From Streptococcus mitis B6 (GTDB lineage Bacteria; Bacillota; Bacilli; Lactobacillales; Streptococcaceae): a stretch of DNA of 64,000 nt. Every line of letters begins with the position of its first letter. The first letter of the stretch is position 1. Shown here piece by piece: positions 1-64,000 of this stretch. The notes below the pieces were generated by a model. The model searched no databases. It had not been told where the DNA came from and saw nothing but the letters and a program-made list of their open reading frames with translations. The stretch covers positions 744,001-808,000 of the forward strand of contig NC_013853.1 of the NCBI RefSeq assembly GCF_000027165.1. Reading direction: 5' to 3'. Position numbers and translations under genes: made by a program.

Positions 1-192
1 TTGACATCTGCAGGCGACAAAAAAGTTGGCGTTATCAAAGTTGTACGTGAAATCACAGGTCTTGGTCTTAAAGAAGCTAAAGAACTTGTTGACGGTGCAC
101 CAGCACTTGTTAAAGAAGGCGTTGCAACTGCAGAAGCTGAAGAAATCAAAGCTAAATTGGAAGAAGCTGGAGCTTCAGTTACTCTTAAATAA
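1..192 (+). CDS. rplL: 50S ribosomal protein L7/L12, C-terminal part (5' truncated by window edge)
   Basis: The 63 codons read here are the C-terminal domain of L7/L12, the dimeric stalk protein of the large ribosomal subunit that recruits translation factors. The stretch [15 protein letters not shown] and the ending GASVTLK are typical. The first codon shown (TTG) is an internal Leu, not a start; the N-terminal dimerisation domain and hinge lie outside the window. The last codons and stop coincide with the attachment core described separately, so an element inserted there would leave the protein intact. A strong terminator follows at 289-327. Confidence 0.97.
178..192 (+). other. ICE attachment core (att) at the 3' end of rplL
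   Basis: The 15 bases GTTACTCTTAAATAA, ending at the rplL stop codon, are the reverse complement of TTATTTAAGAGTAAC, the core reported for ICESa2603, 89K and related Tn5252-family integrative conjugative elements. The core is seen directly; that it has been used here is inferred from the ICE-like genes that start about 200 bp downstream. No second copy was noticed between 4441 and 4840 or elsewhere on reading. Confidence 0.75.
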
Positions 193-288
193 GAGGCATA
201 TACCAATTAGAATTCGGAATACTATAGTATCAGCCTTTTAGAATCGTGAACACATTTTAGAAACTGATAAATTAATTTAGTTTCCTAC

Positions 289-327
289 CAAAAACCCTAC
301 CAAAAATTAATTTGGCAGGGTTTTTCT
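289..327 (+). terminator. rplL operon terminator
   Basis: Arms of the form AAAAACCCTACCAAA and TTTGGCAGGGTTTTT around a short AATTAA loop, followed by a T-rich tract. It sits about 100 bp after the rplL stop and should end the ribosomal stalk transcript. Confidence 0.85.
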
Positions 328-345
328 TTTTAACAAATTTATCGT

Positions 346-377
346 GGAGAACAATTGAATATTGTTCTCCTTTTTTT
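346..377 (+). terminator. perfect hairpin with T-run upstream of the ICE-like gene cluster
   Basis: A perfect 10-bp inverted repeat (GGAGAACAAT / ATTGTTCTCC) with a 5-nt loop and seven T residues ends 16 bp before the ATG at 394. It is the second terminator-like structure after rplL. It could insulate the accessory genes from ribosomal read-through, or act as an attenuator. The spacing puts the ribosome binding site directly after the T-run. Confidence 0.7.
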
Positions 378-393
378 ATTTTCAGGAGGGAAA

Positions 394-567
394 ATGACAA
401 AAGAATTACAATCATCATGCTATATTGTCATTTCATTTTTAGTACGTGAAATGGGAATTGACATTGTTGAAGCCATCTCTCTTATGGCTGAATTAGAAAA
501 AAGTGGCTTGGTTCACTTGGAATCAAGTGGAGATTTAACACTCAAAGAACTTGGAGGCGCGCTATGA
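394..567 (+). CDS. small hypothetical protein, first gene of ICE-like cluster
   Basis: This is a 57-aa protein starting MTKELQSSCY. A longer frame is open from 355, but the ATG at 394 has an excellent ribosome binding site (AGGAGG, 6 nt upstream), while the upstream part lies inside the terminator hairpin. The sequence is mostly helical, with a mixed C-terminal half (EKSGLVHLESSGDLTLKEL) that could form a small winged or helical fold. Its stop overlaps the ATG of the RepA-like gene by 4 nt (ATGA), so the two are probably translationally coupled. I do not recognise a family. Similar small ORFs precede repA in Tn5252-type elements, so an accessory role for the element is inferred. Confidence 0.7.
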   Translation: MTKELQSSCYIVISFLVREMGIDIVEAISLMAELEKSGLVHLESSGDLTLKELGGAL

Positions 568-1343
568 AAAGAATTACCGCAAACCAATACCAAACTTCAG
601 AACGGTATTATAAATTACCTAAAATTCTTTTTGAGGATGAGAAATATATGGATATGAAACTAGAAGTAAAGGTGGCTTATTCTATTTTAAAAGATCGTTT
701 AGAATTATCTCTCAATCGTGGTTGGATAGATGAAGAAGGGGCGGTCTATTTAGTATTTTCTAATTCTAAACTGATGAGGCTGTTAGGTTGTTCGAAGTCA
801 AAATTATTGTCCATAAAAAAAACTCTTAAAGAATATGACTTAATTGATGAAGTTCAACAGTCTTCAAGTGAGAAAGGGAGACTTGCTAATAAGATTTATT
901 TAGGGGAATTGTCTTCTACCCCAGTAGGTAATTCAAACAGGCCTAGTGTTAAAAAAAGACTAGGGCAGGTTGAAAATGAAACGCCCCCCGTCTCATATTC
1001 AGCCCCTAGTGAGACTGAAGTTAGTGAGACTAAATATAGTGAGACTGATTCTTTATTTATTGAGGATGAGGAGGATAGGAATACTCAACCTATCTTGAAA
1101 AGAAAAGTAGAAAAGGTCACAAAATATGATCGAGATTATATTTGGGGATTGGTACAGGATCAATTTAGACGAGAAGGTTTTTCTGAAACAGCTAGTGAGA
1201 TTGCTATGACTGATTTTGAGAGAATCTATCAGTATGCTCTTGACAATGTTCGCTTTGTTAGACGAGCGGAAGTTTTGGCTGAATTTGTGTTTAACGGCTT
1301 GTATTCTGTTTGGAATAACCGTGTTAGAAAAGGAGGTGGTTAA
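564..1343 (+). CDS. replication initiator protein A, N-terminal-domain type (RepA_N-like)
   Basis: A 259-aa protein. Its first 120 residues resemble RepA_N (PF06970) initiators of Gram-positive plasmids and ICEs: an opening with YYKLPKILF, then a winged-helix region with AYSILKDRLELS, WIDEEG and VYLVFSNSKLMRLLGCSKS. The middle (about 120-185) is polar and probably a disordered linker with repeated SETE/SETK motifs. The C-terminal part (190-259) is helical, as in other ICE RepA proteins. Such proteins bind an origin and may support autonomous replication of excised elements. It overlaps the upstream gene by 4 nt and is followed at once by a 30-codon ORF and a cytosine methylase, the order I associate with the left end of ICESa2603/Tn5252 elements. 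Activity here is unknown because the rest of the element is missing. Confidence 0.8.
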   Translation: MKRITANQYQTSERYYKLPKILFEDEKYMDMKLEVKVAYSILKDRLELSLNRGWIDEEGAVYLVFSNSKLMRLLGCSKSKLLSIKKTLKEYDLIDEVQQSSSEKGRLANKIYLGELSSTPVGNSNRPSVKKRLGQVENETPPVSYSAPSETEVSETKYSETDSLFIEDEEDRNTQPILKRKVEKVTKYDRDYIWGLVQDQFRREGFSETASEIAMTDFERIYQYALDNVRFVRRAEVLAEFVFNGLYSVWNNRVRKGGG

Positions 1344-1436
1344 ATGTCGCCAATCGAGTGGATATTAGTTATGCTCATTGTCATTTCAAGTGGTGTGACT
1401 TTTTGGACATTGATAGTCGATCAGAAAGGGGGATAA
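1344..1436 (+). CDS. 30-aa single-span membrane microprotein
   Basis: The ORF starts with an ATG one base after the repA stop, preceded by AGGAGGTGG, and encodes MSPIEWILVM followed by a hydrophobic stretch and a short C-terminal tail (DQKGG). Residues about 6-25 form one predicted transmembrane helix. A second strong ribosome binding site (AAAGGGGGATAA) overlaps its own stop and serves the methylase at 1441. The good start signal, tight packing between two genes and clean membrane-segment composition support a real gene. The role is unknown. Confidence 0.55.
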   Translation: MSPIEWILVMLIVISSGVTFWTLIVDQKGG

Positions 1437-1440
1437 AGAA

Positions 1441-2799
1441 ATGAGATTTATTGATTTATTTTCAGGTATAGGTGGATTTAGACTTGGAATGGAAAGTGTT
1501 GGACACGAGTGTATTGGATTTTGTGAGATTGATAAATTTGCTAGGAAATCTTATAAGTCCATTTTTCAAACGGAAGGAGAAATAGAATTTCATGACATAC
1601 GAGATGTTTCAGATGACGAATTTAAAAAACTTAGAGGGAAAGTCGATGTCATCTGTGGGGGATTCCCTTGTCAAGCATTTTCAATCGCAGGAAGACGATT
1701 GGGATTTGAAGATACTAGAGGAACTTTATTCTTTGAAATTGCTCGAGCGGCCAAACAAATCCAACCACGTTTTCTTTTTCTTGAAAATGTTAAAGGCCTA
1801 CTCAATCACGATAAGGGACGGACGTTCACCACAATCCTTACCACGCTTGATGAATTGGGGTTTGATGTTGAGTGGCAGGTGCTTAACAGTAAGGATTTTG
1901 GCGTTCCCCAAAACAGAGAGAGGGTGTTTATTATCGGACATTCTAGAAAGAGAGGTACCAGACTCTTATTTCCTTTCAGACGAGAAGGTCAAGCAACTAA
2001 CTCTGAGACTTTAAAAATATTAGGGAATTTGAATCCATCAAAAAGTGGAATGAGTGGCAAAGTCTATTATTCAGAAGGTCTTGCGCCAACCTTAGTTCGT
2101 GGAAAAGGAGAAGGATTTAAGGTTGCGATTCCTTGTATGACACCAGACAGATTAGAAAAAAGACAAAATGGTAGACGTTTTAAGGATAATCAAGAGCCAA
2201 TGTTTACTTTAAATACTCAGGATCGTCATGGTATTGTCGTTGTTGGAGATTTACCAACTAGCTTTAAGGAAACTGGTCGCGTCTATGGAAGCGAGGGCTT
2301 ATCTCCAACACTAACTACAATGCAAGGTGGAGATAAAATCCCCAAAATACTGATTCCAGAACCAATCCAATTTCTAAAAGTCCGAGAGGCAACGAAAAAA
2401 GGATATGCTCAAGCAGAGATTGGGGATTCAATCAATTTAGAAAGACCAAGTTCTCAGTATCGTCGTGGTAGAGTTGGAAAAGGTATAGCGAATACGTTAA
2501 CAACTAGTGGGCAAATGGGAGTAGTAGTGGCTAGCTATGAAGGAGAAGATAAACAAGTTTATCATGTAGCCGGTGTCTTAATAGATGGACAATTTTACCG
2601 TTTGAGAATACGACGAATCACTCCTAAAGAGTGTTTTCGCCTACAGGGATTTCCTGATTGGGCTTTTGAAGCTGCTAGAAAAGTTTCTAGTAATAGTCAG
2701 CTCTATAAACAAGCTGGTAATAGTGTAACCGTTCCTGTGATTGCCGCAATCGCAAAGAAATTAAAAGAAATAGAGGAAAAAGATGAAAGCATTAAATAA
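1441..2799 (+). CDS. DNA (cytosine-5-)-methyltransferase, ICE type
   Basis: A 452-aa C5-methyltransferase with the motifs in order: motif I DLFSGIGGF (residues 5-13) for S-adenosylmethionine, motif IV GGFPCQAFS with catalytic Cys77, motif VI ENVKG (115-119), motif VIII QNRERVFIIG (157-166), a target-recognition region of about 200 residues, and motifs IX/X near the C-terminus (RRITPKECFRLQGFPDW, then QAGNSVTVPV). All catalytic residues are present, so it is probably active. No cognate restriction gene is visible next to it. In Tn5252-family ICEs such an orphan methylase probably shields the element from host restriction during transfer. The recognition site cannot be read from sequence. The last 17 nt overlap the next ORF. 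Confidence 0.93.
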   Translation: MRFIDLFSGIGGFRLGMESVGHECIGFCEIDKFARKSYKSIFQTEGEIEFHDIRDVSDDEFKKLRGKVDVICGGFPCQAFSIAGRRLGFEDTRGTLFFEIARAAKQIQPRFLFLENVKGLLNHDKGRTFTTILTTLDELGFDVEWQVLNSKDFGVPQNRERVFIIGHSRKRGTRLLFPFRREGQATNSETLKILGNLNPSKSGMSGKVYYSEGLAPTLVRGKGEGFKVAIPCMTPDRLEKRQNGRRFKDNQEPMFTLNTQDRHGIVVVGDLPTSFKETGRVYGSEGLSPTLTTMQGGDKIPKILIPEPIQFLKVREATKKGYAQAEIGDSINLERPSSQYRRGRVGKGIANTLTTSGQMGVVVASYEGEDKQVYHVAGVLIDGQFYRLRIRRITPKECFRLQGFPDWAFEAARKVSSNSQLYKQAGNSVTVPVIAAIAKKLKEIEEKDESIK

Positions 2800-3232
2800 A
2801 GAATCAATACTAGATTGTGATGAATTAGAAATAGAATTACATGACGGAGAAATCAAACGGCTGGATGAACAAATATTTTTGATGCCCAATTATCCATGTG
2901 AGTTTGAGGTGACATTTTTAGATGATTACCATAAAAAACATAATTACCCACTATTTTATGAATCCTATCTTCAAAACATTATGGAATTCCTTGAAAGTCA
3001 GGATATAAAGAACGGAGCTGATGCCTTCGTAGATGATCATCAAAATCTTGTTTTTGTTTTATATGGACAAGGCTATCGAGCTGAGGGAAAAGAGGGAATA
3101 CTTACAACCCAAGTAACTGTAAAAGCTTATGATGAAGACAAGAAATCAATTAACTTCTCCAATTTATTAGATTCCTTAATTGTCTCAGAATATCAAATGG
3201 AACCGAATCTTTGGGAGGTCTCCCATGATTGA
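2783..3232 (+). CDS. hypothetical protein, ICE-associated
   Basis: A 149-aa soluble acidic protein without signal peptide or membrane span. It starts inside the 3' end of the methylase gene (17-nt overlap; GAGG lies just upstream of the ATG), and its stop overlaps the start of the Spx-like gene, so it is the middle member of a coupled gene series. It has an N-terminal Asp/Glu-rich part and a central mixed region (FEVTFLDDYHKKHNYPLFYE). I recognise no catalytic motif and assign no function. The tight coupling to methylase and Spx-like genes suggests an accessory role for the mobile element. Confidence 0.75.
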   Translation: MKALNKESILDCDELEIELHDGEIKRLDEQIFLMPNYPCEFEVTFLDDYHKKHNYPLFYESYLQNIMEFLESQDIKNGADAFVDDHQNLVFVLYGQGYRAEGKEGILTTQVTVKAYDEDKKSINFSNLLDSLIVSEYQMEPNLWEVSHD

Positions 3233-3605
3233 TCTCTATCTAAGTAAAAATAGCCAAAGAAATCAACTTCTTTTGGATTTCTTTCAAAAGTATGGCATAG
3301 AGGTCACTCCTCATTCTATTTCTGAAATGACAAAGGATAAATTAATTGAGATGATGAGCTATTCTTCAGATTGTTTTGAGTTTTTATCTCCCAATTTATT
3401 ACGATTTAAGAACCGTGACAATCTAAGATTAACGGATTTCATTGAAATGATATTAAAAAACCCTGAACTAACTATTAGACTTCCTCTTGCAGTTTCAAAT
3501 AAGAGAGTTTATCCAAATCTGAATTTGGAAGAGGCTAGAGCTTTATTGCCAAGAGATACGAAACAATTGATTTACATGGCACAAACACATTATTTATCTA
3601 ACTAA
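3225..3605 (+). CDS. Spx/ArsC-family-like protein lacking the CXXC redox centre
   Basis: A 126-aa protein. The start at 3225 is preceded by GGGAGG and overlaps the previous stop; the longer frame from 3180 is unsupported. The plan matches Spx: an opening beta strand (MIDLYLSKNS), a helix, a central segment ending near NLRLTDFIEMILKNPEL, and the diagnostic block IRLPLAVSNKRVYPNLNLEEARALLPR, which mirrors the LRRPI...R..GYN.DEIR.FLPR block of Spx proteins. In canonical Spx the N-terminal strand is followed by CXXC; here that position reads SKNSQRNQ and there is no Cys. It may bind RNA polymerase alpha without redox control, or be a decoy. The family call rests on alignment by eye. Confidence 0.65.
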   Translation: MIDLYLSKNSQRNQLLLDFFQKYGIEVTPHSISEMTKDKLIEMMSYSSDCFEFLSPNLLRFKNRDNLRLTDFIEMILKNPELTIRLPLAVSNKRVYPNLNLEEARALLPRDTKQLIYMAQTHYLSN

Positions 3606-3617
3606 AGGAGAAGCAAT

Positions 3618-3851
3618 ATGGCTGAACGATTTTGGGAGAACTTGTCCATTATTTTGGCTGAAAGAAATATCAGCTGGATTGACTTAACCAGAAAAATGTT
3701 TGCGGGAGAGTTTCACTATCCAAGTGAATTGAATCGTTTGTATCAAAAGATACGCCACTATAAGATGGAACAACGAATGCCTCAAAGTCCATGGGTAGAA
3801 AGGATTGTGCAGGTATTAGATTTAGATTATGAAGATTTATTTCGGAGGTAA
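3618..3851 (+). CDS. small HTH-like (XRE/Cro-type) protein, ICE-associated
   Basis: A 77-aa protein with ribosome binding site AAAGGAG. The layout fits a short Cro/XRE-like domain: helix 1 (FWENLSIILAERNIS), a segment in helix-turn-helix position (WIDLTRKMF, then ELNRLYQKIRHY), and a closing helix with a pattern seen in XRE proteins (WVERIVQVLDLDYEDLF). The region between is longer and more basic than usual. It lies 12 nt after the Spx-like gene and 2 nt before the CPBP protease gene, so it is co-transcribed. It might regulate the element. It is related to known ICE proteins only by context. Confidence 0.6.
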   Translation: MAERFWENLSIILAERNISWIDLTRKMFAGEFHYPSELNRLYQKIRHYKMEQRMPQSPWVERIVQVLDLDYEDLFRR

Positions 3852-3853
3852 CT

Positions 3854-4441
3854 ATGAAAAGAATAATTCCAGTTTATATCTTCCAACAAGTTAATGTCCT
3901 ATTGGTATCCCTATACTTACTGAAATTGCTTTGTATCGGTGAGTTAACTATACTACAGATTCTCTATGGTGGGTCGCTCATTTCTTTTTTATGGATGTAT
4001 GATCAACGCAAACAAGCTCATAAGGTCAATATGAAAACTAGGATGAAATGGCTTGGTGTTGGATTTGTTAGCCTACTGATTATAAGTCTATGTTTTAGCC
4101 TGATTCATGCTCAAGGAACTACGAATCAAGAAAACTTAATTGGCCTTCAACATCAAGTTCCTTGGTTTTCATTTTTATTGTTCTTAATCAATGCGAGTAT
4201 GGTTGAAGAATTTCTGTATCGAGAAATTATATGGAACTTGGTCAGAAAATTAGATATTCGAGTTGCTTTGACAAGTATTTTATTTTCCTTAGCTCATCAT
4301 CCAGGAACCATTCTAGCTTGGTGTTTATATGTTTCACTTGGGATGTTTTTAGGGATGGTGCGCTATAAATCGGACTTATGGGGAAGTATGGGTCTACATT
4401 TGGTGTGGAACCTACTAGTTTATACTTTACTGCTTTTTTAA
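3854..4441 (+). CDS. CPBP-family intramembrane metalloprotease (CAAX/Abi type)
   Basis: A 195-aa integral membrane protein with about six hydrophobic segments. The CPBP glutamate motif is seen as VEEFLYRE (about residues 116-123, EExxxR), followed by FSLAHH (about 144-149, FxxxH) and a C-terminal HLVWN (about 182-186), the three signature positions of the family. Members in Gram-positive bacteria act as proteases or scaffolds and often accompany bacteriocin or mobile-element genes, where they have been linked to self-immunity. Here it is the last gene of the ICE-like operon, 2 nt after the HTH-like gene. The substrate is unknown. Confidence 0.85.
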   Translation: MKRIIPVYIFQQVNVLLVSLYLLKLLCIGELTILQILYGGSLISFLWMYDQRKQAHKVNMKTRMKWLGVGFVSLLIISLCFSLIHAQGTTNQENLIGLQHQVPWFSFLLFLINASMVEEFLYREIIWNLVRKLDIRVALTSILFSLAHHPGTILAWCLYVSLGMFLGMVRYKSDLWGSMGLHLVWNLLVYTLLLF

Positions 4442-4451
4442 AATAGGTGAC

Positions 4452-4480
4452 CTGATTTATCTCATAAATCAGTAGTTTTT
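4452..4480 (+). terminator. terminator after CPBP protease gene
   Basis: Perfect 9-bp arms with a 3-nt loop and a short T-rich tail (TAGTTTTT), 11 nt after the protease stop. The stem is AT-rich, so efficiency is uncertain. Confidence 0.5.
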
Positions 4481-4747
4481 ATAGGATTATTTTTAATTCG
4501 GAAACAAAAATGTATTAACAGCATAAAATAAAGAAACTAGGAACATTTTTTCTATTTTTTTAGAAATAAAATGTCGTATAGAAATTCCGAAAGAAATAAT
4601 AAAATCAAAATAAAAATTAATAAAATAGGTATCTATGAACATATTGACATCGACAAATGTTCTTGCAAGACATAAAATACAAATAAAAAGAATAAAAAAT
4701 TGTTATATTTTTATATTTGTTGTTCTGTTATAAAATGAAAGAAATTG

Positions 4748-4759
4748 GAAACTAGTTTC
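4748..4759. promoter_or_regulatory. candidate operator palindrome (GAAACTAGTTTC)
   Basis: A perfect 12-bp palindrome about 80 bp before the regulator start and just after an AT-rich promoter-like stretch (TTATAAAAT near 4729). It is a plausible binding site for the RpiR-family regulator encoded directly downstream. The site is visible; the regulator assignment is inference. Confidence 0.4.
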
Positions 4760-4809
4760 TAAATCATGAAAAATATTGAAAAAAAAAAAATAAGTGTTAA
4801 AATAAAGAA

Positions 4810-4823
4810 TGTAAACGTTTACT
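4810..4823 (+). promoter_or_regulatory. cre site for catabolite control (CcpA)
   Basis: TGTAAACGTTTACT matches the cre consensus TGWAARCGYTWNCW at every position. It lies in the leader of the sialic-acid operon, 17 nt before the regulator ATG and overlapping the upstream frame 4766-4840. CcpA binding downstream of the promoter would act as a roadblock when preferred sugars are present. Confidence 0.75.
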
Positions 4824-4840
4824 TTAACAAAGGAGCTCAT

Positions 4841-5650
4841 ATGTTACTGCAAAAAGAACTAATTCCAATGATAGAAGCTAACTTACCAAATATGGCATAT
4901 GCTGAAAAAGACATTGCTAAATTCTTCTTAAAACAGCAACCTCTGACTAATTATTCATCTGAGGCATTGTGCGAATGCCTTAATGTATCCAAAGCAACAT
5001 TGACTCGATTTGCGAAAAAATGTGGTTTTAAAGGTTTTAGACAATTCATTTTCAAATACCAAGAGATGATTCGTGAGAAAGAAAAGTTAGCATTGTATAC
5101 AGAGGCTACAGAAAAAGTTTTATCCGACTATGAAGAAATGTTGAGAAAAACTTACACGGTTCTTGATGAAGTTCAACTTGAGCGTATTGCTGAGATGATA
5201 GAAACTGCTGAGCGTGTATATCTTTATGGTAAAGGAAGTTCTGTTCTTGCTTTACAAGAAATGAAGATGAGATTTATGCGTCTCGGAGTCATTGGTGAAG
5301 TATTATCAGACGAGGATATGATTTTGTGGAATAACTTATTACTTAATGAAAATTGCCTTGTCATTGGAGCATCCGTTTCAGGTCAAACTGATATTGTACT
5401 AGAAGGTCTTCAAAAAGCTGCGGATAAAGGCGCTAAAACAGTTTTAATGACTACAAGAAAATTTGACGAAGAAGATTGTTTCTTTGATGAACTATTGTTA
5501 TTAGCTTCGACCAATCATCTCTCGTATGGCAATCGCATATCACCTCAGTTTCCGATACTTTTAATTACAGACTGCTTATTCTCTCATTATCTGGAAAGTC
5601 CAGAGAGACAATATTATTACAATCAAACTATTATCCATAAGGAGGAATAA
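4841..5650 (+). CDS. RpiR-family phosphosugar-sensing transcriptional regulator of the sialic-acid operon
   Basis: A 269-aa regulator. The ATG at 4841 has the ribosome binding site AAAGGAG; a frame open from 4766 would run through the cre site and is rejected. Residues about 1-75 form the RpiR helix-turn-helix domain ([23 protein letters not shown]). About 105-250 form a SIS sugar-phosphate-binding domain ([18 protein letters not shown], then [20 protein letters not shown]). RpiR proteins next to nan genes sense amino-sugar phosphates such as N-acetylmannosamine-6-phosphate. It heads the operon and is followed 4 nt later by nanE. Whether it activates or represses cannot be read from sequence. 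The gene lies where pneumococcus, from memory, has a phosphosugar-binding regulator before nanE. Confidence 0.9.
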
Positions 5651-5654
5651 TAAA

Positions 5655-6356
5655 ATGAGCCAAATTTGGACTAAAGAAAAATTTATAAGTCAAGTCCATG
5701 GTGGAGTCATTGTTTCTTGTCAAGCTTTACCCGGTGAACCCCTTTATAATGAAGAATTTAGCTTGATGCCTTTTATGGCTAAAGCAGCTTTAGAGGCAGG
5801 AGCAGTGGGCATTCGCGCAAATTCTGTGCGTGATATTAAAGCAATTCAGAAAGTAGTAGATTTACCAATAATCGGAATTATCAAAAGAGATTATCCACCT
5901 CAAGAACCATATATTACTGCTACGATGAAAGAAGTAGATGAACTTGTAGGATGCGGAACAACAGTCATTGCATTTGATGCAACTTTAAGACCAAGATATG
6001 ATGGCTTAGTTGTCAGTGAATTTATCAAAAAAATAAAAGAAAAATATCCTAATCAATTGTTGATGGCGGATGTAAGTAATTTTGATGAAGGTCTATATGC
6101 ATTTAAATCAGGCGTTGATTTTGTTGGTACAACATTATCAGGGTACACAAGTACAAGTGTACAATCAGATGAGCCTGATTTTGAACTAATGAAAAAATTA
6201 GCTGATTTTAATATTCCGGTAATTGCCGAAGGAAAAATTCATTATCCAGAACAATTAAAAAAAGCTTATAGTTTAGGTGTTACCAGTGTTGTCATTGGTG
6301 GAGCGATTACACGTCCAAAAGAAATTGCTCAGCGATTTATTAATGTCATCAAATAA
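5655..6356 (+). CDS. nanE: N-acetylmannosamine-6-phosphate 2-epimerase
   Basis: A 233-aa TIM-barrel enzyme that converts N-acetylmannosamine-6-phosphate to N-acetylglucosamine-6-phosphate in the cytoplasm, the third step of sialic-acid breakdown. Family features are [16 protein letters not shown] near the N-terminus, [21 protein letters not shown] (active-site Lys region), VIAFDAT, a phosphate-binding end with IPVIAEGKI, and [10 protein letters not shown]. The length is usual for NanE. The ribosome binding site AGGAGG lies in the 3' end of the regulator gene. The product enters amino-sugar metabolism through NagA and NagB, which are not in this window. Confidence 0.95.
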
Positions 6357-6380
6357 AAAACAATATAAAGGAGAAATCTG

Positions 6381-7298
6381 ATGAAAGATTTAACTAAATA
6401 CAAAGGCGTTATTCCTGCATTTTATGCTTGCTATGATGAAAATGGTGAAATTAGCCAAGAACGTGTAAAATCTCTGGTGCAATATTTCATTAACAAAGGT
6501 GTAAAAGGTATCTATGTAAATGGTTCTTCAGGTGAATGTATTTACCAAAGTGTAGAAGATCGTAAAAAAATTATTGAAGCTGTTATGGAAGTTGCTAAAG
6601 GTAAATTAACAGTTATCAACCATGTTGCATGTAACAACACGAAAGATAGTATTGAATTGGCAAAACATTCAGAAAGTGTTGGAGTCGATGCTATTGCTGC
6701 TATCCCACCTATTTACTTCAAATTGCCAGAATATTCAATTGCAGCATATTGGAATGCAATGAGTGAAGCTGCGCCAAATACAGATTTTATCATTTATAAT
6801 ATTCCACAATTGGCAGGGGTTGCGTTGACTGGTAGTTTGTATGCAACAATGCGTCAAAATCCTCGTGTGATTGGAGTTAAAAATTCTTCTATGCCTGTAC
6901 AAGATATTCAAATGTTTGTAGCTGCAGGTGGAGAAGATTACATTGTATTCAATGGTCCAGATGAACAATATCTTGGTGGTCGCTTGATGGGAGCAGAAGC
7001 TGGTATTGGTGGTACTTATGGCGTTATGCCAGATTTGTTCTTGAAATTGGAAAGTTTGATTCAAGAACGAGATTTAGATACTGCTAAAAAACTTCAATAT
7101 GCTATCAATGAAGTTATCTATAAGATGGTATCAGGTAAGGCAAATATGTATGCTGTAGCAAAAGAGGTTTTGCGTCTAAATGAAAAACTTGATTTAGGTT
7201 CTGTTCGTCAACCCTTAGAAGCATTGGCAGAAGGTGACTTGGAAGTTGCAAAACAAGCAGCAGAACTTATTCAACAAGCACGAAAAGAATTTTTATAA
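6381..7298 (+). CDS. nanA: N-acetylneuraminate lyase (DHDPS/NAL family)
   Basis: A 305-aa class I aldolase that splits N-acetylneuraminate into N-acetylmannosamine and pyruvate. Visible signatures are the carboxylate-binding loop NGSSGE (47-52), the active-site Tyr139 in IIYNIPQ, and the Schiff-base Lys167 in VIGVKNSS, followed by FNGPDEQYL and a GIGGTYG loop. Length and residue spacing match the family. The ribosome binding site is AAAGGAG. The symbol follows E. coli usage; in pneumococcal literature nanA also denotes a secreted sialidase, which this is not. It sits between epimerase and symporter, as expected for a catabolic operon. Confidence 0.93.
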   Translation: MKDLTKYKGVIPAFYACYDENGEISQERVKSLVQYFINKGVKGIYVNGSSGECIYQSVEDRKKIIEAVMEVAKGKLTVINHVACNNTKDSIELAKHSESVGVDAIAAIPPIYFKLPEYSIAAYWNAMSEAAPNTDFIIYNIPQLAGVALTGSLYATMRQNPRVIGVKNSSMPVQDIQMFVAAGGEDYIVFNGPDEQYLGGRLMGAEAGIGGTYGVMPDLFLKLESLIQERDLDTAKKLQYAINEVIYKMVSGKANMYAVAKEVLRLNEKLDLGSVRQPLEALAEGDLEVAKQAAELIQQARKEFL

Positions 7299-7325
7299 TA
7301 AATAAAATCAATATGGAGATATGTT

Positions 7326-8867
7326 ATGGGCACAACAGGATTTACAATAATTGACTTAATTATCTTGATTGTTTATTTACTTGCGGTGTTGGTTGCAGGT
7401 ATCTATTTCTCTAAAAAAGAGATGAAAGGAAAAGAGTTCTTTAAAGGAGATGGTTCGGTTCCTTGGTATGTTACTTCGGTATCCATTTTTGCCACAATGC
7501 TCAGTCCGATTTCCTTCTTGGGGCTCGCTGGTAACTCTTATGCAGGTAGCTGGATTTTATGGTTTGCTCAATTAGGGATGGTTGTAGCTATTCCACTGAC
7601 AATTCGTTTTATCTTACCTATCTTTGCACGGATAGACATCGATACGGCATATGATTACTTGGATAAACGTTTTAATTCTAAAGCACTTCGTATTATTTCA
7701 GCACTCTTGTTTATTATTTATCAATTGGGACGTATGTCTATCATTATGTACCTCCCATCAGCTGGTTTATCAGTATTGACAGGAATTGACATCAATATTT
7801 TGATTATTTTGATGGGTGCAATTGCAATTGTTTATTCTTATACTGGTGGTCTAAAATCCGTATTATGGACAGACTTTATTCAAGGTGTGGTTCTGATTAG
7901 TGGTGTCGTTGTAGCTTTATTTGTACTGATGGCTAATATTAAAGGTGGCTTTGGTGCAGTAGCAGAAACATTAGCAAACGGGAAATTCCTTGCTGCAAAT
8001 GAAAAACTTTTCGATCCTAACTTGCTTTCAAACTCCATCTTCTTAATTGTGATGGGCTCAGGTTTTACAATCTTGTCTTCCTATGCTTCATCTCAAGATT
8101 TGGTTCAACGTTTTACTACAACACAAAATATTAAGAAACTTAATAAAATGTTGTTCACAAATGGTGTCTTGTCACTTGCAACTGCAACAGTCTTTTACTT
8201 GATCGGTACAGGCTTGTACGTATTCTATCAAGTACAAAATGCAGGTAGTGCAGCTAGCAATATCCCTCAAGACCAAATCTTTATGTACTTTATTGCATAC
8301 CAGTTACCAGTAGGTGTCACAGGTTTGATCTTGGCAGCGATTTATGCAGCAGCTCAATCAACTATTTCAACAGGTTTGAACTCTGTTGCAACTTCATGGA
8401 CATTGGATGTTCAAGATGTCATTTCTAAAAATATGTCAGACGATCGTCGTACGAAAATTGCACAATTCGTATCTCTAGCAGTAGGTTTATTCTCAATTGT
8501 TGTTTCCATTATCATGGCTCATTCAGATATTAAATCTGCATACGAATGGTTCAATAGTTTCATGGGGCTTGTACTTGGTCTACTTGGTGGTGTATTCATT
8601 CTTGGTTTTGTTTCTAAAAAAGCAAATAAACAAGGTGCTTATGCAGCGCTGATTGTATCAACCATCGTTATGGTATATATTAAATACTTCCTTCCTCCAA
8701 CAGCTGTTAGCTACTGGGCATATTCATTGATTTCAATTTCTGTATCAGTAGTTTCAGGTTATATTGTATCTGTTCTTACTGAAAATAAAGTATCTGCACC
8801 TAAATATACAACGATTCATGATATTAGAGAAATTAAAGCGGATTCAAGTTGGGAAGTTCGTCACTAG
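7326..8867 (+). CDS. sodium:solute symporter (SSS family), probable sialic-acid transporter
   Basis: A 513-aa membrane protein with about 13 hydrophobic segments and the SSS signature elements: an early kink region, DFIQGVVLISG, and ASSQDLVQRFTTTQN in the loop after helix 8. The helix near 330-345 carries AAIYAAAQSTISTGLNSVATSW, with the Ser/Thr cluster typical of the Na2 site. It lies between the neuraminate lyase and the anomerase genes, so N-acetylneuraminate or a close derivative is the likely substrate, imported with Na+. It is distinct from the pneumococcal SatABC ABC importer. Import would draw on the Na+ gradient that the downstream V-ATPase could maintain (inference). Confidence 0.9.
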   Translation: MGTTGFTIIDLIILIVYLLAVLVAGIYFSKKEMKGKEFFKGDGSVPWYVTSVSIFATMLSPISFLGLAGNSYAGSWILWFAQLGMVVAIPLTIRFILPIFARIDIDTAYDYLDKRFNSKALRIISALLFIIYQLGRMSIIMYLPSAGLSVLTGIDINILIILMGAIAIVYSYTGGLKSVLWTDFIQGVVLISGVVVALFVLMANIKGGFGAVAETLANGKFLAANEKLFDPNLLSNSIFLIVMGSGFTILSSYASSQDLVQRFTTTQNIKKLNKMLFTNGVLSLATATVFYLIGTGLYVFYQVQNAGSAASNIPQDQIFMYFIAYQLPVGVTGLILAAIYAAAQSTISTGLNSVATSWTLDVQDVISKNMSDDRRTKIAQFVSLAVGLFSIVVSIIMAHSDIKSAYEWFNSFMGLVLGLLGGVFILGFVSKKANKQGAYAALIVSTIVMVYIKYFLPPTAVSYWAYSLISISVSVVSGYIVSVLTENKVSAPKYTTIHDIREIKADSSWEVRH

Positions 8868-8892
8868 TCACTAATAGAAAAGAGAAAATAAT

Positions 8893-9351
8893 ATGATTAT
8901 TTCTGAACAATCTGATTTTAGACGATATGCTTCTGTCAATAAACATTTTTCAAAAGTCTGTGATTTTTTAGAAAATACAAATTTGACAGATTTAGTTGAT
9001 GGAAAAATTGATATTGATGGGGAAAATGTTTTTGCAAATTGTATGACTTATCTAGCTGATGGAGTTCCAGGAGATATTTTTGAAACTCATAAGAAATATT
9101 TAGATATTCATATTGTTGTTGAAAATACAGAAAAAATGGCAGTAACTTCCCCAGTTCGTGCTCAGTCACGTGTACCTTTTAGCGAAGAGAAGGATATTGC
9201 TTTTTACGATAGCAAAGACTATCAAATTGTTGAATTGCTTCCAGGGAATATGTTGGTGACTTTTGAAGAAGATCTTCACCAACCAAAGATTTATTGCAAT
9301 GATGAAACTGTTAAAAAACTTGTTATCAAAGTTTTAAACGAGGAAAAATAA
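8893..9351 (+). CDS. YhcH/YjgK/YiaL family protein, probable sialic-acid anomerase
   Basis: A 152-aa cupin-like protein of the YhcH/EbgC family. Its centre has ETHKKYLDIHIVVE, the conserved block that supplies metal-binding His residues, and the C-terminal half has LPGNMLVTFEEDLHQPKI. E. coli YhcH (NanQ) speeds opening or anomer exchange of N-acetylneuraminate for the lyase; the position inside a nan operon supports the same role here. It lies 25 nt after the symporter. Directly downstream, one base after its stop, is the sialidase scar. Confidence 0.87.
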   Translation: MIISEQSDFRRYASVNKHFSKVCDFLENTNLTDLVDGKIDIDGENVFANCMTYLADGVPGDIFETHKKYLDIHIVVENTEKMAVTSPVRAQSRVPFSEEKDIAFYDSKDYQIVELLPGNMLVTFEEDLHQPKIYCNDETVKKLVIKVLNEEK

Positions 9352-9352
9352 A

Positions 9353-9500
9353 ATGGAAAAAAATATTAAACAATATGTAACCATATCATGAAATTAGATT
9401 GATGTTTGAAAAATTTGATTCATGGTCTCGTAATGAACTTCATATGAAAAATGTTGTACCATATATAACATTTAAGATTGAAGATTTGAAAAAGAATTAA
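9353..9500 (+). pseudogene. nanC: deletion scar of a secreted sialidase gene (nanC-type)
   Basis: Two ends of a sialidase gene are joined with the body missing. 9353-9382 reads MEKNIKQYVT, the opening I recall for pneumococcal NanC. From 9384 to 9500 another frame reads YHEIRLMFEKFDSWSRNELH and continues to a natural stop; this is the C-terminal block shared by pneumococcal sialidases (EK[FY]DSWSRNELH). In the start-codon frame translation stops after 12 codons. About 2 kb of catalytic sequence is therefore gone, relative to a roughly 740-aa NanC. Its place, between the anomerase and the Gfo/Idh gene, is where nanC lies in pneumococcus (from memory). Confidence 0.8.
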
Positions 9501-9539
9501 AGCTGAAATTTAAAAATATATAGAAAGAGGATAAAAATT

Positions 9540-10649
9540 ATGGTAAATTACGGTATTGTTGGAGCTGGATATTTTGGAGCTGATTTGGCTCGCTCAATGA
9601 ACAAAATTGAAGATGCAAAAGTGGTTGCGGTATTTGACCCAAATCATGGAGAAGAAGTTGCTCAAGAGTTGGGATCAGATGTTTGTGCAAGTTTAGATGA
9701 ACTTGTAGCACGTGAAGATATTGATTGTGTGATCGTAGCTTCACCTAGCTACCTTCACCGTGAACCTGTTGTGAAAGCTGCTCAACATGGAAAACACGTA
9801 TTTTGTGAAAAGCCAATTGCATTGTCTTATGAAGATTGTAAAGCCATGGTTGACGCATGTAAAGAAAATAATGTTATCTTTATGGCTGGTCACATCATGA
9901 ACTTCTTTAATGGTGTACACCATGCTAAAGAATTGATTACTCAAGGTAAAATCGGTAAAGTTCTTTATTGCCATGCCGCTCGTACAGGTTGGGAAGAACA
10001 ACAACCAACTGTATCATGGAAGAAACTTCGTTCTCAATCTGGAGGACATTTGTACCACCATATTCATGAATTAGATTGCATTCAGTTCATCATGGGAGGA
10101 CTTCCTGAAAAAGCGACAATGGTAGGAGGCAATGTCTATCATAAAGGTGAAAACTTTGGTGATGAAGATGATATGCTCATTGTAAACCTAGAATACTCTG
10201 ATGATCGTTATGCTGTTTTGGAATATGGTAATGCTTTCCGTTGGGGTGAACACTACGTCTTGATTCAAGGAACTGAAGGAGCTATCAAACTTGACTTGTT
10301 CAATACTGGAGGTACTCTTCGTGTTAAAGGTGAAGGAGAATCACACTTCTTAGTGCATGAAACTCAAGAGGAAGATGATGACCGTACAGCTATCTATACC
10401 GGTCGTGGTATGGATGGAGCAATTGCGTACGGTAAACCAGGAGTACGTTGCCCATTATGGTTACAAACATGTATTGATAAAGAAATGGAATATCTACATG
10501 ACATCATTAAAGGTGGAGAAATTACAGAAGAATATGAAAAACTTCTCAATGGTGTAGCTGCTTTAGAATCAATCGCTACCGCTGATGCATGTACTTTATC
10601 AGTTAAAGAAGATCGAAAAGTAAGTCTTTCAGAAATCACAAATGCTTAA
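9540..10649 (+). CDS. Gfo/Idh/MocA-family NAD(P)-dependent oxidoreductase
   Basis: A 369-aa dehydrogenase. The N-terminal Rossmann domain has GIVGAGYFGADLARSM (GxGxxG, residues 5-20) and ends with the family motif EKPIAL (90-95; Lys91 is the expected catalytic Lys). The C-terminal alpha/beta domain includes GGHLYHHIHELD, with the conserved His positions. The operon setting suggests a sialic-acid derivative as substrate, for instance 2,7-anhydro-Neu5Ac or 2-deoxy-2,3-didehydro-Neu5Ac, because related oxidoreductases convert such sialidase products back to Neu5Ac. That fits a former NanC neighbour, since NanC makes the didehydro product. The substrate assignment is inference. Ribosome binding site AGAGG. 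Confidence 0.88.
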   Translation: MVNYGIVGAGYFGADLARSMNKIEDAKVVAVFDPNHGEEVAQELGSDVCASLDELVAREDIDCVIVASPSYLHREPVVKAAQHGKHVFCEKPIALSYEDCKAMVDACKENNVIFMAGHIMNFFNGVHHAKELITQGKIGKVLYCHAARTGWEEQQPTVSWKKLRSQSGGHLYHHIHELDCIQFIMGGLPEKATMVGGNVYHKGENFGDEDDMLIVNLEYSDDRYAVLEYGNAFRWGEHYVLIQGTEGAIKLDLFNTGGTLRVKGEGESHFLVHETQEEDDDRTAIYTGRGMDGAIAYGKPGVRCPLWLQTCIDKEMEYLHDIIKGGEITEEYEKLLNGVAALESIATADACTLSVKEDRKVSLSEITNA

Positions 10650-10733
10650 CTATTGTAAAACAGAATAGTAAATTCTTGTCATTATATAATTTCTAAAGTT
10701 CTGTGATACAACTCATTGAATAAAGAAATAGAG

Positions 10734-10767
10734 ATGGGACTGGGATAATGCCCAGTCCCATTTTTTA
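10734..10767 (+). terminator. terminator after sialic-acid oxidoreductase gene
   Basis: Perfect 11-bp arms (ATGGGACTGGG / CCCAGTCCCAT) with a 6-nt loop, then T residues. It should separate the nan genes from the ROK/V-ATPase transcript, although a low-level read-through is possible because the next start is only 39 nt away. Confidence 0.88.
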
Positions 10768-10805
10768 TCAAAAAGTAATGAGATCAAAAATGTGGGAGTG
10801 ATGAA

Positions 10806-11696
10806 ATGAAGATTATAGGGATCGATATTGGCGGAACAACAATTAAGGCAGATTTATACGACGATTTTGGAACGAGTTTAAATCAGTTCAAAGAGATAGA
10901 AACAATTATTGACTATGATTTGGGAACGAACCAGATATTAAATCAGGTCTGTGATTTAATTGGTGAGTATATTTTAAATTATTCAATTGATGGTGTTGGG
11001 ATTTCCACTGCTGGAGTTGTTAATGCTAATACAGGAGAAATCATCTATGCAGGCTATACAATACCAGGGTATATCGGAGTAAACTTTACTTCCGAAATAG
11101 AAAAACGTTTTGGGTTGTCTACTTTTGTTGAAAATGATGTTAATTGTGCTGCATTAGGTGAATTGTGGAAGGGACAAGCCAAAGATAAGAAAAATGTAGT
11201 AATGGTTACTATTGGAACAGGTATAGGAGGCAGTATTATTGTCAATGGACAAATTGTTAACGGATTTAACTATACTGCTGGTGAAGTAGGCTATATTCCT
11301 GTAGGTAATTCGGATTGGCAAAGCAAAGCCTCAACAACCGCATTGATTCATTTATATCAAAAGAAGAGCTTGAAAACTAATCAAACTGGACGTACTTTCT
11401 TTACTGATTTAAGTTCTGGAGATAAAGTCGCTAAAGAAACTTTTGAAATTTTTGTAGAAAATCTAACAAAAGGTTTATTAACTATTTCTTATCTACTTAA
11501 TCCAGAAATTCTCATATTAGGAGGTGGGATTCTGGCTAAAAAGGATATTTTGTTACCTGAAATTCAAAGTTCTTTAGCTAAAAATGCAATGGATAATAGG
11601 TTTTTGCCTAAAAATGTTGTGGCAGCTACATTAGGAAATGAAGCTGGTCGTATAGGTGCTGTAAAAAATTTCTTAGATAGAATTTCTAATAAATAG
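10806..11696 (+). CDS. ROK-family sugar kinase, probable N-acetylmannosamine kinase
   Basis: A 296-aa kinase with the phosphate motif DIGGTTIK (6-13), GVGISTAGVV, the sugar-binding VENDVNCAALGEL (active-site Asp in ENDVN), TIGTGIGGSI for ATP, and the C-terminal LGGGI adenosine motif. It would phosphorylate N-acetylmannosamine from the lyase, supplying NanE. The usual ROK zinc motif (GHxxxxxxxxxCxCGxxGCxE) is absent: after GEVGYIPVG there are no Cys residues. Zinc-less ManNAc kinases are known in other bacteria, so function is still likely. It precedes the V-ATPase genes by 24 nt and may share their transcript. Confidence 0.82.
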   Translation: MKIIGIDIGGTTIKADLYDDFGTSLNQFKEIETIIDYDLGTNQILNQVCDLIGEYILNYSIDGVGISTAGVVNANTGEIIYAGYTIPGYIGVNFTSEIEKRFGLSTFVENDVNCAALGELWKGQAKDKKNVVMVTIGTGIGGSIIVNGQIVNGFNYTAGEVGYIPVGNSDWQSKASTTALIHLYQKKSLKTNQTGRTFFTDLSSGDKVAKETFEIFVENLTKGLLTISYLLNPEILILGGGILAKKDILLPEIQSSLAKNAMDNRFLPKNVVAATLGNEAGRIGAVKNFLDRISNK

Positions 11697-11720
11697 TGTG
11701 AAAGATAAGGAGGTGTCACA

Positions 11721-12044
11721 ATGACTAACTCTGTATTTTCGACAATGCAAGATATTGAGAATGTTGCAACCGATATTATAAAATCATATGATAATGAGAT
11801 TTATACGTATAAAGCTGTCTCCCAAAAAGAATTGGAAAAACTAGAAAAAAGTTATGATGAAAAAAGTCACGAAGAATTAATTTCAATAGAAAGCAATTTA
11901 GAAATGAAACAACAGAACCTCATTGATGAGGTTAATAAAACAATCAAGGAAAATGATGCAAAGATTCAGTATATTTCATCAAGTAGGAGAGGAGAATTTG
12001 TAGAAAAAATTATTGGTAGGGTGGTAGAAAAATATGGCTATTAG
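11721..12044 (+). CDS. ntpF: V-type ATP synthase/ATPase peripheral-stalk subunit (NtpF/G-H type)
   Basis: A 107-aa predicted coiled-coil protein, rich in Lys/Glu/Gln between residues 30 and 85, with a C-terminal block RRGEFVEKIIGRVVEKYG. This matches the small peripheral-stalk subunit that pairs with NtpE in A/V-type ATPases. It is the first gene of the order F-I-K-E-C-G-A-B-D, as in the E. hirae ntp operon, and overlaps ntpI by 11 nt. The ribosome binding site AAGGAGG is strong. Sequence identity in this family is low, so position is a main part of the evidence. Confidence 0.82.
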   Translation: MTNSVFSTMQDIENVATDIIKSYDNEIYTYKAVSQKELEKLEKSYDEKSHEELISIESNLEMKQQNLIDEVNKTIKENDAKIQYISSSRRGEFVEKIIGRVVEKYGY

Positions 12045-14025
12045 TCAGATGAAAAGAATTTCTCTACTATTTACTAAGAGTAGTCTTGATGATGTTTTAA
12101 AAACTATTCAAGAACTAGAGTCAGTGCAGTTCCGTGATTTAAAGGTTCAGGATAACTGGTCAGAAGCTCTAGAAAAAGATGAGGTTGTATTTCCAACTAT
12201 TCAAATTTCTCATACTTCTAATTCCAATCACGGGGTTATTGAAGGAAATGATGCCTTGACTTATTTGATGAATAAACAACAACATTTGGAAGCAACTGTA
12301 GAGAAATTACAAGAATACCTACCGAAAGAAAACACGTTTAAGTTATTACAGCAACCTCCGATAACAACCTCTTATGAAGAATTAGAAAAATTTGGTAAAG
12401 CTAATGTTGCTGAGGGTGTTCTTAAAAAAGTGAATGATCAAATAAACAGAGTTCATGAATTAGAAAGAAACATTCAAAGTAATAATGAGGAAATAGAGAG
12501 ATTAATAAAGTGGGAAAAATTAGAAATTATTCCTGCGCATTTAGAACAATTTTCTTTCTGTAGAGGAAAAGTAGGAACAATTCCAAGGACAGTAGATAAT
12601 CGCTTATACAATAATTTTTTAGAAAACAATATTGAAGTTCAAGAAATATTTTCTAATGATAGAGAGTACGGTGTTGTTGTTTTCTATCAGTCCAGTTGCT
12701 CTATTGATTTTGATGAATACTTATTTGAACCATTTGATTATTCTAGAAAGGAATTACCGAAGCAGCGAGTAGTAGATTTGAATCAAGAAAACATGCAGTT
12801 AATAACTGAAAAAGAGAATATTATCGCATCGTTGCAAGATTCAAAGAAAAATTTGATAGATTTACAATGGCAAATTGACTATATTTTATCTATCTATGCT
12901 CGTCAAATCTCTAAGAATAACCTTTTGAGCACTCCGCATCTAGTTGCATTAGAAGGATGGATAGAAGAAACTCGTATTTTATATTTTATAAAAGTTATGG
13001 ATGAGCGTTTTGGACATTCTATTTATATTTATGAATCGGAAACATTGTCGGATAATCAAGATGAAATACCTATCAAATTAACGAATCACTCTTTAATTGA
13101 ACCATTTGAATTATTGACAGAAATGTATGCTCTGCCCAAATATTATGAGAAAGATCCTACACCTGTATTAGCACCATTTTACTTTACATTTTTTGGAATG
13201 ATGGTTGCTGATTTAGGCTATGGTTTACTATTGTTTTTAGGAACAATGTTAGCATTAAAAATTTTTCATCTACCTTCAGTAACTAAGAGATTTTTAAAAT
13301 TCTTTAATATATTAGGGGTAGCCGTTGCAATTTGGGGTGGAATCTATGGCTCATTTTTTGGATATGAGTTGCCATTTCATCTGATATCTACAACCTCGGA
13401 TGTCATGACTATATTAGTAGTATCAGTTGTGTTTGGATTTATTACAGTATTTGTAGGTTTGTTAGCTTCAGGACTACAAAAAGTAAGAATGAAGAAATAT
13501 GCAGAAGCATATAATTCAGGATTTGCGTGGTGTGTTATTCTGCTTGGCTTGTTATTTATTGCTGTCGGAATGTTGATGCCTGATATTAAACCGTTATTTG
13601 TATTAGGGAAATGGGTATCTATTTTTAATGCTGTGGGGATTTTGATTGTTTCTATTATTCAAGCCAAAAGCTTGTCAGGTATTGGATCAGGATTGTTTAA
13701 TCTATATAATATTTCATCTTATATAGGTGATTTAGTTAGTTTCACTCGATTGATGGCATTAGGATTATCTGGAGCAAGTATAGCATCAGCTTTCAATTTA
13801 ATTGTTGGTTTGTTTCCGGGGACATTGGCTAAACTGACAATTGGATTAGTATTATTCATTCTTTTACATGCGATCAATATTTTTCTATCGTTACTATCAG
13901 GATATGTTCATGGAGCACGTCTGATATTTGTTGAATTTTTTGGTAAGTTTTATGAGGGTGGAGGAAAACCATTTCAACCTTTGAAGGCTTCTGAGAAATA
14001 TATTAAGGTTATTACAAAGAATTAA
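12034..14025 (+). CDS. ntpI: V-type ATPase subunit I (a-type stator)
   Basis: A 663-aa protein in two parts. About 1-370 is a soluble coiled-coil arm that links the peripheral stalks. About 375-650 is a membrane domain with seven to eight helices forming the ion half-channels next to the c ring. The boundary shows FYFTFFGMMVADLGYGLL, the conserved first membrane block of the family. SFTRLMALGLSGASIA near 570 should contain the essential Arg. Length is usual. The start overlaps ntpF. It lies 15 nt before the proteolipid gene. Confidence 0.93.
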   Translation: MAISQMKRISLLFTKSSLDDVLKTIQELESVQFRDLKVQDNWSEALEKDEVVFPTIQISHTSNSNHGVIEGNDALTYLMNKQQHLEATVEKLQEYLPKENTFKLLQQPPITTSYEELEKFGKANVAEGVLKKVNDQINRVHELERNIQSNNEEIERLIKWEKLEIIPAHLEQFSFCRGKVGTIPRTVDNRLYNNFLENNIEVQEIFSNDREYGVVVFYQSSCSIDFDEYLFEPFDYSRKELPKQRVVDLNQENMQLITEKENIIASLQDSKKNLIDLQWQIDYILSIYARQISKNNLLSTPHLVALEGWIEETRILYFIKVMDERFGHSIYIYESETLSDNQDEIPIKLTNHSLIEPFELLTEMYALPKYYEKDPTPVLAPFYFTFFGMMVADLGYGLLLFLGTMLALKIFHLPSVTKRFLKFFNILGVAVAIWGGIYGSFFGYELPFHLISTTSDVMTILVVSVVFGFITVFVGLLASGLQKVRMKKYAEAYNSGFAWCVILLGLLFIAVGMLMPDIKPLFVLGKWVSIFNAVGILIVSIIQAKSLSGIGSGLFNLYNISSYIGDLVSFTRLMALGLSGASIASAFNLIVGLFPGTLAKLTIGLVLFILLHAINIFLSLLSGYVHGARLIFVEFFGKFYEGGGKPFQPLKASEKYIKVITKN

Positions 14026-14517
<492 letters not shown>

Positions 14518-14550
14518 GAAATTAATTTGCTATTCAAAGGAGGTGTCTAA

Positions 14551-15132
14551 ATGAGCAATTTAGAAAACTTACGAGAGTCTGTTATTGAACAAGCTCATGA
14601 AAAAGGGCATATGAAATTATTGGATTCCAAAAAGAAGATTGATGATGAATTTGAAATGCAAAAGTCGGTCATTGTAAAGAAAAAAGAAGCTGAACATGAA
14701 CGAAAGTTAAAAGAATTACAACAGAAATATCAAATAATTTTTCAACAATTAAAAAATAAGGAACGCCAATCAACGTTAGTATCAAAACAGAAAATATTAA
14801 AAGAACTTTTTCAATCTGCTTTAATAGAAATGGAATCTTGGAGTGCAGATAAAGAAATGGAGTTCATCTATCGAATTCTGGAACGATATTCACAACAAGA
14901 GGTCATAGTAACTTTTGGGGAGCGGACTTTAGCTAAATTCAATTTGGAACAATTAGAGAAATTGAAATTCTCTTTTCCAAATCATTTATTTAGTGAACAG
15001 CCTATCTCAAATGAATCAGGCTTACTTATTTCAATAGGTAAAATTGATGATAACTATTTGTATAAAACATTAATTGGATCGATTTCTAAGGAAGAAAGTT
15101 CAAGTATCGCAAATCAAATTTTTATCAATTAA
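14551..15132 (+). CDS. ntpE: V-type ATPase subunit E (peripheral stalk)
   Basis: A 193-aa protein. The first 90 residues are a charged coiled coil (EKGHMKLLDSKKKIDDEFEM and following), and the C-terminal half is globular, with a segment ending SKEESSSIANQIFIN. This is the layout of subunit E, which joins the catalytic head to the membrane stator. It follows ntpK by 33 nt with the ribosome binding site AAAGGAGG and precedes ntpC. Assignment rests on the domain layout and the fixed operon order. Confidence 0.85.
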   Translation: MSNLENLRESVIEQAHEKGHMKLLDSKKKIDDEFEMQKSVIVKKKEAEHERKLKELQQKYQIIFQQLKNKERQSTLVSKQKILKELFQSALIEMESWSADKEMEFIYRILERYSQQEVIVTFGERTLAKFNLEQLEKLKFSFPNHLFSEQPISNESGLLISIGKIDDNYLYKTLIGSISKEESSSIANQIFIN

Positions 15133-15196
15133 GGATGAAATTGGTTAATCCTTCTTAGAAATTTGGAGTATTCCAATAAAATTAGAAAGGTATTTT

Positions 15197-16204
15197 ATGG
15201 ATACTAATCTTTTTTCAAAAATAAATACGACGATTTCGGTAAAAGAAAACGATTTTATTACAGAAGAAAAATTTCAAAAAATTATACAATCCAAAGATAC
15301 GGAGACATTGGCATTTATCTTAGAAGCAACTCCCTATCATTTATCGATTGACGATTTAGAAAATCCTAGTCAGACAGAGATTTCGCTAATGACAAAATTA
15401 GTCAATGATTATAGATGGGCCTATGCTGAAAGTCCGTCTGATAAAATTGTGACTTTATTTGCTTTACGATATGTTTATCATAATATCAAAGTTTTATTAA
15501 AATCTAAGGCGGCAATTAAGAAAGATTTTTCTAAATTATTAATTCCAATAGGGATTTTTGATATAGAAAGTTTAAAACATTTAGTTTCTTCCTTACATTC
15601 AGATACACTTCCTGATTTTATGGTTCATGAAGTAGAATCAATTTGGAATGAGTATGAAACTTTTAATAATATTCGTGTACTTGATGTCGGAGCTGATCTA
15701 GCATATTTTAAACATCTGAAACTTTTATCTAATGAGTTAGGTGGGGTGCTGTCTCAGGTTATTGTTGCAATGATTGACTTTTATAATATTATTACTGTAA
15801 AACGTGGTTTATCGCAAAATAAGAGTCATGGGGATATTTTACAATTACTTTCAGATGAAGGAAGTATTTCTGCTAAAGAATTTATATACATTGTAGAAAA
15901 TCAAGAAATATTTGTGTGGTTCAATAAAATAAATCTAAGCTTAGATTCAATCTTTTCAACTTACGAATTGAAGATGCAGGACGCAACAATTTCATCTTCT
16001 GAGTTAGAATTTTTATGTGATTTACTATTGTATAAAACTTTAGATCAAGGAAGGTATAATGTAGATGGGCCGTTAGTTCTTGCTAGATATTTATTGGGAT
16101 GTGAGTTTGAAGTAAAGAATCTTAGAATGATCATATCAGCTCTTCAAAATACAATTCCTTTTGAATCAATAAAAGAAAGGATACGCCCGCATTATGGAAG
16201 CTAA
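15197..16204 (+). CDS. ntpC: V-type ATPase subunit C (d-type central-stalk adaptor)
   Basis: A 335-aa helical protein of the AC39/d family, which couples the central shaft to the proteolipid ring. Typical points are the opening LFSKINTTISVKENDFI, the repeated three-lobe pattern with DYRWAYAESP and VVAMIDFYNIITVKRG, and the end QNTIPFESIKERIRPHYG. It overlaps ntpG by 11 nt. The 64 nt before the gene hold a ribosome binding site (AGAAAGG) and no obvious promoter. Confidence 0.9.
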   Translation: MDTNLFSKINTTISVKENDFITEEKFQKIIQSKDTETLAFILEATPYHLSIDDLENPSQTEISLMTKLVNDYRWAYAESPSDKIVTLFALRYVYHNIKVLLKSKAAIKKDFSKLLIPIGIFDIESLKHLVSSLHSDTLPDFMVHEVESIWNEYETFNNIRVLDVGADLAYFKHLKLLSNELGGVLSQVIVAMIDFYNIITVKRGLSQNKSHGDILQLLSDEGSISAKEFIYIVENQEIFVWFNKINLSLDSIFSTYELKMQDATISSSELEFLCDLLLYKTLDQGRYNVDGPLVLARYLLGCEFEVKNLRMIISALQNTIPFESIKERIRPHYGS

Positions 16205-16514
16205 TAAGTATAAAATTGGCATAATTGGTAGCCATGATATTATTTTACCCTTTAGCATGATTGGGTTTGATATATTTCCTGCCTATCAAGAACAAGAAGC
16301 TATAAATACTCTAAGAAAATTAGCTCAATCTGATTATGGTGTCATTTATATCACTGAAGACATTGCTTCAATGATATTAGATACAATTCGCCATTATGAT
16401 TCTCAAGTTGTGCCTGCTATTATTTTATTACCGACTCATAAACAAGGTTTAAATTTAGGATTAAAACGTATAGAGGATAATGTAGAGAAAGCAGTAGGAC
16501 ACAATATTTTATAA
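16194..16514 (+). CDS. ntpG: V-type ATPase subunit F (central stalk)
   Basis: A 106-aa Rossmann-like protein with the family signature: the opening IGIIGSHDIILPFSMIGFDIFP, then YGVIYITEDIA and VVPAIILLPT. It binds subunit D in the rotor shaft and, in E. hirae, is named NtpG. The start lies inside the 3' end of ntpC, after GGATACGC. Length is normal for the family. Confidence 0.9.
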   Translation: MEANKYKIGIIGSHDIILPFSMIGFDIFPAYQEQEAINTLRKLAQSDYGVIYITEDIASMILDTIRHYDSQVVPAIILLPTHKQGLNLGLKRIEDNVEKAVGHNIL

Positions 16515-16576
16515 TAATGTACAAAATTGTCTGTAATATTATTCTATAATTTTTGGACTTAGTAAGGAGAATAACT

Positions 16577-18352
16577 TTGACTCAAGGGAAGATTATAAAA
16601 GTATCGGGACCTCTAGTTATTGCATCAGGTATGCAGGAGGCTAATATTCAAGATATTTGCCGTGTAGGTAAGCTAGGGTTAATCGGTGAAATTATTGAAA
16701 TGAGAAGAGATCAGGCATCTATCCAAGTCTATGAAGAAACATCTGGTCTTGGTCCGGGAGAACCTGTTGTTACAACTGGAGAACCTCTCTCGGTTGAATT
16801 AGGGCCAGGATTGATTTCTCAAATGTTTGATGGCATACAACGCCCATTAGATCGATTTAAATTGGCTACTCATAATGATTTTCTAGTTCGTGGGGTAGAA
16901 GTTCCAAGTTTGGATAGAGATATTAAGTGGCATTTTGATTCCACTATAGCAATTGGTCAAAAAGTGAGTACGGGTGATATTCTTGGAACTGTCAAGGAAA
17001 CCGAGGTAGTTAATCATAAAATTATGGTTCCTTATGGAGTATCTGGAGAAGTCGTTTCTATTGCATCTGGCGATTTTACAATTGATGAAGTTGTATATGA
17101 AATAAAAAAATTGGACGGTAGTTTCTATAAAGGAACGCTTATGCAAAAATGGCCTGTCCGCAAGGCGCGTCCTGTTTCTAAACGTTTAATTCCAGAAGAA
17201 CCATTAATCACAGGTCAACGAGTTATTGATACATTCTTTCCAGTAACCAAAGGGGGAGCTGCAGCAGTTCCTGGACCGTTTGGAGCAGGAAAGACAGTTG
17301 TACAACACCAAGTAGCTAAATTTGCCAATGTTGATATTGTTATTTATGTCGGTTGTGGAGAACGTGGAAATGAAATGACGGATGTACTGAATGAGTTTCC
17401 TGAGTTGATTGACCCTAATACCGGACAATCAATTATGCAACGGACAGTTCTGATTGCTAATACTTCAAATATGCCTGTTGCTGCTCGTGAGGCTTCAATT
17501 TATACAGGAATTACCATGGCTGAGTATTTTCGTGATATGGGCTACTCTGTAGCCATTATGGCTGATTCAACTTCACGTTGGGCAGAAGCGCTACGTGAAA
17601 TGTCAGGACGTCTAGAAGAAATGCCTGGTGATGAGGGTTATCCTGCTTATCTGGGAAGTCGTATCGCTGAATATTATGAAAGAGCAGGACGTTCTCAGGT
17701 TCTAGGGCTTCCAGAACGTGAAGGAACGATTACTGCTATTGGAGCTGTATCGCCACCTGGTGGAGATATTTCAGAACCAGTTACTCAAAATACTTTACGG
17801 ATTGTGAAAGTTTTTTGGGGGCTTGATGCTCCGTTGGCACAGCGACGTCATTTTCCTGCAATTAACTGGCTTACATCTTATTCACTATATAAAGACAGTG
17901 TGGGCACTTATATAGATGGTAAAGAGAAGACAGATTGGAATAGTAAAATAACTCGTGCGATGAACTACTTACAACGGGAATCTAGTTTAGAGGAAATTGT
18001 TCGTCTTGTTGGAATTGATTCTCTGTCTGATAATGAACGACTAACGATGGAAATTGCTAAACAAATTCGAGAAGATTATTTGCAACAGAACGCTTTTGAT
18101 TCGGTAGACACATTCACTTCGTTTGCAAAACAAGAAGCAATGCTAAGTAATATCCTAACTTTTGCTGATCAGGCAAATCATGCTTTAGAGTTGGGTTCTT
18201 ACTTTACAGAGATTATGGAAGGTACCGTGGCAGTTCGAGACCGTATGGCAAGAAGTAAATATGTTTCAGAAGATAGATTAGATGAAATCAAAATTATATC
18301 AAATGAGATTACACATCAAATTCATTTGATATTAGAAACAGGAGGTCTATAA
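16577..18352 (+). CDS. ntpA: V-type ATPase catalytic subunit A
   Basis: A 591-aa catalytic subunit. The best start is TTG at 16577, preceded by TAAGGAGAATAAC and giving [16 protein letters not shown]; the frame open from 16553 lacks a ribosome binding site. The P-loop GPFGAGKT is at 233-240 with Lys239, followed by the [11 protein letters not shown] block carrying the catalytic Glu, and [22 protein letters not shown]. The A-specific insertion (about 90-190) is present. It hydrolyses ATP to drive ion pumping, or makes ATP in reverse. ntpB follows at the next base. Confidence 0.96.
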
Positions 18353-19738
18353 ATGAGTGTTATAAAAGAATACAGAACTGCTAGTGAAGTTGTTGGGCCT
18401 CTTATGATTGTTGAACAAGTAAATAATGTGTCTTACAATGAGTTAGTTGAAATTCAACTTCATAATGGAGAAATTCGTCGTGGACAAGTTTTAGAGATCC
18501 ACGAAGATAAAGCAATGGTTCAGCTTTTTGAAGGATCTAGTGGAATAAATTTAGAAAAGTCTAAAATTCGTTTTGCTGGTCATGCATTAGAATTGGCTGT
18601 ATCTGAGGATATGGTTGGTCGTATTTTTAATGGGATGGGAAAACCAATTGATGGTGGACCAGATTTAATTCCAGAGAAATATTTAGATATTGATGGTCAA
18701 GCTATTAATCCTGTATCTAGAGATTATCCAGATGAATTTATTCAGACAGGGATCTCCTCTATTGATCATTTGAATACTCTTGTACGTGGTCAAAAATTAC
18801 CAGTATTTTCAGGTTCAGGCTTACCTCATAATGAATTAGCTGCTCAGATAGCAAGACAAGCGACTGTTTTAAATTCTGATGAAAATTTTGCGGTTGTATT
18901 TGCAGCAATGGGTATTACTTTTGAAGAAGCTGAGTTTTTTATGGAAGAACTCAGAAAAACAGGAGCGATCGATCGTTCGGTTTTATTTATGAACTTGGCA
19001 AATGATCCTGCAATTGAGCGTATTGCAACTCCCCGCATTGCTTTAACTGCGGCAGAGTATCTAGCTTTTGAAAAAGATATGCACGTTCTAGTTATCATGA
19101 CGGATATGACTAACTATTGTGAAGCGTTACGTGAAGTCTCGGCAGCTCGCCGTGAAGTTCCAGGTAGACGAGGCTATCCGGGATATTTATATACAAATTT
19201 ATCAACTCTATACGAAAGGGCTGGTCGCTTAGTTGGTAAAAAAGGTTCGGTGACACAGATTCCTATTTTAACAATGCCAGAAGATGACATAACACATCCA
19301 ATTCCTGATTTAACTGGATACATTACTGAAGGGCAAATTATTTTGTCGCATGAGTTGTATAACCAAGGTTATCGTCCACCAATCAATGTTTTACCTTCTC
19401 TCTCTCGATTAAAAGATAAGGGATCTGGAGAAGGTAAAACTCGTGGAGATCATGCTCCAACTATGAATCAACTGTTTGCAGCCTATGCCCAAGGGAAAAA
19501 GGTTGAAGAGTTAGCAGTAGTATTAGGAGAATCGGCTTTATCTGATGTAGATAAATTGTATGTGAGGTTTACAAAGCGTTTTGAAGAAGAGTACATAAAC
19601 CAAGGATTTTATAAAAATCGAAATATAGAAGATACGTTGAATCTTGGGTGGGAATTACTATCAATTCTTCCTAGAACAGAGTTAAAACGTATCAAAGATG
19701 ATTTGCTTGATAAATACTTACCTTTGGTAGAAGTTTAA
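18353..19738 (+). CDS. ntpB: V-type ATPase regulatory subunit B
   Basis: A 461-aa non-catalytic nucleotide-binding subunit that alternates with A in the head. In place of a P-loop it has [19 protein letters not shown], as usual for subunit B. Further conserved blocks are [15 protein letters not shown], the [21 protein letters not shown] segment in the arginine-finger region, and [20 protein letters not shown]. It starts 3 nt after the ntpA stop region (the stop and start are adjacent), with AGGAGG inside ntpA, consistent with coupled translation. Confidence 0.96.
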
Positions 19739-19760
19739 TCCGGAAATGGAGTGATTATCT

Positions 19761-20372
19761 ATGGTACGTTTGAATGTAAAACCAACTCGTATGGAATTGA
19801 ATAACTTAAAGGAACGTTTGAAAACAGCTGAACGTGGACATAAGTTATTAAAGGATAAAAGAGATGAATTGATGAGGCGATTTATTTCTTTGATTCGTGA
19901 GAATAATCAACTTCGGAAAGAGGTAGAAAGTTATCTAATTGATAATCTAAAATCCTTTGCAGTTGCTAAATCATTAAAGAATTCTCAAATGGTGGAGGAA
20001 TTATTTTCAATTCCATCGAAAGAAATTGAATTATTTGTTGAGAAAGAAAATATCATGAGTGTAACAGTTCCTAGAATGCATATGAATATTACTTCTCAAA
20101 ATGAGAACAGTGAATACAGCTATTTATCTTCTAATAGTGAAATGGATGATGTATTTGCTACAATGAATAGTTTAATTGATAAATTACTAAGACTGGCAGA
20201 AGTTGAAAAAACGTGTCAGTTAATGGCTGATGAAATAGAAAAAACACGTAGACGTGTAAATGGTTTAGAATACTCGATTATTCCAAACTTGTCGGAAACT
20301 ATTCATTATATAGAATTGAAACTAGAGGAGGCAGAAAGAGCCAATTTAGTTCGTATTATGAAAGTGAAGTAG
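19761..20372 (+). CDS. ntpD: V-type ATPase subunit D (central shaft)
   Basis: A 203-aa protein with two long helices that form the rotating shaft: N-terminal [20 protein letters not shown] and a C-terminal coiled coil with [20 protein letters not shown], both diagnostic for subunit D. It is the last gene of the operon. The ntpH and ntpJ genes of E. hirae are not present downstream; instead a terminator and an insertion element follow. Confidence 0.94.
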
Positions 20373-20410
20373 ATCCTTTATTTAGATTATTAATTAGATG
20401 AACGAAATAT

Positions 20411-20447
20411 CAGCTTGGATAAGGCTTTAAGCCTTTCTAAGCTTTTT
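20411..20447 (+). terminator. terminator of the V-ATPase operon
   Basis: Nested inverted repeats (AGCTT...AAGCT outside, AAGGC...GCCTT inside) followed by six T residues, 38 nt after the ntpD stop and directly before the left end of the first IS200-like copy. It may also act as the sequence context of the insertion site. Confidence 0.75.
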
Positions 20448-20450
20448 TAT

Positions 20451-21256
20451 TATGTGACTTTCAGTCCGTCTCGCTCCGTTAGGTGCGAGACAAAAAAACA
20501 CCCGCTATGTGGGTGCGCGTCGAAGGTTATACCAAAAAAACTCCAAACGCGATACAATAAAGGTGTTCAAGCCAATTGTAAAGCGAAAGGAGAAAAATAT
20601 GGCACAAAAGGCACATAGTTTATCGCACACAAAGTGGCACTGTTCTATCATATTGTGTTCACCCCTAAGTATAGACGAAAAGTCATCTATAATCAATATC
20701 GAAGTAGTTTAGGCGAAATATTTCATCGCTTGTGTAGTTATAAAGGAGTTGAAATTATCGAGGGTCACTTAATGCCAGACCATGTACATATGTTAGTAAG
20801 TATTCCACCAAGGATAAGTGTTTCAAGTTTCATGGGTTATTTAAAAGTAAAAAGTGCACTTATGATGTTTGATAAACACGCCAACCTCAAGTACAAGTTT
20901 GGGAATCGGCATTTCTGGGCGGAAGGTTATTATGTGAGTACGGTGGGACTCAATGAAGCCACAATTAAGAAATATATTCAAGATTAAAGAAATTATCCAG
21001 TGGATGATTTCTTCACGAGTCTAAAAATTTGAGAACGAGTAAAGCATGATATAGCATTAGATAAATTAAGTGTAAAAGAATATGAGGATCCCTTTAGGGA
21101 TAGTGGTAAGTAATACTAAAGTCTCTTTGAGAGGCAAGTGACGAGTCAAGAGCAATAAGGCTTGAACAACGTGAAAGCCAGCGTCCTTAGGCGCTGGCTG
21201 GTAATTTGGGCTTATAGCCCTGGTACAAACCACCCGTTTGACGGGTGGTCATGATT
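20451..21256 (+). mobile_element. IS200-like element, copy 1 (damaged)
   Basis: Ends were set by comparing three copies in the window: they share a left end TATGTGACT...CAGTCCGTCTCGC and a right end with ACCACCCG-CGGGTGGT then TCATGATT. The left part has two subterminal palindromes (GTCTCGC/GCGAGAC and CACCCGC/GTGGGTG). The right part has three (GCCAGCG/CGCTGGC, GGGCTTATAGCCC, and the ACCACCCG hairpin). Subterminal hairpins instead of terminal inverted repeats, a single HUH-Y1 transposase and no visible target duplication fit IS200/IS605-family elements. The transposase of this copy is broken. Confidence 0.85.
20599..21113 (+). pseudogene. tnpA: IS200-type transposase gene, frameshifted and interrupted (copy 1)
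   Basis: Compared with the intact copy at 25706-26170, this copy has two lesions. After the 13th codon it reads TGGCACTGTTCTATC where the intact gene has TGGATGTGTAAATATC, a one-base loss that shifts the frame after MAQKAHSLSHTKW. Near the 3' end a segment of about 48 nt (20983-21030), containing a stop and a hairpin (GAAATTATCCA / TGGATGATTTC), interrupts codons for KYIQ. The middle frame (20634-20987) keeps the HUH motif in MPDHVHMLV and the tyrosine region EGYYVSTVG but lacks both ends. It is probably inactive. Confidence 0.88.
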
Positions 21257-21681
21257 TGCGATTATAGTTTTTTCTAGTTCTGAAAAAAGAGAAACACTTC
21301 ATAAGGGACATAAAATGAGTATGGGTAAAAGTGGAAAAATATAGTGCATAAGTTAAATGCATATTATGCGTAGGAAAGGTGTTGTATTCACAAAGAAAGT
21401 AAAAAGAAAACTTATTTAACAAGAGATTGTATAGTCGTAGAAACTCAACGAAATGATGGCAAATTTGGTAACAAATTATCAGAGTAAAAAATTAGAAAAA
21501 ATATATGCTTATGCTATTTTTTTTTATAAGAATAGTGTAAAATGGAGAGTGTACCAGTGTTTTTTAAACAAGTGTGGTACCAAAAATTAAAAAGCGTATC
21601 CTTTCCTTAAATTACTAAAATATTTAAGGGGGGGTATTTTTTAGTACCTCTAAAATAAAAATAAAAAAGAGAGGCGATTAA
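21257..21681 (+). other. non-coding region and 5' leader of the surface-protein gene
   Basis: 425 bp without a supported gene. The -10-like TAAAAT near 21538 is preceded by GTG and could be the promoter. Downstream are a hairpin with GTACCA (21551-21556) and TGGTAC (21575-21580) arms, and a perfect 8-bp hairpin CCTTAAAT / ATTTAAGG (21605-21612 / 21622-21629) running into seven G residues and GTATTTTTTAGTACC. The structured leader is about 130 nt and could regulate expression. The first 200 bp show nothing recognisable. Confidence 0.45.
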
Positions 21682-24621
21682 ATGAGAAAATCATATCGTG
21701 AAGAGAGCGGAGAAAAGGTATTCCGTTATTCTATTCGTAAGTACCATTTTGGTGCTGCAAGTGTTGCTGTAGCAGCATTAATGTTTTTTGCTAATGGTGC
21801 GGTTAAGGCAGATCCTTTAGTATCACCTGCTACGGCTAATGCTGGTGTTACGAACTTGACAGAGGGAGTTCCACCTAAAGAAAATCCTATAGAGAAACCA
21901 AAAGAAAAAGTAGAGGGTGACAAAACACCAGTTACTCAGAAGCTAGTGGATAAGTCTCCTCTCGTTCAGGCTATTAGTGAACTTCAAGCTGCGATTGCAA
22001 AAGCAGATGAGGAAAGTTTATTAAGTTTATCTAATCAACTTTCTCAATTAACCGATGAAAATAACCGTTTACTTAATGGAGAAAATGTTTCTGAGGGAGC
22101 GATTGCAAGTCAAGTAAGTCGAGTTCAATCGCTTACAGAGCAAGTACGTCAACTTAAGTCTAAGACTGAAGATAAAACCTCTAACAAGGAAGACAGAACT
22201 GATTCTAAAGCTCAAGATAAAAAAGAACTTAAAGTATCTGACAAAGCCGTGAATCCTACTAATCAGACTGAAGAAATCGAAAAAGCCGATACTAGTAAGT
22301 TGTTAGTTGTGATTAATCGAATACAAGATGCGATTGCAAAAGCAGAAGTAACAGAAAGAACATCGTCTGTAATTGAAGATGCAAAGAAAGAATTAACAAA
22401 AGTTCAAGCGCTTCTTTTGGATAAAAAAGCAACTCAATCAGATGTCGACTTGTCAATAAGAACGTTGAATCATAGAGCCTTCGTTATTGAGAGCATGCCA
22501 AAAACAAAAGTTGACACAAGAGTAATAGAGGACAAAAAGGCTCCTACAGGTAGAGATAAAAAAGAAGAAGGGAACACCAAAAAATACGATCATCGTAACG
22601 GGCAAGTTATTTCTGGAAAAGGTAAGAGTGGGTTAAGAAGTATCCCTGAAGACAGAAGTGCTGAACCCCCAAAACATCCAAAGCAAGTCACAAACGGGAA
22701 TAGTCTTTATGAAATAAACGCCAAAAATGTGCCTGATAACATTTATAACCAACCAATGGAACTTTTTAAATATTGGGGAGATGCGGTATATAATTGGTTA
22801 GATATAAATTCTAAACCTGGTGTGTTTGAAAAGTATTATGATGATATTGATGAAAAAAATAAAGTACGAAGAGTAGTTAGAGGAACTGGAAGAAGACTTG
22901 ACCAACTGTATAGAGACGAGTATAAAGGGAATAATCAATCGTTTGATATATTCCATGATTACCCTACTGCTGCTCGTGTAACTCTGCAATTTGATGTTAA
23001 TACAGCTGGTGCAAAACTAAAAGTTATTGATGGGAATAACAATGACATAGCTGTTATAAATGTGCCTAAGGATCATCTGTTTATTAAACAAAGTGATTGG
23101 AATAGAGAAGAAGCTGAGCGACAAAGATTAGGAGTAGATCGAACTGCAGCGAAACAAGCAATTACAAATGCAGCCAACATGAAGAAATCAGCGATTGATT
23201 CGAATACAGGGTTGACTGCAGAAGAGAAACAGACAGCTAGGAATGCAGTTGATGCAGCAGCAAGTCAAGCACATCAAAATATTGACAATGCAATAGATAA
23301 GACTGGAATTGATACTGCAAAAAACAATGGTTTATCAGCAATCCAAAACGTACCAACAACTGCAACATATAAAAACACAGCGAAACAAGAGATTACAGCA
23401 GCAGCCAATGCGAAGAAATCAGCGATTGATGGTCAAGCAGGCTTAACTGCAGAAGAGAAACAGACAGCTAAGAATGCAGTTGATGCAGCCGCAACGCAAG
23501 CGAATAGAAATATTGATAATGCAACGAACCAAGCAGGAGTAGATACTGCGAAGAACAATGGTAAACAAGCAATCAATGCGGTACCAGCAAATGGAACAGC
23601 AAAAGCAGCAGTAGATACTGAAGCAGAAAAAGCAAAAGCAGCAATTGACAAAGCAACAGATCAAGCTGGAGTTGATAGCGCGAAAGCTGCAGGTAAGCAA
23701 GCAATTGAAAATGTACCAACAACAGCCACATCTAAAGACGCAGCGAAGCAAGAAATCACAAATGCGGCAGAAGCGAAGAAATCAGCAATTGATGGACAAG
23801 CAGGCTTAACTTCAGAAGAGAAAGCAGCAGCAAAAGCAGCAGTAGATACTGAAGCAGAAAAAGCAAAAGCAGCAATTGACAAAGCAACAGATCAAGCTGG
23901 AGTTGATAGCGCGAAAGCTGCAGGTAAGCAAGCAATTGAAAATGTACCAACAAACGGTACAAATGCTACTACAGCCAAAGAAGCAGCTAAAAAAGCAATC
24001 ATAGATGCAGCGAATAAGAAAAAAGCAGAAATTGATGCAAATCCTGCACTAACAAAAGAAGAAAAAGAAGCAGCTAAGAAAGCAGTAGATGCCGAAGCAG
24101 AAAAAGCAAAACAAGAGATTGACAAAGCAACAGATCAAGCCGGAATTGATAAAGCTAAAAATGATGGGTTGACTGCAATCGAAAATGTACCAACAAACGG
24201 TACAAATGCTACTACAGCCAAAGAAGCAGCTAAAAAAGCAATCACAGATGCAGCGAATAAGAAAAAAGCAGCAACTGACAAAGCAACAGATCAAGCTGGA
24301 GTTGATAGCGCGAAAGTTGCAGGTAAGAAAGTAATTGAAAATGTACCAACAACAGCCACATCTAAAGACGCAGCGAAGCAAGAAATCACAAATGCGGCAG
24401 AAGCGAAGAAATCAGCAATTGATGGACAAGCAGGCTTAACTGCAGAAGAGAAAGCAGCAGCAAAAGCAGCAGTAGATGAAACTAATTCGCGTAAAGTCGC
24501 CACTGAATTACCAAATACAGGTACAACAGATTCTACTGTGGCAGTGCTAGCTGCTGTCGCAAGTGCAATGCTTGGTCTTAGCGTTGCAGGACGTCGTCGT
24601 AAAGAAGACGAAGAAGCTTAA
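21682..24621 (+). CDS. YSIRK/LPXTG cell-wall-anchored surface protein with degenerate ~75-aa repeats
   Basis: A 979-aa secreted wall protein. Residues 1-43 are a YSIRK-GxxS signal peptide (YSIRKYHFGAAS at 16-27). About 55-275 contain two related coiled-coil units (QAISELQAAIAKADEESL and VVINRIQDAIAKAEVTE). About 290-485 form a non-repeated domain with no recognised fold (for example WGDAVYNWLDINSKPGVFEK and DIFHDYPTAARVTLQFDV), probably the binding head. About 487-935 hold Ala/Lys-rich repeats resembling DUF1542 helical repeats. The sorting signal is LPNTG at 943-947, then a hydrophobic segment and RRRKEDEEA. Sortase A would anchor it. The ligand is unknown. It lies between inverted IS200-like copies. 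Ribosome binding site GAGAGG. Confidence 0.92.
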   Translation: MRKSYREESGEKVFRYSIRKYHFGAASVAVAALMFFANGAVKADPLVSPATANAGVTNLTEGVPPKENPIEKPKEKVEGDKTPVTQKLVDKSPLVQAISELQAAIAKADEESLLSLSNQLSQLTDENNRLLNGENVSEGAIASQVSRVQSLTEQVRQLKSKTEDKTSNKEDRTDSKAQDKKELKVSDKAVNPTNQTEEIEKADTSKLLVVINRIQDAIAKAEVTERTSSVIEDAKKELTKVQALLLDKKATQSDVDLSIRTLNHRAFVIESMPKTKVDTRVIEDKKAPTGRDKKEEGNTKKYDHRNGQVISGKGKSGLRSIPEDRSAEPPKHPKQVTNGNSLYEINAKNVPDNIYNQPMELFKYWGDAVYNWLDINSKPGVFEKYYDDIDEKNKVRRVVRGTGRRLDQLYRDEYKGNNQSFDIFHDYPTAARVTLQFDVNTAGAKLKVIDGNNNDIAVINVPKDHLFIKQSDWNREEAERQRLGVDRTAAKQAITNAANMKKSAIDSNTGLTAEEKQTARNAVDAAASQAHQNIDNAIDKTGIDTAKNNGLSAIQNVPTTATYKNTAKQEITAAANAKKSAIDGQAGLTAEEKQTAKNAVDAAATQANRNIDNATNQAGVDTAKNNGKQAINAVPANGTAKAAVDTEAEKAKAAIDKATDQAGVDSAKAAGKQAIENVPTTATSKDAAKQEITNAAEAKKSAIDGQAGLTSEEKAAAKAAVDTEAEKAKAAIDKATDQAGVDSAKAAGKQAIENVPTNGTNATTAKEAAKKAIIDAANKKKAEIDANPALTKEEKEAAKKAVDAEAEKAKQEIDKATDQAGIDKAKNDGLTAIENVPTNGTNATTAKEAAKKAITDAANKKKAATDKATDQAGVDSAKVAGKKVIENVPTTATSKDAAKQEITNAAEAKKSAIDGQAGLTAEEKAAAKAAVDETNSRKVATELPNTGTTDSTVAVLAAVASAMLGLSVAGRRRKEDEEA
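23140..24477 (+). repeat. mosaic of full and truncated ~230-bp coding repeats
   Basis: Seven units can be traced at protein level. Each starts like AAKQxIxxAAxxKKSAID, continues GLTxEEK, and ends GxDxAKxxGxxAIxNVP. Units 1, 2, 4 and 5 are complete; unit 3 lacks its first half; unit 6 has lost its middle (KKKAATDKATDQAGVD); unit 7 is cut by the sorting signal. About 120 nt at 23600-23721 recur without visible change at 23831-23952, which points to recent duplication or conversion. Confidence 0.85.
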
Positions 24622-24738
24622 TTTGTAGATTTTTTGATAATCATTTAATAATAAATAGCTCTTTTCTACCAGTTTTTAGTCTGTCGAATCTTTAAGTAAA
24701 AAGGTTCTTTATAAACTGTAGTGGGTTGAAGAAAAGCT

Positions 24739-25502
24739 AATCATGACCACCCGTCAAACGGGTGGTTTGTACCAGGGCTATAAGCCCAAATTACCAGCCA
24801 GCGCCTAAGGACGCTGGCTTTCACGTTGTTCAAGCCTTATTGCTCTTGACTCGTCACTTGCCTCTCAAAGAGACTTTAGTATTACTTACCACTATCCCTA
24901 AAGGGATCCTCATATTCTTTTACACTTAATTTATCTAATGCTATATCATGCTTTACTCGTTCTCAAATTTTTAGACTCGTGAAGAAATCATCCACTGGAT
25001 AATTTCTTTAATCTTGAATATATTTCTTAATTGTGGCTTCATTGAGTCCCACCGTACTCACATAATAACCTTCCGCCCAGAAATGCCGATTCCCAAACTT
25101 GTACTTGAGATTGGCGTGTTTGTCAAACATCATGAGTGCACTTTTACCTTTTAAATACCCCATGAAACTTGAAACACTTATCCTTGGTGGAATACTTACT
25201 AACATATGTACATGGTCTGGCATTAAGTGACCCTCGATAATTTCAACTCCTTTATAACTACACAAGCGATGAAATATTTCTCCTAAACTACTTCGATATT
25301 GATTATAAATGACTTTTCGTCTATACTTAGGGGTGAACACAATATGATAGAACAGTGCCACTTTGTGTGCGATAAACTATGTGCCTTTTGTGCCATATTT
25401 TTCTCCTTTCTCTTTACAATTGGCTTGAACACCTTTATTGTATCGCGTTCGGAGTTTTTTTGTCTTGCACCTAACGGAGCGAGACGGACTGAAAGTCACA
25501 TA
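24739..25502 (-). mobile_element. IS200-like element, copy 2 (damaged, inverted relative to copy 1)
   Basis: This copy has the same right-end hairpins as copy 1, read on the minus strand, and the same left end at 25502. About 42 bp containing the CACCCGC/GTGGGTG left palindrome are missing: GTGCAAGAC is followed directly by AAAAAAACTCC, so the loss runs between two A-tracts. Without that hairpin the left end is probably not recognised by transposase. The sequence between ends is nearly identical to copy 1, including both transposase lesions. Confidence 0.85.
24882..25396 (-). pseudogene. tnpA: IS200-type transposase gene, broken (copy 2)
   Basis: It carries the same one-base frameshift after codon 13 (GTGGCACTGTTCTATC on the coding strand) and the same hairpin-containing 48-nt interruption near the 3' end as copy 1. 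The central frame 25008-25361 encodes YHIVFTPKYRRK through KKYIQD, with the HUH motif HVH present. Shared lesions mean copies 1 and 2 descend from one already broken element, or one has been converted by the other. Mobility would require the enzyme of copy 3. Confidence 0.88.
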
Positions 25503-25510
25503 AATATCGA

Positions 25511-25548
25511 GAAATGACTTTTTCAGAGCTCACTGAAAAAGTCATTTC
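25511..25548. terminator. perfect 16-bp inverted repeat between two IS200-like copies
   Basis: Arms GAAATGACTTTTTCAG (25511-25526) and CTGAAAAAGTCATTTC (25533-25548) with loop AGCTCA. It lies in the 60 bp separating copies 2 and 3. It lacks a clean T-run outside the stem but has T5/A5 inside the arms, so it could work as a terminator in both directions, or be an insertion hot spot, since IS200-type elements often land next to hairpins. Confidence 0.55.
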
Positions 25549-25562
25549 CATAGTTTACGTTA

Positions 25563-26319
25563 AATCATGACCACCCGTCTAACGGGTGGTTTGAACCAGG
25601 GCTATAAGCCCAAATTACCAGCCAGCGCCTAAAGACGCTGGCTTTCACGTTGTTCAAGCCTCATTGCTCTTGACTCGTCACTTGCCTCTCAAAGAGGCTT
25701 TAGTATTACTTACCACTATCCCTAAAGGGATCCTCATATTCTTTTACACTTAATTTATCTAGTGCTATATCATGCTTTTCCTGTTCTTGAATATATTTCT
25801 TAATTGTGGCTTCATTGAGTCCAACCGTACTCACATAATAACCTTCCGCCCAAAAATGCCGATTCCCAAACTTATACTTGAGATTGGCGTGTTTGTCAAA
25901 CATCATGAGTGCACTTTTACCTTTTAAATACCCCATGAAACTTGAAACACTTATCCTTGGTGGAATACTGACTAACATATGTACATGGTCTGGCATTAAG
26001 TGACCCTCGATAATTTCAACTCCTTTATAACTACACAAGCGATGAAATATTTCTCCTAAACTACTTCGATATTGATTATAAATGACTTTTCGTCTATACT
26101 TAGGGGTGAACACAATGTGATATTTACACATCCACTTTGTGTGTGATAAACTATGTGCCTTTTGTGCCATATTTTTCTCCTTTCGCTTTACAATTGGCTT
26201 GAACACCTTTATTGTATCGCGTTTGGAGTTTTTTGGGTATAACCTTCGACGCGCACCCGCATAGCGGGTGGTTTTTTTGTCTCGCACCTAACGGAGCGAG
26301 ACGGACTAACAGTCACATA
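25563..26319 (-). mobile_element. IS200-like element, copy 3 (apparently intact)
   Basis: This element is 757 bp with both ends as in copy 1: right-end hairpin ACCACCCG/CGGGTGGT at 25569-25590 and left-end palindromes at about 26247-26300 (GCACCCGC/GCGGGTG and GTCTCGC/GCGAGAC). The transposase reading frame is full length. It lies directly behind the gdhA terminator and 60 bp from copy 2, in the same orientation. It is the likely source of transposase for the damaged copies. Confidence 0.88.
25706..26170 (-). CDS. tnpA: IS200-type HUH/Y1 transposase (TnpA)
   Basis: A 154-aa single-strand transposase. The ATG at 26170 has the ribosome binding site GAAAGGAG; the frame continues upstream through the left end and is not used. 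It has the entry KYHIVFTPKYRRKVIY, the HUH pair in MPDHVHMLVSIPPR that binds the metal, and the catalytic tyrosine in EGYYVSTVGLNEATIKKYI. Such enzymes cut and rejoin single-stranded DNA at replication forks, guided by subterminal hairpins. No TnpB or IscB partner gene is present. Length matches IS200 transposases. Confidence 0.93.
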   Translation of the reverse strand: MAQKAHSLSHTKWMCKYHIVFTPKYRRKVIYNQYRSSLGEIFHRLCSYKGVEIIEGHLMPDHVHMLVSIPPRISVSSFMGYLKGKSALMMFDKHANLKYKFGNRHFWAEGYYVSTVGLNEATIKKYIQEQEKHDIALDKLSVKEYEDPFRDSGK

Positions 26320-26336
26320 ATAAAAGGAAAAAATAC

Positions 26337-26368
26337 AAAAAGCAACAACTGTTTAGTTGTTGCTTTTT
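26337..26368. terminator. gdhA terminator (bidirectional)
   Basis: Perfect 13-bp arms AAAAAGCAACAAC / GTTGTTGCTTTTT with a 6-nt loop. A- and T-tracts on both sides let it work on either strand. It serves the minus-strand gdhA 27 nt after its stop. Confidence 0.88.
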
Positions 26369-26394
26369 GGTAACTTTTTCAAGTTTTTTAATTA

Positions 26395-28906
<2,512 letters not shown>

Positions 28907-28938
28907 ATTCATTAAAAAATCAGAAGAAAGGAGAGAAG

Positions 28939-29976
28939 ATGCTAGCCATTGAAGAAAGCCAGAAGTTGACTTTATCAAATTTACCTAGTCTGATCCTATT
29001 TACAGGGATAGATCAGGGTCAGTTTGAAGTGATGAAGGGTCAAGTGTTGAAACAAATTGGTTATGATTCTGCTGACCTCAACTTTGCCTACTTTGATATG
29101 AAAGAAGTAGTTTACAAGGATGTGGAACTGGAGTTGGTCAGCCTTCCTTTCTTTGCGGATGAGAAAATCGTGATCTTAGATCATTTTATGGATATCACGA
29201 CTGCTAAAAAACGCTTTTTGACAGATGATGAGCTCAAGTCATTTGAGGAATATCTTGATAATCCTTCACCAACAACCAAGTTGTTAATCTTTGCAGAAGG
29301 AAAGCTGGATAGCAAAAGACGGTTAGTCAAATTACTTAAGCGTGATGCCAAGGTCTTCGATGCAGTAGAAGCAAAAGAACAAGAATTGCGCCAGTATTTC
29401 CAAAAGTGGAGTCAGAAAGGAGGTCTGCAGTTTGCTAATCATTCTTTTGAAAATCTTCTTATCAAGTCTGGTTTTCAATTTAGCGAAATCCAGAAAAATC
29501 TCCTCTTTTTACAGTCCTATAAGGCGGATTCTGTTATCGAGGAAGAGGATATTGTCAATGCTATTCCTAAGACCTTACAGGACAATATTTTTGATTTAAC
29601 TCAGTTTATTCTGACTAAAAAGATGGATCAGGCGCGCGATTTGGTTAGAGACTTGACCTTGCAAGGGGAAGATGAAATTAAGCTCATAGCTGTCATGTTA
29701 GGACAATTTCGGACTTTTACTCAGGTGAAAATTTTATCGGACTCTGGCCAAACGGAATCTCAGATTGCAAGTAGTTTAGGCAGCTTTCTCGGACGTAATC
29801 TCAATCCATATCAAATCAAGTTTGCGCTGAGAGATTCAAGAGGACTTTCCTTGAGCTTTTTGAAGCAAGCTATTTCCTATTTGATTGAGACAGACTATCA
29901 GATTAAGACAGGACTTTATGAAAAAGGTTTCCTTTTTGAAAAGGCACTTTTACAGATTGCTAGTCAGGTAAATTAA
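28939..29976 (+). CDS. holA: DNA polymerase III delta subunit (clamp-loader)
   Basis: A 345-aa protein of the HolA family, which opens the sliding clamp within the clamp-loader complex. It contains the AAA+-like N-terminal region (LPSLILFTGIDQGQFEVMKG), acidic loops and a C-terminal collar domain (LIAVMLGQFRTFTQVKILSD, then NPYQIKFALRDSRGLS). As expected for delta, no functional Walker motif is present. The ribosome binding site is AAAGGAGAG. Its stop lies 21 nt before a terminator-like hairpin and 72 nt before a BOX element. Confidence 0.93.
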   Translation: MLAIEESQKLTLSNLPSLILFTGIDQGQFEVMKGQVLKQIGYDSADLNFAYFDMKEVVYKDVELELVSLPFFADEKIVILDHFMDITTAKKRFLTDDELKSFEEYLDNPSPTTKLLIFAEGKLDSKRRLVKLLKRDAKVFDAVEAKEQELRQYFQKWSQKGGLQFANHSFENLLIKSGFQFSEIQKNLLFLQSYKADSVIEEEDIVNAIPKTLQDNIFDLTQFILTKKMDQARDLVRDLTLQGEDEIKLIAVMLGQFRTFTQVKILSDSGQTESQIASSLGSFLGRNLNPYQIKFALRDSRGLSLSFLKQAISYLIETDYQIKTGLYEKGFLFEKALLQIASQVN

Positions 29977-29996
29977 TCCTATTTGAAAAACTTTTT

Positions 29997-30030
29997 AACC
30001 CGCGTCAGGATTATCTTGTCGTGGGTTTCT
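29997..30030 (+). terminator. terminator after holA
   Basis: Arms AACCCGCG (29997-30004) and CGTGGGTT (30020-30027), one G-U pair, followed by TCTTGC. The loop of 15 nt is long and the T-run short, so it may be weak. Confidence 0.5.
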
Positions 30031-30047
30031 TGCTGATTTGCTTATTT

Positions 30048-30245
30048 TATACTCAATGAAAATCAAAGAGCAAACTAGGAAACTAGCCGCAGGTTGCTTA
30101 AAGCACTGCTTTGAGGTTGTAGATAAGACTGACGAAGTCAGCTCAAAACACTGTTTTGAGGTTGTGGATAGAACTGACGAAGTCAGTAACCATACGTACG
30201 GCAAGGCGACGTTGACGCGGTTTGAAGAGACTTTCGAAGAGTATT
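30048..30245. repeat. BOX element 1 (A-B-B-C)
   Basis: About 200 bp. One end module starts TATACTCAATGAAAATC and includes AACTAGGAAACTAGCCGCAG; two middle (boxB-type) units contain ACTGACGAAGTCAG; the other end module has ACGGCAAGGCGACGTTGACG and ends TTTCGAAGAGTAT. The last includes the BOX-PCR primer site. BOX repeats are dispersed in pneumococcus and relatives, fold as RNA, and may affect neighbouring genes. Four copies occur in this window. This one lies between holA and sodA. Confidence 0.92.
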
Positions 30246-30349
30246 ATTCGAAAGTATCTCAGTGATTTCCTCATCTATAAGCAAAAAACTTGAAAAAAGT
30301 GAATGTTTGCGTTATCATTTTCATATAGAAAGAAAAAGAGGTATTACAG

Positions 30350-30955
30350 ATGGCTATTATCTTACCAGAACTTCCATATGCATACGACGCTTTGGAACCA
30401 TACATCGATGCGGAAACAATGCACTTGCACCATGACAAACACCATCAAACTTATGTCAACAATGCTAATGCAGCTTTAGAAAAACACCCTGAAATCGGTG
30501 AAGATCTTGAAGCCTTGCTTGCTGATGTAGAATCTATCCCAGCTGATATCCGTCAAGCGCTTATCAACAATGGTGGTGGACACTTGAACCACACTCTTTT
30601 CTGGGAATTGATGACTCCTGAAAAAACAGCTCCTTCAGCAGAACTTGCAGCAGATATCGATGCAACATTTGGTTCATTTGAAGAATTCCAAGCAGCCTTC
30701 ACTGCAGCAGCAACAACTCGTTTCGGTTCAGGATGGGCATGGTTGGTTGTCAACAAAGAAGGTAAACTTGAAGTGACTTCAACAGCAAACCAAGATACAC
30801 CAATCTCAGAAGGCAAAAAACCAATCTTGGGCTTGGACGTTTGGGAACATGCTTACTACGTGAAATACCGCAACGTGCGTCCTGACTACATCAAAGCTTT
30901 CTTCTCAGTAATCAACTGGAACAAAGTAGATGAATTGTACGTAGCTGCTAAATAA
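30350..30955 (+). CDS. sodA: superoxide dismutase (Mn/Fe family)
   Basis: A 201-aa dimeric enzyme that removes superoxide. The metal ligands are His27 (in MHLHHDKHH), His81 (LNHTLFW), Asp163 and His167 (LDVWEHAYY). GGGHLNH and the absence of Fe-type markers support the Mn type usual in streptococci. The ribosome binding site is AAAGAGG. The mRNA leader may contain the end of BOX element 1, which lies 104 nt upstream. Length is typical. Confidence 0.96.
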
Positions 30956-31000
30956 TGATAGTTGGAGGGAAGAATTGTTCTTCTCTTTTTTAGGTTATAA

Positions 31001-31049
31001 GATTCTGGTCTGACAAGATTCTGGTCTGACAAAATCGTCAGACTTTTTT
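31001..31049 (+). terminator. terminator with duplicated left arm
   Basis: GTCTGAC (31024-31030), loop, GTCAGAC (31037-31043) and TTTTTT form a clear terminator after sodA. The 16 bp GATTCTGGTCTGACAA occur twice in tandem (31001-31016 and 31017-31032), so two left arms can compete for one right arm. An earlier short hairpin with GAAGAA/TTCTTC follows the sodA stop at 30970-30990. Confidence 0.8.
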
Positions 31050-31127
31050 CATTTTTATGAGAAACGTGCTAACTGCTAGAAATTATGGTAGAATAAAGTA
31101 TTAAGTAATCGTGGAAAAAGGATATCT

Positions 31128-31658
31128 ATGCGAAAAGAAATTGCACCTGAATTATACAACTATAACAAGTTTCCTGGTCCTGAGTTCCATTTACATGGGG
31201 ACAAGGTCGAAACGGAAGGGATAGTTTTTTCCTTGGTGGAAAATATCAAGGATGCCTTTGATGTGACGGCTTTTAATCAGCGTTTTTCAGAAGTCTTAAC
31301 CAAGTTTGATTATATCGTGGGAGATTGGAGCAACGAACAGCTTCGCCTACGAGGCTTTTACAAGGATGACCGAACAGAAGAAAAACTTGAAAAAATCAGT
31401 CGTTTACAAGACTATCTTTTAGAGTATTGTAGTTATGGTTGTGCCTATTTTGTCTTAGAAAATGAAGCCCCTAAGCGAGCATCATTTGACAAGAAAATGC
31501 GTAAGAAGGAAGAAGAACAGCCTTCTAAAAAAGGAAAGAAACCGGCTCAAACAAAACGAAAACCGAATGCAGATAAGAAAAATAGACGTCGTCAGAAAGA
31601 CCAGCATTCTCAGAAAGAGGACAAGGGACAACGTCATTTTGTCATTCGTCAGAAGTGA
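31128..31658 (+). CDS. YutD-like protein
   Basis: A 176-aa protein whose first 115 residues match the YutD family (PF06265): EIAPELYNYNKFPGPEF, FDVTAFNQRFSEVLTKFDYIVGDW, LRLRGFY and YCSYGCAYFVLEN. The C-terminal 60 residues are a very basic low-complexity tail (KKGKKPAQTKRKPNADKK), common in streptococcal members. The function is not known; its neighbours suggest a link to ribosome or RNA metabolism because rlmN follows 20 nt later. The positively charged tail fits nucleic-acid contact, which is inference. Confidence 0.85.
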   Translation: MRKEIAPELYNYNKFPGPEFHLHGDKVETEGIVFSLVENIKDAFDVTAFNQRFSEVLTKFDYIVGDWSNEQLRLRGFYKDDRTEEKLEKISRLQDYLLEYCSYGCAYFVLENEAPKRASFDKKMRKKEEEQPSKKGKKPAQTKRKPNADKKNRRRQKDQHSQKEDKGQRHFVIRQK

Positions 31659-31678
31659 GTAGAGAATAAGGAGAAGAA

Positions 31679-32764
31679 ATGAAACCGTCAATTTATAGTT
31701 TAACACGTCAAACCATGCAGGAATGGGTATTGGAGCAGGGAGAAAAGAAATTCCGTGCAGACCAAATTTGGGAATGGCTCTACCGTAAACGTGTCCAGTC
31801 ATTTGAAGAAATGACTAACCTTTCCAAGGATTTGATTGCTAAGCTTAATGACCAGTTTGTGGTCAATCCCTTGAAACAACGTATCGTTCAAGAGTCTGCT
31901 GATGGGACAGTTAAATATCTTTTTGAATTGCCAGATGGAATGCTGATTGAGACAGTACTCATGCGTCAACACTATGGTTTGTCAGTCTGTGTGACGACTC
32001 AGGTCGGCTGTAATATCGGTTGTACCTTCTGTGCTTCCGGTTTGATTAAGAAACAACGTGACCTCAATAATGGGGAAATCGTAGCGCAAATCATGCTGGT
32101 TCAGAAATACTTTGATGAACGTGGTCAGGATGAACGCGTCAGCCATATCGTTGTCATGGGAATCGGTGAGCCCTTTGATAACTATAACAATGTCTTGAAT
32201 TTCATCCGTACTATCAACGATGACAAGGGAATGGCTATCGGTGCTCGTCACATTACGGTTTCAACTTCAGGTTTGGCCCATAAAATTCGTGATTTTGCTA
32301 ATGAAGGAGTTCAGGTCAATCTTGCGGTTTCCCTTCACGCACCCAACAATGAATTGCGTTCAAGCATCATGAAGATTAACCGTGCCTTTCCGATTGAAAA
32401 ACTCTTTGCTGCTATTGAGTACTATATCGAAACAACCAATCGTCGTGTAACCTTTGAATACATCATGCTCAATGAAGTCAATGACGGTGTAGAACAAGCC
32501 TTGGAATTGGCTGAATTGCTCAAGAACATCAAGAAATTGTCTTATGTAAACTTGATTCCTTATAACCCGGTTAGTGAGCATGACCAATATAGCCGTAGTC
32601 CCAAAGAGCGCGTGTTGGCTTTCTATGATACGCTTAAGAAAAAAGGGGTCAACTGTGTCGTCCGTCAAGAGCATGGTACAGATATTGATGCAGCTTGTGG
32701 ACAATTGCGTTCTAATACAATGAAACGTGACCGCCAGAAAGCAGTCGCAGCAGTCAATCCTTAA
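31679..32764 (+). CDS. rlmN: 23S rRNA/tRNA adenine-C2 methyltransferase (radical SAM)
   Basis: A 361-aa radical-SAM enzyme that methylates C2 of A2503 in 23S rRNA and A37 of some tRNAs. The [4Fe-4S] cysteines are C111, C115 and C118 in [13 protein letters not shown]. The C-terminal cysteine in DAACGQLR completes the methyl-transfer pair together with the one near [23 protein letters not shown] and HITVSTSG are family blocks. The ribosome binding site is AAGGAG. Its stop overlaps the next ATG by one base (TAATG), so vanZ-like translation is coupled to it. Confidence 0.95.
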
Positions 32765-33237
32765 TGATGAAGAAGACTTATAATCATGTTTTGGTCTGGG
32801 GAGTCATTTTCTATAGTATTTGTATCGTTTACTTTTGCTTTACTCCTCAAGAACATTCTCCCGTGGGGGTGGAAACTCCAGGTATTCAGCATCTTGGACG
32901 CCTGGTTTTTCTTTTGATTCCTTTCAATTCTCTCTGGAAACTGGGCCAAGTGAGTGACATTGGACAATTATGTTGGCTTTTTCTACAAAATATCCTCAAT
33001 GTCTTCTTACTTTTTCCTCTGATTTTCCAACTCCTTTATCTCCTTCCAAACTTGCGGAAGACAAAAAAGGTCCTTCTTATTAGTTTTCTAGTGAGTCTTG
33101 GAATCGAGTGTACGCAGTTGCTCTTGGACTTTTTCTTTGATTCTAATCGCGTCTTTGAGGTTGATGATTTGTGGACCAATACCTTGGGTGGCTATCTGGC
33201 TTGGCTTCTCTATAAACAATTACATAATACTCAATGA
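32764..33237 (+). CDS. VanZ-like membrane protein
   Basis: A 157-aa protein with about four membrane segments and the VanZ pattern: YFCFTPQEHSP after the first helix, NVFLLFPLIFQLLYLLP in the centre, LVSLGIECTQLLLDFFFDSNRVFEVDDLWTNTLGG with the conserved E-Q-D-D-N polar residues, and a final helix. VanZ family members contribute to lipid II or glycopeptide response, but the role here is undefined. The last codons (NTQ) and the stop come from the start of BOX element 2, so the natural C-terminus may have been altered. Confidence 0.85.
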   Translation: MMKKTYNHVLVWGVIFYSICIVYFCFTPQEHSPVGVETPGIQHLGRLVFLLIPFNSLWKLGQVSDIGQLCWLFLQNILNVFLLFPLIFQLLYLLPNLRKTKKVLLISFLVSLGIECTQLLLDFFFDSNRVFEVDDLWTNTLGGYLAWLLYKQLHNTQ

Positions 33238-33331
33238 AAATCAAAGAGCAAACTAGGAAGCTAGCCGCAGGCTGTACTTGAGTACGGCAAGGTGAAGCTG
33301 ACGTGGTTTGAATTTGATTTTCGAAGAGTAT
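33227..33331. repeat. BOX element 2 (A-C, no middle unit)
   Basis: About 105 bp with end modules ATACTCAATGAAAATC...AGCCGCAGGCTG and TACGGCAAGGTGAAGCTGACG...TTTTCGAAGAGTAT, without boxB-type unit. It overlaps the last 11 bases of the vanZ-like gene and ends 22 nt before the ABC-F gene, so its RNA hairpin lies just ahead of that ribosome binding site. Confidence 0.92.
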
Positions 33332-33353
33332 AAAAACAAGATAAGGAATTAAA

Positions 33354-34895
33354 ATGAGTATTTTAGAAGTTAAAAATCTGAGTCACGGTTTTGGTGACCG
33401 TGCAATTTTTGAAGATGTGTCCTTTCGTCTCCTAAAGGGAGAACATATCGGTCTTGTCGGTGCTAATGGTGAAGGAAAATCAACCTTTATGAGCATTGTG
33501 ACTGGTAAGATGTTGCCAGATGAAGGGAAGGTTGAGTGGTCCAAATATGTGACTGCTGGTTACTTGGATCAGCACTCCGTTCTTGCTGAAGGGCAGTCGG
33601 TGCGTGATGTTCTCCGTACAGCCTTTGATGAGCTGTTCAAAGCAGAAGCCCGTATCAATGACCTCTATATGGAAATGGCTGAAGATGGAGCGGATGTTGA
33701 TGCTCTTATGGAAGAAGTTGGTGAACTTCAAGACCGTCTGGAGAGTCGTGATTTCTATACCTTAGATGCTAAGATTGACGAAGTAGCGCGTGCCCTTGGT
33801 GTCATGGACTTTGGCATGGATACGGATGTAACTTCTTTGTCAGGGGGGCAAAGAACCAAGGTACTTTTGGCCAAACTCCTCCTTGAAAAGCCTGATATCT
33901 TACTTCTGGACGAGCCAACCAACTACTTGGATGCTGAGCATATTGACTGGCTCAAGCGCTATCTCCAAAACTATGAGAATGCCTTTGTCCTTATTTCACA
34001 TGATATCCCATTCCTGAACGATGTGATTAATATTGTCTACCATGTGGAAAATCAACAGCTGACGCGTTATTCTGGTGACTACTATCAGTTCCAAGAAGTC
34101 TATGCTATGAAGAAATCTCAGCTAGAGGCTGCCTACGAACGTCAGCAGAAAGAAATTGCAGACCTTAAAGATTTTGTCTCACGAAACAAAGCGCGTGTTG
34201 CAACACGAAACATGGCCATGTCTCGTCAGAAGAAATTGGATAAGATGGATATTATCGAACTGCAAAGTGAGAAACCAAAACCATCCTTTGATTTCAAACC
34301 AGCTCGTACGCCAGGGCGCTTTATCTTCCAAGCCAAGGATTTGCAGATTGGTTACGACCGTCCTCTGACTAAGCCTTTAAATCTTACCTTTGAACGCAAT
34401 CAAAAGGTTGCTATTATCGGGGCAAATGGTATCGGGAAAACAACTCTCTTGAAGAGTCTCTTGGGAATTATCCCACCTATTGCTGGGGAAGTGGAACGTG
34501 GTGACTACCTAGAACTCGGTTATTTTGAACAGGAAGTAGAAGGTGGTAATCGTCAAACACCACTTGAAGCTGTCTGGAATGCCTTTCCAGCTCTCAACCA
34601 AGCGGAAGTTCGTGCAGCCCTTGCTCGTTGTGGTTTGACAACCAAACATATTGAAAGCCAAATTCAGGTCTTGTCAGGTGGGGAACAAGCCAAGGTTCGT
34701 TTCTGTCTCTTGATGAATCGTGAAAACAACGTTTTAGTGTTGGACGAGCCGACCAACCATTTGGATGTGGATGCCAAGAATGAACTCAAACGTGCCCTCA
34801 AAGAATACAAGGGATCTATCCTGATGGTTTGTCACGAACCAGACTTTTATGAAGGCTGGATGGACCAAATCTGGGATTTTAACAAGCTAACTTAA
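33354..34895 (+). CDS. ABC-F family ATPase (translation factor type)
   Basis: A 513-aa soluble protein with two ABC domains. The first has Walker A GANGEGKST (about 36-44), signature LSGGQRTK and Walker B with DEPTNYLD. The second has GANGIGKTT, signature LSGGEQAK and DEPTNHLD. Between them lies a charged linker (VSRNKARVATRNMAMSRQKK) of the type that enters the ribosomal P-site tRNA region. There are no membrane segments, so it is not a transporter. Housekeeping YbiT/Uup-like is more likely than an antibiotic-resistance type. The ribosome binding site AAGGAA is moderate. Confidence 0.93.
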   Translation: MSILEVKNLSHGFGDRAIFEDVSFRLLKGEHIGLVGANGEGKSTFMSIVTGKMLPDEGKVEWSKYVTAGYLDQHSVLAEGQSVRDVLRTAFDELFKAEARINDLYMEMAEDGADVDALMEEVGELQDRLESRDFYTLDAKIDEVARALGVMDFGMDTDVTSLSGGQRTKVLLAKLLLEKPDILLLDEPTNYLDAEHIDWLKRYLQNYENAFVLISHDIPFLNDVINIVYHVENQQLTRYSGDYYQFQEVYAMKKSQLEAAYERQQKEIADLKDFVSRNKARVATRNMAMSRQKKLDKMDIIELQSEKPKPSFDFKPARTPGRFIFQAKDLQIGYDRPLTKPLNLTFERNQKVAIIGANGIGKTTLLKSLLGIIPPIAGEVERGDYLELGYFEQEVEGGNRQTPLEAVWNAFPALNQAEVRAALARCGLTTKHIESQIQVLSGGEQAKVRFCLLMNRENNVLVLDEPTNHLDVDAKNELKRALKEYKGSILMVCHEPDFYEGWMDQIWDFNKLT

Positions 34896-34911
34896 AAATA
34901 CGGATAAAAGA

Positions 34912-34946
34912 AATACAGTACCGAATGTGGGTACTGTATTTTTTGG
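34912..34946 (+). terminator. terminator after ABC-F gene
   Basis: Perfect 11-bp arms AATACAGTACC / GGTACTGTATT around a 7-nt loop, then TTTTTGG. It ends the ABC-F transcript before the inverted BOX element 3. Confidence 0.88.
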
Positions 34947-34959
34947 TTTTTAAGATTTA

Positions 34960-35064
34960 ATACTCTTCGAAAATCAAATTCAAACCTCGTCAACGTCGCC
35001 TTGCCGTACTCAAGTACAGCCTGCGGCTAGTTTCCTAGTTTGCTCTTTGATTTTCATTGAGTAT
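34960..35064. repeat. BOX element 3 (A-C, no middle unit), overlapping slrA 3' end
   Basis: This element is about 105 bp and in reverse orientation to BOX 2: ATACTCTTCGAAAATC at the left, CCTTGCCGTACTC and GCCTGCGGCTAG in the middle, and GATTTTCATTGAGTAT at the right. On the minus strand the module reading ATACTCAATGAAAATC supplies the last nine codons and stop of slrA. Confidence 0.93.
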
Positions 35065-35859
35065 AAAATCGTAGTCTTTCACCACTTCGATGCTATCGAT
35101 TGTGATAGTAGTCGTTGGCTTGTCTTTTTCATTTTTTTCGGCTTTAGCAATCTTATCTACAACATCCATACCGTCAATCACTTGACCAAAGACTGGGTGT
35201 TTGCCATCTAGACTAGGGTTTCCACCTTCTTTGTAGGCTTCGATGATTTTCTTTGGATACTTGCTTGTAGGGAGTTTAGCAGAGGTATCTGTAGAGTTTT
35301 GGTTGATGAAGAACTGGCTGCCATTGGTGTTTGGTTGACCAGTATTAGCCATAGAAAGGGCACCACGGATATTATAGAGATAAGGAGTAATTTCGTTCTT
35401 GAAACCAGTTCCCTTGTCTTTTGTCTTATCCTTGTCATGCCAGATGGACTGACCACCTGTACCGTCCCCTTTTGGATCTCCAGTTTGAACCATGAAGCCA
35501 TCGATGACACGGTGGAAGGTAATGCCGTTATAGTAGCCTTCTTTGGCATGAGTGAGGAAGTTTTCAACCGCTAGAGGAGCGAGTTTAGGGAAGAGCTTAA
35601 TGCGAATATCACCTTGGCTTGTGTGAAGAATCACTTCAGCCTCGTCTTCAGCAACTTCTTTAGATAGTTGTGGGAAATTGGCGTTTTCGTTTGTTAAAGC
35701 ATCGTTTAATTCCTTGGCGGACTGGGCAGCTGCTTTGGAACTTTCTTCAGCAGCAAGACTGGAATCAACATAGTCATCACCACGTAGACTGCGTTGGATG
35801 CTACTACACCCAGCTAGGGCTACAGTTGATAGTAAAAGAAGGGTTGCTAGTTTTTTCAT
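35035..35859 (-). CDS. slrA: streptococcal lipoprotein rotamase A, cyclophilin-type PPIase
   Basis: A 274-aa lipoprotein. The signal peptide MKKLATLLLLSTVALAGC ends with lipobox LAGC, Cys18 being the lipid-bearing residue. The cyclophilin domain (about 75-262) shows GITFHRVIDGFMVQTGDPKG and NTNGSQFFIN, the catalytic and cyclosporin-site segments. It assists folding of surface proteins outside the membrane. The normal end near VVKDYDF is followed here by nine residues (ILNENQRAN) encoded by BOX element 3. From memory, pneumococcal SlrA ends shortly after DYDF, so this is a repeat-derived tail. The tail is short and probably harmless. Confidence 0.93.
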   Translation of the reverse strand: MKKLATLLLLSTVALAGCSSIQRSLRGDDYVDSSLAAEESSKAAAQSAKELNDALTNENANFPQLSKEVAEDEAEVILHTSQGDIRIKLFPKLAPLAVENFLTHAKEGYYNGITFHRVIDGFMVQTGDPKGDGTGGQSIWHDKDKTKDKGTGFKNEITPYLYNIRGALSMANTGQPNTNGSQFFINQNSTDTSAKLPTSKYPKKIIEAYKEGGNPSLDGKHPVFGQVIDGMDVVDKIAKAEKNEKDKPTTTITIDSIEVVKDYDFILNENQRAN

Positions 35860-35967
35860 TCTGTTCCTCTCAAAAATTCATTTCTACCATTGTACCCTAA
35901 AAGGAAGGGGATTTCAAATGTTAGTGACAAGACAATTTTAGAGAAAGTCAACCAAAAAATCACTTGA

Positions 35968-36279
35968 TTAGAGATTTTTCTTTGGATGACGGTCGACAAT
36001 GTCCTGGTATTGTTCCAGTATCCGCTCTCCTTTTGGAGTCAATTTGTAGCCACGAATCGAAAAGAAACTAGCTAATTCCTCTTCTGAAAAATGGTCATGA
36101 AGGGCTTGATCCAAATCTGCAGTCTTCATCTTAGACAGTCCTGTAATTCCCTTGCTTTTCAGAATATTCTTTTTCATAGTAGCATTGAAATGGTTAAGTG
36201 AGTCAAATGCAGTTTCGACAAGAGTATAACCTTTTTCTACCAGAGTTTTTAGATGCTTAGGGGAATCAATATCATAAGT
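35968..36279 (-). pseudogene. C-terminal remnant of a longer gene (SAP-like region)
   Basis: A frame open from 36279 to 35968 with a stop codon at 36280-36282, preceded by related-looking coding fragments in other frames (for example NSFELTFTNCDALRAFLRS up to about 36360). From the internal ATG at 36177 it would encode 69 aa, but sequence upstream of it (SPKHLKTLVEKGYTLVETAF) reads as protein in the same frame. LKSKGITGLSKMKTADLDQAL resembles a SAP-type DNA-binding helix pair. It probably is the decayed end of a larger gene. The parent function is unknown. Confidence 0.5.
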
Positions 36280-36453
36280 CTACTCAGAGTATTTAGGAAA
36301 CCAGATCTTAAGAAAGCTCGTAAAGCATCACAATTAGTAAACGTTAATTCGAAAGAATTACTATATTTTAAAAGGGCACATTTTCAAAGGATTTTTCCTT
36401 TTGGCTTCAATTCCTAATGAATCAATGAACTTAATACTAGGTCTCGAAAAGAA

Positions 36454-36678
36454 TTATGCTTCCTCGTTCTGTCTGAGTTCAAAGAGGTCTTCTACTTTCA
36501 GATTAAAAACTTGAGCAATTTTAAGAGCCATTTCCAGCGAAGGGTTGTAACGGTTATTTTCCAAGTGCAGAATTGTCTCGCGTCGCATGCCGATGAGGTC
36601 GGCTAACTCCTGCTGGGTCATGCCTGTGGACTCACGAACAGATTTGAGATTAGTAATAATCTTGCTTTCTTTGGCCAT
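36454..36678 (-). CDS. XRE-family transcriptional regulator
   Basis: A 74-aa protein formed by one Cro/CI helix-turn-helix domain: LKSVRESTGMTQQELADLIGMRRETILHLENNR, then LEMALKIAQVFNLKVEDLF. This short YgzD-like class usually partners a membrane protein encoded beside it. It starts 2 nt after the stop of the membrane-protein gene, so the two form an operon read on the minus strand. It probably controls its own promoter, where palindromes are visible at 37296-37337. Confidence 0.92.
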   Translation of the reverse strand: MAKESKIITNLKSVRESTGMTQQELADLIGMRRETILHLENNRYNPSLEMALKIAQVFNLKVEDLFELRQNEEA

Positions 36679-36680
36679 GC

Positions 36681-37277
36681 TTATCCTCTACGTTCCAAGA
36701 TAAAATAAACAACCGCAAAGATGCAAATCAAGGCAGCTATGCTAATAAATATCTGGCCCATGTAAAGAGTGAGAGCCCCCATATACCCAATGATAACTGC
36801 GAGGATCATCAGTGCACCTAGTATAAAAATAAACATCAAGCTAGCAGCCTTTGCTAAATTAGCATAAAAGCGTTCGTCCGGAGTTTCCTTGACATTTTTC
36901 AAACAGAAAAAACCAAATACAATCACTTCAATAACGAGGCCAATTCCCAAAATCCATTCTTTAATACCAGAACTTACGCTAGGGGTCGCAACCCAAAGCC
37001 CTACTGTATAAAAAATGCTTGCTGCAAACACAAGTATCGTGTAAAGCTTAACAGACAAGTCGAAAATAATCTTTCCCTTACCTTTCTGACTTTTATGAGG
37101 CCATGGTTTCATATGTAGCCAGCCCCAAATAGCTATAATTTGACCTAACACTGAAATACCAGTAATAACTAACTTGGGTCCCCAACTAAGATTAGAACCA
37201 AATAAAACAATAAAATCAATAAAGAGAGCTACGGCAATCATTGCAATGAGGCCACGCATTTTTTGACTTTTTTTCAT
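36681..37277 (-). CDS. integral membrane protein paired with XRE regulator
   Basis: A 198-aa protein with about six membrane helices, starting at the ATG at 37277, which is preceded by AAAGGAGTCTATC; the frame from 37313 is unsupported because it overlaps the operator-like palindrome region. Cytoplasmic loops include PWPHKSQKGKGK and NVKETPDERFYANLAKAASL. The latter resembles conserved loops of small membrane proteins found next to XRE genes. No transport motif is seen. It may sense envelope state and act with the regulator (inference). Confidence 0.8.
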   Translation of the reverse strand: MKKSQKMRGLIAMIAVALFIDFIVLFGSNLSWGPKLVITGISVLGQIIAIWGWLHMKPWPHKSQKGKGKIIFDLSVKLYTILVFAASIFYTVGLWVATPSVSSGIKEWILGIGLVIEVIVFGFFCLKNVKETPDERFYANLAKAASLMFIFILGALMILAVIIGYMGALTLYMGQIFISIAALICIFAVVYFILERRG

Positions 37278-37295
37278 GATAGACTCCTTTTTTGT

Positions 37296-37337
37296 GTTAT
37301 AAATATATAACATTTAAATGTTATGTTATAAATATAT
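37296..37337. promoter_or_regulatory. candidate operator/promoter region of the membrane protein-XRE operon
   Basis: A perfect 18-bp palindrome ATAACATTTAAATGTTAT (37307-37324) is flanked by two direct copies of GTTATAAATATAT (37296-37308 and 37325-37337). On the minus strand the region offers TATAAC/TATAAT-like -10 boxes 20-40 nt before the gene. The symmetry fits a dimeric regulator such as the XRE protein. The binding assignment is inference. Confidence 0.45.
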
Positions 37338-37406
37338 CACACTTAAATTTAGAAAGCAAGAATTTTATGTGTCAATGTGGTAATTATTTGAAAAAATTTT
37401 TTAATA

Positions 37407-37490
37407 AAAGCCCTCGCTAGTCAAACAACTAAAGAATTATTTGAAGCAATCATCGGATTTGATTTGGATAGTTTCGTTAATAATATTTGA
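37407..37490 (+). pseudogene. coding fragment of unknown origin
   Basis: 28 codons ending with TGA encode a protein-like string (KALASQTTKELFEAIIGFDL then DSFVNNI) without ribosome binding site and with stops just upstream. It appears to be the C-terminal end of a lost gene. The parent family was not recognised. Confidence 0.3.
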
Positions 37491-37651
37491 TTATAAAAAA
37501 TTTTTGGAAAATCTAGATACTGTATGAATCTCTATTTATTCTTAGACTGTTATAAAGTCTAAGAATAAGCTTTGTAGGTGTAGAAATTAATTTTTACAGA
37601 ACTAAATTATTCCCCTATTTAGAATCTATTAATTCATATTTTATAACTTAA

Positions 37652-37821
37652 TTAGTAGATATCGTTCTTAAAATCCTTGATGTTTCGCTTGGGAATGGGC
37701 TTGGGATTTAGGAGCCAAGCATCCAAATCTCGTTCAGGCGATATGAAAGGTTTGAGTTGATGGTCTTTATAAAATGTTTCTAATACTCTTCACGGATAGC
37801 CTCTTTCAAACTTTTATTTCC
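37652..37821 (-). pseudogene. frameshifted C-terminal remnant of an unknown gene
   Basis: On the minus strand a frame ending at 37652 reads VLETFYKDHQLKPFISPERD, then LDAWLLNPKPIPKRNIKDFK and NDIY. It is preceded in another frame by GNKSLKEAIREEY and a stop. Composition and hydrophilic ending look like genuine protein rather than noise. It lies between the XRE operon and rpsP in 650 bp of otherwise featureless sequence. The parent gene is not recognised. Confidence 0.4.
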
Positions 37822-37877
37822 TATTCTAACAAATTTCTAAATGATTTAAGAATTTTATAGTCTGTCAAGTTTTTTTC

Positions 37878-37905
37878 TTGACACCTGCCAGAAATCTGCT
37901 ATAAT
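37878..37905 (+). promoter_or_regulatory. rpsP promoter
   Basis: TTGACA (37878-37883), 16-nt spacer, TATAAT (37900-37905) preceded by TGC: consensus -35, consensus -10 and extended -10. It is the strongest promoter by eye in the window, as expected for a ribosomal gene. A leader of about 55 nt follows. Confidence 0.92.
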
Positions 37906-37969
37906 AGAACATGTGCTAAATAGCTCAGCTATTTCACCGAAATAAAAAATAAGAAAAGAGACTTTAAAA

Positions 37970-38242
37970 ATGGCAGTTAAAATCCGTTTGACTCGTATGG
38001 GTTCTAAGAAAAAACCTTTCTACCGTATCAACGTAGCAGATTCACGTTCACCACGTGACGGACGTTTCATCGAAACAGTTGGAACTTACAACCCACTTGT
38101 TGCTGAAAACCAAGTAACTTTGAAAGAAGACCGCGTTCTTGCATGGTTGGCTGATGGAGCTCAACCTTCAGATACAGTACGTAACATCCTTTCAAAAGAA
38201 GGCGTATTGAAAAAATTCCACGATTCTAAATTCTCAAAATAA
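37970..38242 (+). CDS. rpsP: 30S ribosomal protein S16
   Basis: A 90-aa ribosomal protein with the family opening [20 protein letters not shown] and [13 protein letters not shown], then GTYNPL. It binds 16S rRNA and is needed for small-subunit assembly. It starts the pair rpsP-khpA, the common Gram-positive arrangement that elsewhere continues with rimM-trmD; here two genes are interposed before rimM. The ribosome binding site is AGAAAAGAG. Confidence 0.97.
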
Positions 38243-38261
38243 GTTTAAAGTAGGTTGACAG

Positions 38262-38501
38262 ATGGATACGATTGAAAATCTCATTATTGCGATTGTGAAA
38301 CCCTTGATTTCACAACCAGATACCTTAACTATCAAGATTGAAGATACACCAGAATTTTTGGAATATCATTTGGATCTTGATCAAAGCGATGTGGGTCGTG
38401 TAATCGGTCGTAAGGGTCGCACTATTTCTGCGATAAGAACGATTGTCTACTCTGTCCCAACTGAAGACAAAAAAGTAAGAATCGTTATTGACGAAAAATA
38501 A
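38262..38501 (+). CDS. khpA: KH-domain RNA-binding protein KhpA
   Basis: A 79-aa single KH domain with the GxxG loop in [19 protein letters not shown]. In pneumococcus KhpA pairs with KhpB/EloR and regulates cell elongation through RNA binding. It lies 19 nt after rpsP. Length and motif spacing are typical. The gene is followed at once by a terminator. Confidence 0.94.
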
Positions 38502-38506
38502 GAAGG

Positions 38507-38530
38507 GCGGGACGGATGTCTCGCTTTTTT
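38507..38530 (+). terminator. terminator after khpA
   Basis: GCGGGAC, loop GGAT, GTCTCGC (one G-U pair) and six T residues, directly after the khpA stop and overlapping the ribosome binding region upstream of the MazG-like gene. It would limit read-through into that gene. Confidence 0.8.
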
Positions 38531-38545
38531 TGCAAGGAGCAGGAT

Positions 38546-38878
38546 ATGAAGGATTTAACGTTTAGACAATTACAAGACTACTTACTCGAACATTACCAGC
38601 AGTCTCGAACTGAGGAAGGTCTCTTTATGAAGTTAGTGGAGGAAGTCGGAGAAGTAGCTGAGGTTTTGAATGGTCGTTCTGGTAGAAAAGAGGGCGTTCA
38701 TAATTCTAACGAGGAACTAGCAAAAGAACTGGCTGATGTCATTCACTACACCGTCGCAATCGCAGCCATCAACCATATTGACCTTACCAAGACTATCTTT
38801 GAGAAAGACAAAACTGCAGCCATTAAGTACCAACATGAACGTGATTTGGAAGGATTTTTGAAGGGGGACGAGAGTTGA
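38546..38878 (+). CDS. MazG-like nucleotide pyrophosphohydrolase
   Basis: A 110-aa protein of the MazG-like/all-alpha NTP pyrophosphatase group. The start at 38546 has AAGGAGCAGGAT; the ORF from 38516 would begin inside the terminator. Metal-binding residues sit in KLVEEVGEVAEVLNG and ELAKELADVIHYTVAIA (the EExxE...ExxD pattern). Such enzymes clean non-canonical nucleotides or tune nucleotide pools. It has its own strong ribosome binding site but no obvious promoter after the terminator, so it may depend on read-through. Confidence 0.85.
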   Translation: MKDLTFRQLQDYLLEHYQQSRTEEGLFMKLVEEVGEVAEVLNGRSGRKEGVHNSNEELAKELADVIHYTVAIAAINHIDLTKTIFEKDKTAAIKYQHERDLEGFLKGDES

Positions 38879-38895
38879 TGTCCTCTTCCTCCAAC

Positions 38896-38940
38896 TTGAG
38901 AAAATCCTTGGAACGTGTTAAAATAAAGGATAAGGATTTT
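38896..38940 (+). promoter_or_regulatory. promoter of the hydrolase gene overlapped by an inverted repeat
   Basis: TTGAGA (38896-38901), a 17-nt spacer and TAAAAT (38919-38924) with TGT before it. A 9-bp inverted repeat AAAATCCTT (38901-38909) / AAGGATTTT (38932-38940) brackets the -10 box. As DNA it could be an operator; as RNA from upstream transcription it would be a terminator with a T-tail. Confidence 0.55.
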
Positions 38941-38975
38941 TAATAATTCATTATATAGAACGAGTGGATTTCTTT

Positions 38976-39764
38976 ATGAAGAGGATTGAAGTATCTACAG
39001 AAATTGGTAGTCTCTCTGTTACTTATCAAAAGCAAAAGAAAATGCTAGTTTGTTTAAGTGGCGCGGGTTTGCTACCAAGTTATGAAAATTTTTCACTTAT
39101 ACTTGAAAAACTTCCTCCTACAATTGGTTATTTGACAATTGATTTTCCGAACACAGGTAGGAGTCCGATTCATGACCAAGCTGGAAAAAATCTAGATAAT
39201 CTTGTAGATGCGGTTTATGAAGTACTTGAAGAATTAGGGATTTCTGAATATATACTTTGTGTACATAGTTTGAGTGGAATTTTAGCTTGTAAATTGCTCA
39301 AGAAACCAATTAAGTGTCAGGCTTTAGTAGCAATGGAACCGACAACTAAAAAAGTCATGTTTGCTGATTTTTCAGAAAATCCTTATCCAGAAATGGAAGA
39401 GCAGATGAGGCTGATTGACGAGTATGGTCCTGAACTTTATTTTAAGAACTTAGCTCAAGCAACATTTAGCCCTGAAACTAATAAAAAAATCTGGGAAATA
39501 ATGCAAGAAAAAGGTTCAGAGTTGGAAAATCAAGATTCAGGATTTCAGATATCTGGAGAGATTACTGAGGAAGATTTTGAGAATGTATCTATAGAATCTT
39601 ATATCCCTGTATTTATCTTTTGTCAGCCTTATAGAGCAAAAGAGTACAGAGAATCAGAATATTGGACTTCCAATACTAAACTCATTTTAGGAGGGAATCA
39701 CCATTATTTACAGTGGTCTGAATCCGAAAAAATTGCGACTATTATTCGAGAATTGTCAGAATAA
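38976..39764 (+). CDS. alpha/beta-fold hydrolase
   Basis: A 262-aa protein. The ATG at 38976 has a GAGTGGA box; the GTG at 38964 is possible but lacks one. The fold is visible from the nucleophile elbow LCVHSLSGILAC (a G-x-S-x-G variant with H-S-L-S-G), a preceding strand-rich region (IGYLTIDFPNTGRS), and a C-terminal LILGGNHHYLQW carrying the likely catalytic His. The substrate is unknown: possibly small esters or peptides. It lies between the MazG-like gene and rimM and is transcribed from its own promoter. Confidence 0.8.
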   Translation: MKRIEVSTEIGSLSVTYQKQKKMLVCLSGAGLLPSYENFSLILEKLPPTIGYLTIDFPNTGRSPIHDQAGKNLDNLVDAVYEVLEELGISEYILCVHSLSGILACKLLKKPIKCQALVAMEPTTKKVMFADFSENPYPEMEEQMRLIDEYGPELYFKNLAQATFSPETNKKIWEIMQEKGSELENQDSGFQISGEITEEDFENVSIESYIPVFIFCQPYRAKEYRESEYWTSNTKLILGGNHHYLQWSESEKIATIIRELSE

Positions 39765-39794
39765 GATGGAAAGAAGGAGACTATAGGAGACAAG

Positions 39795-40313
39795 ATGAAC
39801 TACTTTAATGTTGGGAAAATCGTCAATACGCAGGGATTGCAAGGTGAGATGCGAGTCTTGTCTGTGACAGATTTTGCAGAAGAACGGTTTAAAAAAGGGG
39901 CTGAGCTGGCCTTGTTTGATGAAAAAAATCAGTTTGTTCAAACAGTGACCATTGCTAGCCACCGTAAACAGAAGAACTTTGACATTATTAAATTCAAAGA
40001 TATGTACCATATCAATGCTATCGAAAAGTACAAGGGATACAGTCTCAAGGTTGCTGAGGAAGATTTGAATGACCTAGACGATGGTGAATTTTATTATCAC
40101 GAGATTATCGGTTTGGAAGTCTATGAGGGTGATAACTTGATTGGAACCATCAAGGAAATCTTGCAACCAGGTGCTAACGATGTCTGGGTTGTCAAGCGAA
40201 AAGGTAAACGTGACTTGCTCTTGCCTTATATCCCACCAGTGGTTCTCAATGTTGATATTCCAAATAACCGCGTCGATGTGGAAATCTTAGAAGGGTTAGA
40301 CGATGAAGATTGA
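39795..40313 (+). CDS. rimM: 16S rRNA processing protein
   Basis: A 172-aa two-domain protein with N-terminal [15 protein letters not shown] and the PRC-barrel with [21 protein letters not shown] at the end. RimM assists assembly of the 30S head around ribosomal proteins S19 and S13. It overlaps trmD by 11 nt, a conserved and probably coupled pair. The ribosome binding site (AGGAGACAAG) is directly upstream. Confidence 0.95.
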
Positions 40314-41022
40314 TATTTTAACCCTCTTTCCAGAGATGTTCTCTCCACTGGAGCACTCAATCGTCGGAAAGGCTCGAGAAAAAGGGCTCTTGGATATCCA
40401 GTATCATAATTTTCGAGAAAATGCTGAAAAGGCCCGCCATGTAGATGATGAGCCCTACGGAGGTGGTCAGGGGATGTTGCTCCGAGCTCAACCCATTTTC
40501 GATGCCTTTGATGCTATTGAAAAGAAAAATCCGCGCGTCATTCTCCTAGACCCAGCTGGCAAGCAGTTTGATCAGTCTTATGCTGAGGATTTGGCTCAAG
40601 AGGAAGAGCTAATCTTTATCTGTGGTCACTACGAGGGCTATGATGAGCGCATTAAGACCTTGGTGACAGATGAGATCTCCCTGGGCGACTATGTCTTGAC
40701 TGGTGGAGAATTGGCGGCTATGACCATGATTGATGCTACGGTACGCCTGATTCCAGAAGTGATTGGCAAGGAGTCTAGCCACCAAGATGATAGTTTTTCT
40801 TCAGGCCTTCTTGAATATCCTCAGTACACGCGTCCCTATGATTATCGAGGAATGGTCGTGCCAGATGTATTGATGAGCGGGCACCATGAAAAGATTCGTC
40901 AGTGGCGATTGTATGAGAGTTTGAAGAAAACCTATGAACGCAGACCGGATTTGCTTGAACATTATCAACTGACAGCAGAAGAAGAAAAAATGCTGGCAGA
41001 AATCAAAGAAAACAAAGAATAA
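40303..41022 (+). CDS. trmD: tRNA (guanine-37-N1)-methyltransferase
   Basis: A 239-aa SPOUT-class methyltransferase that prevents frameshifting by methylating G37. Conserved parts include [41 protein letters not shown] and [13 protein letters not shown], which form the trefoil knot and S-adenosylmethionine pocket. Length is usual. It starts inside rimM. Confidence 0.96.
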
Positions 41023-41033
41023 AGGAGAAACCT

Positions 41034-41372
41034 ATGCAAGTAATCAAACGTGATGGAGAAATTGCTGAATTTAATCCAGATAAGATTTACCAAGCTATCT
41101 TAAAGGCAGCCCAGACTGTCTATGTATTGACAGATGATTTGCGTCAAAACCTTGCACAAGTCACTAAGAAAGTGGTTTTGGATTTGGAAGAAGCCAAGGT
41201 GGAACGTGCTACCATCAGCATGATTCAGTCTTTGGTTGAACATCGTTTACTGGGAGCAGGTTACATTACCATCGCAGAACACTACATTTCCTATCGTCTA
41301 CAACGTGACTTGGAAAGAAGTGGTTATGGAGATCATATCGCGGTTCATTTACATTTTGAACAAGTTCGCTAA
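41034..41372 (+). CDS. ATP-cone domain protein
   Basis: A 112-aa protein made mostly of one ATP-cone domain (residues 1-90): VIKRDGEIAEFNPDKIYQAI, then KKVVLDLEEA and RATISMIQSLVEHRLLGAG. ATP cones bind (d)ATP and occur in NrdR and in ribonucleotide reductases; here there is no zinc-ribbon or reductase domain. The function is unknown; a nucleotide-sensing accessory role is possible. It follows trmD by 11 nt with AAGGAG and may be co-transcribed. Confidence 0.8.
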   Translation: MQVIKRDGEIAEFNPDKIYQAILKAAQTVYVLTDDLRQNLAQVTKKVVLDLEEAKVERATISMIQSLVEHRLLGAGYITIAEHYISYRLQRDLERSGYGDHIAVHLHFEQVR

Positions 41373-41377
41373 GAAAA

Positions 41378-41413
41378 AAGAGTGGGATGAAGCAACTACA
41401 TCTCACTCTTTCT
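41378..41413. terminator. bidirectional terminator between ATP-cone gene and minus-strand gene
   Basis: Arms AAGAGTGGGATG (41378-41389) and CATCTCACTCTT (41399-41410) with one G-U pair and a 9-nt loop. A-rich on the left and T-rich on the right, so it can stop transcripts from both directions. Confidence 0.8.
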
Positions 41414-41723
41414 TAAATCTATTTTTTTGGGCTGTTTGGACGGTTGAAGGGACAAATCGTAGACGTTGAATATCGCTTATGCGAATAATACGGGTCACAT
41501 TTTTAGCAAAATTTTTCACGATAATTTGCTGGCGCTGCTGATCGTATTTGATGATGTCACCTGTAAAACTTGTCTCAGACAAGATAAGGTGAACAGCAGT
41601 TTGTTTCTGGATAGCCTCTTCAATAGTAGCTGTAAGGGAGTTGCTTTCAGTCTGGTCAGGTTGGTCATGTCCATTTAAAAAGTCATGTATTTTATCTAGA
41701 ACTTGCTGGAATTTATATCTCAT
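41403..41723 (-). CDS. conserved hypothetical protein (weak YolD-like character)
   Basis: A 106-aa soluble protein. The C-terminal half (GDIIKYDQQRQQIIVKNF, then RIIRISDIQRLRFVPS) has the strand pattern seen in YolD-like small proteins that accompany Y-family polymerases, but the similarity is weak and could be chance. The first half is helical. It is convergent with the ATP-cone gene and its stop lies inside their shared terminator. The ribosome binding site GGGAGG is strong, supporting a real gene. Confidence 0.65.
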   Translation of the reverse strand: MRYKFQQVLDKIHDFLNGHDQPDQTESNSLTATIEEAIQKQTAVHLILSETSFTGDIIKYDQQRQQIIVKNFAKNVTRIIRISDIQRLRFVPSTVQTAQKNRFKKE

Positions 41724-41820
41724 AGTGGCCTCCCTTCTTTTATACCATATTATATAAAATTTTCCTAAAATCTACAAGATTTTACGAATAAACTAATGAA
41801 AGCTAAAAAAGGAGAAGAAA

Positions 41821-42035
41821 ATGGCAGAATTTACATTTGAAATTGAAGAGCACCTGTTGACTCTTTCTGAAAACGAAAAAGGTTGGACCAAGGAGATCAA
41901 CCGTGTAGCTTTAATGGTGCTCCTGCAAAGTTTGATATTCGTGCTTGGAGCCCAGATCATACTAAAATGGGCAAAGGGATTACTCTTTCCAATGAAGAAT
42001 TTCAAACAATGGTGGATGCCTTTAAAGGTAACTAA
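41821..42035 (+). pseudogene. frameshifted YdbC/PC4-like DNA-binding protein gene
   Basis: The N-terminal frame (MAEFTFEIEEHLLTLSENEK, GWTKEINRV) is the opening of the streptococcal YdbC-like protein, a PC4-fold single-strand-binding family. After codon 29 the matching sequence continues in another frame: NGAPAKFDIRAWSPDHTKMG, then KGITLSNEEFQTMVDAFKGN and stop at 42033-42035. One base is missing around GTAGCTTTAATGG (41909-41921). In the original frame translation runs to 42048 with an unrelated basic tail. The ribosome binding site (AAAGGAGAAG) is intact, so the loss is recent or a sequencing error. Confidence 0.85.
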
Positions 42036-42088
42036 GTTTTCAAAATGAAAGAAAAGGATATTGAGTTATGACAACTCGATATCCTTTT

Positions 42089-42625
42089 TTAGTTAGCAAA
42101 GTAAGCTTGATTTTTAAGTCGTTGAAGTAGGGGACGACTAATAAAACTAATAGCCAGAAGTTTACCAAGGTCTGGAATGATAAAGGGAATGACCCCCACA
42201 ACAAGAGCTTTTTCAAATGCCATTCCAGCAAGAAAATGTAAGCTGAGAATCCCGCCGACAAAGACAAGGGCATCACCCAAGAGGTTTGCAAGAAAAATCT
42301 TGACAATACCACTCTTGCTGTTGGTTAGAGAGGAAGTCAGTCCAGAGTAAACGAGATAAAACCAAAGATAGCCTGCAGTGGGGCCAACTAAGGCTTGAAA
42401 ACCAGCTCCACCTCCTGCAAAGACAGGAAGACCGATAGCACCTAGAAGAAGATAGAGTCCAACAGAAAGTACAGCCTCTCTCGGTCTGAAGACAGTAGCA
42501 ATCAAGCCGATTGCAAAGTTTTGCAGAGTGAAGGGGACGGGTCCAATTGGAAGACTGATTTGTGCCAAAACAGCAATGAGAGCAGCCCCAATAGCAGGGG
42601 TAGCATAAACGTGAGCTTTTTTCAA
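42089..42625 (-). CDS. bioY: biotin ECF transporter substrate-binding S component
   Basis: A 178-aa membrane protein with about six helices and the BioY pattern: AQISLPIGPVPFTLQNFAIG, RPREAVLSVGLYLLLGAIGLP and GPTAGYLWF. It captures biotin for uptake with the EcfAA'T module encoded elsewhere. The start is a TTG at 42625 with AGAGG 9 nt upstream. Promoter and a candidate BirA-type operator lie directly before it. Biotin must be imported because no biotin biosynthesis genes are seen here. Confidence 0.94.
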   Translation of the reverse strand: MKKAHVYATPAIGAALIAVLAQISLPIGPVPFTLQNFAIGLIATVFRPREAVLSVGLYLLLGAIGLPVFAGGGAGFQALVGPTAGYLWFYLVYSGLTSSLTNSKSGIVKIFLANLLGDALVFVGGILSLHFLAGMAFEKALVVGVIPFIIPDLGKLLAISFISRPLLQRLKNQAYFAN

Positions 42626-42686
42626 AATAGTTAACCTCTTTTATAATGTATAGTAACTATTATACTCATAGAGGAGTCATTGTCAA
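42626..42686 (-). promoter_or_regulatory. bioY promoter with candidate biotin operator
   Basis: On the minus strand TTGACA (42686-42681), a 16-nt spacer and TATAAT (42664-42659). Overlapping the -10 and reaching the start codon is an interrupted inverted repeat, AATAGTTAA (42626-42634) and GTAACTATT (42653-42661), 8 of 9 matching, spaced by 18 nt. BirA operators have this kind of TAGTTAAC arms with a long spacer. Assignment to BirA is inference. Confidence 0.6.
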
Positions 42687-42827
42687 CAAATTTTTAAAAA
42701 CAAGGTAACAAAAAACTGTAACGGCCGATTTGATTCACAAGAGAAGTTGGATAATTGTTTTTTATCGATTTGTAAATCGCCTTTATAGATAATCCCATTT
42801 TATCAATAAAAAATATACTATAAATAC

Positions 42828-42856
42828 TTGACAAACTAAAAAATAAGCGCTATAAT
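42828..42856 (+). promoter_or_regulatory. bacteriocin-locus promoter
   Basis: TTGACA (42828-42833), 17-nt spacer and TATAAT (42851-42856): a full consensus promoter. It should start transcription near 42863, giving a leader of about 190 nt before the bacteriocin ATG that contains a 13-codon ORF. Confidence 0.92.
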
Positions 42857-42861
42857 AACAG

Positions 42862-42876
42862 ATGTAAACGGATACA
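42862..42876 (+). promoter_or_regulatory. cre-like site at the bacteriocin transcription start
   Basis: ATGTAAACGGATACA fits the degenerate cre consensus WTGNAANCGNWNNCW at every position, six bases after the -10 box. CcpA bound here would block initiation, tying bacteriocin production to carbon supply. Confidence 0.55.
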
Positions 42877-42911
42877 TTTAGATATGTTCAATTTTAAAAG
42901 GAGGGGTAGTT

Positions 42912-42953
42912 ATGAGATATTTTAACGACTCTAGATACCATAACGGTGATTAA
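42912..42953 (+). CDS. 13-codon leader ORF upstream of the bacteriocin gene
   Basis: ATG at 42912 is preceded by AAAAGGAGGGG, one of the best ribosome binding sites in the window, and is followed by 12 codons (RYFNDSRYHNGD) and TAA. The peptide is polar, not hydrophobic, so it does not resemble a typical secreted pheromone. Between its stop and the bacteriocin ATG lie a perfect 7-bp hairpin (CATATTA 42973-42979 / TAATATG 42983-42989), a GGAGGGAC sequence and a second GGGAC. It could be an attenuation or coupling leader, or a relic of a lost gene. A translated product is not proven. Confidence 0.5.
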   Translation: MRYFNDSRYHNGD

Positions 42954-43052
42954 AACCTAAATATAATCAATTCATATTAAAGTAATATGGAGGGACTAAA
43001 AAGGGACTATTATTTAATCTTCATCAAATATTTAAATTCAAGGAGAAGTAAA

Positions 43053-43392
43053 ATGAAAAAAAAGAATTAGTAAGAAAGCATCTGTTTTTCTAGTTGCAAG
43101 TTTTTTCAGTTTTGGATTTGCTACTGTAGCTAGTGTTGTTAGTGCAACTACAGCACACCCTGCTCCAAGTCCCATTATTGATGTATGGGAATATGGTGTA
43201 AATGATAACTATGGTTATTCGAATTACTTTGTTAGTTCTCCAAATAATATTGGATCAAAATCTTCAGTAACGAATTTTTGGGGAACAGTTAAAGCTCAGG
43301 ATAAAAAAGATTATGGATGGGCATATTCAAGTGCAACAAAATCTTGGAACGATGTTCGCTTAAATGCATATTGGGATTATTATAGATTTTAA
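43053..43392 (+). pseudogene. lactococcin-972-family (streptococcin-like) bacteriocin gene, frame broken by an 8-A tract
   Basis: Frame 43063-43392 encodes a full precursor (about 112 aa if joined to MKK). It has a Sec signal with ISKKASVFLVASFFSFGFA and a cleavage site near VVSA, and a mature part with WEYGVNDNYGYSNY, then SSVTNFWGTVKAQ, GWAYSSATKSW and the ending LNAYWDYYRF. The YSNY, [ST]V.N..G, WA.A and final aromatic-rich end match lactococcin 972. The ATG at 43053 has a good ribosome binding site (AAGGAG), but the run after it has 8 A residues (43056-43063): MKKKN then TAG. Seven A residues would join the frames. Whether this is mutation, phase switch or slippage site is open. Confidence 0.82.
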
Positions 43393-43410
43393 AAAATAAT
43401 TTATGAAAAC

Positions 43411-43441
43411 AAGAGACCCAATTATAAAATAGGGTCTTTTG
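43411..43441 (+). terminator. hairpin between bacteriocin and transporter genes
   Basis: Arms AAGAGACCC (43411-43419) and GGGTCTTTT (43432-43440), nine pairs with one G-U, and a 12-nt AT loop, ending in T residues. It probably attenuates transcription so that more bacteriocin than transporter mRNA is made. Confidence 0.65.
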
Positions 43442-43458
43442 TAATATGGTAATTGCTT

Positions 43459-45441
43459 ATGAAATTAAAATTATGTATCATTGGATTCTTCTTTTGTTTG
43501 ATTGCTACAATTGGTCTGGTCACTATTAGTGATACCGAAATCCCCATACCTTTACCAATTGATGGTGCTTTTTCTATCCAAGGAAAAAGTAATCTTTCTA
43601 ATAATGAAATATACGAAATGGTTCGTGACTTATCAAAAACGGAAAAGGTTACCATTTACAAGCCAATCGTTCAGAGTTCGGGTCAGTTGAAGTATGTAAA
43701 TTTTGATGATGTAAATAATGAACAATTAAAGTCAGCACCAATAGTAGGGATGTATTACACACTTGGGAAAATGGATGTAGACAGTTTGAAACCACTTACG
43801 ATGACTGGACTACAAACAGTATATATGGCTTATCCTTGGTATATAGGAGGAATATTACAATTTACTGGAACTTTAAGAATACTGTTAATGGGTTCCATTT
43901 ACTTAACTTTATTAGTTGTTTTATTTGTTGTTAGGACGAGGCAGATCAAAGAAGGAGTGATACGACGTTCTTTGGGCTTGCCTGTATACGACCTTAGAAG
44001 AGAGTATGGCATTTCTCTTATTTTTGAACTGATTATGATGGCTTTATTGATGATTTCTTACAGTTCTTTTTTGGGTAATGGTTTCTTCACCTATAGTTCT
44101 AAGTTATTTTTCTCTCTGCTTTTAACGAATTTTATACTATTTCAAATCATTGATCTTATTACTTTTGTTTTATTTTGGTTGACGATTCAGATTGAAAAGC
44201 CCATTGAAATTATCAAAAACAAGGCAAAAAACAAGCTTATTTTTGTCGTATGGCTTGCTATTATTTCGCTTATCATCCTTGTCTCAGGAATTTTTTTACA
44301 AGAAACAAAGAGTAGTCAATCTAGTATTAACATACAGATACAGAATTTAGTACCATGGGACACAGTAAAAGACTGGAGAAGGATTGAATTCCTTGGAATT
44401 GAAAGTAACTCTGCTAAAAATGGAGAAGTTAGTGATTCAGATGGTAAGTATCTACAGATAGTTGCTGCCTTAAAAAACTTAGATTTTTTATATATAGAAC
44501 GATCTTTGGCATATGTTCCAGATTTCATGAAAACTTCGCATGTTATAGAAAATTTTTCTAAACAATTAGAAAATGACGGGATAACGAATCCAGAAATAAA
44601 TAAAGAGTTGATTTATATCAATCAAACAGGTGCTAACTTACAAAATAAAGTGAATGGAACAAACTATCATCTTTTAGATAATAAGATAGCAACCATCTAT
44701 ATTCCTGAGAAGTGGAAAGAAAACCAGAAATCTATTGAGAATACAGTTGTAGCAGAACAATTTATTGGAACAAATTATACAAAAGAACAGCTTGCAGTAC
44801 AAATAATTCCTGATGGGGAAAAAATTTTTTATTTTAATGAGGATGCTGATAATAATCTTAAAATGAAAGATATTTTACCGCTGGCAAATGTAGCAGATAG
44901 CAAAGATAATATAGTTGTTGTGTTAGATACGGACAAAATGATGGAAAATAATAAGTTTTCTTTGGCTAGTAACATACTATATAAATCTCTTTTTAGTCCT
45001 GAAGCGGTAAAAAAAATAAATGAGATGACTGTCCCGTTGAATTTCTCAATGAATCCAGTAGATGTTTACCAAATTGTGAAATTAAAGATCCAATCCTTAG
45101 AGCACCAAATTCTACTATCACAAATCTTGCAGAAGATAATTTACAGTATTGTCTTTATACTCATTTATCAATATGTCCAACTTTTTATTACTCTAAAACA
45201 GAATGAATATGTGAAAAAAATCATTTTGGGTCTGTCAAAAACATATATAGCAATTTCAAGTCTCAAATATTTTATGATGACTATTACAATGGTTATTCTA
45301 TTTACATTTCTTATGACAGGGCAAATAGAGTTGTTATATATTGGAGCGGCTTCTCTGCTAGTTTTGATGTTGTCAATCATAATGAGTTTTAGGAAATTAT
45401 CTGAAAGCTACACTAAAATTTTAAAAGGAGATGAATCATGA
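43459..45441 (+). CDS. bacteriocin-associated integral membrane protein (DUF1430-type, lactococcin-972 group)
   Basis: A 660-aa protein with an N-terminal signal/anchor helix, about three further helices around 130-290, a large extracellular part (about 290-545) and C-terminal helices (about 555-645). This layout, and direct coupling to a small ABC ATPase, match the membrane proteins always found beside lactococcin-972-type genes, thought to give immunity and/or export. The ATG at 43459 was chosen; a TTG at 43453 is possible and neither has a strong ribosome binding site, which, with the upstream hairpin, suggests low expression. It overlaps the ATPase by 4 nt. The frame is intact, unlike the bacteriocin gene. 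Confidence 0.88.
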   Translation: MKLKLCIIGFFFCLIATIGLVTISDTEIPIPLPIDGAFSIQGKSNLSNNEIYEMVRDLSKTEKVTIYKPIVQSSGQLKYVNFDDVNNEQLKSAPIVGMYYTLGKMDVDSLKPLTMTGLQTVYMAYPWYIGGILQFTGTLRILLMGSIYLTLLVVLFVVRTRQIKEGVIRRSLGLPVYDLRREYGISLIFELIMMALLMISYSSFLGNGFFTYSSKLFFSLLLTNFILFQIIDLITFVLFWLTIQIEKPIEIIKNKAKNKLIFVVWLAIISLIILVSGIFLQETKSSQSSINIQIQNLVPWDTVKDWRRIEFLGIESNSAKNGEVSDSDGKYLQIVAALKNLDFLYIERSLAYVPDFMKTSHVIENFSKQLENDGITNPEINKELIYINQTGANLQNKVNGTNYHLLDNKIATIYIPEKWKENQKSIENTVVAEQFIGTNYTKEQLAVQIIPDGEKIFYFNEDADNNLKMKDILPLANVADSKDNIVVVLDTDKMMENNKFSLASNILYKSLFSPEAVKKINEMTVPLNFSMNPVDVYQIVKLKIQSLEHQILLSQILQKIIYSIVFILIYQYVQLFITLKQNEYVKKIILGLSKTYIAISSLKYFMMTITMVILFTFLMTGQIELLYIGAASLLVLMLSIIMSFRKLSESYTKILKGDES

Positions 45442-46061
45442 CAATTGACCTTTTGAACGTTTCAAAGAGTTTCGGCTCAAAGAAGATCTTTACAGACTTA
45501 AATTTAATATTTGAATCTGGAAAAAGCTATGCATTGATTGGAGGTTCTGGCTCCGGTAAAAGTACCCTTCTTAATATTATAGGAAGATTAGAAAAAATTG
45601 ACAGTGGGAATGTTTTAGTTGATAAACAAGATATTTGGAAGATAAAAGAAAGAACTTTTTTTAAAAATACTGTTGGATATGTATTTCAGAATTATTCTTT
45701 AATAGATAACAAAACAGTATATGATAATCTGAGCCTTATCACTAAAGACAAAAAAACAATAACTGACGTACTTGAAAAAGTAGGACTGTCAAGTGACTAT
45801 TTACATCAAAAAATATACGAATTGTCTGGTGGGCAGGCTCAACGTGTAGCTATTGCCAGAATGTTAATGAAACCACGTAAAATTATTTTAGCAGATGAGC
45901 CCACAGGAGCTTTAGATGGTGAGATTGGAAAAGAAATCATTCGTTTGTTATTAAATGAAAAAGATGAAGACAAATATGTTATAATAGCGACGCATGATCC
46001 AGCTGTCTATAACGAAGTTGATGTGATAATTGACATGAAAGATATAGGGTATAATGTATGA
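45438..46061 (+). CDS. ABC transporter ATP-binding protein, bacteriocin (lactococcin-972) group
   Basis: A 207-aa ATPase with Walker A GGSGSGKST (about 36-44), Q-loop FQNYSLID, signature LSGGQAQRVAIARM, Walker B ILADEPTGALD and switch His in IIATHDPAVYN. It lacks its own membrane domain and would work with the DUF1430-type membrane protein, whose stop it overlaps by 4 nt. Such two-gene sets mediate export of, or self-protection against, the bacteriocin. The ribosome binding site AAAGGAG lies within the upstream gene. Confidence 0.92.
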   Translation: MTIDLLNVSKSFGSKKIFTDLNLIFESGKSYALIGGSGSGKSTLLNIIGRLEKIDSGNVLVDKQDIWKIKERTFFKNTVGYVFQNYSLIDNKTVYDNLSLITKDKKTITDVLEKVGLSSDYLHQKIYELSGGQAQRVAIARMLMKPRKIILADEPTGALDGEIGKEIIRLLLNEKDEDKYVIIATHDPAVYNEVDVIIDMKDIGYNV

Positions 46062-46558
46062 AAAAGATAATTTATATTGCTTTGATCTTTGTAGCTGGGT
46101 TACTTGCCTTCTTCTTTTTTGGAAAACAAATGATTACAAAAGAAAATACCATTAAACCAACGGTGGAGTTAACAGTCTATACGCTTTCTTCTAGTGATAC
46201 AGAAAAATGGAATAAAGTGAAACAAGTAGAAACGGAAGAAGCTACATACTTCATAACTGTGAAAGAAGCAGAGTCTTCTGAAGAAGTATTTTCAAACATC
46301 ATTGCAAATGGAGCTGCTACGGGGTTCGGAGTTCGTGAAGAAGAAGTGAAGAAATTCAATAATGGTTTAGGAGACACCATAGAGGACTCTAAGCATAATA
46401 AACTAATTGAAATAGAATTTTTTACTTTTTCTGATGATGGCGAGGGATTTGTGGTAGCAAACTTTGACTACGGTAAAGAAGAGTTGAATTCTCAGAAAAA
46501 AGATATAAAAGAGTTATATAAAAAAATATATGAATCTTTTAAAGAAAAGAATAAATGA
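46058..46558 (+). CDS. membrane-anchored extracytoplasmic protein, fourth gene of bacteriocin locus
   Basis: A 166-aa protein with one N-terminal membrane helix (about 4-20, YIALIFVAGLLAFFFFG) and an outward acidic/basic domain with no Cys. The start overlaps the ATPase stop by 4 nt, so it is co-translated. I do not recognise a family. Three-gene sets are usual for streptococcin loci, so this one is an extra. Anchoring outside the membrane, where lactococcin 972 acts (lipid II), makes an immunity role attractive, but that is inference. Confidence 0.75.
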   Translation: MKKIIYIALIFVAGLLAFFFFGKQMITKENTIKPTVELTVYTLSSSDTEKWNKVKQVETEEATYFITVKEAESSEEVFSNIIANGAATGFGVREEEVKKFNNGLGDTIEDSKHNKLIEIEFFTFSDDGEGFVVANFDYGKEELNSQKKDIKELYKKIYESFKEKNK

Positions 46559-46645
46559 TTGTATTATAATCCTTGTATTTTGCTATGGTTTGTTAATTGA
46601 TTTTTGCATATCTTACTTCAACATACTATAAAATAAAACATAAGA

Positions 46646-46682
46646 AAACGAGTATCTCCAACTACGGAAATACTCGCTTTTT
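46646..46682. terminator. terminator between bacteriocin locus and gor
   Basis: Arms with AAACGAGTATCTCC and GGAAATACTCGCTTT (one mismatch) around a 6-nt loop and T-rich end. It can stop the bacteriocin operon on the plus strand and gor on the minus strand. Confidence 0.75.
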
Positions 46683-46723
46683 GATATTTAGAAGTGTTTC
46701 TTGCTCTGCTTCTTTTATTTCGA

Positions 46724-48070
46724 TTAACGCATGGTTACAAATTCTTCAGATGCAGTTGGGTGAATCGCCACAGTTGCATCAAAGTCAGCCTTGGTTGCTC
46801 CCATTTTGATAGCAACGGCAAATCCTTGAATCATTTCATCAACACCGTATCCAATTCCATGAAGTCCGACAACTTTTTCTTCTGAACCAGCTGTGATCAA
46901 TTTGAAACGTGTTTCTTGACGGTTGTAAGTGCAAGCAGAGTACATAGAAGTAAAGCTTGATTTGTAAACCTTGATTTGGTCTTGACCGTATTCTTTAATA
47001 GCTTGTTCTTCTGTCAAACCAACAGTTCCGATAGCAGGGTGTGAAAAGACAACAGTTGGAATAGTTGAGTAGTCCATTTTTGCAGTAGTTTTTCCGTTAA
47101 AGAGACGTTCAGATAGGGTACGCCCAGCCTTGATTGCAACTGGAGTCAGTTCTTTTTCACCTGTTACATCACCTAGAGCGTAGATTCCTTCAACAACAGT
47201 ATTTTGGTATTCATCCACTTGGATAAAGCCACGTTCGTTCAGGGTTACTCCAGCTTTTTCAAGTTGCAATCCCTTAACGTTTGGACGGCGACCAGTAGCC
47301 CAGATAACTTGGCTAGCTGTGTGACTGGTACCATCTTCGAAATGAATAGTAATGCCTTCAGCAGTTTTCTCTAATTTGACAGGGACTTTGTGAGTATGAA
47401 GGGGTAAGTTGGTTCTTTCCATTTCCTTGACCAAACCTTCAACGATGTAAGAGTCAAAACTACGTAAAGGACGATCGCGGCGAACAAAGAGGTCTGTCTT
47501 GACACCAAAAGTGTGGAGCACGCCAGCCAATTCAACGGCGATATAACCAGCGCCTAGAATAGCAGCTGACTCTGGCAATTCTTCCCAGGCAAATACATCA
47601 TCAGAAGAGCCACCTAGCTCAGCACCAGGAATGTTTGGAATACTTGGATGAGCACCAGTAGCAATCACGATATGTTTAGCACGAATGAGTTCACCATTTA
47701 CGCTGACAGTATGAGAATCTACAAATTCAGCATGACCTTCAATCAAGTCTACACCGTTACGTTTAAAACTGCCATCATAAGAAGAACGAGCGCGATCAAT
47801 GTAGGCTTCACGATTGCGACGTAGGGTCGCAAAGTCAAAGTTAAGATTAGTAGTCTTAAAGCCGTAGTCTTCTCCAAATTGATGGAAAGTCTCAGCGATT
47901 TGCGCCCCGTACCACATGATTTTTTTCGGAACACAACCGACGTTGACGCAAGTTCCACCTAGTTTCTTTTCCTCAATAACGGCCGCTTTGGCTCCGTGTT
48001 CACCAGCACGGTTCATGGTAGCAATTCCTCCACTACCTCCACCGATAGCAATGATATCGTATTCTCTCAT
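46724..48070 (-). CDS. gor: glutathione-disulfide reductase
   Basis: A 448-aa FAD/NADPH disulfide reductase. FAD-binding GGGSGG lies at 10-15, the redox pair Cys41/Cys46 in [13 protein letters not shown], the NADPH Rossmann segment [13 protein letters not shown], the second FAD motif near IYALGDVTG, and the C-terminal dimer motif HPTASEEFV, whose His is the acid/base. It regenerates glutathione taken up from the host. The length and active-site order fit Gor rather than lipoamide dehydrogenase, which usually has a longer C-terminus. It faces the MacAB-like genes divergently. Confidence 0.94.
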
Positions 48071-48359
48071 TGAAAACTCCTTTGTACTCTTTTAATAGTA
48101 GAGTGTCATTTTTGATAGTCATATTCTATCTTTTTTTTGATGTGATTGCAAAAATCTGCTACGTTCAAAAAAATTAAAGAAAAGGCTTGCAAAAAATAAA
48201 AATAAAGTGTATTATATATCTAGTACAATAACTAAACAAAAAATCCGAACAATAATCAAATCCTGAAATGTCATTATTTCGTTCTGAACTGTTATTGTTT
48301 ATATTTGCTAATTTTTGTATAATATTGTTAAGAACTTTAAATCAAAAAGGAGTTTCATT
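48071..48359. other. divergent intergenic region gor / MacA-like gene
   Basis: About 290 bp. The gor ribosome binding site (AAAGGAG) is at its left edge. The right part holds the promoter at 48295-48323. An AT-rich stretch with TTGCAAAAAATAAAAATAAA (48185-48204) and no recognised operator fills the middle. Confidence 0.6.
48295..48323 (+). promoter_or_regulatory. promoter of the MacAB-like operon
   Basis: TTGTTT (48295-48300), a 17-nt spacer and TATAAT (48318-48323), followed by a leader of about 30 nt and an AAAAAGGAG ribosome binding site. Confidence 0.75.
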
Positions 48360-49565
48360 ATGAAAAAGAATGGTAAAACTAAAAAGTGGCAATTGTATGC
48401 AGCAATCGGTGCTGCCAGTGTAGTTGTATTAGGTGCTGGGGGGATTTTGCTCTTTAGACAACCATCTCAGACCGCTGTAAAAGATGAAGCTACTCATCTT
48501 GTTGTTGCTAAGGAAGGAAGCGTGGCATCCTCTGTTTTATTGTCAGGGACAGTAACAGCAAAAAATGAACAATATGTTTATTTTGATGCTAGTAAGGGAG
48601 ATTTAGATGAAATCCTTGTTTCTGTGGGGGATAAGGTCAGCGAAGGGCAGGCTTTAGTCAAGTACAGTAGTTCAGAAGCCCAGGCGGCCTATGATTCAGC
48701 GAGTCGAGCAGTAGCTAAGGCAGATCGTCATATCAACGAACTCAATCAAGCACGAAATGAAGCTGCTTCAGCTCCGGCTCCACAGTTACCAGCGTCAGCA
48801 GTAGGAGAAGGTGTTGCAGCGCAAGCTCCAGCTCCAGTCTCAGGAAATTCAGTTTCATCTATTGATGCACAACTGGGTGATGCTCGTGATGCTCGTGCAG
48901 ATGCAGCAGCGCAATTAAGCAAGGCTCAAAGTCAGTTGGATGCAATGACGGTTCTCAGTACCTTAGAGGGAACTGTGGTCGAAGTCAACCGTAATGTTTC
49001 TAAATCTCCAACTGGAGCTAGCCAGGTGGTAGTTCATGTCGTTAGCAATGAAAACTTGCAAGTTAAGGGTGAACTATCTGAATATAACCTTGCCAACCTC
49101 TCTGTAGGGCAAGAAGTAACCTTTACTTCTAAAGTTTACCAAGATAAGAGCTGGACTGGTAAGATTAGCTACATTTCTGACTACCCTAAAAACAATGGTG
49201 AAGCAGCAAGTGCAGCTACTGCCGCAGCAGGTGGTAATTCTGGTTCTAAATATCCATATACCATCGATGTTACAAGTGAAATCGGTGACTTGAAACAAGG
49301 ATTCTCAGTAAGTGTTGAGGTTAAGAATAAGAGTAAAGCCATTTTGGTTCCTCTAACAAGTGTTGTGACTGAAAATGATAAGAACTATGTCTGGGTGCTT
49401 GACGAGCAGAAAAAGGCCAAGAAAGTGGAAGTTGGTTTGGGCAATGCTGATGCAGACAACCAAGAAATCACTTCAGGTCTGACAAATGGAGTCAAGGTCA
49501 TCAGTAACCCAACGTCTTCTCTAGAGGAAGGAAAAGAGGTGAAGGCTGATGAAGCAACTAATTAG
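48360..49565 (+). CDS. efflux RND/ABC periplasmic-adaptor-type membrane fusion protein
   Basis: A 401-aa HlyD/MacA-like protein. The start at 48360 has AAAAAGGAG; the frame from 48315 has none. One N-terminal membrane helix (about 10-32) is followed by the biotinyl-lipoyl halves (KNEQYVYFDASKGDLDEILV and a partner near 200-225), a coiled-coil hairpin (about 100-195) interrupted by an Ala/Pro-rich stretch (SAPAPQLPASAVGEG), and a beta-barrel region. It overlaps the ATPase gene by 17 nt. In pneumococcus the equivalent three-gene set has been linked to antimicrobial-peptide resistance (from memory). Confidence 0.9.
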   Translation: MKKNGKTKKWQLYAAIGAASVVVLGAGGILLFRQPSQTAVKDEATHLVVAKEGSVASSVLLSGTVTAKNEQYVYFDASKGDLDEILVSVGDKVSEGQALVKYSSSEAQAAYDSASRAVAKADRHINELNQARNEAASAPAPQLPASAVGEGVAAQAPAPVSGNSVSSIDAQLGDARDARADAAAQLSKAQSQLDAMTVLSTLEGTVVEVNRNVSKSPTGASQVVVHVVSNENLQVKGELSEYNLANLSVGQEVTFTSKVYQDKSWTGKISYISDYPKNNGEAASAATAAAGGNSGSKYPYTIDVTSEIGDLKQGFSVSVEVKNKSKAILVPLTSVVTENDKNYVWVLDEQKKAKKVEVGLGNADADNQEITSGLTNGVKVISNPTSSLEEGKEVKADEATN

Positions 49566-50250
49566 TCTAAAAAATATCTGCAGAAGTTACCGTAACGGTG
49601 ACCAAGAACTGCAGGTACTCAAAAATATTAACCTTGAAGTGAATGAGGGTGAATTCGTTGCTATCATGGGACCATCAGGTTCTGGTAAGTCTACGCTGAT
49701 GAATACGATTGGCATGTTGGATACACCAACCAGTGGTGAGTATTATCTTGAAGGCCGAGAAGTAGCTGGACTTGGTGAAAAACAACTAGCCAAGGTCCGT
49801 AACCAACAAATTGGTTTTGTCTTTCAGCAGTTCTTTCTTCTATCCAAACTTAATGCTCTGCAAAATGTAGAATTGCCCTTGATTTACGCAGGAGTTTCGG
49901 CTTCAAAACGTCGCAAGTTAGCTGAGGAATATCTAGATAAGGTTGAATTGACTGAGCGTAGTCACCATTTACCTTCGGAATTATCTGGTGGTCAAAAGCA
50001 ACGTGTGGCTATTGCGCGTGCCTTGGTAAACAATCCTTCTATTATCTTAGCAGACGAACCAACAGGAGCCTTGGATACCAAAACAGGTAACCAAATTATG
50101 CAACTATTGGTTGAACTAAATAAAGAAGGAAAAACCATTATCATGGTAACGCATGAGCCTGAGATCGCTGCTTATGCCAAACGCCAGATTGTCATTCGAG
50201 ATGGAGTTATTTCATCTGATAGTGCGCAGTTAGAAAAGGAGGAAAACTAA
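49549..50250 (+). CDS. MacB-like ABC transporter ATP-binding protein
   Basis: A 233-aa ATPase of the LolD/MacB class: Walker A GPSGSGKST (about 41-49), Q-loop FVFQQFFLL, signature LSGGQKQRVAIARAL, Walker B ILADEPTGALD and switch His in MVTHEPEI. It is encoded between its adaptor and permease partners; overlap with the adaptor and a 1-nt gap to the permease indicate one operon. It powers export of peptides or drugs from the membrane. Confidence 0.94.
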   Translation: MKQLISLKNICRSYRNGDQELQVLKNINLEVNEGEFVAIMGPSGSGKSTLMNTIGMLDTPTSGEYYLEGREVAGLGEKQLAKVRNQQIGFVFQQFFLLSKLNALQNVELPLIYAGVSASKRRKLAEEYLDKVELTERSHHLPSELSGGQKQRVAIARALVNNPSIILADEPTGALDTKTGNQIMQLLVELNKEGKTIIMVTHEPEIAAYAKRQIVIRDGVISSDSAQLEKEEN

Positions 50251-50251
50251 G

Positions 50252-51511
50252 ATGCAGAATCTGAAATTTGCCTTTTCATCTATCATGGCTCACAAGATGC
50301 GCTCTTTTCTCACTATGATTGGGATTATCATTGGTGTTTCATCAGTTGTTGTGATTATGGCTCTGGGAGATTCCATGTCTCGTCAGATCAATAAAAATAT
50401 GACCAAGTCACAGAAGAATATCCATGTCTTTTTCTCACCTATTAAAAGTAAAGATGGTTCTTTTACCCAAAAGCAATCAGCTTTGACAGTTTCTGGGAAA
50501 GAAGAGGAAGTTCATGTTGAACCACCAAAACCACAAGAATCCTGGGTTAGGGAGGCGGCTAAACTCAAAGGGGTGGATAGTTACTATGTAACCAACTCAA
50601 CAAATACTACCTTGTCTTATAAAGATAAAAAAGTGGAGCGCGCTAGCTTGACAGGTGGGAATATTACCTACATGAAGGCAGTTGAAAATGAAATTGTTGC
50701 AGGCCGCAGTCTCATAGCTCAGGATTATAAAGATGTGGCCAGTGTCATTTTACTAGACCAAGAACTTGCTAATAGCCTGTTTGGATCTGCTCAAGAAGCT
50801 ATTAACCAGGTTATAGATGTTGGTGGCTTTAGCTATCGTGTCATTGGTGTCTATACCAGCGATGAGGCCAAGACTGCCAAGACTTTTGGTATTGGTGGAC
50901 TTCCAATCACGACTAATATTTCTCTTGCCAACAACTTCAATATGGATGAAATTTCTGATATTGTCTTCCGTGTCAATGATACTAGTTTGACACCTACGGT
51001 GGGACCAGAATTAGCTAGAAAATTGACCGAGATTGCCGGCCTTCAGCAAGGGGAGTATCAGGTGGCAGATGCGACTGCAGCCTTCCAAGAAGTACAACAA
51101 CTTTTTGGATTTATAACTACGATTATTAGTGCCATCGCAGGAATTTCTCTCTTTGTTGGAGGGACTGGTGTTATGAACATCATGCTGGTTTCGGTGACAG
51201 AGCGTACTCGTGAGATTGGTCTCCGTAAGGCCTTGGGTGCAACACGTGCTAATATTTTAATCCAGTTTTTGATTGAATCCATGATTTTGACCTTGCTTGG
51301 GGGAGCTATTGGTCTAACCATTGCGACAGGCTTAACCGCTATAGCTGGCCTACTTTTACAAGGTTTGATTGCGGGTATAGAAGTAGGAGTATCAATCCCA
51401 GTTGCCCTATTTAGTCTTGCAGTTTCGGCTAGTGTTGGTATGATTTTTGGAGTCTTGCCAGCCAACAAGGCATCGAAACTTGATCCAATTGAAGCCCTTC
51501 GATATGAATAA
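50252..51511 (+). CDS. MacB/FtsX-type ABC transporter permease
   Basis: A 419-aa permease with an N-terminal membrane helix near 20-40 (MRSFLTMIGIIIGVSSVVVI), a large extracellular domain (about 45-285) and three C-terminal helices with ERTREIGLRKALGATRANIL, the conserved coupling segment of the family. It ends LDPIEALRYE, the usual C-terminus. It forms the mechanotransmission part of the MacAB-like efflux complex. The substrate cannot be read from sequence. Confidence 0.94.
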   Translation: MQNLKFAFSSIMAHKMRSFLTMIGIIIGVSSVVVIMALGDSMSRQINKNMTKSQKNIHVFFSPIKSKDGSFTQKQSALTVSGKEEEVHVEPPKPQESWVREAAKLKGVDSYYVTNSTNTTLSYKDKKVERASLTGGNITYMKAVENEIVAGRSLIAQDYKDVASVILLDQELANSLFGSAQEAINQVIDVGGFSYRVIGVYTSDEAKTAKTFGIGGLPITTNISLANNFNMDEISDIVFRVNDTSLTPTVGPELARKLTEIAGLQQGEYQVADATAAFQEVQQLFGFITTIISAIAGISLFVGGTGVMNIMLVSVTERTREIGLRKALGATRANILIQFLIESMILTLLGGAIGLTIATGLTAIAGLLLQGLIAGIEVGVSIPVALFSLAVSASVGMIFGVLPANKASKLDPIEALRYE

Positions 51512-51580
51512 GATCAACAAGATGGACACTTGTCTATCTTGTTTTTGTATAGATTTCCCTATCGAAAATCCTTAAAAATG

Positions 51581-51589
51581 TGATATAAT
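51581..51589 (+). promoter_or_regulatory. metG promoter (extended -10)
   Basis: TGATATAAT, with no clear -35 at standard distance, 46 nt before the metG start. The leader includes AGAAAAACAGG and GGAAAGGA and has no T-box-like structure that I can see. Confidence 0.65.
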
Positions 51590-51634
51590 GAAGTGTTAGA
51601 AAAACAGGTTTCATTTGCCTGGAAAGGAAAAATT

Positions 51635-53632
51635 ATGTCTGAAAAGAATTTTTATATTACAACGCCGATTTACTATCCATCTGGTAAACTGCATATCGGA
51701 TCTGCCTACACAACCATCGCTTGTGATGTCCTAGCACGTTACAAACGCCTGATGGGCTACGATGTCTTTTATTTGACAGGTCTTGATGAGCATGGTCAAA
51801 AGATTCAACAAAAAGCAGAAGAAGCTGGAATCACCCCTCAAGCCTATGTTGATGGGATGGCAGTTGGAGTCAAAGAACTCTGGCAATTACTCGATATCTC
51901 ATACGATAAATTCATCCGTACAACTGATGACTACCATGAAAAAGTTGTAGCACAAGTCTTTGAGCGCTTACTTGCTCAAGATGATATCTATTTGGGTGAA
52001 TACTCTGGTTGGTACTCAGTATCAGATGAGGAATTCTTTACAGAAAGCCAGCTTGCAGAAGTATTCCGTGATGAAGCTGGAAATGTGACGGGTGGTATCG
52101 CTCCATCAGGTCACGAGGTTGAATGGGTATCTGAAGAATCATATTTCCTTCGTCTCAGTAAATACCAAGACCGTTTGGTCGAATTTTTCAAAGCTCATCC
52201 TGAATTCATCACTCCAGATGGTCGTCTGAATGAAATGCTTCGCAACTTCATCGAGCCAGGTTTAGAGGATTTGGCAGTTTCTCGTACAACCTTTACATGG
52301 GGAGTGCCTGTCCCATCAAATCCAAAACACGTTGTCTATGTTTGGTTTGATGCTCTTCTCAACTATGTGACAGCTCTTGGCTACGATCAAGACGAACACG
52401 CTAACTTTGACAAGTTCTGGAACGGAACCGTCTTCCACATGGTTGGGAAAGATATCCTTCGTTTCCACTCCATCTACTGGCCAATCTTGCTCATGATGCT
52501 CGATATCAAGTTGCCAGAACGTTTGATTGCTCATGGTTGGTTTGTCATGAAAGACGGCAAAATGTCTAAGTCTAAAGGGAATGTCGTTTACCCTGAAATG
52601 TTGGTAGAGCGTTATGGGCTAGATCCACTTCGTTACTACCTCATGCGTAGCCTTCCTGTTGGTTCAGACGGAACCTTCACTCCAGAGGACTATGTAGGAC
52701 GTATCAACTATGAATTGGCAAATGACCTCGGAAACCTCCTCAACCGTACGGTTTCAATGATTAACAAGTACTTTGATGGTCAAATCCCTGCCTATGTAGA
52801 AGGTGTAACAGACTTTGACAATGCTCTTGCTCAAGTAGCTGCTGAATCAATTGCTGACTACCATACACACATGGAAGCAGTTGACTACCCACGTGCCCTT
52901 GAAGCAGTCTGGACTCTGATCTCTCGTACCAATAAATACATCGATGAGACAGCTCCATGGGTCTTGGCAAAGGATGAAGCACTCCGCGATCAATTGGCAA
53001 GTGTCATGAGTCACTTGGCAGCCAGTCTGCGTGTCGTTGCTCACTTGATTGAGCCATTTATGATGGAAACCAGTCGCGCGGTCTTGACTCAACTTGGCTT
53101 GGAAGAAGTAGCAAGCCTTGAGAACTTGAAATTGGCTGATTTCCCTGCAGATGTGACTGTAGTTGCTAAGGGAACACCAATCTTCCCACGTCTGGATATG
53201 GAAGAAGAAATCGCCTATATCAAGGAACAAATGGAAGGTAACAAACCAGCTGTCGAAAAAGAATGGAATCCAGATGAAGTTGAACTCAAACTAAACAAGG
53301 AAGAAATCAAGTTTGAAGACTTTGACAAGGTCGAAATCCGTGTCGCAGAAGTCAAAGAAGTGTCTAAAGTAGAAGGTTCAGATAAGTTGCTTCAATTCCG
53401 ATTAGATGCTGGTGATGGTGAAGATCGTCAAATCCTCTCAGGAATTGCAAAATACTATCCAAATGAACAAGAATTGGTCGGCAAGAAAGTCCAAATCGTT
53501 GCCAACCTCAAACCACGCAAGATGATGAAAAAATATGTCAGCCAAGGGATGATCCTCTCAGCTGAACATGATGGACAATTAACCCTTCTCACAGTTGATC
53601 CAGCTGTACCAAACGGAAGTGTGATTGGGTAA
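51635..53632 (+). CDS. metG: methionyl-tRNA synthetase
   Basis: A 665-aa class I synthetase. The ATG at 51635 with GGAAAGGA gives [17 protein letters not shown]; the frame from 51593 is not used. HIGH-type motif is KLHIGSAYT (19-27), KMSKS motif is [12 protein letters not shown] near 308-319. After the anticodon-binding helical domain (about 350-520) comes a C-terminal EMAP/Trbp111-like tRNA-binding domain (about 560-665), with [20 protein letters not shown]. It charges initiator and elongator methionine tRNAs. Length agrees with streptococcal MetRS. Confidence 0.96.
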
Positions 53633-53705
53633 AAATAGAGGCTCTATAATATTTGAATCTTTCTCTTTTTCCGTGGGTTTAAGAAGATAAAATGGAGTGA
53701 AATAT

Positions 53706-53750
53706 AGTCAAAAAGCCGTTGCAAAACGGTTTTTTGTTATAATGAAGGGA
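53706..53750 (+). promoter_or_regulatory. terminator-promoter module 1
   Basis: AGTCAAAAAGCCGTT, short loop, AACGGTTTTTTG forms a terminator; it runs straight into TGTTATAAT (extended -10, TATAAT at 53738-53743) and GAAGGG. The same arrangement is repeated at 54734-54778. It ends metG transcription and starts the aldo/keto reductase transcript. Confidence 0.7.
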
Positions 53751-53781
53751 AGAATGTTAGAAATTTAAGGAGAAAAATTTG

Positions 53782-54708
53782 ATGAGATACATAACTATTG
53801 GTCAAGATGACAAAGAATTATCAGAAATTGTTCTCGGAATGATGAGAATAGAAGATAAGTCTGTAAAAGAAGTTGAAGAGCTTGTAGAAACAGCACTTTC
53901 TGTTGGAATCAATGCTTTCGACTTGGCTGATATATATGGTCGTGGTCGTTGTGAAGAACTGTTAGGTCTTGTCCTAAAAAATCGTCCAGATTTAAGAGAA
54001 GAGATGTGGATTCAGTCAAAATGTGGCATTCGCATTGAAGAATTTACCTATTTTGATTTTTCTAAGGACTATATTATAAAATCAGTTGACGGAATTTTGC
54101 AAAGATTGAAGATTGATCATCTAGATAGCTTGCTCCTTCATCGACCAGATGCTTTGATGGAATCTGACCAAGTAGCAGAAGCCTTTGATCTTCTTTATAA
54201 ACAAGGTAAAGTTCGAGATTTTGGAGTTTCTAATCAAAATCCTATGATGATGGAGTTGCTTAAAAAAGATGTCAAGCAGCCGTTAGCTGTTAATCAGCTA
54301 CAATTAAGTGCAGCTTTTACACCAGGATTCGAATCAAGTTTTCATGTTAATATGGAAGATAGTCAAGCAGCTATGCGAGATGGCAGCATTTTTGAATATT
54401 GCAAATTACACGATGTGGTCATTCAAGCATGGTCTGTCTTACAATTCGGGTATTTTAAAGGGAATTTTGTTGGAAATGAGAAATTTCAAGCTTTAAATCA
54501 AGTACTTGATCGTTTAGCTTTTAAATATGGAGTAACCCCTTCGACCATTGCCATTTCTTGGATATTGCGTTATCCAGCAAAAATGCAGGCAGTCGTAGGT
54601 ACAACAAATCCTAAGCATTTGAGAGAAGTTAGCCAAGCGACAAACTTTAGCTTAACAAGAAAAGAATGGTATGAAATTTATCTTGCTGCAGGGAATAATT
54701 TGCCGTAA
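53782..54708 (+). CDS. aldo/keto reductase
   Basis: A 308-aa (alpha/beta)8-barrel oxidoreductase. The ATG at 53782 is preceded by TAAGGAG; a TTG three bases earlier is less likely. The tetrad is seen as Asp in NAFDLADIYGRG (with Tyr), Lys in IQSKCG, and His in DSLLLHRPD. VRDFGVSNQNPMMMELL and the NADPH-binding end (VVGTTNPKHLREV) are family blocks. It is related to YdhF/YghZ-like reductases; the substrate is unknown. It stands alone between two copies of a terminator-promoter module. Confidence 0.9.
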   Translation: MRYITIGQDDKELSEIVLGMMRIEDKSVKEVEELVETALSVGINAFDLADIYGRGRCEELLGLVLKNRPDLREEMWIQSKCGIRIEEFTYFDFSKDYIIKSVDGILQRLKIDHLDSLLLHRPDALMESDQVAEAFDLLYKQGKVRDFGVSNQNPMMMELLKKDVKQPLAVNQLQLSAAFTPGFESSFHVNMEDSQAAMRDGSIFEYCKLHDVVIQAWSVLQFGYFKGNFVGNEKFQALNQVLDRLAFKYGVTPSTIAISWILRYPAKMQAVVGTTNPKHLREVSQATNFSLTRKEWYEIYLAAGNNLP

Positions 54709-54733
54709 GTAGAAGCAGATGTAAATAAATCAC

Positions 54734-54778
54734 AGTCAAAAAGCCGTTGTAAAGCGGTTTTTTTGTTATAATGAAGGG
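54734..54778 (+). promoter_or_regulatory. terminator-promoter module 2
   Basis: Nearly the same sequence as module 1 (AGTCAAAAAGCCGTTGTAAAG, then CGGTTTTTTTG, TGTTATAATGAAGGG). Differences are few single bases. TATAAT is at 54767-54772. The RNA start should lie near 54779, about 30 nt before the next gene. Confidence 0.7.
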
Positions 54779-54807
54779 GAGAATTATTGATATTAAAGGA
54801 GAAAAAC

Positions 54808-55044
54808 ATGACATTTGAAGAAATTCTGCCTGGGTTAAAGGCTAAGAAAAAATATGTACGTACTGGATGGGGAGGTGCTGAAAACTATGTGCAGCTTTTT
54901 GATACCATTGAACAAAACGGGGTTGCACTTGAAGTGACGCCCTACTTCCTAATTAACGTGTCTGGAGAAGGAGAAGGTTTTTCCATGTGGAGTCCGACAC
55001 CTTGTGATGTTTTGGCGACGGATTGGGTAGAAGTGCATGACTAG
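54808..55044 (+). CDS. DUF2829-family small protein (Tad2-like)
   Basis: A 78-aa protein starting at 54808 after AAAGGAGAAAAAC; the frame from 54787 lacks this. It matches DUF2829: FEEILPGLKAKKKYVRTGWG, then YVQLFDTI, LINVSGEGEGFSMWSPTPCD and VLATDWVEV. Phage DUF2829 proteins (Tad2) bind the Thoeris signal gcADPR and block that defence. The chromosomal role is unknown. Its last 8 bases overlap the SDR gene. Presence in a conserved chromosomal block rather than a prophage is unusual for that function. Confidence 0.85.
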   Translation: MTFEEILPGLKAKKKYVRTGWGGAENYVQLFDTIEQNGVALEVTPYFLINVSGEGEGFSMWSPTPCDVLATDWVEVHD

Positions 55045-55735
55045 ACGTGTACTCATTACAGGAGTGAGTTCAGGAATTGGACTAGCTCAGGCTCGACTTT
55101 TTTTAGAGAAGAGCTATCAAGTTTATGGAGTTGACCAAGGTGAAAATCCACTCTTAGAGGGTGATTTCCACTTTCTACAGAGAGATTTGACCTTGGACTT
55201 AGAGCCTATTTTTGACTGGTGTCCTAGGGTGGATGTTTTGTGCAATACTGCTGGAGTTTTGGATGATTACAAGCCACTTTTGGAACAAACGGCGCAGGAA
55301 ATTCAAGAGATTTTTGAAATCAACTATATGACTCCTGTTGAGTTGACTCGCTATTACTTGACACAAATGCTGGAGAATAAAAAAGGGACCATTATCAATA
55401 TGTGCTCCATTGCTTCGAGCCTAGCAGGTGGGGGTGGTCACGCCTATACTTCCTCTAAGCATGCCTTGGCTGGCTTTACCAAGCAGCTAGCTATAGACTA
55501 TGCAGAAGCTGGGATTCAGATCTTTGGTATCGCTCCAGGAGCAGTCAAGACAGCTATGACAGCTGCGGACTTTGAGCCAGGTGGCTTGGCTGACTGGGTT
55601 GCTAGTGAAACACCCATCAAACGCTGGATTGAACCAGAGGAAGTGGCAGAAGTCAGTCTCTTTTTGGCCAGCGGAAAGGTCTCTGCCATGCAAGGACAAA
55701 TCTTGACAATAGATGGTGGCTGGTCTTTGAAGTAG
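55037..55735 (+). CDS. short-chain dehydrogenase/reductase
   Basis: A 232-aa SDR-family enzyme. NAD(P)-binding GVSSGIG (GxxxGxG, about 9-15), NNAG-like LCNTAGVLDD, catalytic Ser in MCSIASSLAGG, and YxxxK in HAYTSSKHAL. The C-terminal DGGW segment is typical. Similar to 3-oxoacyl-ACP reductases, but the unusual nucleotide-site and lack of fatty-acid neighbours leave the substrate open. It overlaps DUF2829 by 8 nt, so the two are coupled. Confidence 0.9.
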   Translation: MTRRVLITGVSSGIGLAQARLFLEKSYQVYGVDQGENPLLEGDFHFLQRDLTLDLEPIFDWCPRVDVLCNTAGVLDDYKPLLEQTAQEIQEIFEINYMTPVELTRYYLTQMLENKKGTIINMCSIASSLAGGGGHAYTSSKHALAGFTKQLAIDYAEAGIQIFGIAPGAVKTAMTAADFEPGGLADWVASETPIKRWIEPEEVAEVSLFLASGKVSAMQGQILTIDGGWSLK

Positions 55736-55745
55736 GAGGAGTTGG

Positions 55746-56225
55746 ATGGAAATCAAAAATCATTTTGGAGTCTATGCTGTTTGCTTTGAAAATGGGAAGT
55801 TACTCTGCATTGAAAAAACGAGAGGCCCTTATCAACATCGGTATGATCTACCTGGAGGCGGTCAGCAACTTGGTGAAGGACTGACGGAAACGCTGACTAG
55901 AGAAGTTATGGAAGAGACGGGATTTACTGTTAGAAGCTACTCTAATCCTCGAATCTACGATGTTTTCGTCAGGGAAGAGTTAAAAAATTTTATGGTTCAC
56001 CATGTCATGGCCTTGTATGATGTTGAAATGAATGAGAGTGCACCTCAAGTTACGACTTCGGAAGCTGTGTCTGATGGTGCGAATGATTCACTAGGATATA
56101 TTTGGATGGATATTCAAGAAATCACAGAAGAAAATGCATCGCCACTAGTCTTGAAGGTTAAGTCTGAATTATTAGGATTTCCAGAACTGGACAAGACTTC
56201 TTACATGAATTGGAAGGTGAAGTAG
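55746..56225 (+). CDS. NUDIX hydrolase
   Basis: A 159-aa protein with the full Nudix box GGGQQLGEGLTETLTREVME followed by ETGF (GX5EX7REUXEEXGU), within residues about 37-60. It would hydrolyse a nucleoside diphosphate linked to another moiety, for example an oxidised nucleotide or a dinucleotide. The start at 55746 has TAGGAGG 4-9 nt upstream. It follows the SDR gene by 10 nt in an operon of small metabolic genes. Confidence 0.92.
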   Translation: MEIKNHFGVYAVCFENGKLLCIEKTRGPYQHRYDLPGGGQQLGEGLTETLTREVMEETGFTVRSYSNPRIYDVFVREELKNFMVHHVMALYDVEMNESAPQVTTSEAVSDGANDSLGYIWMDIQEITEENASPLVLKVKSELLGFPELDKTSYMNWKVK

Positions 56226-56232
56226 GGGGATA

Positions 56233-56961
56233 ATGGAACTATTTAAAACATGGAAGAAAAATATGGTTCTCTATGGTCTTAAATCTCAAATCGGAACTGT
56301 CTACCGAAACAGTGATAGGACAACAAGCTTTTATGATGTTGGGAATTTTCTATACCTAGCAGGGGAGTTGGATTCCAGATTTTGGGAAGATTTTGTTAGG
56401 AAATATGGTTTAGATTATAAGATTATTATTTCAGAAAATACCAATTGGCAAGATTTTCTGCATCGGAAAGTGGAGCTAATTTCTTTTACTCGTTATTCTT
56501 TTAAAGATAAGGAAAATTTTCAAGTTGAATTTCTAAATAATCTAGTTAGTCAGTTAGAGGAAGATTACAATATTGTGCCTATTGATAATCATATTTATGA
56601 CAGTTTTTCTGAGGAAGAATGGTCACAAGATTTACAGGGGGATTTTGAGTCCTATCAGGATTTTGTTTTAAAAGGTGGATTTGGCTTTGTGATTCTTAAA
56701 AATAATGAACTGATTGCTGGGATTTCCTCAGGGTTAGTTTACCGTGGAGCAGTTGAAGTGGAAGTTGCTACTAGACCAAACGAACAAGGAAATGGATTTG
56801 CTAAAAAACTTGGTGCTGCAATGATTCTAGAGAGTTTAAATAGAGATATGTTTCCACTTTGGGATGCTCATAACGAGGCCTCCAAAAAAGTAGCAGAATT
56901 TTTAGGATATGAGTTAGTTGAACCTTATGAAGCTTTTGAACTAGAGGAAAGTTTAATATAA
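56233..56961 (+). CDS. GNAT-family acetyltransferase-like protein
   Basis: A 242-aa protein. The C-terminal half has GNAT hallmarks: NNELIAGISSGLVYRGAVEV, then VATRPNEQGNGFAKKLGAAM (acetyl-CoA loop QGNGFA) and WDAHNEASKKVAEFLGYE. The N-terminal 120 residues are a second, less conserved domain (FLYLAGELDSRFWEDFV). The acceptor is unknown. It lies 7 nt after the Nudix gene with GGGGG as a weak ribosome binding site. Confidence 0.82.
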   Translation: MELFKTWKKNMVLYGLKSQIGTVYRNSDRTTSFYDVGNFLYLAGELDSRFWEDFVRKYGLDYKIIISENTNWQDFLHRKVELISFTRYSFKDKENFQVEFLNNLVSQLEEDYNIVPIDNHIYDSFSEEEWSQDLQGDFESYQDFVLKGGFGFVILKNNELIAGISSGLVYRGAVEVEVATRPNEQGNGFAKKLGAAMILESLNRDMFPLWDAHNEASKKVAEFLGYELVEPYEAFELEESLI

Positions 56962-57051
56962 TGATATCTGATATTGTATCTTTTAAGACGAGGTGAATGG
57001 ACATGCAATATCAACTGGCTCTTAGTGGAGAAAAAATGAGAGGTAAAATAA

Positions 57052-57609
57052 ATGAATGAATTAGAAGTTAGATTCGAACTCAACGATGAGAGGGATTATA
57101 ATAAGGCGATTTCATATTTAGAAAAATCTTATAAATTTAAGTGTGAAAATAAGCAAGTTGATGAATATTTTAAAACAAAAGGAAAAGAATTTGAAAATGA
57201 TGAGGTAGGCAGCTTTATTTACAGAATTCGTCAGGAAAATGACGATATAGCCTGTATTTTCACAAGAAAAGATACGATAAAACAAGGAATGTGGAGAGAA
57301 AGTGAAATAGAGTTGGAATCTGAAAAATTAGAATTTGTAAGGAATATCTTGCAAGATGGTTTTTCAAATATTTTCACAATCAGTAAATATAGAAAAACTT
57401 ATCATGACGCATTAGAAAATAAAACGATTAATCTAGATAAGATTGATGGTCTTGGATTTTATCTTGAAATAGAGATTTTAGGAGATTTTTCAAAAGAAGA
57501 TTATAATCATTTTTATGATAAAATGTGCGGAGAGTTCTCGTTTTTAAATTCAAAAATAGAAACAAAGGGCTATGTCCAATTAATGAGAGAAAAAAATGGA
57601 CGTAATTGA
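57052..57609 (+). CDS. CYTH-domain protein (class IV adenylate cyclase/thiamine-triphosphatase-like)
   Basis: A 185-aa single CYTH domain: opening LEVRFELND (E-x-R-F, equivalent to the ExExK signature), central YRIRQENDD and TRKD, YRKTY and the acid-rich LDKIDGLGFYLEIEILGDF near the end. The triphosphate tunnel residues (Arg/Lys/Glu) are present. It may hydrolyse or bind triphosphates; cyclase activity is not predicted with confidence. The ribosome binding site (GAGGTAAAATAA) is moderate. Codon use is more AT-rich than that of its neighbours. Confidence 0.78.
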   Translation: MNELEVRFELNDERDYNKAISYLEKSYKFKCENKQVDEYFKTKGKEFENDEVGSFIYRIRQENDDIACIFTRKDTIKQGMWRESEIELESEKLEFVRNILQDGFSNIFTISKYRKTYHDALENKTINLDKIDGLGFYLEIEILGDFSKEDYNHFYDKMCGEFSFLNSKIETKGYVQLMREKNGRN

Positions 57610-57766
57610 AATTATCAAATAGCTTTCATACAAAAAATGAATCAGATGAGTATCGAATGCATTCTCCATTACAGCTCTATTCCGGAGATTTTTGATTTAG
57701 AAATTGACCATCCAGATCATCTTAAACACATAAAAGAAGAAAGTAAAAAATTACAAAGGAGCACCT
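57610..57766 (+). other. short non-coding gap or remnant before the ASCH gene
   Basis: 157 bp. Two overlapping short frames give protein-like strings (MNQMSIECILHYSSIPEIFD and, in another frame, KNESDEYRMHSPLQLYSGDF), which may be debris of a lost gene. No ribosome binding site fits either. AAAGGAG at 57754-57760 serves the next gene. Confidence 0.3.
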
Positions 57767-58197
57767 ATGACACCGCAAGAAATGTGGAATGCCTACAAGA
57801 AAATCAATCCTTCGATTGGAGATGAAATCGATGCTTGGGCTTTTGGAGTGGAACCAGACCTTTTAGCAGATTTGGTTTTAAGAGGTGAAAAGACTGCAAC
57901 AGCATCAGCCTACGACCTCTATGCACTAGAAGCCGAGTCTCTTCCTCAAGAAGGAACTTTTGATGTCATTTTAGATAGTCAAAATCAGGCTGTCTGTATT
58001 GTCGAAATTACAAAGGTTTCTGTCCAGCCCTTCAATCAAGTTTCTGCTTTAAGGAAGGGGAAGGTGACAAATCCCTAGCTTATTGGCGTCAGGTTCATGA
58101 GGATTGTTTCGCCGAGTGGCTGAGAGAAGCAGGACTGACTTTTACACCTGAAAGCAAGGTTGTTTTAGAAGAATTTCGCAAGGTCTACCCACTGTAG
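57767..58197 (+). pseudogene. frameshifted ASCH-domain protein gene
   Basis: Residues 1-87 read as an ASCH-domain protein (MTPQEMWNAYKKINPSIGDE; GEKTATASAYDLY; CIVEITKVSVQPFNQV). The original frame then ends at 58078, while the expected continuation EGEGDKSLAYWRQVHEDCFA, EWLREAGLTF and EFRKVYPL lies in another frame up to the stop at 58195-58197. A loss of one or ten bases at about 58040-58052 (GCTTTAAGGAAGG, where related genes are expected to have GCTGAGCATGCTTTTAAG) explains it. ASCH proteins bind RNA or nucleotides. It is probably inactive. Confidence 0.8.
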
Positions 58198-58258
58198 ACT
58201 ATTAGAAGGAAGAAAGTTTTGGAAATCGCCGTTCAATCCTTTTTTCTCAAGCAAAACA

Positions 58259-58267
58259 TGATATAAT
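58259..58267 (+). promoter_or_regulatory. pepN promoter (extended -10)
   Basis: TGATATAAT, 52 nt before the pepN start, with a leader containing GAAGAGCCTTAGCTCTTAAAC, an imperfect hairpin. Confidence 0.65.
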
Positions 58268-58318
58268 AAGTTTGTTTGAAGAAGAGCCTTAGCTCTTAAA
58301 CTTAGATAGGAGAAAATT

Positions 58319-60865
58319 ATGCAAGCAGTTGAACATTTTATTAAGCAATTTGTTCCTGAACATTATGATTTATTTTTAGACTTGAGTCGTGAGACCAAGA
58401 CGTTTTCTGGGAAGGTGACCATCACTGGTCAAGCACAGAGTGACCGTATTTCCCTCCACCAAAAAGACTTGGAAATCGCTTCTGTAGAAGTTGCAGGTAA
58501 AGCTCGTCCATTTACAGTTGACCATGATAATGAAGCCCTTCATTTTGAACTTGCAGAAGCAGGTCAAGTTGAAGTGGTTATCTCTTTCTCAGGAAAAATC
58601 ACAGATAACATGACAGGGATTTATCCTTCATACTACACAGTTGATGGAGTGAAAAAGGAAGTCTTGTCTACTCAGTTCGAGAGCCACTTTGCGCGCGAAG
58701 CTTTCCCATGTGTGGATGAGCCAGAAGCCAAAGCAACCTTTGACCTCTCTCTATGTTTTGACCAAGCAGAAGGTGAATTGGCCTTGTCTAATATGCCAGA
58801 AATCGATGTTGAAAACCGTAAGGAAACAGGTATCTGGAAGTTTGAGACAACACCTCGCATGTCTTCTTACTTGTTAGCCTTTGTTGCGGGTGATTTGCAA
58901 GGTGTGACGGCTAAAACTAAAAACGGTACCCTCGTAGGTGTTTATTCAACCAAAGCTCATCCACTATCAAACCTTGATTTCTCACTGGATATCGCTGTTC
59001 GCTCTATCGAGTTTTACGAAGATTACTATGGAGTTAAGTACCCAATTCCTCAATCTCTCCACATCGCCCTTCCTGACTTCTCAGCTGGAGCTATGGAAAA
59101 CTGGGGTCTTGTGACCTACCGTGAAGTTTGCTTAATTGTAGATGAAAATTCATCAGTAGCCAGCCGCCAACAAGTTGCCCTTGTTGTGGCACATGAATTG
59201 GCTCACCAATGGTTTGGAAACCTCGTGACTATGAAATGGTGGGATGATCTTTGGCTCAATGAAAGTTTTGCCAACATGATGGAGTACGTCTGTGTGGATG
59301 CTATTGAACCAAGTTGGAACATCTTTGAAGATTTCCAAACAGGTGGAGTACCTCTTGCTCTTGAACGTGACGCGACTGATGGCGTACAGTCTGTTCACGT
59401 CGAAGTCAAACACCCAGATGAAATCAATACGCTCTTTGATGGCGCTATCGTCTATGCCAAAGGAAGCCGTCTCATGCACATGCTTCGCCGTTGGCTAGGA
59501 GATGCTGATTTTACTAAAGGTTTGCACGCCTACTTTGAAAAACATCAGTACAGCAACACCATTGGTCGTGACCTTTGGGATGCCCTTGGTCAAGCGTCTG
59601 GACGTGATGTCGCATCCTTCATGGATTCTTGGTTGGAACAACCTGGTTATCCAGTTCTCACTGTCAAAGTTGAAAATGATGTCTTGAAGATCTCACAAAA
59701 ACAATTCTTTATCGGTGAGCACGAAGACAAGAACCGTCTCTGGGTGGTGCCACTCAATAGTAACTGGAAAGGCTTGCCTGATACACTCGAAACTGCAAGC
59801 ATCGAAATTCCTGGCTACGCAGCCCTTCTTGCTGAAAATGAAGGAGCTCTTCGTCTCAACACTGAAAATACAGCCCACTACATTACCGACTATCAAGGAG
59901 ACTTGTTAGATGCTATTCTTGCTGAACTAGTTGAGCTTGATAACACAAGCAAATTGCAAATCGTCCAAGAACGTCGTTTGCTTGCTGAGGCAGGGTACAT
60001 TTCTTATGCTGACTTGCTCCCAGTTCTTGATAAACTTGCTAAGGAAGAATCTTACCTTGTCGTTTCAGCTGTTTCTGAAGTAATTTTTGCCCTCGATCGC
60101 TTTATCGATGAAGGAACAGAAGCTGAGACAGCCTTCAAAGCATTGGTTGCTAAATTGGCTCGTCATAACTATGACCGTCTTGGTTTTGAAGCTAAAGACG
60201 GAGAATCAGATGAGGATGAATTGGTTCGTCAGCTGGCTGTTTCTATGATGATTCGCTCAAATGATGCAGAAGCTAGTCAAGTCGCTAGCCAAATTTTCGC
60301 AACACACAAGGAGAATCTTGCAGGACTCCCAGCAGCTATTCGTTCACAAGTTCTGATCAATGAAATGAAACATCATGAGACCAAAGACTTGTTAGCACTT
60401 TATCTTGATTCTTATACTCACGCAACAGATGCTGTCTTTAAACGTCAGTTGGCCGCGGCTCTTGCCTACAGTATAGATGCGGACAATATCCAAACCTTGA
60501 TTGCTTCTTGGAAGGACAAATTTGTGGTGAAACCGCAGGATTTGTCTGCTTGGTATTACCAATTCCTAGCTCATCAAGCAACTCAGGAAACAGCTTGGTC
60601 TTGGGCGCGTGAAAACTGGGCTTGGATTAAGGCAGCCCTTGGAGGAGATATGAGCTTTGATAGCTTTGTTATCCTTCCTGCTCATGTATTTAAAACTCAG
60701 CAACGCTTGGCAGAGTACAAGGAATTCTTTGAGCCACAACTTTCTGACCTTGCTCTTAGCCGTAACATCGGTATGGGAATCAAGGAAATTGCAGCGCGTG
60801 TTGACTTGATTAACCGTGAAAAAGCTGCAGTCGAAGCAGTCGTTCTTCAATACGGAACTAAATAA
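58319..60865 (+). CDS. pepN: aminopeptidase N (M1 metallopeptidase)
   Basis: An 848-aa zinc aminopeptidase that releases N-terminal residues in the cytoplasm. It shows the exopeptidase motif AGAMENWG, and HELAHQWFGNLVT with zinc ligands His292 and His296 and catalytic Glu293, and the third ligand Glu in LWLNESFANMM. The C-terminal ERAP1-like helical domain runs from about 530 to 848. It lacks a signal peptide. The length is typical of streptococcal PepN. Ribosome binding site TAGGAG. Confidence 0.96.
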   Translation: MQAVEHFIKQFVPEHYDLFLDLSRETKTFSGKVTITGQAQSDRISLHQKDLEIASVEVAGKARPFTVDHDNEALHFELAEAGQVEVVISFSGKITDNMTGIYPSYYTVDGVKKEVLSTQFESHFAREAFPCVDEPEAKATFDLSLCFDQAEGELALSNMPEIDVENRKETGIWKFETTPRMSSYLLAFVAGDLQGVTAKTKNGTLVGVYSTKAHPLSNLDFSLDIAVRSIEFYEDYYGVKYPIPQSLHIALPDFSAGAMENWGLVTYREVCLIVDENSSVASRQQVALVVAHELAHQWFGNLVTMKWWDDLWLNESFANMMEYVCVDAIEPSWNIFEDFQTGGVPLALERDATDGVQSVHVEVKHPDEINTLFDGAIVYAKGSRLMHMLRRWLGDADFTKGLHAYFEKHQYSNTIGRDLWDALGQASGRDVASFMDSWLEQPGYPVLTVKVENDVLKISQKQFFIGEHEDKNRLWVVPLNSNWKGLPDTLETASIEIPGYAALLAENEGALRLNTENTAHYITDYQGDLLDAILAELVELDNTSKLQIVQERRLLAEAGYISYADLLPVLDKLAKEESYLVVSAVSEVIFALDRFIDEGTEAETAFKALVAKLARHNYDRLGFEAKDGESDEDELVRQLAVSMMIRSNDAEASQVASQIFATHKENLAGLPAAIRSQVLINEMKHHETKDLLALYLDSYTHATDAVFKRQLAAALAYSIDADNIQTLIASWKDKFVVKPQDLSAWYYQFLAHQATQETAWSWARENWAWIKAALGGDMSFDSFVILPAHVFKTQQRLAEYKEFFEPQLSDLALSRNIGMGIKEIAARVDLINREKAAVEAVVLQYGTK

Positions 60866-60903
60866 TTAAGACTAAATAAAAGAAAACTCAGCTATCTCAT
60901 GTA

Positions 60904-61054
60904 ATACTCTTCGAAAATCTCTTCAAACCACGTCAGCGTCGCCTTGCCGTAGGTATGGGTACTGACTTCGTCAGTTCTATCCACAACCTCAAAGCAGTGC
61001 TTTGAGCAACCTGCGGCTAGCTTCCTAGTTTGCTCTTTGATTTTCATTGAGTAT
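60904..61054. repeat. BOX element 4 (A-B-C) upstream of ciaR
   Basis: About 150 bp: ATACTCTTCGAAAATCTC, CACGTCAGCGTCGCCTTGCCG (primer site region), ACTGACTTCGTCAGT and TGCTTTGAGCAACCTGCGG, ending GATTTTCATTGAGTAT. It lies between pepN and the ciaR promoter, only about 25 bp from the CiaR box. An RNA hairpin from it could act as pepN terminator, or influence ciaR. Confidence 0.93.
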
Positions 61055-61077
61055 AAAATGCAGAGAGTTGAGTTTTT

Positions 61078-61099
61078 TTTAAGGCAAATTTGGTATAAT
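61078..61099 (+). promoter_or_regulatory. ciaRH promoter with CiaR-box-like repeat
   Basis: TTTAAG (61078-61083), N5, TTTGGT (61089-61094) fits the CiaR direct repeat TTTAAG-N5-TTTAAG with a degenerate second half, running into TATAAT (61094-61099) preceded by TGG. It agrees with the known autoregulation of ciaRH in pneumococcus. Confidence 0.7.
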
Positions 61100-61123
61100 G
61101 GTTGTAATAAGGAGGAGTTTCTC

Positions 61124-61798
61124 ATGATAAAAATCTTATTGGTTGAGGATGACCTAGGCCTGTCAAATTCAGTATTTGACTTTTTAGACGATTTTGCAGA
61201 TGTCATGCAGGTGTTCGATGGGGAAGAAGGTCTCTACGAAGCTGAAAGTGGCGTCTATGACTTGATTTTGCTTGATTTGATGTTGCCTGAAAAAAATGGC
61301 TTCCAAGTATTGAAAGAATTGCGTGAAAAGGGAATTACGACACCAGTTCTGATCATGACTGCCAAGGAAAGTTTGGATGACAAGGGACATGGTTTTGAAC
61401 TAGGAGCAGATGACTATCTGACTAAACCTTTCTACCTAGAAGAACTCAAAATGCGGATTCAAGCCCTTCTCAAACGTTCAGGTAAATTTAATGAAAATAC
61501 ATTGACTTATGGAAATATTGTGGTTAATTTGTCAACCAATACCGTTAAAGTCGAAGATACTCCTGTCGAATTGCTGGGGAAAGAGTTCGATTTATTAGTT
61601 TATTTCCTTCAAAATCAAAATGTTATTTTGCCTAAGACTCAGATTTTTGATCGTCTATGGGGATTTGATAGTGATACAACGATTTCGGTTGTCGAAGTCT
61701 ATGTTTCAAAAGTCCGTAAGAAATTAAAAGGAACCACTTTTGCAGAGAATTTGAAAACCTTACGCAGTGTTGGGTATATTTTAAAAGATGTTCAGTAA
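61124..61798 (+). CDS. ciaR: two-component response regulator CiaR
   Basis: A 224-aa OmpR-type regulator. The ATG at 61124 has AAGGAGGAG, giving [15 protein letters not shown]; the frame from 61037 is spurious and overlaps the BOX element. The receiver domain has the acidic pair E8/D9/D10, phospho-acceptor Asp51 in [11 protein letters not shown] and Lys in LTKPFY. The C-terminal winged helix (about 125-224) ends [18 protein letters not shown]. In pneumococcus it controls competence, beta-lactam tolerance and csRNAs. It overlaps ciaH by 11 nt. Confidence 0.96.
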
Positions 61799-63122
61799 AC
61801 TAAAAAAAACATGGTATGCGGATGACTTTAGTTATTTTATCCGTAACTTTGGTGTCTTCACTCTGATTTTCTCGACCATGACCTTGATTATTTTGCAGGT
61901 CATGCATTCGAGTCTCTATACTTCGGTGGATGATAAGCTCCATGGACTGAGTGAAAATCCTCAAGCAGTTATTCAGCTGGCAGTAAATAGGGCAACTGAA
62001 GAGATTAAAGATTTAGAGAATGCTACTACAGATACTAGTAAGACTGAGGTGAAACCCAATGTCAGTTCCAACACAGAAGTCATTCTTTTTGATAAGAATT
62101 TTACCCAGCTCCTTTCTGGAAATCGATTTTTGGGCTTGGATAAGATTAAGTTAGAGAAAAAAGAACTAGGCCATATCTATCAGATTCAGGTTTTTAATAG
62201 CTATGGACAAGAAGAAATCTATCGCATGATATTGATGGAAACGAATATCAGTTCGGTTTCAACCAATATCAAGTATGCTGCTGTCTTGATTAATACCAGC
62301 CAGTTGGAGCAGGCCAGTCAAAAGCATGAGAAATTGATTGTGATCGTGATGGCAAGTTTCTGGATTTTGTCTTTGCTTGCCAGTCTCTATCTAGCTAGGG
62401 TCAGTGTTCGTCCTCTGCTTGAGAGCATGCAGAAGCAGCAGTCCTTTGTGGAAAATGCCAGTCATGAGTTACGAACTCCTCTTGCAGTTTTGCAAAATCG
62501 TTTAGAGACCCTTTTTCGTAAGCCAGAAGCAACCATTATGGATGTGAGCGAAAGCATTGCATCGAGTTTGGAAGAAGTCCGAAATATGCGTTTTTTGACG
62601 ACGAACTTGTTGAATTTAGCTCGTAGAGATGATGGGATTAAGCCAGAACTTGCAGAAGTTCCAACCAGTTTTTTCAATACGACGTTTACAAACTATGAGA
62701 TGATTGCTTCTGAAAATGACCGTGTCTTCCGTTTTGAAAATCGCATCCATCGAACGATTGTCACAGATCAGCTTTTACTAAAACAACTGATGACCATCCT
62801 ATTTGATAATGCTGTCAAGTATACTGAAGAGGATGGTGAAATTGATTTTCTTATCTCGGCGACTGATCGCAATCTGTATTTACTGGTTTCTGATAATGGA
62901 GTCGGTATTTCGACAGAAGATAAGAAGAAAATTTTTGATCGTTTTTATCGAGTGGACAAGGCTAGAACTCGTCAAAAAGGTGGTTTTGGTTTAGGATTAT
63001 CTCTGGCCAAGCAAATTGTAGATGCGCTTAAAGGAACCATTACTGTTAAAGATAATAAACCCAAGGGAACAATCTTTGAAGTGAAGATTGCCATCCACAC
63101 ACCATCGAAAAAGAAAAAATAA
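61788..63122 (+). CDS. ciaH: sensor histidine kinase CiaH
   Basis: A 444-aa kinase with two membrane helices (about 22-42 and 182-204) around an extracellular domain of about 140 residues, then the H-box [17 protein letters not shown] with phospho-accepting His226, N-box [12 protein letters not shown], and G-boxes DNGVGIS and [11 protein letters not shown]. It phosphorylates CiaR. Mutations in ciaH confer cefotaxime resistance in pneumococcus; no such change can be judged without a reference. Confidence 0.95.
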
Positions 63123-63152
63123 ACATATCGCTCCAGATGGGGCGATATGTTT
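63119..63152. terminator. bidirectional terminator after ciaH
   Basis: Arms with AAACATATCGCTCC and GGGGCGATATGTTT (one G-U pair) around a 4-nt loop, with A and T runs outside. It ends ciaRH and the minus-strand small gene that begins at 63438. Confidence 0.87.
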
Positions 63153-63438
63153 ATTTTTTAAGTTTTCGTTTGATAAGAGAGCGTTGGACTTTTAAAACAA
63201 GTAAGCTGGATCCGATTGCTGCAGCGAAGGCAAGAGCAGTTGAGAATTTTAATGCTAAAAAGATAAAACTAAAGATAGCAATACAGATACAAAAAACAGC
63301 GATATTAACAAAAAATAGGATTTCCTTGAGATTGGCATCAGATTGCGCTTCAGGTGTATAATCTTGATAGCGAGGAATCTGATGGCTTAATTCTTCTTGA
63401 TAGTCTACCTCATAGGATTGTAATTTTCTTACGGGCAT
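63151..63438 (-). CDS. DUF3270-like small membrane protein
   Basis: A 95-aa protein with a hydrophilic N-terminal half (MPVRKLQSYEVDYQEELSHQ) and two membrane helices (about 40-60 and 65-82), ending in a basic tail (RSLIKRKLKK). I associate it with DUF3270, a Streptococcus-specific family; function unknown. The ribosome binding site AAGGAG is clear. It converges on ciaH and shares its terminator. Confidence 0.75.
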   Translation of the reverse strand: MPVRKLQSYEVDYQEELSHQIPRYQDYTPEAQSDANLKEILFFVNIAVFCICIAIFSFIFLALKFSTALAFAAAIGSSLLVLKVQRSLIKRKLKK

Positions 63439-63561
63439 TATTCTCTCCTTAACAGTACATACCTATTTTATCATTTTTTCAGCAGAGAATTATTACAGAA
63501 AGATTACAAAAAGAATAAAGTCCCTTTTCATTTTCAAAGAATGGCTGATTTTGGAGAAATA

Positions 63562-63570
63562 TGGTATAAT
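63562..63570 (+). promoter_or_regulatory. promoter of the U32 gene (extended -10, leaderless spacing)
   Basis: TGGTATAAT ending at 63570, only 7 nt before the ATG at 63578. Transcription would start at, or a base or two around, the start codon. No ribosome binding site lies between. Confidence 0.7.
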
Positions 63571-63577
63571 TCTTTTT

Positions 63578-64000
63578 ATGGAAAAGATTATCATTACAGC
63601 AACTGCTGAAAGTATTGAACAAGTTGAACAACTACTCGAAGCTGGCGTAGACCGTATCTATGTCGGTGAGAAAGATTTTGGCCTTCGTCTGCCAACAACC
63701 TTTAGTTATGACCAATTGCGTGAAATCGCTAAGTTGGTTCATGAAGCTGGTAAGGAATTGATTGTTGCGGTCAATGCCCTCATGCACCAAGATATGATGG
63801 ACCGTATCAAGCCTTTCCTGGACTTCTTGGAAGAAATCAAGATAGACTACATTACGATTGGGGATGCAGGTGTCTTTTACGTAGTCAATCGCGATGGTTA
63901 TTCATTTAAGACCATCTACGATGCTTCGACTATGGTAACTAGCAGTCGTCAGATAAACTTCTGGGGACAAAAAGCTGGCGCATCTGAGGCTGTTTTGGCG
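63578..64000 (+). CDS. U32-family peptidase/RNA-modification protein, 5' part (cut by window end)
   Basis: The frame is open from 63578 to the window end (141 codons) and begins MEKIIITATAESIEQVEQLL. GVDRIYVGEKDFGLRLP, the stretch around AVNALMHQDMMDRIKPFL, and TIGDAGVFYVV are typical of the N-terminal barrel of the U32 family. Members are annotated as collagenase-like peptidases, but several bacterial homologues act in tRNA or rRNA hydroxylation. The Cys cluster that would decide lies outside the window. The translation start is not preceded by a ribosome binding site. Confidence 0.85.
   Translation, partial: MEKIIITATAESIEQVEQLLEAGVDRIYVGEKDFGLRLPTTFSYDQLREIAKLVHEAGKELIVAVNALMHQDMMDRIKPFLDFLEEIKIDYITIGDAGVFYVVNRDGYSFKTIYDASTMVTSSRQINFWGQKAGASEAVLA

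What the first reader, a model, noticed from the sequence alone, without database searches (positions are those of the whole stretch)
43053..43392. Bacteriocin gene switched off by one extra A in an 8-A tract directly after the start codon
The lactococcin-972-type precursor is complete except for its first codons. The ATG (43053) is followed by eight A residues (43056-43063), giving MKKKN-stop; seven A would give MKK joined to RISKKASV. Promoter, ribosome binding site, transporter genes and the rest of the toxin frame look intact. A homopolymer at the second codon suits slipped-strand phase variation, or transcriptional/translational slippage that makes a fraction of product. The transporter/immunity genes remain open, which would give a cheater (immune non-producer) phenotype when the tract is 8. 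The family is known; an on/off tract at this place is, to my knowledge, not described.
Basis: partly seen in the sequence, partly recalled or inferred. Interest (0 to 1): 0.75.

Follow-up and report, generated by a model that had tools for sequence, protein, structure and literature searches.

The report
Start-broken bacteriocin gene, transporter genes kept
In the mouth bacterium Streptococcus mitis B6 a gene for an antibacterial protein is broken right behind its start codon while the neighbouring transporter genes stay whole, and related streptococci have repeatedly lost the same gene at the same spot, so this looks like ordinary loss of a weapon rather than a proven on/off switch.

Summary
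In detail: ATG 43053 is followed by eight A and gives MKKKN-stop, while the rest of a lactococcin-972-like toxin frame is open to 43392. The genome is S. mitis B6, sequenced by Sanger chemistry at 6-fold coverage. I examined the same cluster in 41 of the 45 permease-bearing genomes among 284 Streptococcus genomes. The toxin is whole in 8 of 41, broken only in its start region in 10, there and elsewhere in 10, only elsewhere in 2, and largely or wholly gone in 11. The permease is open in 38 of 40 and the ATPase in 37 of 39. Toxin loss with transporter retention is thus recurrent, and single-lesion events cluster at the start (8 of 9 by my grouping). Many of these lesions are deletions or substitutions, and some slipped alleles carry further damage: fixed inactivation fits better than phase switching. 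An immune non-producer role is plausible, already proposed in print for streptococcin loci, and untested here. A sequencing error remains possible: another B6-only one-base gap breaks a conserved gene 1.1 kb away.

The parts
42828..42856 (+). sigma-70-type promoter-like pair, 12 of 12, 17-nt spacer
43040..43045 (+). Shine-Dalgarno-like AAGGAG, 7 nt before the ATG
   Evidence: read
43053..43070 (+). start codon, eight-A tract (43056-43063) and premature stop: MKKKN-stop
43063..43392 (+). rest of the lactococcin-972-like toxin frame, open, without a usable start
43412..43441 (+). terminator-like hairpin with a 12-nt loop and a short T run between toxin and permease (read by eye; not listed by the scan, which allows loops of 3-8)
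43453..45441 (+). permease (662 aa from TTG; relatives start at the MKLKL methionine), matches no Pfam or NCBIfam family convincingly
45438..46061 (+). ABC ATPase, best family TIGR03608 (234.9 bits, cut-off 254.85)
46058..46558 (+). small protein of the cluster, conserved with it; no convincing family

Best explanation
This is a streptococcin-like (lactococcin-972-type) cluster between bioY and gor of S. mitis B6. Its toxin has been inactivated by a length change in the A tract that encodes the lysines behind the start codon, while the promoter, permease and ATPase are kept. Shown: the frame break, the open transporter genes, and the recurrence of toxin loss with transporter retention in relatives. 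Inferred: the strain makes no or almost no toxin; the transporter genes are retained because they protect against neighbours' toxin (immune non-producer); and the start is hit so often because its A-rich, repeat-rich lysine codons mutate easily and because a start lesion stops production without leaving a garbled exported protein.
For: Toxin whole in 8 of 41 clusters, against permease open in 38 of 40 and ATPase in 37 of 39. Start-region lesion alone in 10 of 41 and with further lesions in 10 of 41; start intact but broken elsewhere in 2 of 41; first two thirds missing in 8 and degraded or absent in 3. By my grouping 8 of 9 distinct single-lesion events lie in about 25 of 360 nt (binomial 5e-9); without the three tract slips 5 of 6 (9e-6). 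Control, toxins of the family at other places: 51 of 60 have a start with a Shine-Dalgarno-like motif (49 good, 2 weak); 5 of the 9 others are start-region lesions of one toxin type. First PDB hit of an intact relative's model is lactococcin 972, 2lgn. Published proposals of the same kind: PMC6120550 and PMC11921387.
Against: No expression, activity or immunity data. Events were grouped by hand, and recombination moves this block: B6 has a mitis-type promoter and 5' toxin part on a transporter background about 99% identical to L051. Some start-lesion alleles may still start: L051, L052 and kin have an in-frame TTG 12 codons upstream, L038 an in-frame ATG at codon 5. dN/dS shows no clear relaxation: 0.43-1.24 between seven broken alleles, 0.21-0.76 between four whole ones. 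A sequencing error cannot be excluded. In PMC11796350 a strain with scbBC but no toxin is inhibited by producers.
Confidence: 0.68

Rival explanations
1. The A tract is a contingency switch: slipped-strand changes turn the toxin on and off within a clone, so that a population holds producers and non-producers.
For: Tract at the second codon; lengths differ between alleles of this locus; whole and broken alleles both occur among strains named S. mitis and among strains named S. sanguinis (names, states); whole 112-aa versions are common in the protein collection.
Against: No within-strain data. Many off alleles are deletions or substitutions, and slipped alleles L056, L066 and L069 carry further damage. 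Tracts of seven A behind a start are ordinary in B6: 9 of 11 sites with a GG 7 nt before the ATG start intact genes, 1 looks frameshifted, 1 is no gene.
Confidence: 0.1
2. The eighth A is an error of the B6 record and the toxin frame is really open.
For: Only 6-fold coverage; a second one-base gap seen only in B6 breaks a conserved PC4-like gene at 41906.
Against: Sanger reads handle a run of eight well (general knowledge); independent assemblies of relatives show start lesions at the same place.
Confidence: 0.14
3. The frame is still used at low level, by slippage of polymerase or ribosome on the A run, or by weak starting at the ATT codon 43066; the break is a damper rather than an off state.
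For: A run of eight at the second codon; the downstream frame is undamaged; the ATT is in frame in the window and in several other start-lesion alleles.
Against: The ATT lies 20 nt behind the AAGGAG; L067 has lost its ribosome-binding site altogether; no direct evidence for slippage.
Confidence: 0.08

Closest known systems
Streptococcin B (scbABC / scbBC) of S. pneumoniae, PMC11796350 (passages, section 12)
   Same: lactococcin-972-like toxin followed by two transporter/immunity genes; about a quarter of strains keep only the last two
   Different: there the toxin and the ComE site are deleted together and such strains are inhibited by producers; here the promoter is intact and the toxin frame is broken only at the start
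Partial streptococcin clusters of pneumococcus, PMC6120550 (passages)
   Same: toxin missing, transporter and immunity genes conserved; the cheater reading is stated there
   Different: scored by gene presence; no start-proximal lesion in the passages I saw
Incomplete streptococcin loci (isca, iscb, iscc, isce, iscq) of S. mitis, PMC11921387 (passages, section 7)
   Same: same species group; loci without bacteriocin gene but with immunity genes; defensive role proposed
   Different: type of lesion not given in what I saw; I could not match this locus to one of theirs because supplements were not open to me
SilCR of group A streptococcus, PMC2766830 (passages)
   Same: secreted peptide of a bacteriocin-related locus silenced by ATG-to-ATA at its start codon while the rest of the locus stays
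   Different: a pheromone, not a lactococcin-972-type protein; a substitution, not a tract
Cutibacterium acnes island indel_25, PMC4746626 (passages)
   Same: only the lactococcin-972-domain gene is deleted in clade II, the rest of the island is kept
   Different: whole-gene deletion in another phylum

Membership tests
Lactococcin 972 family bacteriocin | score over the curated TIGR01653 cut-off (32.1 bits) or a PF09683 match | tested here: not met
   first intact relative of A1: 22.8 bits; 3 of 4 A1 members match TIGR01653, best E 8.4e-5; no PF09683 match in 4 of 4. The PF09683 genome search rang in no control and says nothing. It is therefore called lactococcin-972-like, not filed as a member by score.
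Lactococcin 972 family bacteriocin | beta-sandwich fold of 2lgn | tested here: met
Lactococcin 972 family bacteriocin | followed by a membrane protein and a TIGR03608 ATPase | tested here: inconclusive
   gene order as expected; TIGR03608 is the best of 186 families but below its cut-off (234.9 vs 254.85); the window's permease matches no NCBIfam family
Lactococcin 972 family bacteriocin | Sec-type signal peptide | tested here: inconclusive
   helix 7-20 followed by a VSA-like site in intact relatives; no signal-peptide program was run
Phase-variable contingency locus | mutable tract whose length decides the frame | tested here: met
   eight A in B6, 4 to 8 A behind an ATG in relatives, with different frames
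Phase-variable contingency locus | reversible switching within a clone | not testable with these tools
   no reads or repeated isolates of one strain; several relatives are off by lesions that slippage cannot reverse
Cheater (immune non-producer) bacteriocin locus | toxin lost, transporter/immunity genes kept | tested here: met
   toxin whole in 8 of 41, permease open in 38 of 40, ATPase in 37 of 39
Cheater (immune non-producer) bacteriocin locus | kept genes confer immunity | not testable with these tools
   needs a killing assay; PMC11796350 says the functions of the B and C genes are unverified in any lactococcin 972 locus

The most novel reading that the evidence does not exclude
The A-rich lysine codons of the signal peptide, directly behind the start codon of lactococcin-972-type toxins, act as a built-in mutable off-switch across streptococci. 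Populations hold a standing mixture of producers and start-broken, transporter-keeping strains, and broken frames stay open because they are regained by slippage or by recombination of the promoter-start block, which is mosaic here.
Probability: 0.12. Interest if true: 0.6.

Novelty: new member of a known kind. Interest (0 to 1): 0.3.

Why it matters
Toxin-less streptococcin loci have been scored by gene presence. This locus shows a class that such surveys can misread: toxin genes that look present, or are annotated from a shifted start, but are silenced in their first codons. If the concentration at the start holds with dense sampling, it says how these bacteria stop making a secreted toxin while keeping the neighbouring genes, and it makes the cheater hypothesis testable by killing assays.

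Tried and rejected
Alternative start for the B6 frame: none with ATG, GTG or TTG. Rfam element in the leader: one chance-level match only (E 0.71). dN/dS as a test of loss: uninformative on 105 codons. Profile of intact toxins against PDB sequences: no match. Permease fold: model too poor (pLDDT 42), not searched. PF09683 across the own genome: its control was silent. Rows below 2lgn (beta-glucuronidases, 9hkj, 2o5n and others) were taken as common beta arrangements; that is judgement, not a test.

Rows dropped: of 45 genomes with a permease match, four were left out of the 41-cluster count: G002 (54-residue fragment), G010 (E 8.9e-4), G018 and G256 (25% and 23% identity). L028 (contig end) was left out of the transporter counts, L040 (contig end) also from the ATPase count. 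L049, with several lesions, was left out of the single-lesion count. The control set was 60 of the 75 over-cut-off rows (104 rows in all): the first 58 and two of the next four, with G030 and G060 passed over by oversight; lower rows were not fetched. Collecting by toxin profile may favour start lesions over mid-frame breaks; the main locus was collected by permease and does not have that bias. In the control, 2 of 60 have a good start and an internal stop (L146, L149), and four of the nine without a scored start are unclear (L137, L151, L155, L158; L158 has an ATG without a Shine-Dalgarno).

Not in print: the searches (6, 3, 4, 10, 13, 0 and 7 papers, all listed) showed me no title or abstract start about a tract or start lesion in a lactococcin-972-type gene; I opened passages of seven papers only, and the library holds open-licence papers only.

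Full report
What is there. The window is part of a 2,146,611-base single-contig genome, the size given for Streptococcus mitis B6 in PMC2828477 (passages). That strain was sequenced with BigDye chemistry on an ABI 3730 XL to about 6-fold coverage (section 18), not a platform known for homopolymer errors (general knowledge). Between bioY (42089-42625, minus strand) and gor (46724-48070, minus strand), both named from recall, lies a cluster: a toxin gene broken at its start, a permease, an ATPase and a small protein. Of the 39 relatives' stretches fetched have both flanking genes beside the cluster and 24 neither, so the cluster sits at other places in the more distant species.

The break. ATG 43053 is followed by eight A and the frame ends after MKKKN. 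The rest of the precursor, 43063-43392, is open and 92% identical to an intact relative over residues 2-112. A promoter-like pair matches the consensus in 12 of 12 positions and AAGGAG sits 7 nt before the ATG. ATG plus eight A is found 4 times in this genome, once at an intact 345-codon gene. Of 11 sites with GG 7 nt before an ATG plus seven A, 9 start intact genes, 1 looks frameshifted and 1 is no gene. Long A tracts behind starts are therefore normal here and no sign of a switch by themselves.

The survey. A 541-base DNA search hit 59 of 284 Streptococcus genomes and the permease hit 45 of 284, B6 included in both. I examined 41 clusters: the window, 39 fetched stretches and L028. Toxin state: whole in 8 (L034, L035, L037 and L058 with one identical protein, L063, L045, L046 with one N, L048). 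Start-region lesion only in 10 (window, L057, L059, L038, L043, L028, L067, L068, L051, L052). Start-region plus further lesions in 10 (L056, L031, L032, L033, L053, L054, L055, L062, L066, L069). Start intact but broken elsewhere in 2 (L042, L049). First two thirds missing in 8 (L036, L039, L040, L047, L060, L061, L064, L065). Degraded or absent in 3 (L041, L044, L050). Not all start-lesion alleles need be silent: L051, L052 and their kin have an in-frame TTG 12 codons upstream and L038 an in-frame ATG at codon 5. The permease is open in 38 of 40 and the ATPase in 37 of 39. Strain names for 32 loci are.

Concentration at the start. Grouping alleles that share a lesion, single-lesion events number 8 in the start region (eight A in the window; six A in L057; ATA in L059 and L038; six A in L043; changed start codon in L028; deletions in L067 and L068; rewritten start in L051 and L052) and 1 elsewhere (L042). 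With the start region taken as 25 of 360 nt the binomial probability is 5e-9, and 9e-6 for 5 of 6 without the three tract slips. The grouping is mine, the region was chosen after seeing the data, and recombination blurs descent: the window's permease sits beside L051 in the tree while its promoter and 5' toxin part are of the mitis type. As a control, 60 of the 75 over-cut-off toxins of the family at other places were checked: 51 have a start with a Shine-Dalgarno-like motif, 9 do not, and 5 of those 9 (L117, L118, L122, L124, L125) are again start-region lesions, all in one other toxin type with A-rich repeats behind the ATG.

Reading. The common pattern is loss of the toxin with retention of the transporter genes, and the start is the favourite place of loss. 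Slippage on A runs explains part of it; deletions and substitutions at the same place need another cause, perhaps that a start lesion leaves no garbled exported protein. That is inference. Phase variation is not excluded but not favoured: many off alleles cannot revert by slippage, and several slipped alleles have further damage. Strains named S. mitis and strains named S. sanguinis each include whole and broken alleles, as either reading predicts. dN/dS does not separate broken from whole alleles. Whether the kept genes give immunity is unproven. In the one tested relative, streptococcin B, a strain with only scbBC is inhibited by producers (PMC11796350, section 12), though its promoter region is also altered (passages), which is not the case here.

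Doubt about the base itself. Against three relatives covering 25,363 to 33,803 bases of the window, 16 small gaps were B6-specific; two of them, 43062 in the toxin tract and 41906 in a PC4-like gene (PF02229), break a conserved coding frame, a close pair at 27811 and 27846 lies in a frame that stays open, and I did not tie the rest to genes. At 41906, 15 of 15 aligned relatives show one gap against B6; I saw the alignment of four of them. This second singleton could be real or an error, so I leave 0.14 for an error in the record.

Novelty. The cheater reading for toxin-less streptococcin clusters is published (PMC6120550, passages; PMC11921387, section 7). Loss of just the lactococcin-972-domain gene from an island is reported in Cutibacterium acnes (PMC4746626, passages), and start-codon loss in a secreted bacteriocin-locus peptide is known from SilCR (PMC2766830, passages). 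The repeated start-region loss at this locus is the new part. I rate it a new member of a known kind.

Noticed in passing
window 41821-42048, gap at 41906: PC4-like (PF02229) small gene broken by a one-base gap against 15 of 15 aligned relatives. Real lesion or sequencing error.
   Followed up: yes
window 42912-42953: 13-codon leader ORF with a very strong Shine-Dalgarno, present in the mitis-type alleles L001-L010; in L010 two conservative and one silent change. Function unknown.
   Followed up: partly
window 42863-42876: cre-like operator just behind the promoter, suggesting sugar control of the cluster (motif recalled, not tested).
   Followed up: no
window 42987-43070: Leader ORF from ATG 42987 runs in phase into the toxin ATG; two metagenome proteins (P0004, P0012) are fused this way, one of them with another residue in place of the usual start methionine.
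   Followed up: partly
L117, L118, L122, L124, L125: A second lactococcin-972-type toxin in other streptococci with several start-region lesions next to A-rich repeats.
   Followed up: partly
P0026, P0021; permeases P0165, P0166, P0168-P0171 and others: S. pyogenes and S. equi relatives of the toxin are held as 101-aa proteins beginning at codon 12 of the usual frame, hinting at start lesions there too, while the permease is open in many S. pyogenes contigs; no DNA was available.
   Followed up: no
L168 (G000:C1:394857-394876): Another B6 start with ATG plus seven A, signal-peptide-like, whose frame closes after 26 codons with 79 open codons in another frame.
   Followed up: no
window 42817-43110: Promoter and 5' toxin block is of the mitis type on a transporter background about 99% identical to L051: mosaic by recombination.
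   Followed up: yes
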